Below, one piece after another: positions 1-64,000 of a DNA stretch of 64,000 nt. Where the stretch lies: assembly GCF_040362765.1 (NCBI RefSeq), contig NZ_BAABWK010000001.1, forward strand, positions 310,001 through 374,000, given 5' to 3'. Position numbers and translations under genes: made by a program. The stretch is from Pyruvatibacter sp. HU-CL02332. Lineage in GTDB: Bacteria > Pseudomonadota > Alphaproteobacteria > CGMCC-115125. Within the stretch, counting starts at the first letter, position 1; every line of letters begins with the position of its first letter. The notes under the pieces were generated by a model that saw only the letters and a list, made by a program, of their open reading frames with translations, was not told where the DNA came from and searched no databases.

Positions 1-1881
1 AAGCGACGTCACATCGCTGCCCGGCGTCAACTGTTCATAAGCGGACATCTGCATGGGATCGCGCGTCAGCACGCGGGTCATGATGTCTTTCGCCACCGGC
101 GCCGCCGCACGACTACCACCGCCGCCGTGATCGACAATGACGGAAATTGAATAGCGTGGATTTTCAACGGGTCCATACCCCACGAACAACGCGTGGTCGC
201 GGAACTTCCATGGCAGTTCGTTGTTCTTGAGCACACCCCTGGCCCGTTCTTCACGGGAAATGCGGCGCACGAGAGCTGTCCCGGTCTTGCCGGCCATGCT
301 GGCATTTTCGAGTGGCAGCCGGGAACGGAAGGCTGTGCCGCCGGGAATGTTGACCACCGCGTCCATGCCGTCCTGAATGACTTTCATATGAGCCGGATCA
401 ATACCCATCGGCACCACCTGAGGCATTTGACGTAGCTGTCCGCCGACGGATCGCACAAGCCACGGCCGAATGCCATTGCCGCCATTGGCGATACGCGCTG
501 CCATGGTTGCCAGCTGCAGCGGCGTCGTCAGCACATAGCCCTGCCCGATCGATGCATTGAGCGTTTCGCCCTGTTGCCAGGAAATACCCGTCGTGGCCCG
601 TTTCCACCCCCGCGACGGCACGAGGCCCGATTTCTCGCCTGCCATATCAATCGCCAGCTGGTCACCCAGACCAAAGCGGCGAGACATTTCCTCGATCTTG
701 TCGATGCCGACGCGCTTGCCGATGTCATAGAAATACACATTGCAGGATTGCTTGATGGCCTCGACCATATTCACCGGACCATGCCCCCCGCGCTTCCAGC
801 AGTGGAAATCATGATTACCCAGTGTCACCTTGCCCGTGCACGATATCATGCGACGCGGGCTGATGACCCCAGCCTCAAGTGCGGCAAGAGCAACAATCAT
901 CTTGTAGGTAGACCCCGGCGGGTATTGCCCGGCCAGCGTCTTGTTCACCAAAGGGTTGAGCTCATTGTTCGTCAGCCCGTCCCACTCGGCCTGACTAAGG
1001 CCAACGTTGAACAAGTTGGGGTCAAAGCCCGGCGCTGACACAATCGACACCAGTTCACCGGTCAACACATCCATCACAACGACGGATGCACTCTCCCCGC
1101 GTACGCGCTCGGTCGCATATCGCTGAATGTCCATGTCGAGGGTCAGAACAACTTCATCCCCCGGCGTACCGGGATCCTTGGCCAGTTCGCGGATGACACG
1201 GCCAAACGCATTCACCTCAACGCGGCTGTTGCCGGCGCGACCGCGCAATTCATTTTCCAGCAGCCGCTCAACGCCGGACCGTCCGACGCGGAAGCCCGGC
1301 AGCTGCAAAAGCGGGTCGTTGGCGCCCTCAAGATCCTTGTCCGTTACAGCGGCCACATAGCCCACCACATGGGCCAGGTCTTCCCCATACGGATAGTGCC
1401 GCGTATCGCCCACTTCCGGCTGAAGACCGGGTAGATCAGGCGTGTGGATGTTGATCTCTGCAAAGGATTCCCACTCAAGGTTTTCAGCAACCGTGAGAGG
1501 AACAAAGCCACGCTTCTGCCGCACTTCGCGCAACAGGCGCTTACGGGTCCGGTCAGAAATGGGAATAATCTCGGACAGCTTGTCGAGAGTGGTCTCGACG
1601 TCATCGGTCTGCTCGGGGATCAGCACAACGCGGAAGTTTTGACGGTTGGATGCCAGCTTCTCTCCGAAGCGGTCCAGAATCTCACCCCGCAGGGGAGGCA
1701 ACAGCCGAACATTGACGCGGTTTTCTTCAGCCAGGATTTCATATTCCTGGCTCTCTATCACCTGCAGGTAGTACATCCGTCCGGCAAGCACCGTGAAGAG
1801 CGCGAGCTGTCCGCCACCAAGAATGGCGGCTCGGCGGGAGAACATCTTCTGCTTGTCTGCATCGCGATCATCTAGAGCCAT
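1..1881 (-). CDS. mrdA: Penicillin-binding protein 2, peptidoglycan transpeptidase (3' end outside the window)
   Basis: Class B penicillin-binding protein that cross-links peptidoglycan during cell elongation, anchored in the inner membrane with its catalytic domain in the periplasm. Translating from the ATG at 1881 gives 627 codons with no stop before the window edge. A single N-terminal membrane segment lies at about residues 17-35. The transpeptidase motifs are all present: STYK with the nucleophile Ser324 (910-912), SCN at 379-381 followed by VYFYD, and KTGT beginning at Lys532 (286-288). The gene starts 10 nt after the mreD stop and is the last visible member of mreBCD-mrdA; rodA would be expected next, beyond the edge. 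The C-terminal end cannot be seen. Confidence 0.95.
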   Translation of the reverse strand, partial: MALDDRDADKQKMFSRRAAILGGGQLALFTVLAGRMYYLQVIESQEYEILAEENRVNVRLLPPLRGEILDRFGEKLASNRQNFRVVLIPEQTDDVETTLDKLSEIIPISDRTRKRLLREVRQKRGFVPLTVAENLEWESFAEINIHTPDLPGLQPEVGDTRHYPYGEDLAHVVGYVAAVTDKDLEGANDPLLQLPGFRVGRSGVERLLENELRGRAGNSRVEVNAFGRVIRELAKDPGTPGDEVVLTLDMDIQRYATERVRGESASVVVMDVLTGELVSIVSAPGFDPNLFNVGLSQAEWDGLTNNELNPLVNKTLAGQYPPGSTYKMIVALAALEAGVISPRRMISCTGKVTLGNHDFHCWKRGGHGPVNMVEAIKQSCNVYFYDIGKRVGIDKIEEMSRRFGLGDQLAIDMAGEKSGLVPSRGWKRATTGISWQQGETLNASIGQGYVLTTPLQLATMAARIANGGNGIRPWLVRSVGGQLRQMPQVVPMGIDPAHMKVIQDGMDAVVNIPGGTAFRSRLPLENASMAGKTGTALVRRISREERARGVLKNNELPWKFRDHALFVGYGPVENPRYSISVIVDHGGGGSRAAAPVAKDIMTRVLTRDPMQMSAYEQLTPGSDVTSL

Positions 1882-1891
1882 TGGTCCACCC

Positions 1892-2401
1892 TTATGCTGC
1901 CGGTGCCAGGATCGTCATCTGACGATTGATCCGGGTAAGGATGAAAGAAACTGGCGGATAGATAAGCGCCGTAATACCCGCCTGCCATAGCAAGGGCAGC
2001 GGATTGACCGCGATGCCGTAGTGGACAGATGCCCCAAACCACATGATCACCGCGGAGATTGCGCAAATGGCAAGAAAGCCGACCCACAAGGTCGAAAAGC
2101 CGCGTCCCATCAAGAAAAGGCGCTGGGAATGGGTGAGAGCATACGCCGCCAGCAGAACAACCGTGTAAAGACCAAGCGGGCCGCCTGACATGATGTCCTG
2201 CAGCAGCCCGATGAAAAACACAGCCCATGGCGGAAAGAACTCAGGCCGATGAACCGAGAAGAAATAGACAACCGCCAGAGTGAAGATCGGAGCAATTGTG
2301 CCTCCGGTTCCAACACCCACAGGGACAAGGCCCAGCAAAATACAAATGAGGGACAAGCCCACAGGAACAGCAATCCAGAATGCCTGCGATACATCACGCA
2401 T
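1892..2401 (-). CDS. mreD: Rod shape-determining protein MreD
   Basis: Polytopic inner-membrane protein of the elongasome that links MreC and the cytoskeletal MreB to the peptidoglycan synthases. The 169-residue product is almost entirely hydrophobic, with about five membrane segments, which fits the family. A conserved acidic/glycine stretch in the middle (LLQDIMSGGPLGLYT) matches the MreD signature region. It starts 2 nt after the mreC stop, so translation is probably coupled, and it is followed directly by mrdA. MreD sequences are poorly conserved; position in the operon is as strong an argument as sequence. Confidence 0.93.
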   Translation of the reverse strand: MRDVSQAFWIAVPVGLSLICILLGLVPVGVGTGGTIAPIFTLAVVYFFSVHRPEFFPPWAVFFIGLLQDIMSGGPLGLYTVVLLAAYALTHSQRLFLMGRGFSTLWVGFLAICAISAVIMWFGASVHYGIAVNPLPLLWQAGITALIYPPVSFILTRINRQMTILAPAA

Positions 2402-2403
2402 GG

Positions 2404-3432
2404 CTACTCATCGGCCTCCCCAGCTGGCGTTGCGGGGGTGGCGTCAGACGCGCTGGCGCTGTCAGTCCCGGCTGCAGCGCCGGGCTCACCTGCGCGCTCA
2501 ACAATCTGATCATTGGCAGCAGGTTCTGAATTGGGGAGTGCGGGCGTAGGCTTGGCGTCATCTGCTACGTCTTCGCTGGCTGCTTCTTCGTCTGAATCAG
2601 CGGCAACACGCGTCGGGAAATCATATTGCAGCAACCGCACAGCGCTGGTGCGGTCAAACTCCGAGTTGGTCTGCAGGCGCGGGCTACCATCGCTGGCCAT
2701 TACCACAATGCCGACGGGAAGGTCCGGCGGCATCAGACCACCATGTCCCGACGTGACGATCTGATCACCAGGAGACAGGCGCGCTTCCGGCGGCAAAAAT
2801 TCAATCTTGGGAAAGCGGCTATTGTCGCCAACAGCAATGGCCCGATACCCGCCCGGCTCAACACGCACCGGGACCCGACTGTTGAGGTCCGTCAGAAGCA
2901 GTACACGAGATGCTGTAGCACCTGCACTCACGACGCGCCCGATCAGGCCCTCGTCGTCTACAACCGCCTGCCCCGCTTCAACGCCAGCGTCCTGGGGTAC
3001 ATTCACGATGAAGGCATGCACAAACGGTCCACCGCTGTCGCCAATGATCTTGCCGGTCGCATATTGGATGGTCGGTTCAACAGTAACGTCGAGCAGCGCT
3101 TCAAAGCGGGCGACCCGGCGCTCAAGTGACAGGGCCTGCTGGCGCCAGGCTTTCAGTTCTTCGTTCTCCGCACGCAGCCGCGCATTCTCTTCAAAGACAT
3201 AGGCGTATTCATCGGTTGACGCGATGAAGTTGCGAACAGCCGCAACGGGCCGCGAAGCAAGTTCGAGAAGAGGTGCAGACAGGTCAGTCATGACCTGACG
3301 GGTACGGTCCACGAGATAGCTCTCGGCACGACCAACCAGCAGGACGGAGGCAAGCGTAAGCGTCACCACCAGCGACAGCCGGTACGATGACACCCGAAAC
3401 GGAAGTTTGACCCTGTTGGTCGGTTCCCTCAC
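2404..3432 (-). CDS. mreC: Rod shape-determining protein MreC
   Basis: Periplasmic scaffold of the elongasome that binds PBP2 and couples it to MreB. I start it at the GTG at 3432 (342 aa), because GAGGG lies 8 nt upstream and this leaves a normal short cytoplasmic tail before the membrane helix at about residues 18-33. The open frame extends to 3507, but that region reads as non-conserved sequence. A coiled coil with repeated E/R/L residues follows at about 74-112, then the two beta-barrel domains with motifs such as GKIIGDSGGPF and DQIVTSGHGGLMPPDLPVG. The last 65 residues are an Ala/Asp/Glu/Pro-rich tail, probably disordered. It lies between mreB and mreD. Confidence 0.93.
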   Translation of the reverse strand: MREPTNRVKLPFRVSSYRLSLVVTLTLASVLLVGRAESYLVDRTRQVMTDLSAPLLELASRPVAAVRNFIASTDEYAYVFEENARLRAENEELKAWRQQALSLERRVARFEALLDVTVEPTIQYATGKIIGDSGGPFVHAFIVNVPQDAGVEAGQAVVDDEGLIGRVVSAGATASRVLLLTDLNSRVPVRVEPGGYRAIAVGDNSRFPKIEFLPPEARLSPGDQIVTSGHGGLMPPDLPVGIVVMASDGSPRLQTNSEFDRTSAVRLLQYDFPTRVAADSDEEAASEDVADDAKPTPALPNSEPAANDQIVERAGEPGAAAGTDSASASDATPATPAGEADE

Positions 3433-3587
3433 TGCATACGCCCTCAAAGCAATCCGCGGATGCCCGCAAGATCGCCAGTCCACATTCCCCCAAACGGATG
3501 CCCCCACACCCGACTTAAGCGGCTAAGCTAATGCCCTGATATCTCAGCATTATTAACGCCGACTCACAAGACGCGCCGCCACACGCA

Positions 3588-3620
3588 AAAAGTGCTCGAG
3601 GGGCGTAAAAAACGCCCCTC
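3588..3620 (-). terminator. Hairpin after mreB (weak intrinsic terminator or attenuator)
   Basis: An 8-bp perfect stem (3598-3605 with 3613-3620) closes a 7-nt A/T loop just beyond the mreB stop. Reading in the mreB direction it is followed, after a few bases, by five T residues at 3588-3592. It could end most mreB transcripts and let a fraction continue into mreCD, which would fit the higher dose of MreB usually needed. Confidence 0.55.
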
Positions 3621-3625
3621 AAAGC

Positions 3626-4768
<1,143 letters not shown>

Positions 4769-6355
4769 TTATGGCGCAACCATGGCCTCAGGCGCCGTTT
4801 TCAGGCGCTTTGTTTGCAGCCGGTTGAGCGCGCTGACATAAGCCCGCGCACTTGCAACCAGCGTATCTGTGTCGGCGCCCCGTCCGGTGACGGATTTGCC
4901 GTCCTCTTCAAGACGAACGGACACCTCAGCCTGCGCATCCGTACCCCCGGTCACCGCATGGACCTGATAGAGCTGCAGATGTGCCTGATAGGGAACCAGA
5001 GCCTTGATCGCATTGAAAATGGCATCGACCGGGCCGTCGCCATTTGCCTTGGTGGTGTGCGTTTCGCCATCCACTTCCAGCGTCAACGCCGCTTCCTGTG
5101 GACCTTCCGTACCCGCAACAACGGACAGCGAAATCACCTTGATGTTTTCATTGCCTGCAGCAACTTCATCGTCCACCAACGCCACAATGTCTTCGTCAAA
5201 CACATGCTTCTTCTTGTCGGCCAGATCCTTGAAGCGCTTGAACGCATCCTGCAGCTGGTTGTCGCCCAGCTCATAGCCCAGCGTCTGCAGCTTATCCTTG
5301 AAGGCGTGACGACCAGACAGCTTGCCCAGCACCAAAGACGATTTGGAGATGCCAACGCTCTCAGGCGTCATGATCTCGTATGTCTCTGTGTTCTTCAGCA
5401 TGCCGTCCTGATGAATGCCGCTCTCATGAGCAAAAGCATTCTGACCGACGATGGCCTTGTTGAACTGAACCGGGAACGACGTGACGCTGGAAACAACCTT
5501 GGATGCCCGCGCAATCATTTCTGATTTGATGCCAGTGTCATACGGCATGACATCCGCGCGCGTGCGCAATGCCATCACCACTTCTTCAAGCGCTGCATTG
5601 CCTGCCCGCTCACCCAGACCATTGATGGTGCATTCGATCTGGCGCGCACCGGCACCCACACCGGCCAGCGAATTGGCAACAGCCAAACCCAAATCATTGT
5701 GGCAGTGGGTTGAGAACACAGCCTTGTCTGAATTGGGAACGCGCTCGCGCAGCATCGTGAAGATGTCTGCGTATTCCGTCGGAATTGTGTAGCCCACAGT
5801 GTCTGGAATATTGATGGTTGTCGCACCGGCCTGAATAGCAGCCTCGACACAGCGACACAGGAAGTCACGCTCTGTACGTGTTGCGTCTTCAGCGGACCAT
5901 TCGACGTTGTCCACCAGATTGCGGGCAAGCGACACACTGGCCACCACCGCATCCAGAACCTGCTCAGGTTCCATCTGCAGCTTGTGCTTCATGTGCACAG
6001 GGCTTGTGGAAATGAACGTATGAATGCGCCCACGCTCCGCCTTGCGCAGAGCTTCGCCGGCACGCTCAATGTCTTTTGCCCCAGCGCGCGACAGACCGCA
6101 GATGACGCTGTCCTTGATGCGGCTGGCAATTTCAGAGACGGCTTCAAAGTCACCATTGGAAGCAATCGGAAAACCAGCTTCGATGATGTCCACGCCCATG
6201 GCTTCGAGCGTTTCAGCTACCTGGATCTTTTCACCCAGATTCATGGACGCGCCAGGCGACTGCTCGCCATCACGCAAAGTGGTGTCAAAGATGAGAACGC
6301 GGTCGGCGCCTGGGGCTGCCTGTACGCCACGTCGTGATTTGCTATCGGGTATCAT
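4769..6355 (-). CDS. leuA: 2-isopropylmalate synthase
   Basis: First committed enzyme of leucine synthesis; condenses acetyl-CoA with 2-ketoisovalerate. The 528 residues give the full length: TIM-barrel catalytic domain with FDTTLRDGEQSPG at 23-35 and the metal-binding THCHNDLGLAVANS near 215, a linker with GIHQDGMLKN, and a C-terminal regulatory domain (about 390-510) where leucine usually binds. The ATG is preceded by an AAGGA ribosome site about 10 nt upstream. Its start overlaps by ATGA the stop of a short upstream frame, and the ribosome site can pair with upstream leader RNA (see leader entries), so expression is probably controlled by leucine supply. Confidence 0.97.
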   Translation of the reverse strand: MIPDSKSRRGVQAAPGADRVLIFDTTLRDGEQSPGASMNLGEKIQVAETLEAMGVDIIEAGFPIASNGDFEAVSEIASRIKDSVICGLSRAGAKDIERAGEALRKAERGRIHTFISTSPVHMKHKLQMEPEQVLDAVVASVSLARNLVDNVEWSAEDATRTERDFLCRCVEAAIQAGATTINIPDTVGYTIPTEYADIFTMLRERVPNSDKAVFSTHCHNDLGLAVANSLAGVGAGARQIECTINGLGERAGNAALEEVVMALRTRADVMPYDTGIKSEMIARASKVVSSVTSFPVQFNKAIVGQNAFAHESGIHQDGMLKNTETYEIMTPESVGISKSSLVLGKLSGRHAFKDKLQTLGYELGDNQLQDAFKRFKDLADKKKHVFDEDIVALVDDEVAAGNENIKVISLSVVAGTEGPQEAALTLEVDGETHTTKANGDGPVDAIFNAIKALVPYQAHLQLYQVHAVTGGTDAQAEVSVRLEEDGKSVTGRGADTDTLVASARAYVSALNRLQTKRLKTAPEAMVAP

Positions 6356-6363
6356 GTGTCTCT

Positions 6364-6500
6364 AGTCCTTCTCGGGTCCAAAAGCATGAGAGACCCCTCC
6401 CATGCGGTTCGAAGATGTTGCTTCGTCCCCTGAATGCCCGCCCTTCCATGAATTGATGAGAAGAAGGACTGCCAGCGCTCAGGGGCTGGTAAGGAGAAGG
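6364..6500 (-). promoter_or_regulatory. leuA leader RNA with alternative pairings over the leuA ribosome-binding site
   Basis: In the minus-strand RNA, AGAAGGACT at 6372-6364, which contains the leuA Shine-Dalgarno sequence, is perfectly complementary over 9 nt to AGTCCTTCT at 6470-6462, just after the stop of the Leu-rich leader peptide. The core GAGAAGG (6373-6367) is also complementary to CCTTCTC (6500-6494) inside the second run of Leu codons. The two pairings exclude each other. A ribosome stalled on the Leu codons would cover the second partner and disturb the first. No T-run terminator is visible, so translational control seems more likely than transcription termination. Confidence 0.55.
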
Positions 6501-6598
6501 CGCGTGCCGAGAAGAAGCAGACGAGCGTAATCGCCGTCAGGGCCAAAGGCGCCTGCGGTCAATTCCGTTCCAACGATGTCAGCGCGAGCTATGCCCAT
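6479..6598 (-). CDS. Putative leucine-rich leader peptide of leuA
   Basis: Short frame of 39 codons upstream of leuA ending ARLLLLGTRLLLTSP-stop. Seven of twelve consecutive residues are Leu, encoded by CTG CTT CTT CTC and then CTT CTC CTT. This is the hallmark of a ribosome-stalling leader for an amino acid biosynthesis gene. I chose the ATG at 6598 because it is the only ATG in frame, but no good ribosome site precedes it, so an internal TTG start with a nearby purine run (around 6571) is also possible. The frame lies 124 nt upstream of leuA on the same strand. Confidence 0.6.
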   Translation of the reverse strand: MGIARADIVGTELTAGAFGPDGDYARLLLLGTRLLLTSP

Positions 6599-6920
6599 TG
6601 CGCGTCAACCCAATCTTCTGTCTGCCAAGCTTCGCAGGTAGCTATCCACGAATGCCAAAACCACTAAATAAAGCTAGGACTTGGGTGGTTAACGAAAGGT
6701 AACCGGATGAGATGAACAGGGCAGAACTCCTGACCTATCCCTCGCCCGCAAGAAGACCCGTCGCTACCGCATACGCCCTAACTTGGCGTTCGATACGCGT
6801 AAAAACCTTTTAGGCCAATCCGTGCCTGATGCGCAACAGGTTGGCAGGCTCTATCTCTATGTTATTTCCGGCTTTTTCAAGGTTCACGGCAGCTCAATAA
6901 TGCCGCTGTGCCTGTTGAAA
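6599..6920. other. Intergenic region between leuA leader and LysR gene
   Basis: About 320 nt without a convincing gene. It must hold the leuA promoter (reading left), but I could not pick out a good -35/-10 pair. A TTAA-N7-TAAC element at about 6692-6706 resembles a degenerate CtrA-type box. The 3' end of the LysR gene borders it without an obvious terminator. Confidence 0.4.
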
Positions 6921-7916
6921 TCATTCAGCCGCGGAAATCGCAGGTCCATGATCGTTGGCCCCAAGAGTTTCTGTCGCCGGATCATGCTGATGTCCAAGCA
7001 GTGGTACCTTGGCTACTTTGGCGCAATTGACCACAAAATCCATGGCATCACGCACGCGACCCACATGGGCGCTGTCATTGTGGGTCACAAGCCAAAGCTC
7101 CAGAGCACCCACGTCTTCCGCCTGCCCGACCCGCATAAGCAACGGGTCCTGATCACCAACAATGCAGGGAAGTGCCGTAAGGCCCAGGCCCTGGCGTGCG
7201 GCTTCAGCCCTTACAGCAACAGCGTTTGAGCGCATCACAACGCTTGCACCCTGCTCGGCGCGGCTCATCCACCACACCGGCCCAAGCGGGCTTTCAGAAA
7301 GGCTGAAGCCAATGACCTGATGCCCTGCAAGACGTCCAGGTTCTTCCGGGGCACCGCGCACTGCCAAATAGGCCTGGCTCGCATAAAGCCCATAGGCCAT
7401 GTCGCCAATCTTGCGAACAATCACATTGCCCTGTGTGGGCCGGGCAAAACGAATGGCCACATCAATGTCTTTGAGTGAGCCTGCCGGTGCCCCAGCAGAG
7501 GGTGCCGGACCCGTCAGGTTTGGATCAGCGACAATCTCAAGGCGCAGCTCCGGGTGCTCATCACGAAATGTCGGCAGCTGAGGCGCCAGAACCGCCGACG
7601 CCAGAACATCCCCCGCCGCAACGCGGACCACAGCATCAGCCTCGCTATCATCGGCAACAAAATCGCGGGCAAGAGCAGACAGCCGTTGATCGACCGGGGC
7701 CAGTTGGGCCAGCAGCCGTTCGCCCCGCGGCGTAAGCCGGTATCCGGATCTGGATCGGTCAAACAAACGCGCTCCCAGCGCATCCTCGAGCGACGCGACG
7801 CGACGTAGAACAGTTGTGGTGTTGACCTTTAGAAGCGACGACGCGGCAGACAGACTTCCTGCCTCAGCAACCGCGAGGAAAAACCGCAGATCATCCCAGT
7901 TCAATCCGGCAGACAT
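6921..7916 (-). CDS. LysR-family transcriptional regulator
   Basis: Dimeric or tetrameric DNA-binding regulator with unknown inducer. From the ATG at 7916 it is 331 aa; AGGAG lies 6 nt upstream, which is why I prefer it to a TTG 15 nt earlier. The N-terminal winged helix-turn-helix spans about residues 5-65 (LRFFLAVAEAGSLSAASSLL, then LEDALGARLFDRSRSGYRLT). The periplasmic-binding-protein-like effector domain fills about 90-300. It most resembles the single-gene regulators of the group whose members act on nearby oxidoreductase or transport genes. The upstream gap to purT holds an A-rich tract and an inverted repeat that could be its own operator. The target is not evident. Confidence 0.85.
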   Translation of the reverse strand: MSAGLNWDDLRFFLAVAEAGSLSAASSLLKVNTTTVLRRVASLEDALGARLFDRSRSGYRLTPRGERLLAQLAPVDQRLSALARDFVADDSEADAVVRVAAGDVLASAVLAPQLPTFRDEHPELRLEIVADPNLTGPAPSAGAPAGSLKDIDVAIRFARPTQGNVIVRKIGDMAYGLYASQAYLAVRGAPEEPGRLAGHQVIGFSLSESPLGPVWWMSRAEQGASVVMRSNAVAVRAEAARQGLGLTALPCIVGDQDPLLMRVGQAEDVGALELWLVTHNDSAHVGRVRDAMDFVVNCAKVAKVPLLGHQHDPATETLGANDHGPAISAAE

Positions 7917-7991
7917 AGCCAACTCCTGCAAATGGTCTGTCTAGACTATGCAGGATACTGCAGCGCAAAAACGCAAAAATGCGACAAACAA

Positions 7992-8007
7992 TTTGCAAAT
8001 ACGCAAA
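7992..8007. promoter_or_regulatory. Inverted repeat upstream of the LysR gene (candidate operator)
   Basis: TTTGC-N6-GCAAA lies about 75 nt upstream of the LysR-family start and within an A-rich run of GCAAA-like repeats (about 7960-8010). LysR proteins commonly bind such interrupted dyads near their own promoter. Confidence 0.3.
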
Positions 8008-8083
8008 CTTGTATCGCTGACATTGTGGGTCGTTCTGCCAAAAATCGCTGAAATGAGCCGTAAATCAGGTCAGTTTCTGCCAA

Positions 8084-9280
8084 TCAGGCCTGAATCGGTT
8101 TCACCAGGGAGGCAGCCTCTTTGGCCCGGTCGCGGGCCGTATCCACATCCTTGGCAGACACAACCGCCACGCCCATCCGTCGCCTGACAAACGCCTCTGG
8201 CTTGCCGAACAGTCTTATCTGGCTTTCAGGCACCCTCAACGCTTCGTCCAGGCCATCATAAGCAATACCTTTGGCAGCCATACCGCCATAGATCACTGCA
8301 CTGGCTGCCGGCTGAGCCAGCCCCGCGGACACGGGAAGGCCCAGAATGGCGCGCGCATGCAGTGCAAATTCGCTCTGGCGCTGGGAGCTGAGTGTTACCA
8401 GCCCTGTATCATGGGGGCGCGGGCTGACCTCGGAGAACCAGACGTCGTCCCCCTTCACAAACATTTCCACACCGAACACGCCACGACCGCCCAGCCGGGT
8501 CGTTACTTTGGCGGCAATCTGCTGGGCCGTTGCCAGGGCCCGTTCTGACATGGCCTGGGGCTGCCAGCTTTCGACATAGTCGCCGTGTTCCTGTCGATGA
8601 CCGATCGGTGCACAGAACGATGTTTCAATCGCCCCCTGCGCATCCAACGACCGAACCGTCAAAAGCGTGATTTCATAATCAAAGTCGATGCGCCCCTCGA
8701 CGATGACGCGGGCTTCTTCCACCCGCCCCGCCTGCAGGGCATAGGCCCACGCGTCGGGCACTTCTTCTGCACTTTGAACAAAGCTCTGCCCCTTGCCCGA
8801 GGACGACATGACCGGCTTCACGAACACCGGCATCCCGATATCAGCGGCGGCTTTGCCAAGTTCCCGCTCACTTGTGGCGAAGGCATAAGGGGAGGTTGGC
8901 AGACCGAGTTCTTCTGCCGCCAGCCGCCGAATGCCCTCACGATTCATGGTGAGCTGCGCTGCTTCAGCTGTTGGAATGACCTCAGCCACGCCCTCTTTGG
9001 CAATGGCTTCGAGTTCGCTGGTCGCAATCGCTTCGATTTCCGGAACGATAATGTGCGGCCGTTCGGCCTGGACCACCCGCCTGATCTCGTTGCCCTTGGT
9101 CATGTCTATGACGTGGGACCGGTGCGCCACCTGCATGGCCGGGGCACCCGCATACCGATCAACAGCAATGACTTCAGCGCCGAAGCGCTGAAGTTCTATC
9201 GCTACTTCCTTGCCCAGTTCGCCGGACCCCAGCAGCATGATACGGGTTGCAGAAGAAGATAGCGGCGTACCAATGCGCAT
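8084..9280 (-). CDS. purT: Formate-dependent phosphoribosylglycinamide formyltransferase
   Basis: Purine synthesis enzyme that formylates GAR with formate and ATP, giving a folate-independent route for the third step. The 398-residue ATP-grasp protein shows the N-terminal Rossmann-like loop ([20 protein letters not shown]), the ATP-grasp lid region ([19 protein letters not shown]), and the metal/substrate motif [18 protein letters not shown]. Length fits the family. It follows the SDR gene with a 24-nt gap on the same strand and may be co-transcribed with it, though the two functions are unrelated. Confidence 0.95.
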
Positions 9281-9304
9281 GAGGGGCCTCGTTTGGGGAA
9301 GGAG

Positions 9305-10267
9305 TTAGGCGAACTGCTCTCCTACCATTTCTTCGGACTTAGTCCAAAGGGCAGCCGCCGTTTTGGGGTCCTGCGCATGGGGCAGAACGCCACCACGAAT
9401 TTCCGCCATTCGCTCCGGGGTCACGTGCTCAGACTTGTGGCAGTCCTCACAGTAATATCCGCCTTCGCCTTCAAGCTCGGGCGCTGTTGCACACCAGGCC
9501 GCAGTAGCGCCGCCCTGCTCAACCGTCTTGAAGCCCGGATGCACTTCACCCTTGTCATTGACCCAGCCAAGCACCTTGAACTCTTCAGGGTCCATGTCGC
9601 GCTGCAATCCCGTCATGATGCCACCGGGGTGGACGGAAAAGGCACGAATGCCCCGATCCTTGAACCGCTTGTCCAGCTCAAGGGCAAACAACGCATTGGC
9701 TGTTTTTGCCCGTCCGTACGCCGTCCATTTCTCGTATTCCGTCGTCTCGAAATTCGGGTCATCGAGGCTGACATCGCAAATGCGGTGCCCCGTTGACGAC
9801 AGGGCAACAACCCGCGCCCCACCAGCCTTCTCAAGTGCAGGCAGCAGGTGGCCGAACAACACAAAGTGGCCCAGGTGATTGGTGCCGAATTGGCTTTCAA
9901 AACCCTGCGCCGTCTTGCGATGCGGCGTCGCCATGATGCCCGCATTGTTGATGAGAATGTCGAGCGATTTTCCGGTTGCAACGAACCCGTCAGCGAACGC
10001 TCGCACACTGTCCAGATCACCTAGATCAAGCGCACCGGTCTCCACTTTGCTGTTTCCGGTGGTCTTCTTGATGTCATCAACCACACTCTTGAGCTTGTCC
10101 GGGCTGCGCCCCGGAATGATTACATGCGCCCCGGCACCGGCCAGCGCTCGCGCCGTTTCAACGCCCAGACCTGATGAAGCACCGGTCACAATTGCGACTT
10201 TGCCAGAGAGGTCCAGTCCTTCAACCACGTCTGCGGCTGAAGACCGCATTCCAAATTCCCGCGCCAT
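9305..10267 (-). CDS. Short-chain dehydrogenase/reductase (retinol-dehydrogenase-like)
   Basis: NAD(P)-dependent oxidoreductase of unknown substrate, 320 aa. The cofactor loop TGASSGLG is at 28-35, NNAGIM follows at about 107, and the catalytic pair appears as a Ser in VVALSST and YGRAK further on, the usual S...YxxxK arrangement. The sequence style (SQFGTNHLGHFVLFGHLL, FSVHPGGIMT) is that of the extended RDH/WWOX-like group. The C-terminal part contains CATAPELEGEGGYYCEDCHKSEHV, a Cys/His cluster seen in this bacterial subgroup. Upstream, between this gene and a divergent hydrolase, lies a perfect inverted repeat that could regulate either one. Confidence 0.88.
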   Translation of the reverse strand: MAREFGMRSSAADVVEGLDLSGKVAIVTGASSGLGVETARALAGAGAHVIIPGRSPDKLKSVVDDIKKTTGNSKVETGALDLGDLDSVRAFADGFVATGKSLDILINNAGIMATPHRKTAQGFESQFGTNHLGHFVLFGHLLPALEKAGGARVVALSSTGHRICDVSLDDPNFETTEYEKWTAYGRAKTANALFALELDKRFKDRGIRAFSVHPGGIMTGLQRDMDPEEFKVLGWVNDKGEVHPGFKTVEQGGATAAWCATAPELEGEGGYYCEDCHKSEHVTPERMAEIRGGVLPHAQDPKTAAALWTKSEEMVGEQFA

Positions 10268-10342
10268 ACGTCTCTCTCCCTGATAGTGTCCAAACGGAGT
10301 CGCCCCAACCCTTGAGAGGCGCCCGTAAGACTATTCTTAAAC

Positions 10343-10357
10343 ATGACCCATGGTCAT
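10343..10357. promoter_or_regulatory. Perfect inverted repeat between divergent SDR and hydrolase genes
   Basis: ATGACC-CAT-GGTCAT is a 6-3-6 perfect dyad in the 121-nt gap between the divergent starts, 32 nt before the hydrolase ATG. Its size and location suit a TetR- or MarR-type operator, but no such regulator is encoded next to it. Confidence 0.35.
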
Positions 10358-10388
10358 TTAATTACATGCTAGGCTATTTCAACCGCCG

Positions 10389-11156
10389 ATGGCCACAACA
10401 GAAATCATAAAACGGACTCATCCCGTGCAACGTATCCCGTCATTGCCAAAATCCATGCGCTTCCGTGATGTTCTCGGTGAGGGCCGCGCCATTCTTGAGC
10501 TTGGGGCATTACCTGCATCGCTTCCAGCCCTGATGAGTCTCAGCCCCCGTGGCGACGGCCAGCCGGTGCTGACCCTCCCCGGCCTTATGGCATCTGATAC
10601 CTCCATGGCCATCATGCGCCGCTTTCTTCGCGAGCTGGGCTATTCCGTCCACCCCTGGAAGCTGGGCCGCAATCTTGGTCCCAATGCCGAGCTGCGCGCC
10701 GGCATGATGGCGCGCCTTGAAGAAATTGAAGGCCGCGTCGGCCGCAGGGTCTCAATCGTCGGCTGGTCACTCGGCGGCATCTACGCCCGGGAACTTGCCC
10801 GCCGCTCACCCCGACTGGTCCGTCAGGTGATTACGCTGGCCAGTCCCTTTGCCGCCGGTATGCGCATGGACAACAATTATGTGGACGAAGCCCTGGCTGA
10901 GCGCCTGCGCACGCCACCGCCCGTTCCCTGCACGGCTCTCTATACGCGCCATGATGGTGTCGTCCCCTGGCAGACCTGCCGCGAGGATGTTCATCCGCAT
11001 ACGGAAAACATCGAAATTCCCGCAACCCATATCGGCATTGGTGTCAACGCATTGGCGCTTTATGCCATCGCGGACCGTCTGGCCCAGCCCGAAGGCAAGT
11101 GGCAGCCCTTCAAGAAGAACGGCGTCAAGTCCCTGCTCTATCGTGAGCGAGGCTAA
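10389..11156 (+). CDS. Alpha/beta-hydrolase
   Basis: Probable esterase or lipase-like hydrolase of 255 aa. The nucleophile elbow GWSLGG places Ser127; Asp189 (RHDGVVPW) and His214 (PATHIGIG) complete a plausible catalytic triad. The oxyanion-side motif LPGLMASD lies at about 64-71. No signal peptide is seen, so it is presumably cytoplasmic. It ends 3 nt before the GTG of the MFS exporter gene, so the two are very likely one operon. Substrate unknown; the PGLMASD... pattern is common in uncharacterised proteobacterial hydrolases. Confidence 0.82.
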   Translation: MATTEIIKRTHPVQRIPSLPKSMRFRDVLGEGRAILELGALPASLPALMSLSPRGDGQPVLTLPGLMASDTSMAIMRRFLRELGYSVHPWKLGRNLGPNAELRAGMMARLEEIEGRVGRRVSIVGWSLGGIYARELARRSPRLVRQVITLASPFAAGMRMDNNYVDEALAERLRTPPPVPCTALYTRHDGVVPWQTCREDVHPHTENIEIPATHIGIGVNALALYAIADRLAQPEGKWQPFKKNGVKSLLYRERG

Positions 11157-11159
11157 GAG

Positions 11160-12434
11160 GTGACCAGCGGGGCCGATGCCACAGCAAATCCGGTTGCAAA
11201 ACGCGCCCTGCCGTTCCTGCTCATCACCATTCTGATTGATGCCATCGGTATTGGCATCATTGTACCTGTGTTGCCCAGCCTGATTACCGAAGTGACGGAG
11301 CTCGACCTGTCGAACGCAGCCCTGTGGGGTGGCGCACTCATTTTCATCTATGCCCTGATGAGCTTTCTGTTTGCACCGGTGCTCGGCAATCTGTCGGACC
11401 GGTTTGGCCGACGCCCGGTGCTCATTATCGGGCTGACAGTTCTTGGCATCGATTATGTAATCATGGCATTGGCGCCGAACATCTGGTGGCTGCTTATCGG
11501 CCGCACAATGTCAGGCATCGCCGCTGCAACCTTCACCACCGCCAACGCCTACATCGCAGACGTGACCACACCAGAGGACCGCGCAAAATCCTATGGGTTG
11601 CTCGGGGCAGCCTGGGGCATGGGTTTCATGCTTGGACCAGTCCTCGGCGGATTGGTGGCGGACTTTGCAGACAGTGCCCGCGCACCCTTTTATCTGGCTG
11701 CCTGTCTTGCCTTCGCCAACGCGGCCTATGGCTTCATGCTATTGCCCGAAAGCCTTTCGCCGGACAAGCGTCGTGCCTTTGATATCAAACGGGCCAATAC
11801 AATTGGCGCCATTCGCATGGTTGCCAAACATCCCGGCCTTCTTGGTCTGCTGATCGCGATGGTGTTCTACCAGATCGGTCACGATGCCAATCCGGCCATC
11901 TGGTCCTTCTACACCATGTACAAATTTGGATGGGATGCCGGCGACATCGGCTGGTCGCTCGGCTTTGTCGGCGTCTGCCTGATCTTCTCCATGGGGTGGC
12001 TGACCGGCTATGCGGTGCCGCGCCTCGGCGAAACCCGCGCCATACTCATCGGGTTCACCAGCGCCGGCATCGGCTTTTTGGGATACGCCCTCGCCACCCA
12101 AAGCTGGATGATGTACGCGGCCACCATCTTCTTCGCCATGGTCGGCATCGGCTCTTCGGCCCTGCGCTCCGTCCTGTCCAAACAGGTGTCGGAAACAGAA
12201 CAGGGCGAATTGCAGGGTGCAATCACCAGCGTCATGGGCCTGACGGCAATCTTCACACCGCTGATGATGACCGGGCTTTTCTCGGCATTCACCGGAGACG
12301 ACGCACCCATCCATTTGCCCGGCGCCCCGTACTTTCTTGCCACCATCGCCATGGCGCTGAGCATCTTCATGGTGGTGAGCTTTATCGGCCGCATAAGAGT
12401 GAAGCCGCAGCCCGCCAGAGGCGAGCAGGATTAA
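11160..12434 (+). CDS. MFS exporter, TetA-like
   Basis: Twelve-segment major facilitator antiporter of 424 aa in the TetA/multidrug group. After the first helix (LLITILIDAIGIGIIVPVLP) the signature loop GNLSDRFGRRPVLI between helices 2 and 3 is intact, and ADVTTPEDRAKSYGLLGAAWGMGFMLGP matches the motif C region of antiporters. It starts with GTG at 11160, 3 nt after the hydrolase stop. Chromosomal homologues of this type are common in alphaproteobacteria, and resistance to tetracycline cannot be assumed. Its stop codon overlaps that of the convergent metal transporter within the palindrome TTAA. Confidence 0.88.
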   Translation: MTSGADATANPVAKRALPFLLITILIDAIGIGIIVPVLPSLITEVTELDLSNAALWGGALIFIYALMSFLFAPVLGNLSDRFGRRPVLIIGLTVLGIDYVIMALAPNIWWLLIGRTMSGIAAATFTTANAYIADVTTPEDRAKSYGLLGAAWGMGFMLGPVLGGLVADFADSARAPFYLAACLAFANAAYGFMLLPESLSPDKRRAFDIKRANTIGAIRMVAKHPGLLGLLIAMVFYQIGHDANPAIWSFYTMYKFGWDAGDIGWSLGFVGVCLIFSMGWLTGYAVPRLGETRAILIGFTSAGIGFLGYALATQSWMMYAATIFFAMVGIGSSALRSVLSKQVSETEQGELQGAITSVMGLTAIFTPLMMTGLFSAFTGDDAPIHLPGAPYFLATIAMALSIFMVVSFIGRIRVKPQPARGEQD

Positions 12435-13054
12435 GCCGCAATTGGTGCCGACTGCAGCTCAACGCGTGCCTGCTTGATGATGGAAACAGCCGAGCTTGTG
12501 AACAGCCACGCCATGAAAGCTGCAACCGCAAGATCCGGCCAGGGTGACCCTGAAACGGCAACCACGCCTGCGGCAGCAATCACGGCAACATTGCCAATCG
12601 CATCATTGCGACTGCACAGCCAGACAGACCGGACATTGGCATCTCCATCCCGAAACTTCATCAGGATCAGGACACTCACGATGTTCGCCACCAGCGCCAG
12701 GGCAGCAATACTCCCCATGATTTCTGCGGATGGATCATTGAGGACAATCACGCGATAGGCCGTAAGGCCGAGCACCCCCACACCCATGAGAAGCAGCGAG
12801 ATACCTTTCACAAGCGCTGCCCGCGCCCGCCAGTGCAGGGCCATGCCGATAACCATCAGCGACATGGCGTAAGTCGCCGTATCACCGGCGAAGTCCAGCG
12901 CATCAGCCTTGAGCGCCATCGACTGCCCGGCAAAGCCGGCGCTCCCTTCCACGAAAAACATCACGCCATTGATAGCAATCACTGCCCACAACGCCCGTTT
13001 GTAGGCAGCGCTTGCCCCATCAAAATCCACGCTGTGGTTGCACCCTGCGCTCAT
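12431..13054 (-). CDS. Short cation diffusion facilitator (metal exporter)
   Basis: Membrane protein of 207 aa from the ATG at 13054 (AGGTGAT just upstream); the frame extends further but that part covers the promoter. It has the six-helix core of cation diffusion facilitators and ends right after helix six, so the usual C-terminal cytoplasmic metal-binding domain is absent. The transport-site residues look like Asp-x3-Asp in helix 2 (ALDFAGD) and Asp-x3-Asn in helix 5 (NDAIGN) instead of the usual His-x3-Asp pairs. A divergent MerR-type sensor and its promoter place it under metal control, probably Zn/Cd/Pb export. Confidence 0.8.
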   Translation of the reverse strand: MSAGCNHSVDFDGASAAYKRALWAVIAINGVMFFVEGSAGFAGQSMALKADALDFAGDTATYAMSLMVIGMALHWRARAALVKGISLLLMGVGVLGLTAYRVIVLNDPSAEIMGSIAALALVANIVSVLILMKFRDGDANVRSVWLCSRNDAIGNVAVIAAAGVVAVSGSPWPDLAVAAFMAWLFTSSAVSIIKQARVELQSAPIAA

Positions 13055-13100
13055 ATCACCTGCCTTTACGAATGGGGTTGTATCTGCCCCGGTGACAGTC

Positions 13101-13131
13101 AACATAGGAGCTACAGTGACTAGAGCTTCAA
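13101..13131 (-). promoter_or_regulatory. MerR-type promoter/operator for the metal exporter
   Basis: On the minus strand, TTGAAG (13131-13126) and TATGTT (13106-13101) form -35 and -10 elements separated by 19 bp instead of 17. The spacer contains an imperfect dyad, AGCTcTAG...CTgTAGCT. An overlong spacer holding the operator is the hallmark of promoters activated by DNA distortion by MerR proteins. It reads toward the exporter, whose ATG is 47 nt downstream, and overlaps the upstream region of merR. Confidence 0.7.
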
Positions 13132-13156
13132 GAGCCAAATCGAAAAAGGCGCAAAA

Positions 13157-13609
13157 ATGTTCACCATCGGAAAGCTGGCAAAGCAAAGCGGCGTCAAAGT
13201 TCAGACCATCCGCTACTACGAGGAAATCGGCCTGATGCCGGTTGCTGAACGCTCAGCGGGCAATCAGCGCCTCTACACGCAGGCCCATGCGGATCGGCTG
13301 GGCTTTGTCCGCCATGGCCGCGAGCTGGGTTTTCCCCTCGATGCCATCCGCACCCTGCTGGACCTGACCGACAGACCAGACGCCTCATGCAAAGAAGCCG
13401 ACGAAATAGCCCGTGCCCGCCTGGAAGAAGTTGAAAGCCGCATCGCGCGCCTTCAAACCCTTAAAACGGAACTCACCCGGATGATTGCGCAATGCGCACA
13501 TGGAACCGCCAGTGATTGTCGAGTGATTGAAGTGTTGGCGGCAACGGATCATGCCGAATGCGCAACCGATGACCATCTGGCGGACGCAGCGCCTAGGCTT
13601 ACGCCCTGA
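13157..13609 (+). CDS. MerR-family heavy-metal-responsive regulator
   Basis: 150-residue activator of the Zn/Cd/Pb-sensing branch of the MerR family. The N-terminal winged helix runs MFTIGKLAKQSGVKVQTIRYYEEIGL, followed by the usual NQRLYTQAHADRLGFVRHGRELGF and a long dimerisation helix (about 80-112). Candidate metal ligands are Cys78, Cys113 and Cys121; a Cys rather than Ser near position 78 points to divalent metals rather than copper. It is divergent from the exporter gene and faces the 19-bp-spacer promoter. Its 3' end overlaps the convergent racemase-like gene by 11 nt. Confidence 0.85.
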   Translation: MFTIGKLAKQSGVKVQTIRYYEEIGLMPVAERSAGNQRLYTQAHADRLGFVRHGRELGFPLDAIRTLLDLTDRPDASCKEADEIARARLEEVESRIARLQTLKTELTRMIAQCAHGTASDCRVIEVLAATDHAECATDDHLADAAPRLTP

Positions 13610-14282
13610 TCGCCGTAATCGTTGCAGCCAGACCGCCCGCAGGACTCGTGAGGACAGGCACGGACACGTCCATGCCGTCCAGGGCATCCATCATTGAGGC
13701 TTGAGCCAGCACGATGACGTTGGCACCAGCCTGCTGGGCCAGGAGAATGCTATCGGCAATGAGCTGGTTCATCTTGTCCGTGTCACCAGCTTCAAATGCA
13801 TCCCACGCCCCTTCAACCAGAACCGGGGCGATATCCGCCTTTTCGGCGACATGGCGCACTTCATCAGCAATCAGGTCGCAGGTTGGTTGCAGCGTGCATT
13901 TGAGGGTCGCAAGGACGGCAATCGAGCGACCCGCCCGCGCCGCTTCTGCAGCCATTGGGCGATCTACGCGAAGAACCGGTTTGTCTGTTTTGGCAGCTGC
14001 GTCATCCGCAGCGGGTCCAAGCGTGGAACAGGTGCAAAGGACTGCATCCGAGGATGCAGTGGCTTCGTGCAGAATGCGCGCGGCACGGGCACGCGTGTCT
14101 TCGGGAAGAACGCCAGACGCTATCGCGCGCTGCAGCAGGTCTTCGCGCACCAGATGAGACAACCGAATTTCCGGCAGGTCATGACTGATGTCGCCGCCTG
14201 TGAGGCGGGCGAAAAGGCGTTCGAAAACGTCAACGTGCCGGGGCGACGTGTGCAGCAGTGTCAAAACAAGAGCACGACGCAT
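13599..14282 (-). CDS. Asp/Glu racemase-like protein lacking the second catalytic Cys
   Basis: 227 aa from the ATG at 14282, which has GGAGG 7 nt upstream; the frame continues upstream but this start is clear. The N-terminal half has the racemase-type CTCSTLGPAADDAA around residues 83-95, holding a candidate catalytic Cys, and a threonine/cysteine stretch LKCTLQPTCD follows at about 128-136. In the second half, where racemases carry a Cys in a LGCTH-like motif, the sequence reads VIVLAQASMMD with no Cys. It may therefore not be a racemase. It sits 65 nt downstream of ilvC, possibly in the same transcript. Function unknown. Confidence 0.65.
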   Translation of the reverse strand: MRRALVLTLLHTSPRHVDVFERLFARLTGGDISHDLPEIRLSHLVREDLLQRAIASGVLPEDTRARAARILHEATASSDAVLCTCSTLGPAADDAAAKTDKPVLRVDRPMAAEAARAGRSIAVLATLKCTLQPTCDLIADEVRHVAEKADIAPVLVEGAWDAFEAGDTDKMNQLIADSILLAQQAGANVIVLAQASMMDALDGMDVSVPVLTSPAGGLAATITAIRA

Positions 14283-14347
14283 CACGTTACCTCCGGCACG
14301 CTTACATGGTTGAATCTGGATCGATAGTCCGACGAGCGGATTGTGAC

Positions 14348-15379
<1,032 letters not shown>

Positions 15380-15424
15380 TTATCTGCGGTCGGTTGTTCA
15401 GTGTGGCCGAAAATTTGGCCGTGA

Positions 15425-15937
15425 TTACATCTGCTCCGCACCGCGGGCGATGGCGACGACGCCGGTACGGCTGACATCGACAAGGCCCAGCGGGCGCATG
15501 AGATTGACGAAGGCATTGATCTTTTCCGGCGAGCCGGTGATCTCGAAAACGAAGGACGAATGGGTGGTGTCCAGCACGCTGGCGCGGAAGGCATCAGACA
15601 GGCGCAGCGCTTCAACGCGCTTTTCGCCAGTGCCGGAGACTTTCACCAGCGCCATTTCGCGTTCTATGGAAATCGTGTCCAGCGTCAGGTCCACCACCTT
15701 GTGGACAGGCACCAGCCGGTCCAGCTGAGCCTTGATCTGCTCAATCACCATCGGCGTACCATTGGTCACGATGGTGATGCGCGATTTGTGCGCATCCTCA
15801 TCGACCTCAGCCACGGTCAGGCTCTCGATGTTGTATCCGCGTCCTGAAAACAGGCCGATGACACGCGCCAGAACGCCCGCCTCGTTGTCCACGAGAACGG
15901 CAATGGTGTGGCTTTCAATTTCGGCAGCAGCTGGCAT
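15425..15937 (-). CDS. ilvN: Acetolactate synthase regulatory subunit
   Basis: Small subunit that activates the catalytic IlvB and gives feedback inhibition by branched-chain amino acids. I start at the ATG at 15937 (170 aa, MPAAAEIESHTIAVLVDNEAGVLARVIGLFSGRGYNIESL); the upstream extension reads lysine-rich and lacks a signal. The N-terminal ACT domain holds the NEAGVLARV motif and GRGYNIES; the C-terminal domain (about 85-165) contains KVSGTGEKR and FEITGSPEKINAFV. It follows ilvB with a strong hairpin in the gap and precedes ilvC. The symbol ilvH is also used. Confidence 0.95.
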   Translation of the reverse strand: MPAAAEIESHTIAVLVDNEAGVLARVIGLFSGRGYNIESLTVAEVDEDAHKSRITIVTNGTPMVIEQIKAQLDRLVPVHKVVDLTLDTISIEREMALVKVSGTGEKRVEALRLSDAFRASVLDTTHSSFVFEITGSPEKINAFVNLMRPLGLVDVSRTGVVAIARGAEQM

Positions 15938-15996
15938 GAAAAGTGAGCTTCTCTCAGGCTTTTTGGGGTTTTTCGTCTTTTTTCGAATGATCAAAT

Positions 15997-16026
15997 GGCC
16001 GACCCGGCACAGCTGCCGGACCGGCC
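15997..16026 (-). other. Hairpin in the ilvB-ilvN gap
   Basis: A 30-nt G+C-rich imperfect palindrome lies between the ilvB stop and the ilvN start. On the minus strand it is followed by A-rich, not T-rich, sequence, so it is unlikely to be an intrinsic terminator. It may be an RNA-processing or stabilising element that adjusts the ratio of the two subunits. Confidence 0.45.
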
Positions 16027-16047
16027 ATTCAAAGAAGTGCGGGCGCG

Positions 16048-17811
16048 TTATACGAGGATTTTGCCCTCATCGGAAATAGCATCCGTCGGGTCTTTGGCCT
16101 CATCCGCCAAAATCATGTCGTTGTGAGCTGCCCCCGACGGGATCATCGGGAAGCAGTTTTCAGTTTTATCGACAATGCAGTCGAACAGAACCGGTTTCTT
16201 CACATCCACCATTTCGCGGATCTTGTCGTCGAGTTCCGCAGGGTTTTCCGCCCGGATACCGACGCCGCCATAGGCTTCCGCCAGCTTCACGAAGTCCGGC
16301 AGAGCTTCTGAATAGGAGTGCGAGTAGCGCGCGCCATGCAGCAGCTGCTGCCACTGGCGAACCATGCCCATATATTCGTTGTTGAGGATGAAGATCTTGA
16401 CCGGCAGATCATACTGGATCGCCGTAGACATCTCCTGCATGCACATCTGGATCGATGCCTCACCGGCAATGTCCACCACCAGCGCATCGGGGTGTGCCAT
16501 CTGCACACCAATGGCTGCCGGCAAGCCGTAACCCATCGTGCCCAGACCACCAGATGTCATCCAGCGGTTTGGCTCATCAAAGTGGAAGTGCTGGGCGGCC
16601 CACATCTGGTGCTGCCCCACTTCTGTCGTGATGTAGGTATCCGGGCCCTTGGTCAGCTCCCACAACCGCTGAACCGCATGCTGCGGCTTGATGATCGTGT
16701 CCGAGTTCTTGAACTCAAGCGACTTGCGCGCGCGCCAGCCGTCAATCTGCGACCACCACTGCTCAAGCGAAGCCTTGTCCTGCTTGGCCGCCTTGGCTTT
16801 CCACAGACGCAGCATATCCTCAAGCACATGAGCAACATCGCCGATGATCGGGATATCAACATGGACGTTTTTGTTGATGGACGACGGGTCGATATCAACG
16901 TGGATCTTCTTGGCACCAGGCGCGAACTTGTCGAGGACGCCGGTGACCCGGTCGTCGAAGCGCGCACCCAGATTGATCATGACGTCACAGTCATGCATCG
17001 CCCAGTTGGCTTCATACGTCCCGTGCATGCCCAGCATGCCCAGCCACTGTTTGTCGCTGGCGGGATATGCCCCGAGACCCATCAGGGTTGAGGTGATCGG
17101 GAAGCCTGTCGTGCGAACGAACTCACGCAGAAGCTGGCTTGCTTCCGGGCCTGAATTGATGACGCCGCCACCGGTGTAGAAGATCGGCTTCTTGGCGGTA
17201 GCAATGAGATCAATCGCTTCTTTGATGCGATCAATGTTGCCTTTGACCTGCGGGCGATATGTCGGGTGGCCCTGTGTGGTCGGCCCGGAGTACATGCCCA
17301 GCTGGAACTGGATGTCCTTGGGGATGTCGACAACAACCGGCCCCGGACGACCATGGGTCGCAACGTAAAACGCTTCATGCAGAATGCGTGGCAGGTCATC
17401 AACAGACTGAACCAGCCAGTTGTGCTTGGTGCAGGGCCGCGTGATGCCGACAGTATCAGCTTCCTGAAAGGCATCATTGCCAATCAGATGCGTCGGTACC
17501 TGACCGGTAATGCAGACCAGAGGAATGGAATCCATCAGGGCATCTGTCAGACCGGTGACCGCATTGGTGGCACCGGGGCCAGATGTAACAAGGACAACGC
17601 CCGGCTTGCCGGACGAGCGCGCATAGCCTTCAGCCGCATGAACAGCGCCCTGCTCATGGCGAACGAGCACGTGCTTGATCGATTCACGGTCAAAAAGCGC
17701 GTCATAGATGGGAAGCACGGCGCCGCCTGGATATCCAAACAGCGTATCCACGCCGTGGTCCTCCATGGCTTTGACAACCATCTCCGCACCGCTCAACTCG
17801 CGCGAGGCCAT
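16048..17811 (-). CDS. ilvB: Acetolactate synthase catalytic subunit
   Basis: ThDP-dependent enzyme that forms acetolactate from pyruvate, 587 aa. The N-terminal pyrimidine-binding domain shows FGYPGGAVLPIYDALF with the catalytic glutamate in VRHEQGAVHAAEGYAR. The FAD-binding central domain contains GMHGTYEANWAMHDCDV, and the C-terminal PP domain has DIAGEASIQMCMQEMSTA followed by ILNNEYMGMVRQWQ. The metal-binding GDG/GDA of many homologues is GEA here, a conservative Asp-to-Glu change that I believe occurs in related enzymes. A promoter and a hairpin-rich leader precede it. Confidence 0.97.
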   Translation of the reverse strand: MASRELSGAEMVVKAMEDHGVDTLFGYPGGAVLPIYDALFDRESIKHVLVRHEQGAVHAAEGYARSSGKPGVVLVTSGPGATNAVTGLTDALMDSIPLVCITGQVPTHLIGNDAFQEADTVGITRPCTKHNWLVQSVDDLPRILHEAFYVATHGRPGPVVVDIPKDIQFQLGMYSGPTTQGHPTYRPQVKGNIDRIKEAIDLIATAKKPIFYTGGGVINSGPEASQLLREFVRTTGFPITSTLMGLGAYPASDKQWLGMLGMHGTYEANWAMHDCDVMINLGARFDDRVTGVLDKFAPGAKKIHVDIDPSSINKNVHVDIPIIGDVAHVLEDMLRLWKAKAAKQDKASLEQWWSQIDGWRARKSLEFKNSDTIIKPQHAVQRLWELTKGPDTYITTEVGQHQMWAAQHFHFDEPNRWMTSGGLGTMGYGLPAAIGVQMAHPDALVVDIAGEASIQMCMQEMSTAIQYDLPVKIFILNNEYMGMVRQWQQLLHGARYSHSYSEALPDFVKLAEAYGGVGIRAENPAELDDKIREMVDVKKPVLFDCIVDKTENCFPMIPSGAAHNDMILADEAKDPTDAISDEGKILV

Positions 17812-17834
17812 GACCCTAATCCTTCGTGTCCAAG

Positions 17835-17867
17835 CCCGCTTTGAGCCAATCAGCCGTCAAAAGCGGG
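17835..17867 (-). other. Second hairpin in the ilvB leader
   Basis: An 8-bp perfect stem (17835-17842 with 17860-17867) with a 17-nt loop lies about 20 nt upstream of the ilvB ATG. One arm (GCGGGC side) could also pair with GCCCGC near the transcript start, so an alternative fold with the first hairpin is possible. Confidence 0.4.
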
Positions 17868-17878
17868 AGAAATCCAAC

Positions 17879-17916
17879 AAAAAGGCTTCGGAAAAGGCAC
17901 AAACCTGCCCCGAAGC
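17879..17916 (-). terminator. Intrinsic terminator between miaA and ilvB, inside the ilvB leader
   Basis: Stem GCTTCGG/CCGAAGC (17916-17910 with 17891-17885), with an inner GGCA/TGCC pairing, is followed by five T residues (17883-17879) on the minus strand. It lies downstream of the predicted ilvB promoter. It can end miaA transcription but would also affect ilvB transcripts starting near 17918, so it may act as an attenuator. Confidence 0.6.
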
Positions 17917-17924
17917 GCGGGCGG

Positions 17925-17953
17925 ACATTAGGGCCGATTGTGCGCTGCGTCAA
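17925..17953 (-). promoter_or_regulatory. Predicted ilvB promoter
   Basis: TTGACG (17953-17948) and TAATGT (17930-17925) with a 17-bp spacer on the minus strand match a housekeeping sigma-70 promoter. The expected start is near 17918, about 107 nt before the ilvB ATG. The -35 element begins 3 nt after the miaA stop codon. Confidence 0.6.
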
Positions 17954-17955
17954 GA

Positions 17956-18885
17956 CTATCTGGAAAGCAATGACAAAATTTCTTTGCGTTTTCTTTTCGA
18001 TTGTTGCGTAGAAATGGCATTCCACGAAACCATTTGCGTCCGCGCCCAGGTCAGCTGCCGCTTGATGTAGCGGCGGGTCTGACCCTTTCCCTGCTCCATG
18101 GCGTCCTTCAGGGATAGCTCTCCACGCAAATGCGCCATCAGCGGCGGCACACCCACCGCTTTCATGATCGGCAAATCAGGATCAAGGTCGCGCGACAGGA
18201 GTTTTTGAACCTCATCAAGCGCTCCTTCCTCAATCATGTGATCAAACCGGGCGTCGGACCTTTTCGTCAGCTCAGATTTTTCCGGCGTGAGCACCGCCTT
18301 GATGAAGTCCGCCTCCAGTAGCGGTTCCGCCGGTGCATCCTGCCAGTCCGCAAGGCCACGACCAGTAGCCGCCAGCACTTCAAGCGCCCTTGATATGCGT
18401 TGCGGGTCTGTTGGTTTGATGCCGGCCGCGGTCTTTGGGTCGCGGTCAGCCAGGTGAGCATGTGCCTGTTCCGGCCCCAGCTCCTCAACAAAAACGCGCG
18501 CAGCTTCCCGGTTGATGCCGGGAATGTCCGGGATCGCTGAAAGCCCTTCGGTCAGCGCCTTGAAGTAGAGCCCCGTCCCCCCGACGAGGATCGGCAGGTG
18601 GCCCCGTGCCCAGACGGCTTCAATCTCCTGCACGGCAATACGCGCCCAATGGGCCGCCGAGCACGCAACAGACGCATCCATGAAGCCATAGAGGTGATGA
18701 GGTATCTGCGCTTCGTCTTCTGGTGAAGGCCGCGCGCTGAGTATCCGCAGATCACGATAGACCTGCATCGAATCCGCATTGATGATTTCGCCATCTGTCC
18801 GGCTGGCAACATCCATTGCCACAGCTGACTTGCCGCTCGCCGTTGGCCCTGCAATAAGCAGCACACGTCGCCTATCTGGTGTCAT
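17956..18885 (-). CDS. miaA: tRNA dimethylallyltransferase
   Basis: Adds the dimethylallyl group to A37 of tRNAs that read UNN codons. From the ATG at 18885 it is 309 aa, normal for MiaA; the open frame extends 24 codons upstream but would then overlap the serB leader. The P-loop AGPTASGKSAVAMDVA is at about 11-26, followed by INADSMQVYRDL, LVGGTGLYFKAL and the C-terminal TRRYIKRQLTWARTQ region. It is divergent from serB with 53 nt between starts and lies directly upstream of ilvB. Confidence 0.95.
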   Translation of the reverse strand: MTPDRRRVLLIAGPTASGKSAVAMDVASRTDGEIINADSMQVYRDLRILSARPSPEDEAQIPHHLYGFMDASVACSAAHWARIAVQEIEAVWARGHLPILVGGTGLYFKALTEGLSAIPDIPGINREAARVFVEELGPEQAHAHLADRDPKTAAGIKPTDPQRISRALEVLAATGRGLADWQDAPAEPLLEADFIKAVLTPEKSELTKRSDARFDHMIEEGALDEVQKLLSRDLDPDLPIMKAVGVPPLMAHLRGELSLKDAMEQGKGQTRRYIKRQLTWARTQMVSWNAISTQQSKRKRKEILSLLSR

Positions 18886-18938
18886 TTTTCTCTTGTCTAT
18901 TCGGCCGATATGCGGCCTTTGAAAACGAAGTGAGTAAC

Positions 18939-19835
18939 ATGCGGTCGGTCCTGACACTCATCTCAAATCCGCAAACACGCAAGCTGTCTGTTGAAGATCT
19001 GGACGCTGTTCGTCGGGCCGTCCCCGAAGCGGGCGCCCCGGCCTGGCTGGCCGACGACATCGCCTGCGATCTGCTGGTCGACATTGACCCCGCCGAGCTC
19101 CACGCCATTGAGGCTGCGGCACGCGCAGCCCTCGATGGCCAGCCGATCGACATCATTGCCCAGGGGACCAGCCACCGCCGCAAGGCCCTGCTCATCGCCG
19201 ACATGGATTCGACCGTCATCCAGCAGGAATGCATCGACGAACTGGCGGCAGAAGCCGGCATCGGCGCCCACGTGGCAGACATCACCGAGCGCGCCATGCG
19301 CGGGGAGCTGGCATTCGAGCCGGCACTGCGCGAGCGCGTCAAACTGCTTGAAGGCCTGCCGGAAGCAAAACTCGAACAGGTATTTGAAACACGGATCACG
19401 CTGTCTCCCGGCATTCGTACAGTGACCGACACGATGCGCCTCAATGGTGGATATTGCGCCCTCGTCTCGGGCGGTTTCACGTTCTTCACCGCCCGCGTGG
19501 CCGTGACGGCGGGCTTTGATACCAACCGCGCCAACATTCTTGAGATGAAAGATGGCCATCTTACGGGCACCGTCACCGATCCCATTCTCGGCAGGGCGGC
19601 GAAGCTTGAAAGCCTTCAACAACTGGCAGCAGAACATTCCCTCGCCATTGAAAGCACCATGGCTGTGGGCGACGGCGCCAATGATCTTGCCATGATTGAA
19701 GCCGCCGGTATCGGCGTGGCCTATCATGCAAAGCCTGTGGTGGCGCAGGCGGCCCCTGCCCGACTGGACCACACTGACCTCACCTCATTGCTGTACATCC
19801 AGGGCTATGCCCGCGATGAGTTTGCAGGCCAGTAA
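18939..19835 (+). CDS. serB: Phosphoserine phosphatase
   Basis: HAD-family phosphatase that performs the last step of serine synthesis. I start at the ATG at 18939 (298 aa), with GAAG upstream; the open frame reaches back to 18879, over the miaA start. The N-terminal 80 residues form an ACT-like regulatory region. The HAD motifs follow: DMDSTVIQQECIDELA (motif I nucleophile Asp in ADMDST), VSGGFTFF (motif II), GRAAKLESL with Lys (motif III) and GDGANDLAMIEAAGIG (motif IV). A terminator hairpin shared with degP follows its stop. Confidence 0.95.
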   Translation: MRSVLTLISNPQTRKLSVEDLDAVRRAVPEAGAPAWLADDIACDLLVDIDPAELHAIEAAARAALDGQPIDIIAQGTSHRRKALLIADMDSTVIQQECIDELAAEAGIGAHVADITERAMRGELAFEPALRERVKLLEGLPEAKLEQVFETRITLSPGIRTVTDTMRLNGGYCALVSGGFTFFTARVAVTAGFDTNRANILEMKDGHLTGTVTDPILGRAAKLESLQQLAAEHSLAIESTMAVGDGANDLAMIEAAGIGVAYHAKPVVAQAAPARLDHTDLTSLLYIQGYARDEFAGQ

Positions 19836-19836
19836 C

Positions 19837-19869
19837 AAAAAGGCCCCGCACCGCTGGGGTGCGAGGCCT
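19837..19869. terminator. Bidirectional terminator between serB and degP
   Basis: G+C-rich hairpin 19841-19869 (AGGCC..CGCACC with GGGTGCG..GGCCT) between convergent genes. Reading in the degP direction it is followed by five T residues (19841-19837); reading from serB it is followed by TGTTTCATCTT. It probably ends transcription from both sides. Confidence 0.75.
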
Positions 19870-19906
19870 GTTTCATCTTGTCAGGTTAGTCTGAATGGAA
19901 AGCGGC

Positions 19907-21376
19907 TTAGCTGCCTTCAACCCGAAGAGCGACGAAGCTTGTCTCGCCACCGCGGCTGATCTGCAGAAGCACTGATTTCAACCCTTCAGACTTGGCACGA
20001 GCAACCTGCTCTTCGACCTTATCCGGATTGGTCACGTTTTCCTGAGCCACCTTGACGATGACATCGCCGGGACGCACCCGCTTCTCAGCGGCCTGACTGC
20101 CAGGAACAACAGCAACAACAAGCACGCCATCCACATCTTCGGCCACTTCATACTGCGCACGCAGCACGTCGTTCAGCGATGACAGCGACAGGCCGAGCGT
20201 TTCGTTCTCGGAAGGCTTACGCGGTTCAGCTTTTGCTTCGACGGTGCCGTCGGCTTCTTCAAGACGCCCAAGAGTGACCTGATAGGTTTCCTCTTTGCCG
20301 TCCCGCAGAACCAGCACGTCTACTGCTTTGCCAACTTCGGTATCCGCAACAATGCGCGGAAGATCACGCATCTTGTCCACAGGCTTGCCGTCAAACTTGA
20401 CGATCACATCACCCGCTTCAAGACCACTGCCGACTGCTGGGCCACCTTCCTGGATACCGGCAACAAGCGCACCCTTGGTATCTTCAAGGCCAAGGCCTTC
20501 AGCCAGATCATCGGTGACTGTCTGGATACGCACGCCAAGCCAGCCACGGCGTGTTTCACCAAATTCCTTGAGCTGATCGATGACACTTGTCGCCGTCGTT
20601 GCAGGAATGGAGAAGCCGATGCCGATGGAACCACCAGTTGGTGAAATGATGGCTGTGTTCACACCCATGACTTCGCCGGCCATGTTGAACAGCGGGCCAC
20701 CAGAGTTACCGCGGTTGATGGATGCGTCCGTCTGAAGGAACGCGTCATACGGACCCGCATTGATGTCACGGTCGCGCGCCGAAAGGATACCGGCGGTTAC
20801 CGTGCCGCCAAGGCCAAACGGATTCCCGATCGCCATGACCCAGTCACCAACCCGAAGTGCTTCGCTATCGCCAAAGCGAACGAAAGGAAGCTTGCGATCT
20901 GCGTTCACTTTGAGCAGAGCAAGATCCGTTTTGGGATCACGTCCCAGAACTTCAGCGTCAAGTGTTTCACCGTCAGAGAAAGTGACAGTCACTTCGTCAG
21001 CGTCTTCCACCACGTGGTTGTTGGTAACAACAAGACCGTCTGGGTCAATCACAAAACCGGAGCCAAGTGACTGCACCTTGCGTGACTGCTGTTCGCCACC
21101 ATGACGCTCAAGAAACTCTTCGAAATATTCCTCAAACGGGGAACCCGGAGGAAATTCTGGAAGCGGGACTCCGCTGCCACCGGACACGGTCTGGGCCGTT
21201 GAAATATTGACCACCGCAGGCGTCAGCTTTTCAGCGAGGTCTGCAAAGCTCTCAGGCGCGGACCGTGCATCTGCCGGAGTCCAGGCAAGAGAGGCTGCGC
21301 CAATCGCCACAACGCCAAGTGCGAGCGTTGCTGCGCGCGCAATGCGGGTGGCGGAAAATGATGTTTGGAATGTCAC
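19907..21376 (-). CDS. degP: Periplasmic serine endoprotease, Do/DegP family
   Basis: HtrA-type protease and chaperone of the periplasm, 489 aa, GTG start at 21376. A signal peptide covers about residues 1-38 (hydrophobic AATLALGVVAIGAASLAW, then ADARSA). The catalytic triad is His121 (VTNNHVVEDADEV), Asp151 (RDPKTDLALLKV) and Ser225 (NRGNSGGPLF). Two PDZ domains follow at about 290-375 and 395-485, with WLGVRIQ and PGDVIVKVAQ. It is the last gene of the hflK-hflC-DUF2065-degP group, an arrangement frequent in alphaproteobacteria, where MucD/DegP clears damaged envelope proteins. Confidence 0.94.
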   Translation of the reverse strand: MTFQTSFSATRIARAATLALGVVAIGAASLAWTPADARSAPESFADLAEKLTPAVVNISTAQTVSGGSGVPLPEFPPGSPFEEYFEEFLERHGGEQQSRKVQSLGSGFVIDPDGLVVTNNHVVEDADEVTVTFSDGETLDAEVLGRDPKTDLALLKVNADRKLPFVRFGDSEALRVGDWVMAIGNPFGLGGTVTAGILSARDRDINAGPYDAFLQTDASINRGNSGGPLFNMAGEVMGVNTAIISPTGGSIGIGFSIPATTATSVIDQLKEFGETRRGWLGVRIQTVTDDLAEGLGLEDTKGALVAGIQEGGPAVGSGLEAGDVIVKFDGKPVDKMRDLPRIVADTEVGKAVDVLVLRDGKEETYQVTLGRLEEADGTVEAKAEPRKPSENETLGLSLSSLNDVLRAQYEVAEDVDGVLVVAVVPGSQAAEKRVRPGDVIVKVAQENVTNPDKVEEQVARAKSEGLKSVLLQISRGGETSFVALRVEGS

Positions 21377-21669
21377 TTGAGGACGTCTCCTTGGGTTTTC
21401 TCGAAGGCCCCAGCCGTTTGAGTGAACTGATTGTCAGAGCCAGGTAGCGCTCCCGACAAAATATGCCGCGAAACGCTTTGTTCTAGGGTACTGCCCATTT
21501 CACTTGCGTTAACCACAAAGCGGGGCAGAAAGAGGACAAGCGGCTTGATACACATCCGCATTCTCTCGTTTATCAGCAGAAAATGTGGGCAAAAGGAGGC
21601 GCGCCGGCGCCATGAACATTACGTTTTCGTGAGGTTCATGGCCCTGAACGCAGGCCCCAAGCGCAGTCT
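21377..21669. other. Intergenic region upstream of degP with a long hairpin
   Basis: About 290 nt without a convincing gene. It contains an imperfect 13-bp hairpin at 21611-21640 (CATGAAC..ACG tttt CGT..GTTCATG, one mismatch and one wobble), next to a GGCGCGCCGGCGCC palindrome. The region probably holds a separate degP promoter. I could not identify a confident heat-shock or sigma-E type promoter. Confidence 0.45.
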
Positions 21670-21855
21670 TCAGCCGCGCACCAGCCAGACAATGACCAGG
21701 CCAATTGAGGCCGCCAATAGTCCCCCCATACGCAAAGATGCGTCAGGCGTGTCTTCCACCATCTTCAGCATACGGCGGAACGCTTGAGGAAAAGCAGCAT
21801 AGGCCACGCCCTCTATGACGAGGACGAGGCCTATGGCAACCACAAGATCAGTCAT
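21670..21855 (-). CDS. Small DUF2065 membrane protein
   Basis: 61-residue protein with two predicted membrane helices (DLVVAIGLVLVIEGVAYAAF and GLLAASIGLVIVWLV) separated by a short loop PQAFRRMLKMVEDTPDASLRM. This is the DUF2065/YjeT layout. It starts 18 nt after the hflC stop and lies between hflC and degP, the conserved place for the family. Role unknown; context suggests it accompanies the HflKC membrane complex. Confidence 0.85.
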   Translation of the reverse strand: MTDLVVAIGLVLVIEGVAYAAFPQAFRRMLKMVEDTPDASLRMGGLLAASIGLVIVWLVRG

Positions 21856-21873
21856 GTGCTGAGCACCGCCCGC

Positions 21874-22959
21874 TTACTGGGCAGGCGCTGCTTCTTCTGT
21901 TTCAACAACCGGCTCCGTCACTGGTGCAGTTTCAACCGGTGCTTCGAGAGGAAGCTCGATATCCACCGTAGGTGCGGCCTGTTCAAGCTCAGCGCAAAGA
22001 ATGCTGCGCAACGTGGCATCACCTTCAAGTCGGGTCAGCAGCGCTTTTGCCTGTATGGATGCCGACCGCCCAATAGGAGCATTGCTGTTTGGAATGGCAT
22101 TGGGGTTTGTGAAATAGCGGAAGAACTCGCTGTCAGGAGACAGCACAGCCGTGGTTTCACCCACCATCAACGCCTGCTCGTAGGACTGCATTGAGCGGTA
22201 GAAAGCAAAGAAGTTTGGATCAATGCCAAACGCTTCCGCAAAGATGCGGTTACGACAGGCATCGCCCTCACCACGAATGATTTCAGCGTTACGTGTCGAT
22301 TCGGCGATCGTCACCGTTGCACCACGATCAGCATTGGCGCGGATACGCTGCGCCACTTCCTGACCCTGAGCACGAAACTCATTGGCTTCACGTTCACGTT
22401 CCGTCTGCATCCGACGGAAAATCGCCTGACTGTTGGCTTCCGGCAGGTCAGCGCGGCGGATACGCACATCCACAACGTCGATGCCAAACTGCTCGGCTTC
22501 ACCGTTCATCTGGTCCTTGATGCGCTCCATCAAGACGGCACGGTCGTCCCGCACAACAGCTTCGAAGCTTTCCTCACCAAGTACGCGGCGAAGGCTGGAC
22601 CCCAGAATGGTGCCAAGGCGAGACCGGGCAACTGATTCATTGCCAACCGAGATGTAGAACTTCAGCGGGTCAACAATCCGGAACCGGGCAAAAGCATCCA
22701 CAACGAGGCGCTTCTGGTCAGACGCGATGACTTCTTCCGGCTGGATATCCAGATCAAGAATGCGCTTGTCGATGGTGATGACGTTTTGAACAAACGGCAC
22801 TTTGAACTTCAGGCCAGGCTCAAGAACGACTTTCTGAGGCGCACCAAACTGCAGAACAAGCGCCTGCTGGGTCTGATGAACCGTGAAGAGAGAATTGGCT
22901 GCAACAATGCCGCCAATGACGAGGACGACCGCAAGGCCGATGAGTGTAGTGCGGCCCAT
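21874..22959 (-). CDS. hflC: Protease modulator HflC (SPFH family)
   Basis: Membrane-anchored SPFH-domain protein of 361 aa that assembles with HflK into a cage around the FtsH protease. One N-terminal membrane helix lies at about residues 5-23 (LIGLAVVLVIGGIVAANSLF), followed by the band-7 domain (VVLEPGLKFKVPFVQNVITIDKRIL) and a helical region with Ala/Glu/Arg repeats. The C-terminal 50 residues are Pro/Glu/Val-rich and longer than in E. coli HflC. Its ATG overlaps the hflK stop (TAATG), showing tight coupling. Confidence 0.94.
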   Translation of the reverse strand: MGRTTLIGLAVVLVIGGIVAANSLFTVHQTQQALVLQFGAPQKVVLEPGLKFKVPFVQNVITIDKRILDLDIQPEEVIASDQKRLVVDAFARFRIVDPLKFYISVGNESVARSRLGTILGSSLRRVLGEESFEAVVRDDRAVLMERIKDQMNGEAEQFGIDVVDVRIRRADLPEANSQAIFRRMQTEREREANEFRAQGQEVAQRIRANADRGATVTIAESTRNAEIIRGEGDACRNRIFAEAFGIDPNFFAFYRSMQSYEQALMVGETTAVLSPDSEFFRYFTNPNAIPNSNAPIGRSASIQAKALLTRLEGDATLRSILCAELEQAAPTVDIELPLEAPVETAPVTEPVVETEEAAPAQ

Positions 22960-24107
22960 TAGTTTGCCTCCTGCGTCGTATTGCGACGGCGCTCAACCTC
23001 AGGCAGTGGCAGATACGGCACCACGCCTGACCCACTATCGCCATCGATCAGCACTTTGTTCATGTTGTTGAGCACGCGCTCCATGGTTTCCAGATACATA
23101 CGCTGACGCGTCACATTCGGCGCTTCCGCATATTCACCGTAGATGGAGAGGAAGCGGCGGGCCTGACCTTCAGCTTCTTCAACTGTCTGGTCACGATAGG
23201 CAGCAGCTTCCTGCTCAACCCGTTCAGCCTGACCACGCGCTTCCGGCAAAACCCGGTTGGCATAGGATTCAGCTTCGTTTCGTGAGCGCTCGGCGTCAGC
23301 ACGGGCAGCCTGCACGTCGCGGAATGCATCAATCACAGCAGATGGCGGGTTGGAGCCCTGGATCTGCACCTGAGTGATACGGATGCCTGCACCATATTCG
23401 TCCAGCAGGTTCTGCATCAGGTCCGACACACGGGCCTGCGCCTGAAGACGACCTTCGGTGAGCAGTGGCTGAATGTTTGATTCGCCAACAACCTCACGCA
23501 TGGAGCTTTCAGCCACAGCCTTCACGGTCCCCACAGGGTTCTGGATGTTGAACAGATAATCGTCCGCATCCTTGATGACCCAGAACACTGAAAAGTCGAT
23601 ATCGATGATGTTCTCATCGCCGGTGAGCATCAGGCTCTCTTCCGGCACGTCGCGCACGGCGCCCTGACGGACAGAGCGGGTGTCTTCACCGGTCCGCATG
23701 CCCACATCAACGCGGTTCACCCGCGTGACCTTCGGCGTGTAGACCGATTCAATCGGGTACGGCAGGCGATAGTTCAGACCTGGCTGGGTGGTCTTGCTGT
23801 ATTCGCCAAAGCGCAGAACAACGCCCTGCTCATCCGGCTGAACCCGATAAAAGCCCGAAGCAAGCCAGACCAGTGCCAGAACAACCACACCGGCAAGAAT
23901 GCCGCGTGCGCCGATGCCGCCGCCGGACCCGCCAGGGAATGACTGGCGAAAGCGTTCCTGCCCGCGCCGTAGGATTTCCTCAAGGTCAGGACCCTGACCG
24001 CCAGGGCCGCCGGAACCGCCCGGACCACCGGACCCATTGCCACGTCCGCCACCTGAAGGCCCCTGCCCCCATGGACCGCCACCACCACTCTTGTCGTCCC
24101 AGGGCAT
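22959..24107 (-). CDS. hflK: Protease modulator HflK (SPFH family)
   Basis: Partner of HflC, 382 aa. The first 55 residues are Gly-rich with Trp/Pro (PWDDKSGGGGPWGQGPSGGG), as typical for HflK, then an EILRRGQERFRQSFPGG stretch, one membrane helix (about 68-86) and the SPFH domain (VVLRFGEYSKTTQPGLNYRLPYPIE). A long helical segment rich in Ala/Glu/Arg covers about 250-330. It is the first gene of the hflKC-DUF2065-degP group. The 246-nt gap to the divergent mrp gene holds the promoters of both. Confidence 0.95.
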   Translation of the reverse strand: MPWDDKSGGGGPWGQGPSGGGRGNGSGGPGGSGGPGGQGPDLEEILRRGQERFRQSFPGGSGGGIGARGILAGVVVLALVWLASGFYRVQPDEQGVVLRFGEYSKTTQPGLNYRLPYPIESVYTPKVTRVNRVDVGMRTGEDTRSVRQGAVRDVPEESLMLTGDENIIDIDFSVFWVIKDADDYLFNIQNPVGTVKAVAESSMREVVGESNIQPLLTEGRLQAQARVSDLMQNLLDEYGAGIRITQVQIQGSNPPSAVIDAFRDVQAARADAERSRNEAESYANRVLPEARGQAERVEQEAAAYRDQTVEEAEGQARRFLSIYGEYAEAPNVTRQRMYLETMERVLNNMNKVLIDGDSGSGVVPYLPLPEVERRRNTTQEAN

Positions 24108-24353
24108 ATGTCTTCCTCTTGATCTGGCGCGCGCACCGCAAATTTGTCGCGCCGCCTTGACTAGTTACTGACGGGCAGCCAAGTGCTACCCCTCAAAAAG
24201 ATCTGTACCGGCTTATATGATAGGCAAACCGCCCGCTGCAACGCGAACCGGAATAAATCGCACGGCATACCCCCTAACTATGTAAGGGAAACCTTGCCGT
24301 GCTGACCTTAGCGGGACCAATCCGGGACACCAAATCAAGGACCCTTTAGCGAT

Positions 24354-25490
24354 ATGACCAGCCGTTCTGGACCGAACAGGGATCAAATCCTCGCCGCCCT
24401 GGCCACCGTCAGTGCCCCCAACGGCAAAACCCTGCCCGATGCGGGCCTTGTTCAGGGGCTGGTGATCCGTGATGGCAATGTGGGATTTGCCCTCGAAATT
24501 GACCCGGCACAGGCTGCAGCAATGGAGGATGTCCGCGCCGCGGCCGCAGAAGCCGTAAAGGCTGTCCCCGGCGTGCTTTCAGTAACCGCCGTCCTCACGG
24601 CCCACAACGAAGCACCGTCAGCGCCTGCGCCGAAGCAGGAGGCGGCACCTCAGGCCCCGGCCCATGCCCAGGGCGGAAAAACCGGACCGCTCGACATTCC
24701 CGGTGTCGGCGCCATCGTGGCAGTTGCCAGCGGCAAAGGCGGCGTGGGCAAATCGACACTTGCTGTCAATCTCGCTTTGGGACTTCACGCGCTAGGCCTG
24801 AAGGTCGGCCTGCTGGACGCCGACGTCTACGGCCCCTCCATCCCCCGCATGCTGGGCCTGAATCGCAAACCGGATGCAAGCGACAACAAAAAACTCATTC
24901 CTTTAGAAGCCTATGGCATCAAGGCCATGTCCATCGGCCTCATTGTCGAAGAAGACACACCCATGATCTGGCGCGGCCCCATGGTCCAGTCCGCCATTTC
25001 GCAGATGCTCGTGGATGTGGAGTGGGCACCCATTGATGTTCTGATCGTCGACATGCCGCCGGGCACCGGCGATGCACAGCTGACCCTTGCCCAGCGTGTT
25101 CCGATGACAGGCGCGGTGATTGTCTCCACGCCCCAGGAAATTGCCCTCATCGATGCACGCAAGGCCGTCGCGATGTTTGAAAAAACGCGGGTACCCATTC
25201 TGGGTGTCGTGGAAAACATGGCTTGGCTCGAAATGCCGGACGGGTCCCGCAATCACATCTTTGGTGAGGGCGGCGCGCGCAAGACCGCTGAAAAGCTGAA
25301 TGTGCCGTTCCTTGGCGAAGTGCCATTGATCACGGCTATTCGTGAAGGCGGTGACGAAGGCAGGCCAGTATCTGGTGTAGAGCCGGATGGTGCATCAGCA
25401 TCCGTGTTCAAACAGATTGCCGCCGGGCTGATGGCGTCCCTTGAAAACACGGGACAAAAACCCGCTCCACGCATCGTCGTCACTGACTGA
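24354..25490 (+). CDS. mrp: Mrp/ApbC-family ATPase (iron-sulfur carrier family), CxxC absent
   Basis: P-loop ATPase of the Mrp/NBP35 family, 378 aa, which normally carries and transfers iron-sulfur clusters. The N-terminal MIP18/DUF59-like domain (about 8-85) precedes an Ala/Pro-rich linker and the ATPase domain with the deviant Walker A SGKGGVGKST, LLDADVYGPSIPRMLG and IVDMPPGTGDAQLTL. At the place where many homologues have CPxC after the ENM motif, this protein reads ENMAWLEMPDGSRNHIFG, with no Cys. It might bind clusters through other residues or not at all. A perfect 12-bp hairpin follows its stop. Confidence 0.92.
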   Translation: MTSRSGPNRDQILAALATVSAPNGKTLPDAGLVQGLVIRDGNVGFALEIDPAQAAAMEDVRAAAAEAVKAVPGVLSVTAVLTAHNEAPSAPAPKQEAAPQAPAHAQGGKTGPLDIPGVGAIVAVASGKGGVGKSTLAVNLALGLHALGLKVGLLDADVYGPSIPRMLGLNRKPDASDNKKLIPLEAYGIKAMSIGLIVEEDTPMIWRGPMVQSAISQMLVDVEWAPIDVLIVDMPPGTGDAQLTLAQRVPMTGAVIVSTPQEIALIDARKAVAMFEKTRVPILGVVENMAWLEMPDGSRNHIFGEGGARKTAEKLNVPFLGEVPLITAIREGGDEGRPVSGVEPDGASASVFKQIAAGLMASLENTGQKPAPRIVVTD

Positions 25491-25496
25491 ACGCAA

Positions 25497-25524
25497 AACG
25501 GGGCTCTCGCATGAGAGCCCCGTT
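25497..25524. terminator. Bidirectional terminator between mrp and the FPGDRNP-repeat gene
   Basis: Perfect 12-bp stem AACGGGGCTCTC / GAGAGCCCCGTT with the 4-nt loop GCAT between two convergent genes. On the minus strand it is followed by TTTTGCG, so it should end the small secreted-protein gene efficiently; it also lies 7 nt after the mrp stop. Confidence 0.8.
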
Positions 25525-25570
25525 GGCGGCGTCATGGGCTCACGACCCACGATGTGTTCTCAAGCAGGTG

Positions 25571-25861
25571 TTACACGCGACCATGTGGGTTGCGGTCACC
25601 AGGAAATTCGTCTGCCTGCACAGCAACATTGCTCTGTGCAGAAGAACCTGTAGCAGATGCTGTACCATGCTGATGACCGGGATTACGGTCACCTGGGAAA
25701 TCATCATTGCTCATGTGAGCAGTCTTTTCGGCAGATACGGCCTGCTCAACGGCAACCGGCGCATGTGGGTTGCGGTCACCTGGGAAATCACCAGATGCTC
25801 CTGCAGCAAGAGCGGGAGCGGAAATTGCGACAAGCGCAGCTGAGATCAAAAGCGTTTTCAT
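25571..25861 (-). CDS. Small secreted protein with three FPGDRNP repeats (unknown function)
   Basis: 96 aa with a perfect GGAGGA ribosome site 7 nt before the ATG. A signal peptide with a typical c-region (MKTLLISAALVAISAPALA, cleavage after ALA) leaves a mature chain of about 77 residues. This carries three copies of (D/E)FPGDRNP at residues 25-32, 54-61 and 85-92, about 30 residues apart, two of them followed by His. The last copy ends four residues before the C terminus. The repeat units are also similar at DNA level, suggesting internal duplication. There is no Cys or membrane segment. I recognise no family. It is a single-gene unit, ended by a strong terminator shared with mrp. Confidence 0.85.
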   Translation of the reverse strand: MKTLLISAALVAISAPALAAGASGDFPGDRNPHAPVAVEQAVSAEKTAHMSNDDFPGDRNPGHQHGTASATGSSAQSNVAVQADEFPGDRNPHGRV

Positions 25862-26042
25862 TGGATGTCCTCCGGACGTTTGTTGTTGATTGCCTCATGC
25901 ACATCCTTGTGCCGCTTCAATGTGCGTATTCAGCCAATCACACGCACATCAAGCCGACACGCATATGTGTGAGACATTCGTGAGGACACAAATCCGCAGT
26001 CTTCACCACAGTCTTCCGCCCGTCCCATCGCACAAACACAAA

Positions 26043-26068
26043 GGGCCGGAGCATTTCTGCTCCGGCCC
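26043..26068 (-). terminator. Terminator of the 115-aa secreted-protein gene
   Basis: Perfect 11-bp stem GGGCCGGAGCA / TGCTCCGGCCC with a 4-nt loop, followed on the minus strand by TTTGTGTTTG. It lies 22 nt past the stop of the upstream gene and separates it from the FPGDRNP-repeat gene. Confidence 0.8.
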
Positions 26069-26090
26069 CGTGATCGCATGTGATGGATTG

Positions 26091-26438
26091 TTAGCGTCCG
26101 GCTACAAGCGTGGCACTTTCAGCAGAGCCATCTGGCGCTGTGAGGTCCCATTTGTCGCCAACGGCACGTTCAACTGCAGCAACACAATACGGTCCGGTTT
26201 CCGCCGTTGCCGCGGAAGAGAAGCATGCCTCTTCACCTGACAGCTCCCATGTACCGTCAAGGGTTGCATCACCCATGACCTGCGAATAGCTGCCGTCAGC
26301 ATTGATCAAAACAGAACGTTCCGCGCCATCAGCGCCTGTGACGTTCACGGTGTTCTCATAGAACGAAGCCATCGGGTCAGCCAGCGCCACACCTGTCATA
26401 AAACCAAGGGCTGCAAGCGTTGCAAAAATAAGTCTCAT
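26091..26438 (-). CDS. Small secreted protein of unknown function
   Basis: 115 aa from the ATG at 26438, with GGAGGAA 9 nt upstream. The signal peptide MRLIFATLAALGFMTGVALA is followed by a mature domain with short beta-like strands: NTVNVTGADGAERSVLINADGSYSQVMGD, GTWELSGEEACFSS, GPYCVAAVERAVGDKWDLTAPDG. Two Cys residues (in EACFSS and PYCVAA) could form a disulfide in the periplasm. The pattern recalls small extracytoplasmic beta-sandwich proteins of alphaproteobacteria, but I recognise no named family. Monocistronic, with its own terminator. Confidence 0.75.
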   Translation of the reverse strand: MRLIFATLAALGFMTGVALADPMASFYENTVNVTGADGAERSVLINADGSYSQVMGDATLDGTWELSGEEACFSSAATAETGPYCVAAVERAVGDKWDLTAPDGSAESATLVAGR

Positions 26439-26578
26439 CGTCGGTTCCTCCCAGAACGCGTTTTGTTTTTGGCACCCCACACAGAGGTTTGGTTAACGCG
26501 GGGGAGACAGTGCCACAAAAAACAATCCGTGCAAGAACTGTCTTGCGCGCCAAATCCTTCGTGTGACTGGAACTGAGT

Positions 26579-27496
26579 CTATTTGTTGCGGAAATTCAGC
26601 GGCAAACCGGCAGTTGGCCATTGCATTTTTACGAGCTTTCCTGTGCCTGAAAGGGTGATGTATGCGGTTTTGAGATCCGCACCGCCAAAGCAGATGTTCG
26701 TCACCAGGAGGTCCGGCAAAGGCGTATGAGTGACCGTCTGCCCATCCGGTGAGACAGACGTGATGCCACCATTGAAGATCGTCGCAACGCAGATATTGCC
26801 GTCAGCATCCACAGCCAGACTGTCAAAATACTGAAGGCCCGGTGCTGTCATCAGCAGGTTCGCTGAAATGGGTCCATCGGGAGATTTAGCGACACCCGGG
26901 CTTTCAATATCAAGATACCAGACACGACCAGACACCGTGTCTGCGAAGTAGACAGTCTTTTCGTCCGGCGACAGACCAACACCATTGGGCGTATTCAGTG
27001 GGAAGGCCTGTTGCGTGATCGAAGATCCATCAGGCTTGGCATAGAACAGTGCACCCCGATCCGTGACGCGGCCGTAGCTCTTGCCAAGGTCGGTGAACCA
27101 GAAGCCACCCTCCTTGTCGAAGACGATATCATTGGGTCCATTAAGCGGCACCCCATCACACTCCGTATACAGAACATCCACCTTGCCGGTTTCAAGGTCC
27201 ACCCGCTCGATGCGCCCACCGGAATAATCATCCGGCTTGTCGCCGGGGATCAGCAGGCCGTCCTGCTCGTGCCAGGCAAAGCCGCCATTGTTGCAGACAT
27301 AGACTGCACCATCAGGACCGATGGCTGCGCCATTTGGACCGCCGCCAAGTTCCGCAATCACAGAGACCTCACCGTCAGCAGACACCCGGGTCAATGTTCC
27401 GCGCTCAATTTCAACCAGGATGATCGAGCCATCATCCATGGCAATTGGCCCTTCAGGAAAGCGAAGACCGGATGCAATCTCGGTAAAGTCAGTCAT
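26579..27496 (-). CDS. SMP-30/gluconolactonase-family hydrolase
   Basis: Six-bladed beta-propeller of 305 aa, probably a metal-dependent lactonase. From the ATG at 27496 (GGGAGA 8 nt upstream) the sequence opens TDFTEIASGLRFPEGPIAMDDGS, with the family's metal-binding Glu in FPEGP. Other conserved points are GGGPNGAAIGPDGAVYVCNNGG, LNGPNDIVFDKEGGFWFTD and LNTPNGVGLSPDEKTVYFAD, which contain the usual Asn and Asp ligands. No signal peptide. It follows folA by 41 nt and may be co-transcribed with thyA-folA, though a metabolic link is not evident. Substrate unknown. Confidence 0.9.
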   Translation of the reverse strand: MTDFTEIASGLRFPEGPIAMDDGSIILVEIERGTLTRVSADGEVSVIAELGGGPNGAAIGPDGAVYVCNNGGFAWHEQDGLLIPGDKPDDYSGGRIERVDLETGKVDVLYTECDGVPLNGPNDIVFDKEGGFWFTDLGKSYGRVTDRGALFYAKPDGSSITQQAFPLNTPNGVGLSPDEKTVYFADTVSGRVWYLDIESPGVAKSPDGPISANLLMTAPGLQYFDSLAVDADGNICVATIFNGGITSVSPDGQTVTHTPLPDLLVTNICFGGADLKTAYITLSGTGKLVKMQWPTAGLPLNFRNK

Positions 27497-27537
27497 TGGC
27501 GTTTCTCCCACGAAACAGTGTTTTGTTGTCTTGATGT

Positions 27538-28050
27538 CTAATAGCGCCGCGGCGGATCCCCCGCTCGATCAAGCCGCAGAACCGTATAGGCGGCGCTGTC
27601 ATTCTCACCGGCCTCAAACCGCTGCGAGGAAACCTCTGTCCATTCGTCCTGATTAAACGCAGGAAAGAGCGTATCACCCTCCGCGTCCATATGAACGCGG
27701 GTGTAGTGCAGCGTATGAGCGTAGGGCAGCGCAAGCGCATAGATTTCAGCACCGCCGGTGACACAGGCCTCATCAGCGCCCGTTGTTTCTGCGGCCCTGA
27801 ACGCATCTTCCAGCGATGAGACCAGAACCACATCGTCCGACACGCCACCAGCTCGACGGCTCATCACAATATTTGTTCGTCCCGGCAGAGGCTTTCCGAT
27901 GGAGTCGTAGGTCTTGCGCCCCATGATGATAGGCTTGCCCATGGTCGTGGCCTTGAAATGTTTCAGGTCGCCCTTCAGGCGCCATGGGAGATCATTGTCA
28001 GCGCCGATCACACCGTTTTCTGCAACGGCGACCACGAGTGAAATACGCAT
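27538..28050 (-). CDS. folA: Dihydrofolate reductase
   Basis: Reduces dihydrofolate to tetrahydrofolate with NADPH. The 170-residue product has all standard motifs: ISLVVAVAENGVIGADNDLPWRL with the catalytic Asp-type residue in the helix that follows (LKGDLKHFKATT), GKPIIMGRKTYDSIGKPLPGRTNIVMSR, and the late VTGGAEIYALALP. Directly downstream of thyA (51-nt gap), whose product makes dihydrofolate; the pair is a classic functional link. Confidence 0.95.
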   Translation of the reverse strand: MRISLVVAVAENGVIGADNDLPWRLKGDLKHFKATTMGKPIIMGRKTYDSIGKPLPGRTNIVMSRRAGGVSDDVVLVSSLEDAFRAAETTGADEACVTGGAEIYALALPYAHTLHYTRVHMDAEGDTLFPAFNQDEWTEVSSQRFEAGENDSAAYTVLRLDRAGDPPRRY

Positions 28051-28101
28051 TACCTGAACCTCAATCCGGCGTGTGCTGCAGGGCCCGCCAGATGCACATG
28101 G

Positions 28102-28896
28102 TCAAACAGCGACCGGGGCTTTGATATGGGGATGGGCCTCATAGCCTTCGAGGCTGAAATCCTCATAGGTGAAATCAAACAGCGACCGCACCTCAGGGTT
28201 CAGCACCATCTTCGGCAAAGCAAACGGAGCCCGCGACAGCTGCTCGCGGGTTTGCTCAAGATGATTGGAATACAAATGTGCGTCCCCGAAGGTGTGCACA
28301 AAGTCGCCCGGCTCCAGGCCAGTCACTTGGGCAATCATCATCGTTAGCAGCGCGTATGATGCGATATTGAATGGCACGCCCAGAAAAATATCCGCCGAGC
28401 GCTGATACAGCTGACACGAGAGTTTTCCATCCGCGACGTAGAACTGGAAAAGGCAGTGGCACGGTGCCAGGGCCATCTTGTCCAGATCTGCCGGGTTCCA
28501 GGCGGATACGATCAGACGGCGGGAGTTGGGATTGGTGCGGATTTCCTCAACCAGCCACTTCAGCTGATCAACCGTGCCGCCTTCCGGCATGTCCCATGAA
28601 CGCCACTGCTTCCCGTAAACCGGTCCAAGCTCGCCGTTTTCGTCAGCCCACTCATCCCAGATACTGACACCATTGGCCTTGAGGTACCGCGTGTTGGTAT
28701 CACCGGCAATGAACCACAACAGCTCATGTACAATCGACTTGAGATGAAGTTTTTTGGTGGTGACCAAGGGAAAACCCTTGCCCAGATCAAATCGCATCTG
28801 ATGGCCAAAGACAGACAATGTGCCAGTGCCGGTGCGGTCACCCTTTTGGGCACCATCCGCCAGAACGCGTTCCATAAGCTCGTGATATTGCTGCAT
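28102..28896 (-). CDS. thyA: Thymidylate synthase
   Basis: Methylates dUMP to dTMP with methylene-tetrahydrofolate. 264 aa with the full motif set: [18 protein letters not shown] at the N terminus, the nucleophile Cys in [35 protein letters not shown] and [12 protein letters not shown]. Length equals E. coli ThyA. It precedes folA on the same strand and follows the inverse-autotransporter gene after only 49 nt, so a longer transcript is possible. Confidence 0.97.
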
Positions 28897-28945
28897 CGGG
28901 GCAGAATATCGTGAGTCTCAGACTGGCGGAACCCGGATTCTCGCC

Positions 28946-31171
28946 CTAGGGACAAGTCGTTCCGTTGGTGAAGCCAATAGATCCTGTCTGGACACCCAGA
29001 TTCGAGCAGAACGCGACCGTTGGCGTGGTGTTATCCACATTGCCGGAGCCACTGACCACATTGCCCGTGCCGTCATAGGCCACAGTATTTGTGGGAGTTC
29101 CGTTGAGTGTGGACAGGTCGATGGTCACATTGTTGTTGTTCGTGAACTCAAGCGCCCGGTTGCCGGTCACCGTGACCGAAGATCCGGTTACCACCAGGGT
29201 ATTGTTGTCGGAAATATCAATGCCTTCCTGACCGCCCGTAGATGACAGGGCAACATTCGTCAGTGTGATCGTGTTTCGATCATCTGCATCAAATGCTTCA
29301 AGCGAGCTTGAATACTGCCCACCCGTAACCGTAACAACGTTGTCGTCGTCAATGTTGAAGGACTGCCCCGCCAGATTGCTGGTCATCGAATTGGTGACAG
29401 TGACCGTATTGAAATCAGCAACATCCACAAAATCTTGGCCGCTATTGGTCGCCGTCACGCCCGAGACAGCAATGACATTGTTGTTGTTGCCGAAGATGGC
29501 GTCGGCGCTCACATTCCTGAACGTTGAATCCGTCAGAGAAATCGTGTTTCGATTGTTGAATGCAATGCCATCCACCCCGATTGTCGAGAAAGCGGTTCCC
29601 GAAATCGCAATGCCATTTCGGCTGTTGATATTAATGCCATCGATCGTCGCGTTCGAGATAGTGGCGTCAGTAACATTGATGGTATTTCGATTGTTGAAGA
29701 ACAACCCAAACAAACCACTGTCGAAAGTCCCGCCCTCAACCGACACGGTGTTGTCGTTGCCAAAGGCCACGCTGGGCGCATTAGGTGTGTTCGAAACATT
29801 TACGTTTATCAGCCGCGCAGTGTTGCGGTTGATCCCGAGCACACCTTCCAGACCAACATTGGCGATATCAACATTCTGCAGCACCACGAACTGGTCAGAC
29901 CCGATCCGCACGCCTGTATTTGCAAAATTGATGGTGTTGCCGGTCACCCGCACACCTGCGAGGTGATTGCGGTCCGCCAGTGTGACGGTGGGTGTGTTGA
30001 CGGCGTTGGTGAAGGTCGGCGTCTGACCCGGCGCAGTCAGCGTTGCCACTGTTCCCGATCGTAGCCCGCGCACTTGAATGCTGCCGCCGCCGCCCAAAAG
30101 GGTCTGGCTCGCCTGCAAGGCCTGCGGACCGGCAATAGCGCCGCCACTGCCATCTGCAACCAGCAGAGTATTACTGCCAGCAGCAGCAGCCGGCGCGGTT
30201 ACACCGGTAGCGCTGTTCACATCAACAGCTCGGTCAAAATCAACACCCGTCAGCAGATCTTCAACATTCTCGCGTTCGCTTCGGGCAGTGAGAATGTCAG
30301 TGTCCCGCTCCAGACCGTCCATCATCCGGTGCCACTGGTTTGATTTGTCCGAGGAACGAGCAGCACTTCCGCCGAAGATGGAAAATGGCAGTCGAAACCG
30401 AAGTCCTACTTCCACATTGCCTCCGCGCACGCTGTCGGACCGCCATTCGGTTTCAAGCGCCAGTAAGGAGCCGGGAATGCTCTCCAGAATGTCATGGATC
30501 CGCCATTCAACACGCGACTTGGGACCGGCAACTTTTTCAAAAGCGTCTTTGTCGTCGAAGAAGAAGCCACCCGCATAGGCCCGTAGCGCGTGTCGTTGTG
30601 CATCAATTCCCAGACCTTCAAGCGGGATGCGAAAACCGACCTCACCATCGACACCCGATAGCGGCACTTCCTGACCACCAAGCAGAAACACTTGGCCGCC
30701 TTCAATGACGGCAGACGCAAGTCCCGGAGACCCTTTTGGATCGCTGATGGCCAGATACCCGTTCAGCCGCACATCAAAGTTGTCTGAAAGTGCCTCCACG
30801 CCACCTGAAGCTGCCCAGAAAATATTGTCCTGTGACGTATCCCGCCGATCAGCACCGGCCCAGGCACCAAGGTTCCAACCACCCGGCAGCATATGGCGAT
30901 ACCCGACCGCCGCATTGATTTCAGAGACCTGTTCTTCGAACAGCTTGCCGCGCGCATCCAGAAAGAAAAGGCCTTTTTCGCCCTGCACAATCGGCAGAAA
31001 AAGTGCAGCTTCAGCACGGTCTTCATGTGTACCGCCCAGCGCCCCACCAAGTTCCGCCCAGCCGACCCACCGATCCGCATCCGCTGATTGAGCGGGTACA
31101 GCTCCAACAGCCTGCGCCAGGACAAATATGGCCGCGAATGCGTATGCACCGCATTTTTGGATTCGCTTCAC
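28946..31171 (-). CDS. Inverse-autotransporter-like surface protein with beta-helix passenger
   Basis: 741 aa from the GTG at 31171 (GGGGA upstream); the frame continues upstream, but only this start gives a normal signal peptide (KRIQKCGAYAFAAIFVLAQAVGAVPAQSA). Residues about 38-270 look like an intimin/invasin-type beta-barrel: AELGGALGG, AALFLPIVQGEKGLFFLDAR, AAVGYRHMLPGGWNLGAWAGAD, RLNGYLA, LRAYAGGFFF and VEVGLRFRLPF. An Ala/Gly linker follows. From about 395 to 690 runs a series of 22-25 residue coils with (N/D)xN(T/V)(I/V)xV(T/S) motifs, typical of a right-handed parallel beta-helix. The C terminus has two Cys, 15 residues apart. Probably a surface adhesin; passenger at the C terminus. 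Confidence 0.75.
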   Translation of the reverse strand: MKRIQKCGAYAFAAIFVLAQAVGAVPAQSADADRWVGWAELGGALGGTHEDRAEAALFLPIVQGEKGLFFLDARGKLFEEQVSEINAAVGYRHMLPGGWNLGAWAGADRRDTSQDNIFWAASGGVEALSDNFDVRLNGYLAISDPKGSPGLASAVIEGGQVFLLGGQEVPLSGVDGEVGFRIPLEGLGIDAQRHALRAYAGGFFFDDKDAFEKVAGPKSRVEWRIHDILESIPGSLLALETEWRSDSVRGGNVEVGLRFRLPFSIFGGSAARSSDKSNQWHRMMDGLERDTDILTARSERENVEDLLTGVDFDRAVDVNSATGVTAPAAAAGSNTLLVADGSGGAIAGPQALQASQTLLGGGGSIQVRGLRSGTVATLTAPGQTPTFTNAVNTPTVTLADRNHLAGVRVTGNTINFANTGVRIGSDQFVVLQNVDIANVGLEGVLGINRNTARLINVNVSNTPNAPSVAFGNDNTVSVEGGTFDSGLFGLFFNNRNTINVTDATISNATIDGININSRNGIAISGTAFSTIGVDGIAFNNRNTISLTDSTFRNVSADAIFGNNNNVIAVSGVTATNSGQDFVDVADFNTVTVTNSMTSNLAGQSFNIDDDNVVTVTGGQYSSSLEAFDADDRNTITLTNVALSSTGGQEGIDISDNNTLVVTGSSVTVTGNRALEFTNNNNVTIDLSTLNGTPTNTVAYDGTGNVVSGSGNVDNTTPTVAFCSNLGVQTGSIGFTNGTTCP

Positions 31172-31218
31172 GTGGATGTCCCCAGTACGTCCCACCCCAA
31201 TGGGACGGAGGTCTTTTG

Positions 31219-31233
31219 CTAACGTCTTGTTAA
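31219..31233 (-). promoter_or_regulatory. CtrA-like box upstream of the surface-protein gene
   Basis: CTAA-N7-TTAA lies 48 nt upstream of the GTG start and differs by one base from the TTAA-N7-TTAA consensus of the cell-cycle regulator CtrA of alphaproteobacteria. Cell-cycle control of a surface structure would be plausible, but one site found by eye is weak evidence. Confidence 0.3.
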
Positions 31234-31342
31234 CACCCCTAATCTCGCACGCCAGTGTCAGGTAGCCAAGGACACCCACTGATAATGGTGTATAGACGCG
31301 ATAATGCCCTTAGAAAGGGCCATTTGGGGTCGGGAACATACA

Positions 31343-32518
31343 ATGCTGAAACGGTCAGCCATCATTTTGGGCGCTCTGGCGGCCATCTATTACGGTGCCG
31401 CCTGGTACATTGTCCCAGGCGCATTGGAGCGCCCGAACAACCGCGTTATCGAACATACCGGCTACGAGGTCAGCGATACCGCCAGAGAGCTGCATGCGTC
31501 TTTGACCATCGGCGATCTCCATTCAGACACACTCTTGTGGAGCAGAAGTGTCCTTGACCGTGCGGATCGCGGTCATGTGGATGTACCCCGCTTGGCCGAG
31601 GGCAATGTTGCCCTTCAGGTATTTGCCGCCGTCACCAAAGTTCCCGATGGCCTCAACTATGACGAAAACACCGCCGACAGTGATCAGATCACGTTGGCAG
31701 CCATGGCGCAGGCTTGGCCAATTGCCACGTGGAGCAGTTTGCTGGAGCGGGCGCTTTACCAGGCAGACAAACTCCAGTCTGCCGCCCGTCGCGCACCAGA
31801 TGCATTAAAAGTCATTCAATCCCGTGCGGATATTGATGCGTTGCTGGTCGAGCGCGCAGCGGGCAACCCGATCGTCGGCGGCCTTCTGGCCACCGAAGGC
31901 GGCCACCCGCTTGAAGGCAACGTTGAGAACATCGATGTGCTGTATCAGGCCGGCTACCGGATGATCGGCCTGCACCACTTCTTCGACAATGATCTGGGTG
32001 GATCACTCCACGGCCTCACCGGTGAAGGGCTGAACGAACATGGTCGTGCTGTGGTGAAGGCCGCCGAAGAACGTCAGATGATCATTGATGTGGCCCACTC
32101 CTCACCCAATGCCGTAGCCGATGTACTGGACATGGCAACGCGCCCTGTCGTGGTGTCTCACACGGGTGTCCGCGGCGCGTGTGACAGTGTCCGCAACCTT
32201 TCGGACGATTTGATGAGGCGCATCGCATCGCAGGGCGGCCTTATTGGTATCGGGTACTGGGACGGGGCTGTATGCGACATCTCTCCAGCCGGAGTGGCCG
32301 CCAGCATCGTTTACGCAGTGGCCCTGGTGGGCGACGACCATGTGGCCCTTGGTTCTGACTATGATGGCGCAACCCAGGTTGCCTTTGACACATCTGAGCT
32401 TGTGGTGCTCACCGAAGCTCTGCTCAAAGCAGGCTTGGCCAAGGAAACCATTGCCAAGATCATGGGTGGCAATCTCGTGCAGTTTTTGCGCGCAAACCTG
32501 CCCTCCGGCGATGCCTAG
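31343..32518 (+). CDS. Membrane dipeptidase (peptidase M19)
   Basis: Zinc-dependent dipeptidase of the renal-dipeptidase family, 391 aa from the ATG at 31343. An N-terminal hydrophobic segment (SAIILGALAAIYYGAAWYIV) works as signal anchor, so the enzyme probably faces the periplasm. Metal-binding motifs are in order: GDLHSDTL (HxD), LLATEGGHPLEGN (bridging Glu), IDVAHSSPNAV (His), VVVSHTGVRGACDSVRNLSD (His/Arg) and GSDYDGATQ (Asp). Monocistronic and just upstream of ssrA. In bacteria such enzymes cleave dipeptides, some with D-amino acids, so peptidoglycan fragments are a possible substrate. Confidence 0.92.
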   Translation: MLKRSAIILGALAAIYYGAAWYIVPGALERPNNRVIEHTGYEVSDTARELHASLTIGDLHSDTLLWSRSVLDRADRGHVDVPRLAEGNVALQVFAAVTKVPDGLNYDENTADSDQITLAAMAQAWPIATWSSLLERALYQADKLQSAARRAPDALKVIQSRADIDALLVERAAGNPIVGGLLATEGGHPLEGNVENIDVLYQAGYRMIGLHHFFDNDLGGSLHGLTGEGLNEHGRAVVKAAEERQMIIDVAHSSPNAVADVLDMATRPVVVSHTGVRGACDSVRNLSDDLMRRIASQGGLIGIGYWDGAVCDISPAGVAASIVYAVALVGDDHVALGSDYDGATQVAFDTSELVVLTEALLKAGLAKETIAKIMGGNLVQFLRANLPSGDA

Positions 32519-32569
32519 GCTGAAAACCTTTAATCAACGGTCATATGTGCATATATTGAGGGTGTGCCA

Positions 32570-32904
32570 GGTCGCACCTGGATATGGCGATAAACGGTCT
32601 GCGAAATAAACCTATCGGACCCGGGGGCAGTACCCGGCGCCTCCACCACAAGCCTGCTGATATTGGTCAATCTGGCCGACGTCGGGCTTCTGTGGGGGCG
32701 AACTAGGATCGACGAGGGCGTAAAGGCAGTTCTTTTGCTCGGCATGGTTCCGCCGTTATCGGGCCGATTTAGTAGTTGCAAACGACAACTATGCGGAAGC
32801 ACGTCTCGCTGCGTAGCAGCGCGATTGGTTTCAAATTGAGTCTTAGCGGTTCGCGCCGTTAAGCGGGGTCCGAGGGCACCTGGCAACAGAAGCCCTCACT
32901 TTTA
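32570..32904 (+). ncRNA. ssrA: Transfer-messenger RNA, permuted two-piece form
   Basis: Rescues stalled ribosomes and tags the nascent chain for ClpXP. The gene is permuted: the acceptor piece comes first and ends with encoded CCA at 32646-32648, preceded by a T arm CCGGG-GGCAGTA-CCCGG. After an intervening segment of about 45 nt the coding piece begins at 32694 (GGGGGCGAACTAGGATCGACG). The two acceptor strands pair over 7 bp with a G-U at the third position, the alanine identity element. The tag frame (32780-32815) reads ANDNYAEARLAA then TAG. A GAGGGC/GCCCTC hairpin at 32872-32897 with TTTT ends the gene. The 5' end at about 32570 is approximate. Confidence 0.93.
32872..32903 (+). terminator. 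ssrA terminator
   Basis: GAGGGC (32872-32877) pairs with GCCCTC (32892-32897), followed by ACTTTTATT. Located at the end of the tmRNA coding piece and about 135 nt upstream of sspB. Confidence 0.6.
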
Positions 32905-33038
32905 TTCATATGAGCATTTGCGCCTGAGTAACCAAATCGCGTAAACGCGCTTTGACCTTGCCTCCGCATTGGCGTTAAACAGACACCAATACATCCGGGT
33001 ACCCCGGACCTGATACAGGACCTTCGGAGCAAAAAGAC

Positions 33039-33509
33039 TTGGCCACTGAATCAATCCAATATGACGTTCTCGCCCGTGAAGCACTGCGCCACGTGGTACG
33101 CGAGGTATTGGAGCTTGCACGCAATGAGGGCCTGCCCGGCGAGCATCATTTCTTCATCACCTTCCAGACCACCGCTCCCGGTGTCTCGATGAGCGATGAT
33201 CTGCGCGCCGAATTCCCCGAAGAAATGACCGTCGTGCTCCAGCACCAGTATTGGGACCTAGAGGTCACCGATGAGCAGTTCAGCGTGAAGCTGGCGTTCG
33301 GAGGGGTCCCAAGGGAGCTGGTTGTTCCCTTCAAGGCAGTGACGGCATTCTTTGACCCCAGCGTCCAGTTTGGTCTTCAGTTCACAGCCAATCTGGCAGA
33401 AGAAGATGCGCCTACCCCAGGGCCTGCCGAGGTTGATATCTCCGAAGACGACAAAAAACCGGACGAACCCGGTGAAGTCGTCAGCCTGGATGCTTTTCGC
33501 AAGAAATAA
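33039..33509 (+). CDS. sspB: SspB-type ClpXP adaptor for tmRNA-tagged proteins
   Basis: 156-residue adaptor that binds the AAxDN part of the tmRNA tag and delivers tagged proteins to ClpXP. The start is TTG at 33039, with GGAG 12 nt upstream. The globular domain (about 10-115; [63 protein letters not shown]) has the SspB-alpha pattern. A flexible acidic linker ([23 protein letters not shown]) leads to the C-terminal [10 protein letters not shown], which fits the ClpX-docking peptide of the alpha group. Its position directly after ssrA makes a tag-and-delivery pair; fumC follows. Confidence 0.93.
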
Positions 33510-33522
33510 GCTTCGGACTTCC

Positions 33523-33542
33523 TGCCACCAACGCTGGTGGCA
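33523..33542 (+). terminator. Hairpin between sspB and fumC
   Basis: Perfect 8-bp stem TGCCACCA/TGGTGGCA with loop ACGC, 13 nt past the sspB stop. No T run follows, so termination is likely partial and fumC may be read through. Confidence 0.45.
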
Positions 33543-33607
33543 TGAACCGTGAGCGCGTGCTAAACCGCTGGCCGTTTCGATTAACAGCCAGACGAGAAGC
33601 ACACACC

Positions 33608-35002
33608 ATGACGAGCACGCGCACCGAGACCGATAGCTTTGGCCCGCTGGAAGTCCCTTCCGAAAAATACTGGGGCGCTCAGACGCAACGCTCGCTTGGC
33701 AATTTCAAGATCGGCACCGAGACCATGCCAAAGCCGCTTGTCCGTGCCCTGGGCATCGTCAAGCGCTCCGCCGCCCTTGCCAATATCGCACTGGACAACA
33801 TCGACAAGAAAACCGGTGATGCGATCGCTGCCGCCGGCCTTGAAGTGGCTGAAGGCAAGTTCGACGACAACTTCCCCCTCGTGGTCTGGCAGACGGGCTC
33901 CGGCACCCAGTCCAACATGAACGCCAACGAAGTCATCGCCAACCGCGCCATCGAAATGCTCGGCGGTGTCATTGGCTCAAAAGATCCCGTTCACCCCAAT
34001 GACCATGTGAACCGCTCTCAGTCTTCCAACGACACCTTCCCCACCGCCATGCACATTGCAGCAGGGGAAGAAGCAAGCCTTGCACTTGTCCCGGCACTGC
34101 AGAAGCTGCGCAATGCGCTCAACGACAAGGCAAAGGAATGGGCAGAGATCATCAAGATCGGCCGAACCCATACCCAGGACGCGACACCACTCACACTGGG
34201 CCAGGAATTCTCCGGCTATGTCGCGGCGGTAGACAATGGCATTCGCCGCATTGAGCAGTCGCTGCCCGCCATCTTCCAGCTTGCCCAGGGCGGCACGGCC
34301 GTCGGCACGGGCCTCAATGCCAAGATCGGCTTTGCAGAAAAATTCGCCGAAGAAGTCGCGACCCTGACCAAGCTGCCCTTTGAAACAGCGCCCAATAAAT
34401 TTGAAGCTCTTGGTACCCATGATGCGATGGTGGAGCTTTCCGGCGCGCTCAACACCGTGGCCGTCAGCCTGTTCAAGATTGCCAACGACATTCGCTTCCT
34501 TGGGTCAGGTCCCCGCTCCGGCCTCGGCGAGCTGGCACTGCCGGAAAACGAACCTGGCTCGTCCATCATGCCGGGCAAAGTGAACCCCACACAGTGCGAA
34601 GCACTCACGATGGTCTGCACACAGGTCATGGGCAATCACACCACAACAACCATCGCTGGCAGCCAGGGCCACTTTGAGCTCAATGTCTACAAGCCCGTGA
34701 TCGGTTATTCGGTTCTGCAGTCGATCCGGCTCATTGCAGATGCATCTGTCAGCTTCACTGACAATTGCGTGGTCGGCATCGAACCGCGCAAGGACAACAT
34801 TGCAGACCTCATGAGCCGGTCGCTCATGCTGGTGACCGCGCTGGCCCCCACAATCGGTTACGACAACGCCACCAAGGTTGCCAAGACAGCGCACAAGAAC
34901 GGCACGACCCTCAAGGAAGAGGCTGTCGGCCTTGGATTTGTGACGGAAGAAGAGTTTGACGCCGTCGTACGGCCTGAAAACATGATCGGGCCATCCGCCT
35001 AA
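33608..35002 (+). CDS. fumC: Class II fumarate hydratase
   Basis: Iron-independent fumarase of the citric acid cycle, 464 aa from the ATG at 33608 (GAGAAG upstream), the usual FumC length; the frame runs 22 codons further upstream without conservation. Motifs: [88 protein letters not shown] and the signature [13 protein letters not shown]. Residues for the active site (His and Ser in the [10 protein letters not shown] and [11 protein letters not shown] segments) are intact. Followed after 16 nt by a small RHH gene. Confidence 0.97.
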
Positions 35003-35018
35003 TACAGGACATGAGGCC

Positions 35019-35267
35019 ATGCCTGCAGAGATAAAACGGTCAGTGACGCTATCAGGACATCGGACCTCCATCACCCTGGAGCCCGAGTTCTGGTCAGCTC
35101 TGAAAGAAATGGCCTGCACACGCAAAGTCTCTGTGAACGAACTGGTGCGCCAGATTGATGAAGGCCGCGACGGGGATGACCCGCGCGGCCTTTCCAGTGA
35201 GGTACGCGTGCATGTTCTTGCCCACTTCAAACAGGCTCCGGCCTGCACGACGGACAACCAAACCTAG
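35019..35267 (+). CDS. Ribbon-helix-helix domain protein
   Basis: 82 aa with a compact ribbon-helix-helix fold: strand KRSVTLSGHRTSITLEPEFW, helix SALKEMACTRKVSVNELVRQIDE. The beta strand begins right at the N terminus, matching the RHH_4 type of alphaproteobacteria. It lies 16 nt after fumC and is probably co-transcribed. In related genomes the cluster fumC / DUF4169 / RHH is common; here DUF4169 is separated by the AsmA gene. Its TAG stop shares the palindrome CTAG with the convergent AsmA stop. DNA target unknown. Confidence 0.85.
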   Translation: MPAEIKRSVTLSGHRTSITLEPEFWSALKEMACTRKVSVNELVRQIDEGRDGDDPRGLSSEVRVHVLAHFKQAPACTTDNQT

Positions 35268-38200
35268 GGCGTCGCGCTTTCTGCTTCCTGGTCTTCCGCC
35301 AGATCAAGAATAACCTGCAACTCGGAAGACTCGCCGCCGCCGATGGCATCTATTTCCTTTTGCAAAAGCTGCCTGCCTGCAAAGGCCTCCAGATCAACCG
35401 TGTTTACGGTTCTTTCCGGATCGGAAAAATCACCTGCAAACACGATGGTCGCTGCCGGCGCGCCCTCAGGCGCATCGAGAGTAAAAGTCGTTTCGGTATC
35501 AAGCGCCGCGCGGCCTATGTCTGCATAGGCTGCGGTTTTCACCGTTGCCATATCCACTGTTACGTCAATGTCCGGCGCCCGCAGAACACCGGCCGTCATT
35601 GCAATCTTTCCTGCAATAGATGAATAGGGCGTGGCGCCGGAGGTAAGTGTGGCATCAGCCAGTGATGCAAAGTCCTGGCTGTCTTCGAGTTGTTGAAGGC
35701 CATCCGACAACGCTGCCAGATCAAGCCCGGACAATGTGCCACTGTCGACCTGAAAACTGCCTTCCCCCTTGAGAGAGGAAACCAGAGCCAGTGCACTCAG
35801 GCCATTGCCCGTTGCGGTGAGGTCAAATGCTGCAGCCCCTGTACCTACCGTTCCAAATCCCAGTGCTTCGGACGTGAGACCAGCATCAAGGTTTGTCGCC
35901 GCCACGGTCATATCAAGAGCAATGCCTGCATCAGCTTTGACATTGAGCTCACCGCGCACTTCGCCACCAAAGACAGACGCACGCAGGTCGGAGAACGACA
36001 ATTCCTGATCAACTATCTGCCCGCTAACAACCAGTTGATCAGCCACAAGCGGCCCAAACGAGATACCGCCACCGCTCACGGAGAAATCAATGTCAGCCAG
36101 GTTCAGCCATGAGGTGTCGAGAAGACCTGCACTCCAATAAGAGTCGCTGTCTGCTTCTGCTTCGTCTGACGTTTCCGGCACTCGAAAATAGGTGCCGTCG
36201 ATAAGGCGGGAGAGCAGCAACAGATCGGTTTCGCGAGACGTAACTACCAGCGAGCCGGCAGGACGCTCTTCAGCCGGCGCAAGACGCCCGTTTATGTCCG
36301 CATCAAAAGCACCGTCAGCACCTTCAATGCGCACAGATGTTGCACCGATATCGTAGCCCGAGCCGTCAAACGCCAAGCCGCCGGTGATATCTATGGAACT
36401 GATATCGCCAAGATAGTGCCCGGCCGCCTGCGCCACCGCTTGCGCGATCGGCGTATCAAAAGCGACATCAAGATCAAATCGGGTTGGCGACTGGCCAAAA
36501 TCCACCTGCCCGGCGACTGTCCCGGTCATACCTGCCGTCGATGCCTGTATCGCCACAATGGCCGGTGTCCCCACCGTCCCCTCAACCACAGCAGTGACCG
36601 TTTGGGGTGTATCCGCAGCGCTTTTGGGCAACTGGTCTTGCCCGCCTGCTTCAGCCTGTTCTGCTGTATCGCCGGAAAGAGCCATGAAGGCAGCCCCCAC
36701 CCGCACCAGCTTTTGCCACTGGTCAGCGCCAAAAGTCGTGGTAACCGAGTACGCCGCATCCAAATTGCCATTCTGGCCAGGCGAAAACTGTCCCTCGGTC
36801 TCGACGCGCACATCACCCGCCCGACCAAGAACCGAAAAACCGACTGTTTCCAACCGGCTATTGGCTGCATCACCTAGTGCGGCCTCGTCAGGCCACTGCG
36901 CCTGCGCGCTCATGGAGAGGGAGGAAAGGCTGTCCAGTGATGCTTTCGGCAAGGGCAATAGCCCGTCAAGCGAGGCAACGCTTGGGGCCGTCAACGTTGC
37001 CTGATACTGGCCCTGTGTAGCGGACGACTGACCTGACAGCGTGGCGCTTGCTCCCTGAGCACTTTTGAACAACAACTCGCTAACAGTCACATCCGTGTCG
37101 TTGGCCTCAAGTTTCAGCGATACGCTTTCCAGATGAACGGGCCCCGCATCCAGGGCGGCAACATTGAAAGCAACATTGCCATCAAACCCCAGATCCACAG
37201 GCCGACCGGGAACAATTTTTCCCACGACAGGCAGGTTATCCGTAGGCAGAGCAATTTTCTCGATGTCGAGAGCCACCTCCACCTGCGGGCGCTCCTCAAA
37301 TGACGTGGCAAGTTGGCCTGATATCAATCCGCCATCCAGATCGATAAAGAGCTTGTCGAGGCTGACGCGAGCTGGCGTGAGGAAAACGGATGCTTTGGCC
37401 GCCACCTTCTCAAGAGGCTGCTCTGAGAAAATGTGCGGCACGGAACCTTCATTCAGCCAACTGACCAACTCTGAGGTCTTGTTGCCACGAATAGAGACAT
37501 CGCCAGAGAAATAGGCCCCTTCCCCACCAATGGACAAAGCACCCTCAGCATTCGCCTCGGCATCCCCCGGCAACTGCACAGTCAGGGATTTGACGGATAT
37601 CGTGTCTCCGCCAGCTTCTGCTGAAAGCTCCAGGTTTGACAAGCGGTTGGACGGCAAACGGACGTCTTCAACCATCAACCGATAGGCCCCTGCAGGTGCC
37701 TGTTCGATCGTCGTCTGGATCGCATTGGCAACGGACGTCATTGTGAGAGGAAGGCCAGCTGTATCAAATCCCGTGAAGTCCAGCCGGTTGAGAACCGCAT
37801 CCGTCTCAACGGTAAAACTTGGACCAGCCGTCGCAACGAATTCACCGGTCAGCGAAACAGCTCCAGCCTCTGCCTCGATCTCGCGCAGCGTGATACCGCC
37901 CGGCGTTGCCACCACGCCCGCTGACAGGGCCACAGGCTGACCTGCAGTTAGCGCACCCAGAGACGGGGCAAGTCCAGCTGCCGCATTTGCACTCACCGCA
38001 CCATCAAACCGTATGTCGGCGCCACGACCGGTAACAATGCCACTGAAAGCGGCTTCTGCATCCTTGAACGTTAGTGAGACATTGGCCGGATACGCTTTCT
38101 CAGATGACACCTCGCCGAGTGTCGCCAGAAAATCCGCTGGTTCGCCCACAAACACACCAGTGCCTTTCGCCTTGTAGGGACCATTGAGACTGCTGGCACC

Positions 38201-38779
38201 CACCAGCGCGTTGATGGAGGTAATTTCAACGTCGGTACCGATGCCAAGATTGCGCAGCCCGATCTGCCCCTCTTCAATTTCAATCTCACCGATTGTCAAA
38301 GGCGGCAGGACATCAAGGGCATCACGTACGGCGCTATCGGGCTCACTCTTCGTAACGGTCGCCTCACCCTCGCTGTTCTCCGAATGACCATTTTGGAAGA
38401 GCCAGTTGCCGCGCCCCTCGGGTGTTTCCTCAAGCCAGAGCATGGGTTGCTTCATGGACAGGCGGCTGATGTTCAGATCACCTCTGAAAAGGGAGCCGAC
38501 AGACAACTCCGCCGTCATGCTCTCTATCTCAGCCATGTGAGGTGCCGTGGCGCCCGGCGCGTTGGCGATGGTCATGCGGCCTAGCGTCAGCTTTGGTGTT
38601 GGAAGAAGTGAAATCCGGACATCACCGGAAATCGTGACATCCCGGCCAGTCACCGCCTCTGCCTGAGCTTCGATCAAACCGGCATAGCGGCTCCAATCGA
38701 GAAATCCAGGGACAATCAGAATTGCAGCCACAATGAGTGCAAGTGCCAACCCTGCGTAGGACCAGATAGACCGCAACAC
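35264..38779 (-). CDS. Large AsmA-family protein
   Basis: About 1171 aa; I start at the GTG at 38779 (GGGGAGAAA just upstream; a TTG one codon later is equally possible), giving the usual short tail before the membrane helix (SYAGLALALIVAAILIVPGFLDW). The AsmA N-terminal domain follows (VTGRDVTISGDVRISLLPTPKLTLGRMTIANAPGATAPHMAEIESM). The middle is long, with repeated beta-strand-rich segments, and the C-terminal domain near 950-1130 matches the AsmA_2 pattern (GTGAAAFDLTATGNGLSALALVSSLKGEGSFQVDSGTLSGLDLAAL). Members of the family bridge inner and outer membranes and affect lipid transport. It sits on the opposite strand between the RHH and DUF4169 genes. Confidence 0.88.
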   Translation of the reverse strand: MLRSIWSYAGLALALIVAAILIVPGFLDWSRYAGLIEAQAEAVTGRDVTISGDVRISLLPTPKLTLGRMTIANAPGATAPHMAEIESMTAELSVGSLFRGDLNISRLSMKQPMLWLEETPEGRGNWLFQNGHSENSEGEATVTKSEPDSAVRDALDVLPPLTIGEIEIEEGQIGLRNLGIGTDVEITSINALVGASSLNGPYKAKGTGVFVGEPADFLATLGEVSSEKAYPANVSLTFKDAEAAFSGIVTGRGADIRFDGAVSANAAAGLAPSLGALTAGQPVALSAGVVATPGGITLREIEAEAGAVSLTGEFVATAGPSFTVETDAVLNRLDFTGFDTAGLPLTMTSVANAIQTTIEQAPAGAYRLMVEDVRLPSNRLSNLELSAEAGGDTISVKSLTVQLPGDAEANAEGALSIGGEGAYFSGDVSIRGNKTSELVSWLNEGSVPHIFSEQPLEKVAAKASVFLTPARVSLDKLFIDLDGGLISGQLATSFEERPQVEVALDIEKIALPTDNLPVVGKIVPGRPVDLGFDGNVAFNVAALDAGPVHLESVSLKLEANDTDVTVSELLFKSAQGASATLSGQSSATQGQYQATLTAPSVASLDGLLPLPKASLDSLSSLSMSAQAQWPDEAALGDAANSRLETVGFSVLGRAGDVRVETEGQFSPGQNGNLDAAYSVTTTFGADQWQKLVRVGAAFMALSGDTAEQAEAGGQDQLPKSAADTPQTVTAVVEGTVGTPAIVAIQASTAGMTGTVAGQVDFGQSPTRFDLDVAFDTPIAQAVAQAAGHYLGDISSIDITGGLAFDGSGYDIGATSVRIEGADGAFDADINGRLAPAEERPAGSLVVTSRETDLLLLSRLIDGTYFRVPETSDEAEADSDSYWSAGLLDTSWLNLADIDFSVSGGGISFGPLVADQLVVSGQIVDQELSFSDLRASVFGGEVRGELNVKADAGIALDMTVAATNLDAGLTSEALGFGTVGTGAAAFDLTATGNGLSALALVSSLKGEGSFQVDSGTLSGLDLAALSDGLQQLEDSQDFASLADATLTSGATPYSSIAGKIAMTAGVLRAPDIDVTVDMATVKTAAYADIGRAALDTETTFTLDAPEGAPAATIVFAGDFSDPERTVNTVDLEAFAGRQLLQKEIDAIGGGESSELQVILDLAEDQEAESATP

Positions 38780-38935
38780 TTTCTCCCCACCGGCATCAAA
38801 GGCCACAACCGCACAAACGGCCCCACGCCTTCGCATTTCCCTGCATCCGGAATACGCTACTCAGGCTCGAAGGCCAAATATTTACGCGATTTTTGGCGAA
38901 ATTTGAGAGCCATTCTCATTGGGATATCGCTCATT

Positions 38936-39190
38936 GTGACGGATAAAGACAATCAGCCTGAAAATGTGGTCGATCTGGCCTCTGTAAAACGAGCCAAAAC
39001 GACGACCAGCAAGCCGCGGCACGTCAGGAAACAGGAAGCCCGCGCGGAAAAGGCAAGGAAGGCCGAGGCCAACCGCGTTCGATCCGGCCGCTCGAAGGAG
39101 CAGAAGGCGCGCGACAAAGCGCCCACGGACAAGCTTCATCGCCTAGTGGACGCGTCCCGCCTAGACGAGACACCCGACACCGACCGCTAA
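38936..39190 (+). CDS. DUF4169-family small basic protein
   Basis: About 84 aa from the GTG at 38936 (GGGAT upstream), or slightly longer from upstream codons. After NVVDLASVKRAKTT comes a long, strongly basic and probably helical region with repeated Ala/Lys/Glu/Arg (KQEARAEKARKAEANRVRSGRSKEQKARDKA), then KLHRLVDASRLDET. This is the DUF4169 layout. The family is often encoded beside fumC and an RHH protein in alphaproteobacteria, as here apart from the intervening AsmA gene. Function unknown. Confidence 0.75.
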   Translation: MTDKDNQPENVVDLASVKRAKTTTSKPRHVRKQEARAEKARKAEANRVRSGRSKEQKARDKAPTDKLHRLVDASRLDETPDTDR

Positions 39191-39196
39191 CCCGGG

Positions 39197-40597
39197 CTAC
39201 GCGTCCGGCAGCATCTTGCCCGGATTCATGATGCCCTGCGGATCAAATGCACGTTTGACCGCTCGCATGGCTGGCACAGCATCGCCGTGTTCACGCACAA
39301 GAAAGTCACGCTTCCCAAGGCCAATGCCATGCTCGCCCGTGCAGGTGCCACCCGCATCGAGAGCACGTATCACAAGTCTCTCATGCAGAGCCTTTGCCGA
39401 CGCAACTTCGTCCGGCTTCGATGGATCCACCAGCATGATCAGATGGAAATTGCCGTCCCCCACATGCCCCACCAACGGGGCCATCAGATCGGTACTGTCA
39501 ACGTCAGCACGCGTCTCGGAAATAACATCCGCCAGCCGCGATACAGGCACACACACATCCGTTGTGAACCCCTGCTTATCAGGCTCCAGCGCAATCGCTG
39601 AGTAATAGGCATTGTGTCGAGCTTCCCAAAGTCGGGTGCGGTCTTCGGCGCGCGAACTCCATTGAAAATCGCTACCACCATTGGCGTCCGCCAGATCGGC
39701 CACCCTTTGCGATTGCTCCTGTACGGACGCCGACGTGCCATGAAACTCAAGGAACAGCATCGGCTGCTCCGGCAGTGTCAGTTTTGAGTACGCATTGCAT
39801 GCTCGCACCATGGCCGCATCCATGAGTTCTATGCGCGCAACCGGGATACCCGACTGGATCGTCTCAATCACCGTTGCCACAGCCTGATCCACACTTTCAA
39901 ACGTGCATGTAGCCGCGCCCACATCTTCCGGGATGCCATGCAAACGCAATGTGATTTCCGTTACCACACCGAGCGTTCCCTCGGATCCCACAAGCAGGTG
40001 CGTAAGGTCATAGCCCGCAGCGGATTTGCGTGCACGGCCACCGGTCCGAACAATCGAACCGTCCGCCATGACAACGGTCAGACCCAAAACGTTTTCCCGA
40101 ATGGTGCCGTAGCGAACCGCATTGGTGCCGCTCGCGCGCGTTGACACCATGCCGCCGATGCTTGCATCCGCCCCGGGGTCCACAGGCATGAAAAGACCTG
40201 TATCGCGCAGATGGGCATTGAGTGCTTTTCGGGTGATGCCTGCTTCAACGGTACAATCAAGGTCTTCTGGTGAAACCCGTATCACCTTCGCCATCTGGGA
40301 CATATCAATGGCGATGCCACCATGAACCGCCGTCACATGCCCCTCAAGAGACGTCCCCGCTCCAAAGGGAATGACAGGGACCTTGTGTTTTGCGCACAGG
40401 GTAACAACCGTGGACACTTCCTGTGTGGTCAGGGGAAACACCACCGCATCAGGGGCAGCTCCAGCGTGCCAGCTTTCATCATGCCCATGCTGATCGCGGA
40501 TTGCCTGCGCGGTAGAAAGCCGCTCACCAAACGCGGGGCGCAGGTCATCAATGACCTCATGCGCAGTTGGGCATTTGAACGCATCGGGCAAATCCAT
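39197..40597 (-). CDS. FAD-linked 2-hydroxyacid dehydrogenase (D-lactate dehydrogenase/glycolate oxidase D-subunit type)
   Basis: 466-residue flavoenzyme of the VAO family. The FAD-binding PCMH domain shows VIPFGAGTSLEGHVTAVHGGIAIDMSQM, VDPGADASIGGMVSTRASGTNAVRYGTIRENVLGL and LVGSEGTLGVVTEITLRL. The C-terminal FAD-oxidase domain has VGHVGDGNFHLIML and CTGEHGIGLGKRDFL, metal- and substrate-binding motifs of D-lactate dehydrogenase (cytochrome). No membrane segment. There is no neighbouring glycolate-oxidase E/F subunit, so I favour a stand-alone D-lactate or D-2-hydroxyacid dehydrogenase. Monocistronic. Confidence 0.88.
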   Translation of the reverse strand: MDLPDAFKCPTAHEVIDDLRPAFGERLSTAQAIRDQHGHDESWHAGAAPDAVVFPLTTQEVSTVVTLCAKHKVPVIPFGAGTSLEGHVTAVHGGIAIDMSQMAKVIRVSPEDLDCTVEAGITRKALNAHLRDTGLFMPVDPGADASIGGMVSTRASGTNAVRYGTIRENVLGLTVVMADGSIVRTGGRARKSAAGYDLTHLLVGSEGTLGVVTEITLRLHGIPEDVGAATCTFESVDQAVATVIETIQSGIPVARIELMDAAMVRACNAYSKLTLPEQPMLFLEFHGTSASVQEQSQRVADLADANGGSDFQWSSRAEDRTRLWEARHNAYYSAIALEPDKQGFTTDVCVPVSRLADVISETRADVDSTDLMAPLVGHVGDGNFHLIMLVDPSKPDEVASAKALHERLVIRALDAGGTCTGEHGIGLGKRDFLVREHGDAVPAMRAVKRAFDPQGIMNPGKMLPDA

Positions 40598-40794
40598 ACG
40601 CCCTACTCCTGAAAAAGCTCGCTGGTGTGGTGTCCAGCTTAACGGCCACTGCGAACATTCGCCATTCAGCGCCCATTCACGGGCACTTTAATAGCGTTGT
40701 ACCGAACATGGGCCACTAAGCCGCTTGGGGTTTGGCCGTGGCTCCCCCTATGATCAGCACCAACAATTCACTTGGTATGATAGCAGGCAAAAAC

Positions 40795-41313
40795 ATGACC
40801 GCCGCCACGAAGTCCTACACTGCTCCGCTTATTGCTCCACCCATGAAGGTCATTGAGGAGTGGATTGACTATAACGGCCACATGAACATGGCCTTTTACA
40901 ACACCGTGTTCGACAAGGCCGTGGATGCCCTTTTTATGGATGTGGGCATAAGCGAGGACTACGTCACGAAGGAGCTGGCCTCCGTCTTCACAGCTGAGAT
41001 CCATGTGACCTATGCGCAGGAATTGTCCCTGCATGACCCCATCAAAGTGACCTGCCAATTGCTCGACTTTGATGCCAAGCGCATCCATATGTTTCTGGAG
41101 ATGTATCACGCAAAAGAAGGCTACCTCGCCGCGACCATGGAGCAGATCGGTATCCACGTGAGCATGGAGTCTCGGCGTTCCGCTGTCATGCCTGACTGGG
41201 TACTGGCCGAACTCCAGGCCCTGAAGGAAGCCCACAAAGACTTGCCCATCAAACCGCAGGTCGGCCGCGTGATCGGCATTCCCAAAAAGTCCGCAGGAGC
41301 GACAAGCGCGTGA
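40795..41313 (+). CDS. Hotdog-fold acyl-CoA thioesterase-like protein
   Basis: 172 aa from the ATG at 40795 (AGG 7 nt upstream). The sequence after a short N-terminal stretch fits a hotdog thioesterase: EEWIDYNGHMNMAFYNTVFDKAVDAL, in which the Asp and His of IDYNGHMN are the usual catalytic pair, then FTAEIHVTYAQELSLHDPIKVTCQLLDFDAKRIHMFLEMYHAKEGYLAATMEQIGIHV. The C-terminal 50 residues resemble the carnitine/betainyl-CoA thioesterase subgroup, but the substrate cannot be told. Its stop overlaps the GTG of the pentapeptide-repeat gene (GTGA). Confidence 0.85.
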   Translation: MTAATKSYTAPLIAPPMKVIEEWIDYNGHMNMAFYNTVFDKAVDALFMDVGISEDYVTKELASVFTAEIHVTYAQELSLHDPIKVTCQLLDFDAKRIHMFLEMYHAKEGYLAATMEQIGIHVSMESRRSAVMPDWVLAELQALKEAHKDLPIKPQVGRVIGIPKKSAGATSA

Positions 41314-41825
41314 TCCAACTCTTCTTCCTGGTTTTGACGGCTTTCCTTGTGCCCGGACACACATTGCCGGCACAGGCACAACAAATTGGTGCGGATTGCC
41401 AAAGCCCGGCCCTGCCCGGCGTCAACTGGCACCGGTGCTACCTTGAAGACAAACCCCTGTCGCGCGTTGACCTGACCGGCGCCAAGCTGCGCGAGGCACG
41501 CCTGCTTCGCGCAACACTGGTTCAGGCAACACTTGTTGATGTAGACGCCCGCCGCGCAAAATTCATGCGCGCACGCGCAGCACAGGCCGACTTCACCAAC
41601 GCTGATCTGCGGGAAGCGGATTTCACCCGTGCCAACCTCGACGGCGCGAACCTGACTGGGGCCGATCTGCGCCGTACGCGCTTTTTCAAGGCAAGTCTGC
41701 GCGGCGCTGATTTGACCAATGCCCGATTTGGCAGCACGGATATTCTTGACGCGGACCTTACCGGCGCGATCTGGACCAACGGCACCTATGTCTGCGGCCC
41801 GGATTCAATCGGGCAGTGCAAATAG
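41310..41825 (+). CDS. Secreted pentapeptide-repeat protein
   Basis: 171 aa starting at GTG 41310, overlapping the thioesterase stop by 4 nt. A signal peptide (IQLFFLVLTAFLVPGHTLPAQA) is followed by a Cys-containing segment (GADCQSPALPGVNWHRCYLEDKPLS) and then a run of about fifteen A(D/N)LxxA-type pentapeptides (LTGAKLREARLLRATL, FTNADLREADFTRANLDGANLTGADLRRTRF). These fold as a right-handed quadrilateral helix. The C terminus has two more Cys (YVCGPDSIGQC). Role unknown; probably periplasmic. Confidence 0.85.
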   Translation: MIQLFFLVLTAFLVPGHTLPAQAQQIGADCQSPALPGVNWHRCYLEDKPLSRVDLTGAKLREARLLRATLVQATLVDVDARRAKFMRARAAQADFTNADLREADFTRANLDGANLTGADLRRTRFFKASLRGADLTNARFGSTDILDADLTGAIWTNGTYVCGPDSIGQCK

Positions 41826-41828
41826 CAC

Positions 41829-42134
41829 TTAGGATTGTTCCGGTACGCAGCGCGCAAGCATCGCTTCCAGATTGCGTGCCTGTTGGCGCAGTCGCTGGTG
41901 CGGAATTGAGTCGACGCGCTCCCGGTAGCGCAGCACAGATACGTCCAGAGAACTCATTTCCTCGCGCAACCTGTCCATATGAGCACGAAACTGAGCAATC
42001 TCGACTTTCTGCCTCTCAATCGCCTCTACAATCCCGGCGACCCTCTGCCCAATCTCTTCCAGCTCATCCGTCTTTGCATCTGTGTGGTCAGCAGCGTCCG
42101 ACCGCTGCTGCACAAACTCAACAACATTACCCAT
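41829..42134 (-). CDS. Small coiled-coil protein of unknown function
   Basis: 101 aa with AAGGA 9 nt before the ATG. The sequence is almost wholly predicted helix, with heptad-like spacing in ELEEIGQRVAGIVEAIERQKVEIAQFRAHMDRLREEMSSLDVSVLRYRERV, then QRLRQQARNLEAML. One Cys near the C terminus. No membrane segment or signal. It is convergent with the pentapeptide-repeat gene (3-nt gap between stops) and divergent from the ClC gene. No family recognised. Confidence 0.6.
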   Translation of the reverse strand: MGNVVEFVQQRSDAADHTDAKTDELEEIGQRVAGIVEAIERQKVEIAQFRAHMDRLREEMSSLDVSVLRYRERVDSIPHQRLRQQARNLEAMLARCVPEQS

Positions 42135-42315
42135 CCCAGAGTTCCTTCAACTCGATTGACCCTGCTATTCCCTACGCATCCATAGCGGTCGTTGGACCTC
42201 CGGGAACGCCAGATTGGGTGCAAAAACAGCTCTGAAAAAAGCGCTTTGGTTAAGCCTTTACTTTCATGACGGCGTTTCCCGGTTTATCCATGTGTCAGAA
42301 AGGGAATTCGAGTGC

Positions 42316-43944
42316 ATGAGTGACGCCCCACTAACCTCTCGACGCATCAGGCTCGAACACGCCCTGCGCCGCGCGACCACATCACCTGTGCCCAGAGTAT
42401 GGCTGGCGGCTCTGCTTGTTGGCGTCCTCGCGGGCTATGCGGCCATCGGATTTCGGCTGGCCATTGGCGGTGTCCAGTTTCTGTGGCTCGGAGATGCCGA
42501 GGAAAATCTCTTTCGGATTCTGCAGGACACACCCGCCTGGCTAATCATCGCAGGGCCCACCACCGCGGGACTGATTGTCGGCCTGTGGCTGACTTACATT
42601 CAGCCCGGCAATCGCGCAGAAGGCGTCGCGGACGTTATTGAAGCCCGTGCCGTCGGCGCGGGGCGGCTACCCCTGTGGAAGGGCCTTGGCAGCGCCATTG
42701 TGTCGGTCATTTCATTGGGCGGCGGCGCAAGTGCTGGTCGCGAAGGGCCCGCCGTACATTTGGGAGCGACCCTTGGCTCGTTTCTGGGTGAGCGTTTCGG
42801 CTTTACGCCAACACATCTGCGCACCCTGCTTGCTGCCGGTGCGGCAGCAGCGGTTGCCGCGTCCTTCAATGCCCCCATCGCAGGTGTTCTGTTCGCACTC
42901 GAAGTAGTGCTCGGCCACTATGCCCTAAGAGCCTCCGGCCCCATCGTCATCGCCAGCGTCGTAGGGGCACTTCTCGCGCGTATTCACATGGGGTCCTCAC
43001 CGACATTCGTGATCCCTGAATACATGATCACCAGCCTGGCTGACTTTCCAGCCTTCGCCCTGCTCGGTGTCGTGTCCGCCCTGGTGGCAATGGCATTCAT
43101 GGCAACTGTCATGCGGGCAGATACGCTGGCGCGACAGATCACCATCCCCCTGTGGCTAAGACCTGTTCTGGGTGGATTGATCATAGGCGCCATCGGCATC
43201 TGGTATCCTCAGGCCCTTGGCGTTGGGTATGCGGCCACTGATGCTGCATTGCAGGGGCAGTTTGGTCTGGTGCTTCTGCTGAGCCTCATCGTTGTAAAAA
43301 CGCTGGCCACCGCGATTACCGTCGCCAGTCGCTTTGGCGGCGGCGTGTTTTCGCCTGCTCTGTATCTTGGTGCGATGACCGGCGGCGCATTCGGCTTGAT
43401 CATCTCTCAAGCCGTGCCCGAGATCGCATTCTCGACCCATGCCGTTTACGCGATTGTCGGCATGGGTGCCGTTGCCGGTGCTGTTCTTGGGGCACCGCTC
43501 TCCACCCTCCTCATCGCCTTTGAGCTGACTGGCGGCTACGAAATGACGGTCGCCTTGATGGTGGCAATCTCCATTGCCACCGCCCTGACACAGGGTCTGT
43601 TGGGCAAGAGCTTCTTCCACTGGCAGCTCGAGCGCCGTGGATTGAGGCTCTATGGCGGACCACGCTGGCAAATTTTGCAGACCGTCATGGTTCAGGATTT
43701 CATGCGCCGCATCGCAGATGATGCCAATACGCCGCTCCAGCAACTGGACGAGGACGACGAACGGCTGTTCACCGGCGACACGCTGGAGAAGACCCTTGCC
43801 CTCTTTGAGGCCTCACAGCACGAGACATTGCCCGTGGTTCAACCTTCAGAACACTTGGAAATCGTGGGAACAGTCAGCCATGCGGACGCCCTGCGCGCCT
43901 ACAATGAGGCGCTGGTTGAAGCCTCCCGGGAAGAACACGAATAG
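42316..43944 (+). CDS. ClC-family chloride channel/transporter with CBS-like tail
   Basis: 542 aa from the ATG at 42316. About ten or more membrane helices form the ClC core. The selectivity-filter motifs are present: SAGREGPAVHLG, with the gating Glu, and FGGGVFSPALYLGAMTG. In the segment AGVLFALEVVLGHYALRA the residue after Glu is Val, where proton-coupled bacterial exchangers such as ClC-ec1 have a second Glu for the internal proton path; this pattern is seen in channel-type members. The last 90 residues (VMVQDFMRRI ... HETLPVVQPSEHLEIVGTVSHADALRAY) look like a CBS-domain pair. Monocistronic. Confidence 0.9.
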   Translation: MSDAPLTSRRIRLEHALRRATTSPVPRVWLAALLVGVLAGYAAIGFRLAIGGVQFLWLGDAEENLFRILQDTPAWLIIAGPTTAGLIVGLWLTYIQPGNRAEGVADVIEARAVGAGRLPLWKGLGSAIVSVISLGGGASAGREGPAVHLGATLGSFLGERFGFTPTHLRTLLAAGAAAAVAASFNAPIAGVLFALEVVLGHYALRASGPIVIASVVGALLARIHMGSSPTFVIPEYMITSLADFPAFALLGVVSALVAMAFMATVMRADTLARQITIPLWLRPVLGGLIIGAIGIWYPQALGVGYAATDAALQGQFGLVLLLSLIVVKTLATAITVASRFGGGVFSPALYLGAMTGGAFGLIISQAVPEIAFSTHAVYAIVGMGAVAGAVLGAPLSTLLIAFELTGGYEMTVALMVAISIATALTQGLLGKSFFHWQLERRGLRLYGGPRWQILQTVMVQDFMRRIADDANTPLQQLDEDDERLFTGDTLEKTLALFEASQHETLPVVQPSEHLEIVGTVSHADALRAYNEALVEASREEHE

Positions 43945-44009
43945 GACATTCCTGTTTTGCGGCTTTCTGCCTCGCCGGGACGCATGTTCATGCTAAGTTC
44001 CCGATTCTG

Positions 44010-46343
44010 ATGAGCGACCCTTTTGACCTTGGCGACATTCCTGAAGAGGAAACAGCGCGCGGCCCGTCCATTTCGGAACGGGCGGCGGCTGGCGTTTCTG
44101 CGCCTGCACCGTATCTCGACAGCCTGAACGGCCCGCAGCGTCAGGCCGTGGAAGCCCTCGATGGCCCGGTTCTGGTGCTCGCAGGGGCGGGCACGGGCAA
44201 AACACGGGTGCTCACCACACGCCTTGCCCATGTTCTCAACACAAAGCGGGCCTGGCCCGGCCAGATCCTGGCTGTGACCTTCACCAACAAGGCTGCGCGC
44301 GAGATGAAGCAGCGCATCGGCGCGCTCATAGGCGGCGTTGTGGAAGGCATGCAGTGGCTGGGCACGTTCCATGCGCTGGGTGCGAAAATTCTGCGCCGCC
44401 ATGCCGAACTCGTCGATCTGAGATCAGACTTCACCATTCTGGATGCAGACGACCAGGTGCGCTTGATGAAGCAGATCATCAAGGCAGCGGACATCGACGA
44501 AAAACGCTGGCCCGCCCGCCAGCTGGCCAACCTCATCGACAGCTGGAAGAACCGGGCCCTTGCCCCGGACCAGGTGCCCAAGGGTGAGAGCTTCGCCTTT
44601 GCCAATGGCAAGGGTGCTGAACTCTATGCGGCGTATCAGGCGCGCCTCAAAACCCTCAATGCGGTGGATTTCGGCGACCTGCTGGTGGAAAACCTGCGCA
44701 TCTTCCAGGAACACCCCGAAGTGCTGGAGGATTACCAGCAGCGGTTCAAATACATTCTGGTGGACGAGTATCAGGATACCAACGTCGCCCAGTATCTGTG
44801 GCTGCGGCTTCTCGCGCGTGGCCACAAGAACATTTGCTGCGTCGGCGATGACGACCAGTCCATCTATGGCTGGCGCGGCGCTGAAGTCGACAACATCCTG
44901 AAGTTTGAAAAAGACTTCCCCGGCGCAACAGTCGTGCGCCTTGAGCAGAATTACCGCTCAACACCCCACATTCTGCAAGCTGCCTCTGGCCTCATCACCG
45001 CCAATGAAGGCCGCCTTGGCAAAACCCTGTGGACCGACACGAATGACGGCGAAAAGCTGACCGTGCGCGGCGTCTGGGACGGCGAAGAAGAAGCCCGGAC
45101 CATCGGCGAAGACATCGAGCAGTTTCAGCGCAAGGACCACCAGCTCAACGAGATGGCGATCCTGGTGCGTGCCTCGTTTCAGATGCGTGAGTTTGAAGAC
45201 CGCTTCATCAATCTAGGCCTTCCCTACCGCGTCATCGGTGGCCCCCGCTTCTATGAGCGTCTCGAAATTCGAGATGCCAACGCCTATTTCCGCCTCGTTG
45301 CCCAACCAGACGATGATCTCGCCTTTGAGCGTATCATCAACAAACCCAAACGCGGCCTTGGCAATGTTGCCGTGCAGACCCTTCATCAAGCAGCGCGGGC
45401 ACAGGGCACATCGCTCTGGCGTGCCGCACGTCCGCTGATTGAGTCAGAAGAGCTTAAACCACAGGCACGCCGCGCCCTCACCATCTTTGTGGAGAGCATT
45501 GAGCGTTGGCGTCAGCTGATGCCCGCCCTGCCCCATACGGAACTCGCTGAGCAAATCCTGGACGAGTCCGGCTACACCGAGATGTGGCAGAACGACAAAT
45601 CCGCTGATGCGCCAGGCCGTCTGGACAACCTCAAGGAACTCGTCCGCTCCATGGAGCAGTTCGAGAACATGGCAGGCTACCTTGAGCATGTGTCTTTGGT
45701 CATGGACCGCGAAGATCAGGAAGCCGACGACAAGATCAACCTGATGACCCTGCACGCGGCCAAGGGCCTCGAGTTTGAAACGGTCTTCCTACCCGGTTGG
45801 GAGGAAGGTCTGTTTCCCCACCAGCGTGCCCTCGATGAAAGCGGCCTTGCCGGCCTCGAAGAAGAACGCCGGCTGGCCTATGTGGGCATCACGCGCGCCA
45901 AGCAGCGCGCCAAGATTTCCTTTGCCGCCAACAGGCGCATTCACAATCTGTGGCAGAATTCCCTGCCGTCACGCTTCATCGATGAGTTGCCGGAAGCAAA
46001 TGTTGAAGTCGAAAGCCAGGGCGACACATATTCCTACGGCCCCTCCCGCTTTGATGAAGGCGGCTTTGCAGGCAGTGAATATTCAAGCCCCGGCTGGCAG
46101 CGCGCCAAGGCCAAGGCAGGCAATCACGCCACGCCACCAAGACGCGCGCCGATGATCGACGCCCAGGCAACCCTGATTGCCACCTCAGCTCCCGATGCAG
46201 AGGGCTTTGAGCGCGGCGAGCGTATCTTCCATCAAAAGTTTGGCTATGGCCGCATTCAGGATATTGAAGGCACCAAGCTGACTGTCGAATTTGAAAAAGC
46301 AGGCACCAAAAAGGTGATCGCGAGTTTTGTGGAGCGGCCATGA
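44010..46343 (+). CDS. uvrD: UvrD/PcrA-family DNA helicase
   Basis: Superfamily 1A helicase of 777 aa, acting in nucleotide excision or mismatch repair and clearing DNA. Motifs in order: Q motif LNGPQRQAVEAL, Walker A AGAGTGKTRVL, TFTNKAAREMKQRI, motif II DEYQDTN, CVGDDDQSIYGWRGA, LEQNYRS, LMTLHAAKGLEFETVFLPGWEEGLFPH, RLAYVGITRAK. The C-terminal 150 residues include the Tudor-like domain seen in PcrA (FHQKFGYGRIQDIEGTKLTVEF). Its stop overlaps the prmA start (ATGA). The symbol is uvrD or pcrA; the two cannot be separated by sequence alone. Confidence 0.94.
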   Translation: MSDPFDLGDIPEEETARGPSISERAAAGVSAPAPYLDSLNGPQRQAVEALDGPVLVLAGAGTGKTRVLTTRLAHVLNTKRAWPGQILAVTFTNKAAREMKQRIGALIGGVVEGMQWLGTFHALGAKILRRHAELVDLRSDFTILDADDQVRLMKQIIKAADIDEKRWPARQLANLIDSWKNRALAPDQVPKGESFAFANGKGAELYAAYQARLKTLNAVDFGDLLVENLRIFQEHPEVLEDYQQRFKYILVDEYQDTNVAQYLWLRLLARGHKNICCVGDDDQSIYGWRGAEVDNILKFEKDFPGATVVRLEQNYRSTPHILQAASGLITANEGRLGKTLWTDTNDGEKLTVRGVWDGEEEARTIGEDIEQFQRKDHQLNEMAILVRASFQMREFEDRFINLGLPYRVIGGPRFYERLEIRDANAYFRLVAQPDDDLAFERIINKPKRGLGNVAVQTLHQAARAQGTSLWRAARPLIESEELKPQARRALTIFVESIERWRQLMPALPHTELAEQILDESGYTEMWQNDKSADAPGRLDNLKELVRSMEQFENMAGYLEHVSLVMDREDQEADDKINLMTLHAAKGLEFETVFLPGWEEGLFPHQRALDESGLAGLEEERRLAYVGITRAKQRAKISFAANRRIHNLWQNSLPSRFIDELPEANVEVESQGDTYSYGPSRFDEGGFAGSEYSSPGWQRAKAKAGNHATPPRRAPMIDAQATLIATSAPDAEGFERGERIFHQKFGYGRIQDIEGTKLTVEFEKAGTKKVIASFVERP

Positions 46344-47209
46344 GTAAAGAACCCGACCTCTGGCAAGCCGTCATCCAGCTCACGCGAGAAGATGCAGATA
46401 CCGCCACCGACTGGCTGACCGAAACCAACCCGGACGTTCTCTCTGTTTCAGCCTTCGAGGAAATCGGCGGTGACTATGCGGTGACTGTCCTGCTGGCAGA
46501 AAAGCCCGAGCGCGCAGATTTCAGTGCCCTCATCGAGCAGGCACTGGGCCACGAACCGGGCTTCACTCTGGAGCCATTGGAAAACGAAGACTGGGTAAAG
46601 CGCGGCCTTGAAGACCTCAAGCCGGTGCGCGCCGGACGCTTCCATATCCACGGCAGCCATGACGAACCCGCCCCAGGCGGCACCCACTCGCTCCTGATTG
46701 AAGCCGGTGAAGCTTTTGGTACCGGCCAGCACCCCACCACCTCTGGCTGCCTCATGGCGCTGGACGATCTTTTGAAGCGTGGCGTTGATGGCCCGGTGTT
46801 CGACCTTGGGTGCGGCACGGGCATCCTGTCCATTGCCTATGCCAGCGTGACCAAGCTGCCCGTCCTGGGCGGCGACATTGATGAGCCATCGGTGCGCTTT
46901 GCCAAAGCAGCAGCAGAAGCAAATGGCGTCGGCCCGCTGGTGGACGCCGTCGAGGCAACAGGTTTCCAGCATGAGGCCGTGCGCGAACAGGCACCGTTCG
47001 GCCTCGTCATGGCCAATGTGCTGGCTGGGCCGCTTATCAGCCTGGCACCGGACATGCGGCGGTTCACCCGCCCGGGCAGCTACGTGATTCTCTCCGGGCT
47101 TCTAAGGCACCAGTCGCGGGCCGTTGAGGCGACCTATCGAGGGCAGGGCTTTGTGATCGGCGCCCGCTATCCCCTTGGTGAATGGATGACCCTGCTCCTG
47201 CAGCGATAG
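46340..47209 (+). CDS. prmA: Ribosomal protein L11 methyltransferase
   Basis: SAM-dependent methyltransferase of 289 aa that modifies ribosomal protein L11. The N-terminal substrate-recognition domain (about 1-70) precedes the linker GLEDLKPVRAGRFHIHGSHDE, the motif AFGTGQHPTTSGCL, the SAM-binding loop VFDLGCGTGILSIAYA and GGDIDEPSVRFAKAAAEANGV. The substrate motif usually written NxLAxPL appears as MANVLAGPLISLAP. The start overlaps the end of the helicase gene by 4 nt, so the two are translated together; pepP follows after 40 nt. Confidence 0.94.
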   Translation: MSKEPDLWQAVIQLTREDADTATDWLTETNPDVLSVSAFEEIGGDYAVTVLLAEKPERADFSALIEQALGHEPGFTLEPLENEDWVKRGLEDLKPVRAGRFHIHGSHDEPAPGGTHSLLIEAGEAFGTGQHPTTSGCLMALDDLLKRGVDGPVFDLGCGTGILSIAYASVTKLPVLGGDIDEPSVRFAKAAAEANGVGPLVDAVEATGFQHEAVREQAPFGLVMANVLAGPLISLAPDMRRFTRPGSYVILSGLLRHQSRAVEATYRGQGFVIGARYPLGEWMTLLLQR

Positions 47210-47249
47210 TCCGCTTGGCCTGATCCGCCTTTGCGCCTAAATAGAGAGT

Positions 47250-52893
<5,644 letters not shown>

Positions 52894-52917
52894 GGTCGCT
52901 ACCCCTGGGGCTGGCGT

Positions 52918-53784
52918 CTAAAAGACGCTGTTCCAGGCCCGGCTGATCCACGACGCTCGGTCTTCAAGCGGCTGCAATCCGTCATTGGCCAATAGGGCAT
53001 AGGAATACTCATACCACTCGCTGCCAGGATAATTGTACCCAAGCACGGCAGCAGCTGTTTGCGCTTCATGCGCGACGCCAAGAGCCATATAGGCTTCAGA
53101 GAGACGATGCAGCGCTTCAGCCGTATGGGTGGTTGTCTGGTAACGGGTGACGACCGTGCGGAACCGGTTGATAGCGGCGACATACTGATCGCGCTGCAGA
53201 TACCAGCGGCCGATATGCATCTCCTTGCCAGCCAGGTGGTCGTAGGTCAGATCGACTTTGAGGCGGGAGTCACGGGCATACTCGCTGTCCGGGAAGCGGC
53301 GTACCACTTCCTCAAGGCCGCGCAGCGCCCGCTCGGTCACCCGCTGGTCGCGCGCCACATCAGTGATCTGCTCGTAGAAGGACAGAGCCACAAGATAGTA
53401 GGCGTAACCCACATTGGGGTTGCCGGGGTGGAGCGCAATGAACCGCTGGGCGGCAATAACAGCACTGTCGTAGTCATTGACCTGATAGTGGCAGAAGGCA
53501 GCCATCAGGATGGCCCGACGCGCCCAGATCGAATACGGGTGCTGCCGCTCTACCTCATCAAACAGGGGGGCAGCAGCGCGATAATTGCCGCCCTCCAGTT
53601 CATCAATGGCCTCATTGTAAAGCTCATTGACCGGGCGCTCTTCATACGCCAGTTCCTCACTATCAGGACCGCCACATGCCGCCAGCACCAGGGCCGCCAA
53701 CAAGGCCAATCCACGCACCAAAGTGCGCGGGCCAAGGCTGGAAGAAGTGGACGGGGAAATACGCTTCACCATTGATCGCATCAT
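52918..53784 (-). CDS. bamD: Outer-membrane assembly lipoprotein BamD
   Basis: 288-residue lipoprotein of the Bam complex that inserts beta-barrel proteins in the outer membrane. The N-terminal signal (VRGLALLAALVLAAC) ends with the lipobox LAAC, lipid-modified Cys37. The mature part consists of TPR-like helix pairs: ELYNEAIDELEGGNYRAAAPLFDEVERQHPYSIWARRAILMAAFCHYQVNDYDSAVIAAQRFIALHP, then several more ending at about 270. Three ATG codons lie near the start; 53784 is the farthest and lacks a good ribosome site, so the true start could be 12 nt later. Between lpxC and recN on the same strand. Confidence 0.93.
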   Translation of the reverse strand: MMRSMVKRISPSTSSSLGPRTLVRGLALLAALVLAACGGPDSEELAYEERPVNELYNEAIDELEGGNYRAAAPLFDEVERQHPYSIWARRAILMAAFCHYQVNDYDSAVIAAQRFIALHPGNPNVGYAYYLVALSFYEQITDVARDQRVTERALRGLEEVVRRFPDSEYARDSRLKVDLTYDHLAGKEMHIGRWYLQRDQYVAAINRFRTVVTRYQTTTHTAEALHRLSEAYMALGVAHEAQTAAAVLGYNYPGSEWYEYSYALLANDGLQPLEDRASWISRAWNSVF

Positions 53785-53878
53785 TTATCCGGTCAGTGTA
53801 TCGGGGTGCTGACTGGGCTTGTTGGCCCGATGCCTCAGGGTCCCGCTCCGGCGAGTCAATAAGGCGTAGCAGCTTGTT

Positions 53879-53929
53879 ACCGCAGACATTAAACGACTGC
53901 GGTATGGCCCTGCAATGCGCTAGGGCCAT
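53879..53929 (-). terminator. Two adjacent hairpins between lpxC and bamD
   Basis: ACCGCAG/CTGCGGT (53879-53885 with 53897-53903) is followed immediately by ATGGCCCT/AGGGCCAT (53904-53911 with 53922-53929). They lie in the 218-nt gap after lpxC. No clear T run follows, so they may act as Rho-independent elements of limited strength or mark the boundary of the bamD promoter. Confidence 0.45.
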
Positions 53930-54002
53930 GCAAATGAGTGCATTACCCGACAAACCGGGGGAATATCCCTGTCAGCACAAAAATGTGGGGTATTTTGATT
54001 GC

Positions 54003-55016
54003 TTAGGCTGGGGCAGCGACGGCTGAAAGAACACCTGCAGATCCACCAGCGGCCGCTGGAACCTGAACAGATGTACCCGGCGCTTCCGTCGTAATCTCGA
54101 AAGCATCCGGTTCACTCAGCAAGGCCTGAACAAGCTGGTTGTTCAGCGCGTGGCCAGAGCGCACACCGCGATACCGGCCAATCACCGATGCACCAAGAAC
54201 ATACAGGTCACCGATCGCATCAAGCATCTTGTGCCGGACGAACTCGTCGTCGTAGCGCAGACCGTCCTCATTGAGGATTTCGTCGTTTTCAATAGCGACC
54301 GTGTTGTCCAAAGAGGACCCGCGCGCCAGACCAATGCTGCGCAGCGCTTCCACATCTTCCACGAAGCCGAAAGTGCGGGCTTCGGAAATATCTTTCTTGA
54401 AGCAGTCAGAGCCAAGCTCGATGGCAACCGCCTGCTGGCCGATGGCCGGCGTGGCAAAATCAATCTCGAACTCAAACGCCTGACCATCATAAGGCTCAAG
54501 CCGTGCCAGCTTCTTGTCGCCGGCAATCTCAACCGGACGCAAAATGCGGATATAGCGACGCGGTGCGCCCTGCTGTTCAACACCGGCGCACTCAATAAGG
54601 CGCACAAACGGAGCAGAAGAGCCGTCCATCACCGGTACTTCCGGCGCATCAACGTCAATGATGATGTTGTCAATTTCACAGCCGGCCAGTGCGGCCATGA
54701 CATGTTCAATCGTGGAAACAGTGGCTTTGGTGGCAAACTCGCCGGAAGCACAGATGGTTGTTCCCAGCTGCGTATCGCCAACCGATGAGGCGAGCGCAAG
54801 GATATCAGCACCACCGCCCGATGAGGGGTCAAGGTCTGTACGACGGAAAACAATGCCGGTGTTCGGGGCAGCAGGATGGAAAGTCATATTGACCATCGCG
54901 CCCGTATGCACGCCAACGCCTGCGCAGCTGATACTGGTTTTCAAAGTTTGCTGCGGTTTGGTTTTAGCCATGTTTGCCCGAAGGGCCTTCCCGTCTTGAA
55001 CAGTCACGATATGCAC
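54003..55016 (-). CDS. lpxC: UDP-3-O-acyl-N-acetylglucosamine deacetylase
   Basis: Zinc deacetylase that commits to lipid A synthesis. Up to 337 aa from the GTG at 55016; a GAGGGGG run lies close before it, but the ATG at 54971 (MAKTKPQQTLK) is also possible and gives a more usual N terminus. Motifs: ISCAGVGVHTGAMVNMTFHPAAPNTGIVF, the zinc His in STIEHVMAALAGCEIDN, MDGSSAPFVRLIECAG, GFVEDVEALRSIGLARGSSLDN and the second zinc site HKMLDAIGDLYVLG. In related genomes lpxC follows ftsZ directly; here a chemoreceptor gene lies between them. Confidence 0.95.
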   Translation of the reverse strand: MHIVTVQDGKALRANMAKTKPQQTLKTSISCAGVGVHTGAMVNMTFHPAAPNTGIVFRRTDLDPSSGGGADILALASSVGDTQLGTTICASGEFATKATVSTIEHVMAALAGCEIDNIIIDVDAPEVPVMDGSSAPFVRLIECAGVEQQGAPRRYIRILRPVEIAGDKKLARLEPYDGQAFEFEIDFATPAIGQQAVAIELGSDCFKKDISEARTFGFVEDVEALRSIGLARGSSLDNTVAIENDEILNEDGLRYDDEFVRHKMLDAIGDLYVLGASVIGRYRGVRSGHALNNQLVQALLSEPDAFEITTEAPGTSVQVPAAAGGSAGVLSAVAAPA

Positions 55017-55388
55017 GTCCCCCTCTTACGCATCCATTCACGCCTTCCCCAAGGCGAGCCCCAATACGGATTGCCATATAGCCAAGGTACTTTTTTAGAA
55101 TGATCCCCCAAGACCACTGCAAAAGCCCCAAACGCAGCCATCAGGCAATTTGATGCAATAGTCTTCTAACAACGCCGCATTCCATCAACAAGTCACAGGG
55201 TGTTTCGCTGTGTTACACGATAGGGCATTGATTTTGTTAACTAATTTGCTGTGAATGTTGCGTCGCACATAACGTTGGACTGGAACAGCAGCAACACACT
55301 CAATGCGAGCATCAGTCCCGCAACTAAACTTTAGCAATTTGTGTGGATTAATCCCGGCGGGCAAGACGTACATCTGGGGTAAAAAATC
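55017..55388. other. Divergent regulatory region between lpxC and the chemoreceptor
   Basis: About 370 nt without a gene, more A+T-rich than its surroundings. It holds a short hairpin CGCCTT-CCCC-AAGGCG (55041-55056) in the lpxC leader and a TTGATTTTGTTAACTAATTT stretch (from about 55228) that could belong to the chemoreceptor promoter. No confident promoter pair could be chosen by eye. Confidence 0.4.
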
Positions 55389-57161
55389 ATGCTGACAGTT
55401 TTCAACAATCTTTCACTACAACTTAAGATGGCAGTCTTTACGGCTGCTAGCGCACTCATCATGGCGACCATCATTGTGTTTGCAAACATGCAGATCGCTG
55501 CAATCGGCACAGAAATCACCGAAATCACCGAAGAAGACATACCTCTGACGTCTATGGTGACGAAAATCACCATCCATCAGCTTGAGCAGGCGATCGCCGT
55601 CGAACGCGCCTTGGCAGCAGGATATGCCCTGGATTCCGGGCACGCAGAGCGCAAAGATCTGGACAAGAACATCGCTCATTTCGACAAGATCTCAACAAAG
55701 ATCAATGCGGAAATTCTCGAAGGTGAAGAACTGGCGGAGCACGCCATCGGCGAGGCGCATACAGAAGAAGCCCGTGCCGAGTTCACACATGTTCTGAACG
55801 TTCTCAAAATGGTCGAAGCTGAACACAAGACCTTTGAGGAACATGCCCACGAACTGTTTGATGCGCTGAGCGCAGGCGATCTTTACAAAGCCGATGGCCT
55901 TGCGATCACGATCCACGAGGAAGAAGACAAACTCGACCATGCGATCGAAGAACTCCTGCTGGAGCTCAACGACTTCACACTTCAGTCTGCACAAACCGCG
56001 CTGGCACACGAACACACTGCAGAAATTATCATCTGGATTGCAGGTTTCGTAGGAATGCTCGTTCTGACTGTCGTCGGGTTCTTTATCGCACGTATTACGA
56101 CAAAACCGCTGGCAGAAATGCTCAAAAACGTGGACCACCTCGCGGCGGGCAACACAGACATCATCATAAATGTGAAATCCAAAGATGAAGTGGGCAAGCT
56201 GGCGCACGCCATGGAGAAATTCCGCATCCAGATCATCGAGCGAAAAGAACTTGCCGAGCGCCAGAAGGAAATGGAGCGCGAATCGGAAGGCAAAGTCCGC
56301 GAGACAGTTCTGCGCATGACGGACACAATCACGGAAAAGCTGAACGGCACCGTGACTGCCCTGCAGCATAATACGTCTGAGATGACTTCTGCTGTTGATA
56401 CGATGGAGCGGATCAATAACGAGGTCATGGACGAAAACACAACGGTGGCCGCTGCAGCGGAAGAAGCAACGGTCAATGTGCAGTCTGTATCAACAGCAAC
56501 TGAAGAAATGACCACAGCCATTCGCGAAGTCGCCGAACAGTCCAGCCAGTCCGCGAGTGTTGCTGAGCGGGCCAAATCTCAGTCTGACGAAGCGCAGGCT
56601 CAGATCCTAGGGCTGAATGAAGCAGCCCAGGAAATCGGTCAGGTCATTGCGATGATCACGGACATTGCTGATCAGACCAATCTTCTGGCACTCAATGCCA
56701 CCATCGAAGCCGCACGTGCCGGAGAATCCGGTAAGGGCTTTGCGGTCGTGGCGTCTGAAGTGAAGTCGCTGGCATCCCAGACAGCAAAAGCAACGGAGCA
56801 GATCGGCGGACAGGTGCAGTCCATCCAGTCTGCGACCAGCAATGCTGTTTCCATGATTGATGCCATCACCAACACGATTGGCGAAGTCAGTCAGGTAGCC
56901 TCAGCCATTGCTTCCGCAGTGGAAGAACAGGGTGCAACGACGCAGGAAATTTCCCGCAACATCCACGAGGCTGCAACCGGCACCCAGAGTGTGACGCAGT
57001 CGATCCACAAGGTATCGGAATCCATCAACAGCAGCCGCGCCAGCTCAACCACTGTCCGCACAGAAACGGGTGCAGTGATGAGTGCGGTGAATACACTGGA
57101 AAGTCAGTTGAATGACACGCTGGATTCAATCCGCGCTGAGTTTGCGAAAGACGTCGCCTAG
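55389..57161 (+). CDS. Methyl-accepting chemotaxis protein
   Basis: 590-residue transmembrane chemoreceptor. Membrane helix 1 lies at about 12-34, a periplasmic helical-bundle sensor domain at 35-205 (rich in His and Glu: [41 protein letters not shown]), membrane helix 2 at about 212-235, a HAMP domain ([23 protein letters not shown]) and the signalling domain with the hairpin tip [38 protein letters not shown]. No C-terminal CheR/CheB docking pentapeptide. The many His/Glu residues in the sensor could bind a metal, but this is guesswork. It is inserted between ftsZ and lpxC, on the opposite strand. Confidence 0.93.
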
Positions 57162-57199
57162 CGGCAGGTCGCATCCTCAACACCAAGACCAAAAGCAAA

Positions 57200-57229
57200 C
57201 GGGCCCTGTCTCTTCTGAGACAGGGCCCG
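57200..57229. terminator. Bidirectional terminator between chemoreceptor and ftsZ
   Basis: Perfect 13-bp stem CGGGCCCTGTCTC / GAGACAGGGCCCG with loop TTCT, between the convergent genes. Reading from ftsZ it is followed by TTTGCTTTTGG, which makes a good terminator for ftsZ. A second small hairpin, CGGGCC-CCATCA-GGCCCG, lies at about 57259-57276. Confidence 0.8.
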
Positions 57230-57289
57230 CCTGCGTAACGGAAACAATCAATCATGCGCGGGCCCCATCAGGCCCGGCAAAGTGTCGTC

Positions 57290-58912
57290 TTAGTTGGCCT
57301 GGCGGCGAAGGAAGGCTGGAATTTCCAGCTGTTCTTCCTCAACCGGATCCGGCGCCAGTTCACGAACGGGCGTAGCCTGCTGAACCGGTGCAGCACGCTG
57401 AGGCGCTTCGGCAGCCGGATTGGCAACCGGGCGCGGCGCCATACGAGGTTCCATGCGAGCCGCCGGCTTGGTTGCCGGGCGCAGCGGTGTCGCCGCCCCA
57501 CGATCCACTTCCTCATCACGCCCACGGGCAGCACCCGTGATGCGCTCAAAGAAACCAGGGGCCTTCTTGCGAGGCTTGGCCTGCATGCGGCGAGGCTCAG
57601 GTGCAATGTAAGCAGCGCCCTGATCCCGTGCCACCACAGCACCGCGCGGTGCGGGTTCTGCTGCAACAGGCTCTTCGATCTCAGGGGCTGCTTCGGCAAC
57701 TTCCTGCTGAACCTGCGGCTTGTGGATGATGACTTCAGCTTCATATTCAGCCGGGTCAATATTGTCGTCCAGCGGCGGCAGTGACGTCATATAGGCAGCA
57801 TCTGTTGCCGCAGCAGCGGGTGCCTGAGCAGGAGGAGTTGCTGCGTCATTGGCGGCAACTTCTGCTTCGGTCTGCTGGCTCTTGAGGCGGAAGCCACGAA
57901 CCGGCTCAGCTGCGGGCTTAACGATCGGGGGATCTTCCGCTGCCGCTTCTGAATCAATGCCCGTCGCAACAACAGAGACGCGCATGGAGCCATCAAGAGC
58001 GGTGTCGAATGTCGAACCGACAATGATGTTGGCGTCGGGATCAACTTCCTCACGAATACGATTGGCCGCTTCGTCAACTTCATACAGCGTCATGTCCATG
58101 CCGCCGGTGATGTTGATGAGCACGCCACGCGCACCCTTCATGGAGACTTCGTCCAGAAGCGGGTTGGAAATGGCTGCTTCTGCGGACTCGATCGCACGGG
58201 TCTCGCCGGAGGCTTCACCCGTCCCCATCATCGCCTTGCCCATTTCATTCATGACAGTGCGCACGTCGGCAAAGTCAAGATTGATCAGGCCCGGACGCAC
58301 CATGAGGTCGGTGATGCCAGCCACACCGGAGTGCAGCACTTCATCCGCCATACTGAACGCGTCAGCAAAAGTGGTTTTTTCGTTCGCGACACGGAACAGG
58401 TTCTGGTTGGGGATCACGATCAGCGTATCAACATACCGCTGCAGCTCCTCAATACCTTCGTCTGCAATCCGCATGCGGCGGCTGCCTTCAAACTGGAATG
58501 GTTTTGTCACCACACCAACCGTCAGGATGCCCATCTCGCGTGCAGCGCGCGCAATAACAGGTGCGCCACCAGTACCGGTGCCGCCGCCCATGCCGGCTGT
58601 AATGAATGCCATGTGGCAGCCGGTGAGGTGCTGAACGATTTCGTCCAGTGCTTCATCCGCTGCGGCCTCGCCCACCTGTGGGCGCGAGCCGGCACCCAGA
58701 CCCTGCGTAATGGCAGTACCCATCTGGATACGGCGATCCGCAAGCGACTGTGACAGTGCCTGTGCATCCGTGTTGGCAACAACGAAGTCCACGCCTTCAA
58801 GGCCGGACTCGATCATGTTGTTCACGCCATTGCCGCCAGCGCCACCGACGCCGAAGACAGTAATTCTAGGTTTCAGTTCGGTCTGTTCGGGGACCGAGAG
58901 ATTGATCGTCAT
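57290..58912 (-). CDS. ftsZ: Cell-division GTPase FtsZ
   Basis: Tubulin-like GTPase that forms the division ring, 540 aa. The GTPase domain shows [34 protein letters not shown] at about 20-53, the tubulin signature [15 protein letters not shown] at 107-121 and [17 protein letters not shown]. After about residue 320 comes a linker of nearly 200 residues rich in Ala, Pro, Glu and Arg, long as in many alphaproteobacteria. The last residues [11 protein letters not shown] form the conserved peptide that binds FtsA and other partners. It follows ftsA with a 200-nt gap, probably holding an own promoter. Confidence 0.97.
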
Positions 58913-59113
58913 TGGAGGGCCTCCATTGGATGCGCTTAATGCGCTTTGTTTCCGCTCGGCCTCACTGTTGAATGCGCCACCTGGACGGACCCTTTCTAGG
59001 GCCTCATTCGGGCTTTGCTTGTACGCAACTGATCTTTGTCAGTTTTACGTGATTCGCCTAAGTCATACGTTAGTTCAAAATGGTCCGCCTGCCGATGAAC
59101 CTCTTGAACAAAA
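58913..59113 (-). promoter_or_regulatory. ftsA-ftsZ gap, presumed ftsZ promoter region
   Basis: About 200 nt between ftsA stop and ftsZ start, larger than the other gaps in the cluster, where starts and stops overlap. A separate ftsZ promoter is expected here from other alphaproteobacteria. I see no TTAA-N7-TTAA CtrA box and no single obvious -35/-10 pair. The AGGCCCTCCAATG context before ftsZ gives a good ribosome site. Confidence 0.4.
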
Positions 59114-60481
59114 TTAGAAATTCTCCTTCAGCCACCTCCCGATTTTCGAGAAGCGTCCTGTCGTGCCGTCGCCAAGGGCAACGTCATCTTCAAGCATTTG
59201 CGGTGTCGCCAGTTCGGCCTGATGACCGCGCGCATAGAGAAGCAAACCGGCACACGCTGAGAAGGCTGGGCCACCTGTGGCTTCTGCAAGACCTGCAACC
59301 CGAAGCGGGCGCCCAAGGCGCACCTGCTTGTCGAGCACACGCGCTGCAATATCCCGCAAACCTGTGAGCTGGCTGGCACCGCCGGTCAGAACGACACGTC
59401 GTCCGACCATGCTGCCAATGCCTGACGCCATCAGCCGGTCACGCACCAGCTCAAGCGTTTCTTCGACGCGCGGCTGAATAATGCCCGTGAGCATGGACTT
59501 GGGAATGTGGTTGGCCGCATCGCTGACATCTTCGCCGACCTGCGGCACGTCAATCATTTCGCGTTCGTCTGAGGGGCTGGCAAGCGCTGACCCATACAGT
59601 GTCTTCATGCGTTCCGCATGCGCCAGCGGTGTGGAAAGCCCGCGCGCAATGTCATTGGTGACATGCTGACCACCAACGGGAAGCACATCCACATGCAGCA
59701 GACTGCCTTCAACAAAGGCGGAGATGGACGTCGTGCCGCCACCCATATCGACGCAGACAACACCCAGATCAATTTCATCTTCCACCAGCGACGAAAGCCC
59801 GCTGGCGTAAGGCGCACAGACAACTCCCACCGGTTCAAGATGACACCGCTCAACGCACACCAGCAGGTTGCGAAGCGGCCCCGGCGAGGCAGACACAACA
59901 TGCATGTCGACACCGAGCCGGTCGCCGAACATGCCGATGGGGTCTGCAATGCGGGGACTACCGTCAATCGTGTACCCAACAGGGATTGCATGCATGACGG
60001 CCTGATCATCCGTCACGCAATGGGTCTGGCCATGCTTGAGGACGCGGGACAGATCATCGCCGCTGACTTCCTGACCGCCAATGGCGACACGCACAGACAG
60101 CCGATGACTGCGTGGTGTTCCCGCCGAGGCTGTTACCAGAACTTCTTTGACGGTCATGCCGGCCATGCGTTCAGCCTGATCGACCGCCGCACGAATGGCT
60201 TCTTCAGCAAGGTCCATGTCAACGACCGCACCGGCGCGGACGCCACGGGACACTTTCTGGCCGATGCCGATCACGCGGACAGCCGGTGCCGAGGTTCCCT
60301 CGGCAGCCGCATCAACGCGGGCAATGAAACAGGTGATTTTGGATGTACCAACATCCAGGGCGGCAACAATGCCGCCACGGTTCGCATGACGTCCGCTGCC
60401 GCGCTGAGGCGTCTTGCCCCGCGCTTTGGAAGAAGCGTTGTCGCTCCCCCGCGTATGAGTTGGCAGCGTGATTACATTCAT
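59114..60481 (-). CDS. ftsA: Cell-division protein FtsA
   Basis: Actin-like protein that tethers FtsZ to the membrane, 455 aa. The first 35 residues (Ser/Arg/Gly-rich, GSDNASSKARGKTPQRGSGRHAN) precede the phosphate-binding VAALDVGTSKITCFIARV. The 1C domain follows, and later VVCVDMGGGTTSISAFVEGSLLHVDVLPVGGQHVTNDIARGL and VVLTGGASQLTGL complete the ATP site. The C terminus ends in an amphipathic helix (TTGRFSKIGRWLKENF) that inserts into the membrane. Its ATG overlaps the ftsQ stop by 4 nt. Confidence 0.96.
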   Translation of the reverse strand: MNVITLPTHTRGSDNASSKARGKTPQRGSGRHANRGGIVAALDVGTSKITCFIARVDAAAEGTSAPAVRVIGIGQKVSRGVRAGAVVDMDLAEEAIRAAVDQAERMAGMTVKEVLVTASAGTPRSHRLSVRVAIGGQEVSGDDLSRVLKHGQTHCVTDDQAVMHAIPVGYTIDGSPRIADPIGMFGDRLGVDMHVVSASPGPLRNLLVCVERCHLEPVGVVCAPYASGLSSLVEDEIDLGVVCVDMGGGTTSISAFVEGSLLHVDVLPVGGQHVTNDIARGLSTPLAHAERMKTLYGSALASPSDEREMIDVPQVGEDVSDAANHIPKSMLTGIIQPRVEETLELVRDRLMASGIGSMVGRRVVLTGGASQLTGLRDIAARVLDKQVRLGRPLRVAGLAEATGGPAFSACAGLLLYARGHQAELATPQMLEDDVALGDGTTGRFSKIGRWLKENF

Positions 60482-61467
60482 GCGTCACGTCCCCCCTCTA
60501 CCGAACGTGTCTGGAATGCGGCGCGCCTCTGCGCCGCAGACTCCGAATCAATCAGTATAGTGATTCGTCCCGGAACGCGTAGGTCCACAGCGCGGATATT
60601 CCGCGAAAGAACGCCATTTTTAGCGTCCATACGCACCAATTTTCTAAGTGAGTCAGAAATGCCACGGGCGGGCAGCCGAACCTCGATGCCATTTTGCAGT
60701 TTGAGGTTCCATCGGCGGTTCGAAACACGCACGGCAGCCTGCACGCGCGCAGCAAGAGCGGGCTTGGCCATCAGCTCGTTCATCAAGGCGGACGCATTGC
60801 GATGGGCACCGTGACCAACCACGAGCGGCAGATGGGCAAAGCCCGACAGGTTGTTGTCTGTAATCAGTGACCCCGTACGATCCACGAGCGACAGACGTCC
60901 GCCCCGCTGCCACACAGCATAAGGTTCCCGCTCCATGAGCTGGACGTGAACAGTGCCGGGCAGATGCCGCGATACGGTCGCGCGCTCCACCCACTCGAGG
61001 CGCTCAAGACGATCCCGTGCTGCCACGAGATCAATGTCAAAGATGAATTGTCCGCGTGTCGCTCCAAGGGCCTTGAGGACATCCGCTGCCTCTGTGCGCG
61101 TGCGCCCTTCAACGGTGACTTCGTCGACGCGCAGTCCAAGCGCTGCCACAGCAGACTTGCTCTGCTCAACAACAGCCACGCCAAACGCAGCCACATGCCC
61201 ACCGGCGACGAGGCCATAGCCAAGCGTGAGAGCCAGCAGCACGACAGCTGCAAAGCCAAAGAAGCGACTGGCATTCAGCAATGCGCCCATGCGGGCTCTA
61301 AACCCGGTTGGGGCAGCACCACGGCGGCCAAATGATTTCTGCGACCGACTGCTGCCAGACCGGAACGTCCCGCTTTTACGCGGTGTCGCTGGCGTGCGGC
61401 GCGCGCGGGATGCCGGTTTACGTTTCGCGGGGCTCTTCTTCTTTGCTCCGGACTTTACCGTCGGCAT
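60478..61467 (-). CDS. ftsQ: Cell-division protein FtsQ
   Basis: Bitopic divisome protein, 329 aa from the ATG at 61467 (GGAGG 7 nt upstream). The cytoplasmic N terminus of about 75 residues is very basic ([29 protein letters not shown]). One membrane helix ([22 protein letters not shown]) is followed by a POTRA domain ([75 protein letters not shown]) and the beta domain with [16 protein letters not shown]. The start lies inside the 3' end of ddl (13-nt overlap), and the stop overlaps ftsA. Confidence 0.95.
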
Positions 61468-62375
61468 GACGCATCCTCCACCATCCACGCAACCAGCTCC
61501 GGAAACGGCATGCCGCCATAAGCTGCAATTTCAGGCACAAGCGACGTTGGCGTCATGCCCGGCTGCGTATTGACCTCAAGGAACACGGGCTCGCCGCGCT
61601 TCTCATCAAATATAAAATCGGACCGCGAGACGCCCCGGCAGCCAAGGCCGCGATGGGCCATCAACGACAGGTCCTGAATGCGCTGCTTCAACCCGTCATC
61701 AATGGGCGCGGGGAGCAGATGCTCTGACCCGCCAGCCGCATATTTCGCTTCATAGTCGTAAAACGCTGTGCGCGGCTTGATCTCAATGACCTCAAGCGCC
61801 TTGTCATCAATGACGGCACAGGTGAACTCGCGTCCGGCAACAAAGGCTTCAACAAGCATTTCGTCGCCAAGGTTCCATTTGGGGTCGGACAGTTCCGCGG
61901 GCGGGCGGTTGTCGCCCTCGCGCACAATGAAAACCCCGATGGACGACCCCTGATCCAAAGGCTTGATCACATAGGGGACATCCATGGCATGAGCAGAGGC
62001 AGCTTCTTCGCGCGTAACCACGCGCCCTTCCGCCACCGGCATGCCGGTATTGGCCAGCAAGTGCTTCGCCCGCTGCTTGTCGATGGCAAGCGCGGACGCC
62101 AGCACGCCTGAATGGGTGTACGGCAATTCCAGAACCTCGAGTAGTCCCTGCACACAGCCGTCTTCGCCCCATGGTCCGTGCAGTGCGTTGAACGCCACAT
62201 CAGGTTTGAGGTCAGCGAGCACCTGCGCGAGATCATGTCCCGCATCTACATCGGTGACGGTGAAGCCTGCTTCGCGCAATGCCGCAGAGCATCCCCTGCC
62301 CGAAGACAGCGAAACCTCACGCTCTGCGGACCAGCCGCCCATGAGGACGGCCACATGTGTGTCAGCGCGGCTCAT
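61455..62375 (-). CDS. ddl: D-alanine--D-alanine ligase
   Basis: ATP-grasp ligase that makes the D-Ala-D-Ala dipeptide of peptidoglycan, 306 aa from the ATG at 62375 (GGGAGG 8 nt upstream). Motifs: [31 protein letters not shown], the [36 protein letters not shown] loop, [17 protein letters not shown], and the metal-binding [18 protein letters not shown], with RSDFIFDE before it. The ATG overlaps the murB stop by 4 nt (ATGA). ddlB is the name used for copies inside this cluster. Confidence 0.96.
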
Positions 62376-63313
62376 GTCTGCGCCTCCCGCCCAACCCGTT
62401 TGATCTCCCACTGGAGTTCAATGCCACTCGTTTCTTTCACGCGGGCCCGCACCTCTTCACCAAGCCCCTCAAGGTCGCTGCCGGTGGCATCGCCCGTATT
62501 GATGAGGAAATTGCAGTGCTGCTCCGAGACCTGCGCTCCGCCACGCTTGAGGCCGCGTGCACCCGCAGCATCAATGAGCTTCCAGGCCTTGGGGCCGTCC
62601 GGATTGGTTCCACCGGGATTCTTGAAGGTTGACCCGCCGGTACGGCTTTTGATCGGCTGGCTGTCTTCGCGCGACGAGGTGATCTCGTCCATGCGCGCCT
62701 TGATCTCGTCCTTGTCGCCGGGGGCGGCCTGAAACAGAGCTGAGGTAAAGATAAGATCATCAGCCACCTCAGAGTGGCGATAGGAATACCCAAAATCCGC
62801 ATTGCTCAAGGTGACGCGCTCCCCATTGCGGGAGACCGCTTCAGCTTCAATCAGCACATCCTTGGTTTCACGACCATAGGCACCGGCATTCATGCGCAAC
62901 GCGCCACCCAGCGCACCGGGAATGCCGCGATAAAACTCAAGACCGGTCAGTCCCGCATCAAGCGCCGCCTTGGCCAACATAATGTCAGGCACAGCGCAGC
63001 CGGCGCGCATTCTGGTGTCATCAACTTTTTCAATTGATGTGAAGCCGGACCCAAGCCGGATCACCACGCCGTCGATGCCACCGTCGCGCACAAGCAGGTT
63101 CGACCCAACACCCACAACGAGAACCGGTATGTCGTCAGGACAACCGGCAAGGAAGGTCGCAAGGTCATCAGCGTCTGCAGGCGTAAACAAAATATCTGCC
63201 GCGCCGCCGACGCGGAACCAGGTCAAAGGTGCCAGTGGTGCATTCTCCTTGTAGGAGCCGCGCACAGTTGGCAGGCGATCAATCAATGAAGGGAGGGCAT
63301 GTGTCTGCGTCAT
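62372..63313 (-). CDS. murB: UDP-N-acetylenolpyruvoylglucosamine reductase
   Basis: FAD enzyme that makes UDP-N-acetylmuramate, 313 aa. Type II-like layout with [49 protein letters not shown] (FAD binding), [25 protein letters not shown] and the active-site Ser in [11 protein letters not shown] with [32 protein letters not shown]. Starts with ATG overlapping the murC stop and ends overlapping ddl, so translation of murC-murB-ddl-ftsQ-ftsA is tightly coupled. Confidence 0.96.
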
Positions 63314-64000
63314 GCAGCCCCTCCCTTGCTTTCAAGTTCGCCCGGCAGCGCATTTGCCCACTGGGTGATATTGCCAGCCCCCAGGAAGACAACCATGTCG
63401 CCATCCTTGGCTTCCGCAGCAACAAGCGTGGCCAGATCATCGGGCGACGCCAGTTGGACAGCGTTCTTGTGGCCGTGATCAATCAGGCCCTGCGTAAGCG
63501 TAGCTGCGGAATAGCCTTCCAGCGGCTCCTCACCGGCCGGGAACACATCCGCAACCAGGACCAGATCCGCATCATTGAAACAGCTGCAGAATTCTTCAAA
63601 CAAATCACGCAAGCGCGTGTACCGGTGTGGCTGAACAACCGCGATGATGCGGCCCTTGGCAGCCGACCGGGCAGCAGCAAGCACCGCAGAGATTTCAACC
63701 GGGTGATGGCCGTAGTCATCATAGATGGCCACACCGTTCCAGGTGCCCGTCAACGTGAAGCGGCGCTTCACCCCGCCAAAGCGCGACAGGCCTTCAACAA
63801 TCTTGTCGTCCGGCACACCCATTTCGCGGGCGACGGTGATGGCAGCGGCTGAATTGAGAACATTGTGTTCGCCCGGCATGGGGAGCGCGAGACCATCAAT
63901 GCGGCGTGTGTCGCCTTTGACGCGATCGCTCAGCTCAACTGAGAACACGGACCGGCCATCCACGAAATCAAGATCAACAACGCGCACATCCGCCTGCGGG
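63310..64000 (-). CDS. murC: UDP-N-acetylmuramate--L-alanine ligase (5' part outside the window)
   Basis: Adds L-Ala to UDP-MurNAc. Only the last 229 codons are visible; the gene enters from the right edge in frame. The visible part covers the end of the central ATPase domain ([39 protein letters not shown]) and the C-terminal domain ([59 protein letters not shown]). The Asp-Tyr-Gly-His-His-Pro motif is characteristic of MurC. Its stop overlaps the murB start. Confidence 0.95.

Follow-up and report, generated by a model that had tools for sequence, protein, structure and literature searches.

Gene A and its octapeptide repeats

Gene A lies at 25571..25861 on the minus strand of the window, the whole stretch of 64,000 nucleotides from Pyruvatibacter sp. 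HU-CL02332 that was analysed here, and encodes an exported-type protein of 96 residues with three [D/E]FPGDRNP octapeptides. A preliminary description, made from the letters alone, had placed a secreted mini-protein at these coordinates, which are correct. Residues 1-19 (MKTLLISAALVAISAPALA; 25805..25861, minus strand) have the MK, hydrophobic stretch and ALA of a putative Sec-type signal sequence when the translation is judged by eye, in agreement with the signal peptide first proposed. The octapeptide occurs as DFPGDRNP at residues 25-32 (25766..25789, minus strand) and 54-61 (25679..25702, minus strand), and as EFPGDRNP at residues 85-92 (25586..25609, minus strand). The near-identical octapeptides had been described as about 30 residues apart, and the start-to-start distances are indeed 29 and 31 residues. 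The similarity claimed at the DNA level was also recovered, as three direct copies of 28 nt spaced 93 and 87 nt apart, with 89% and 68% identity to the reference copy. In the mature chain a word of seven residues is observed three times, while the longest word found three times in 20,000 shuffles had four residues, and this in only 4 shuffles.

The last 76 residues of A form a polar chain without Cys, Trp, Tyr, Leu or Ile and with a pI of 5.3, and the mature protein, if left uncut, would have a mass of about 7.8 kDa. The window protein has five histidines; H stands directly after copies 1 and 3, and GH after copy 2. An AlphaFold2 model built from four sequences, one of them partial, has a mean pLDDT of 52.5 and no secondary structure, and this low confidence may reflect how scarce the data are rather than disorder.

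Similarity searches

The view that A belongs to no recognised family stands, in that none of five libraries gave a match above its cut-off. The best Pfam entry was PF23379 (DUF7096), with 12 bits and E 0.19 against a gathering cut-off of 27 bits. NCBIfam returned three weak matches (E 0.006-0.05), none over its cut-off. The lowest E value among these belonged to the HARLDQ MBL-fold model NF000405 (16.2 bits, E 0.0061; curated cut-off 350 bits). The "His-rich protein BRANT" model NF047414 (17.0 bits, E 0.0089; curated cut-off 44 bits) resembles A in being small and exported-type, and its weak match covers residues 6-44, of which about one third is signal sequence. A search of 59 genomes with this model gave nothing above the cut-off; at E 0.001 it did not pick up gene A in any of the four genomes of the genus, and its sole match in the genus, in the relative called G001 below, falls elsewhere than gene A.

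PHROGs and PADLOC gave no matches with A, and the PDB sequences gave nothing over cut-off, with one beta-lactamase at E 1.3. A tblastn search of plasmids with A also found nothing. Genome contigs searched with A alone yielded 389 stretches, of which none was confirmed, the source genome and its very near relatives being possibly absent from that collection; 31 stretches from viral contigs were likewise all unconfirmed. Rfam, searched over 25400-26700 with E up to 1, returned four matches, every one under gathering. The words FPGDRNP and PGDRNP occurred in no paper of the library searched, and a literature search on protein A found nothing.

Conservation and distribution

Among the genomes sampled the order is represented by four genomes of one genus, namely that of the window (G000) and the relatives G001, G002 and G003. 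A is present in all four and adjoins gene B in each, and mrp adjoins A in the three whose contig continues, the G002 contig ending inside A. That contig is the exact reverse complement of JANQMQ010000126.1, from a "Candidatus Phaeomarinobacter" metagenome bin; according to passages of PMC4110880, the member Ec32 of this group has a 3.4-Mbp genome and was found with brown-algal cultures. The gene order thyA-folA-SGL-B-A-mrp-hflK-hflC-degP is identical in G000, G003 and G001. Adjoining thyA in the window is a 777-residue protein (28946-31279, minus strand) that matches an inverse-autotransporter beta-domain and a right-handed beta-helix.

The A protein of G003 is 94% identical to that of the window over 96 residues, and that of G002 is 64% identical until the contig ends after 50 residues. 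The G001 protein has 75 residues, with 31% identity over 93 columns by tblastn and 46% by a MAFFT count, while the genes flanking A are 70-91% identical between the window and G001. Of the columns of the signal sequence, 14/19 are identical to G001 (first 20 alignment columns), as compared with 19/53 in the remainder. G001 has the octapeptides DVPGRNSP at residue 23 and DVPGDRNP at residue 54, 31 residues apart; when the mature G001 protein was shuffled 300,000 times, D.PGDRNP never arose. G002 has DYPGDRNP at residue 25, followed by N. The copy number is thus three in G000 and G003, at least one in the partial G002 and two in G001, and all copies fit D/E-x-P-G-[DR]-[RN]-[NSQ]-P. An octapeptide stands directly behind the signal in all four proteins and again about 30 residues further on wherever the sequence is complete. 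The linkers, the copy number and the histidines vary among the four genomes (one partial) and the octapeptide is retained; conserved motifs between diverging linkers, the mark sought in a multivalent motif protein, are therefore seen in A across these four genomes.

Between G000 and G003, A has a dN of 0.028 and a dS of 0.323 (ratio about 0.09). For six other genes of the neighbourhood the same comparison gives dN 0.009-0.036, dS 0.41-0.88 and dN/dS 0.01-0.06, which makes the ratio of A the highest of the seven. Judged by these substitution rates, A is under purifying selection. The two sequences differ by 17 synonymous and 6 amino-acid changes, and none of the 6 falls in the 24 repeat codons, a bias that is not significant (Fisher p 0.17).

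A recent local duplication without function had been considered at the outset, to be suspected if no homologue conserved the repeat. A homologue search that allowed other copy numbers found relatives in which the motif recurs at comparable distances but in differing copy number, and A is therefore not such a duplication.

A search with the single protein in 96 genomes, with E up to 1, matched 42 of them; 92 of the 96 lie outside the genus, and 38 of these had a match, the best at E 0.0013. A DNA pattern of the octapeptide matched 14 of 385 genomes of the class, 10 of them outside the genus. It found 11 extra places (ten outside the genus and one in G001), and its reversed control found four in the genomes listed; on reading, none of the 11 falls in a gene for a small exported protein, and related genomes share some of them. 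A profile of A matched 9 of the same 385 genomes, five of them outside the genus at 19.6-25.1 bits. At none of the 31 loci that the single-protein and profile searches gave outside the genus does an octapeptide-like word stand at the match; one of them, L139, has EQPGRN off the match and on the opposite strand. No credible copy of A was thus found in 381 genomes of the class outside the genus, a sample of a larger group that includes the 92 above. From these sequence comparisons A is conserved, but apparently only in its genus, and so it is either young or too fast-changing to be recognised elsewhere.

Gene B, its paralogue and the motif outside A

Gene B (26091..26438, minus strand) encodes an exported-type protein of 115 residues that is predicted to be a small beta-barrel, and no model of Pfam or NCBIfam matches it above its cut-off. 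Its AlphaFold2 model has a mean pLDDT of 78.1 and eight strands. The predicted barrel resembles U-Omp19 (Z 8.2, rmsd 3.6, 93 residues aligned), the marine protease MP inhibitor (Z 6.5, rmsd 3.4, 82 aligned) and MliC (Z 6.5, rmsd 3.7, 77 aligned); such calycin-like barrels (U-Omp19, LupI-type and MliC inhibitors) include inhibitors of proteases and of lysozyme, the identity to them is 8-14%, and such Z scores can mean a common arrangement only. The highest structural match of B is to designed barrels, at Z 8.8.

A further gene, C, lies beyond B on contig 258 of G002 (L040, about 915-1316, minus strand). It encodes 134 residues and is paralogous to B, matching the B of the window at E 1e-3. C carries DDTPGRNQP behind its signal, near the mature N-terminus, and its C-terminal end is SDLPGRNR; two D.PGRN words occurred in none of 300,000 shuffles of C, and a single one in 20 of these shuffles. 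C was not found in G000, G001 or G003, where the query matched only B and one weak place.

Three inventories of motif variants were made in the four genomes. D.PG[R/S]N was found at 17 places (control 13), PGD[R/S]N at 15 places, eight of them in A (control 11), and E.PG[R/S]N at 14 places (control 4). Of the frames read in the three inventories, the only plausible exported carriers were A, C and one cytochrome c of G001; a frame with a motif match at L131 is presumably biotin-carboxylase-like. The cytochrome c (L078) is of membrane type and has a long Ala/Glu/Pro tail ending DDMPGRNN. The tails of its orthologues in G000, G002 and G003 (L079-L081) end DEPERNGRP... instead, and because the tail is not kept in these three the match was treated as chance.

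Expression elements around gene A

The ribosome site described earlier is present as GGAGG at 25869-25873 (minus strand). The strong terminator said to follow the gene is borne out in part: a terminator-type hairpin behind A (25499..25522, minus strand) folds strongly, at -27.5 kcal/mol, and is followed by TTTT (sequence behind it on the minus strand, TTTTGCGT), but it is not listed by a consensus terminator scan. Its main stem has 12 pairs and uses two of the T. The consensus scan does list a terminator-like hairpin between B and A, at 26042-26069 behind gene B; the region has three terminator-like sites as against 1.2 in shuffles. Because this second hairpin separates A from B, and given the conserved block upstream of A, it is plausible, on the sequence layout, that A is transcribed alone.

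Upstream of A, an alignment of the four genomes contains a block TCAC-N7-TCACA-N4-TGCG...GCTTGATGTGCG (25943..25983, minus strand) that is kept in all four, including the most divergent, G001. Its core (25943-25972) has one mismatch-free match in each of the four genomes, the pattern having been built from these sites. The block is probably a promoter or regulator region of A; a promoter scan listed no sigma-70-like promoter at A. The TCAC words, 11 bp apart, resemble a site for an OmpR-type regulator. Passages of PMC9731502 give the ChvI motifs as TTGC-N3-GCAA in Caulobacter and N-GCC-N8-GCC in S. meliloti, and the block was rejected as a ChvI site for want of resemblance to the motifs in those passages. 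The BvrR passages of PMC10538546 print no site letters for comparison. A search for the block with up to three mismatches found just three further places, namely a site in coding sequence of G000, the corresponding site of G003 and an intergenic site of G002, and so no regulon can be claimed. The intergenic site (L098, G002 contig 500, about 1501 on the reverse strand) has three mismatches and precedes a large exported-type open reading frame whose mature start is QDVSGDRSEP.

The leader of A also contains an inverted repeat, ATGTGCGT...ACGCACAT (25920-25949, minus strand), with arms too short for a repeat search. When the alignment is read by eye, it is kept in G000, G002 and G003 (one change) and absent in G001.

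Discussion

The best explanation that we can offer for A, put forward tentatively and at somewhat less than an even chance, is a lineage-specific, Sec-exported and disordered string of short linear motifs that dock to a folded partner in the envelope, with the B-type barrel as the first candidate. A would be expressed from its own regulated promoter and exported to the periplasm or the medium, where the chain, predicted to be intrinsically disordered and without a fold, would present each octapeptide as a docking peptide, several copies giving avidity. Proteins with multivalent short linear motifs are the general class with which A may be compared, and A resembles them in being probably disordered and in repeating a short peptide, almost unchanged, at fairly even intervals. 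A motif that is kept while the linkers are free, a variable copy number, and the motif on a paralogue of the neighbour are what would be expected of a docking short linear motif. The barrel encoded next door may be named as first candidate partner because its paralogue C has the motif close to the start of the mature chain and again at the C-terminal end, a hint of gene fusion. The hint comes from one of the four genomes, and gene conversion or a shared tag would also fit it.

Such a tag would sit at the termini of proteins that this genus exports and would serve their export, retention or proteolysis, with no docking role specific to A and B. This unlikely alternative draws on the position of the motif close to both termini of the mature chain, in A of G000 and G003 and in C of G002, and on the DDMPGRNN end of the G001 cytochrome c. 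Against this, the inventories of all four genomes turned up no plausible exported carrier beyond A, C and that cytochrome, and the different ends of the three cytochrome orthologues fit a chance match.

Binding of metal or another ligand by the repeats, through acidic D..GD.N turns that might hold Ca2+ with the help of flanking histidines, is doubtful too. Every repeat has Asp, Asn and Gly, and the histidines remarked on after the repeats are real in the window (H or GH after the copies), but the relatives do not keep them: the orthologue in G001 lacks His altogether and N follows the motif in G002, which leaves metal binding by His, one of the roles first suggested, without support. The second D is also absent from DVPGRNSP and DTPGRNQP. 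Calcium loops of the EF-hand type have the form DxDxDG, and D-x-P-G-(D)-R-N-P is not such a loop.

We consider it improbable that A is a fast-evolving orphan of little function whose repeats are a local duplication. Its restriction to one genus, its hardly conserved linkers and the highest dN/dS of the seven local genes would suit an orphan of this sort, but the ratio is still only about 0.09, and G001, the most divergent relative, still has the motif, the signal and the upstream block.

There is also little to recommend the view that A is a precursor, exported and then cleaved into octapeptide-bearing pieces that serve as signals or antimicrobials. A signal sequence followed by peptides that recur almost unchanged every 30 residues or so did suggest it initially, but on reading the copies are not flanked by dibasic or other conserved cleavage sites, the motif is also found at the ends of C in G002, and the 13 window open reading frames scanned with Pfam include no RiPP-type enzyme or peptide transporter. 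The peptidases seen among these 13 frames are a DegP-type protease (19907-21376) and an M19 membrane dipeptidase (31304-32518).

The docking-motif reading can be carried further, to a proposal to which we give only a small chance of being right. The octapeptide D-x-P-G-(D)-R-N-P might have originated in this marine genus as a portable docking motif of the envelope, present in several free copies on the disordered A and joined to both ends of a B-type barrel in one relative, with A cross-linking or coating such barrels, perhaps inhibitor-like, in the periplasm or on the surface that meets algal hosts.

Small exported proteins restricted to one genus are common and mostly uncharacterised, and A, as an orphan family, is unusual without amounting to a new kind or class of system. 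What it offers is a conserved unit of eight residues at a spacing of about 30 residues, an upstream region that is conserved as well, and a possible partner encoded by the adjacent gene. Should the motif prove to be a docking peptide, A would exemplify multivalent linear motifs in the bacterial envelope.
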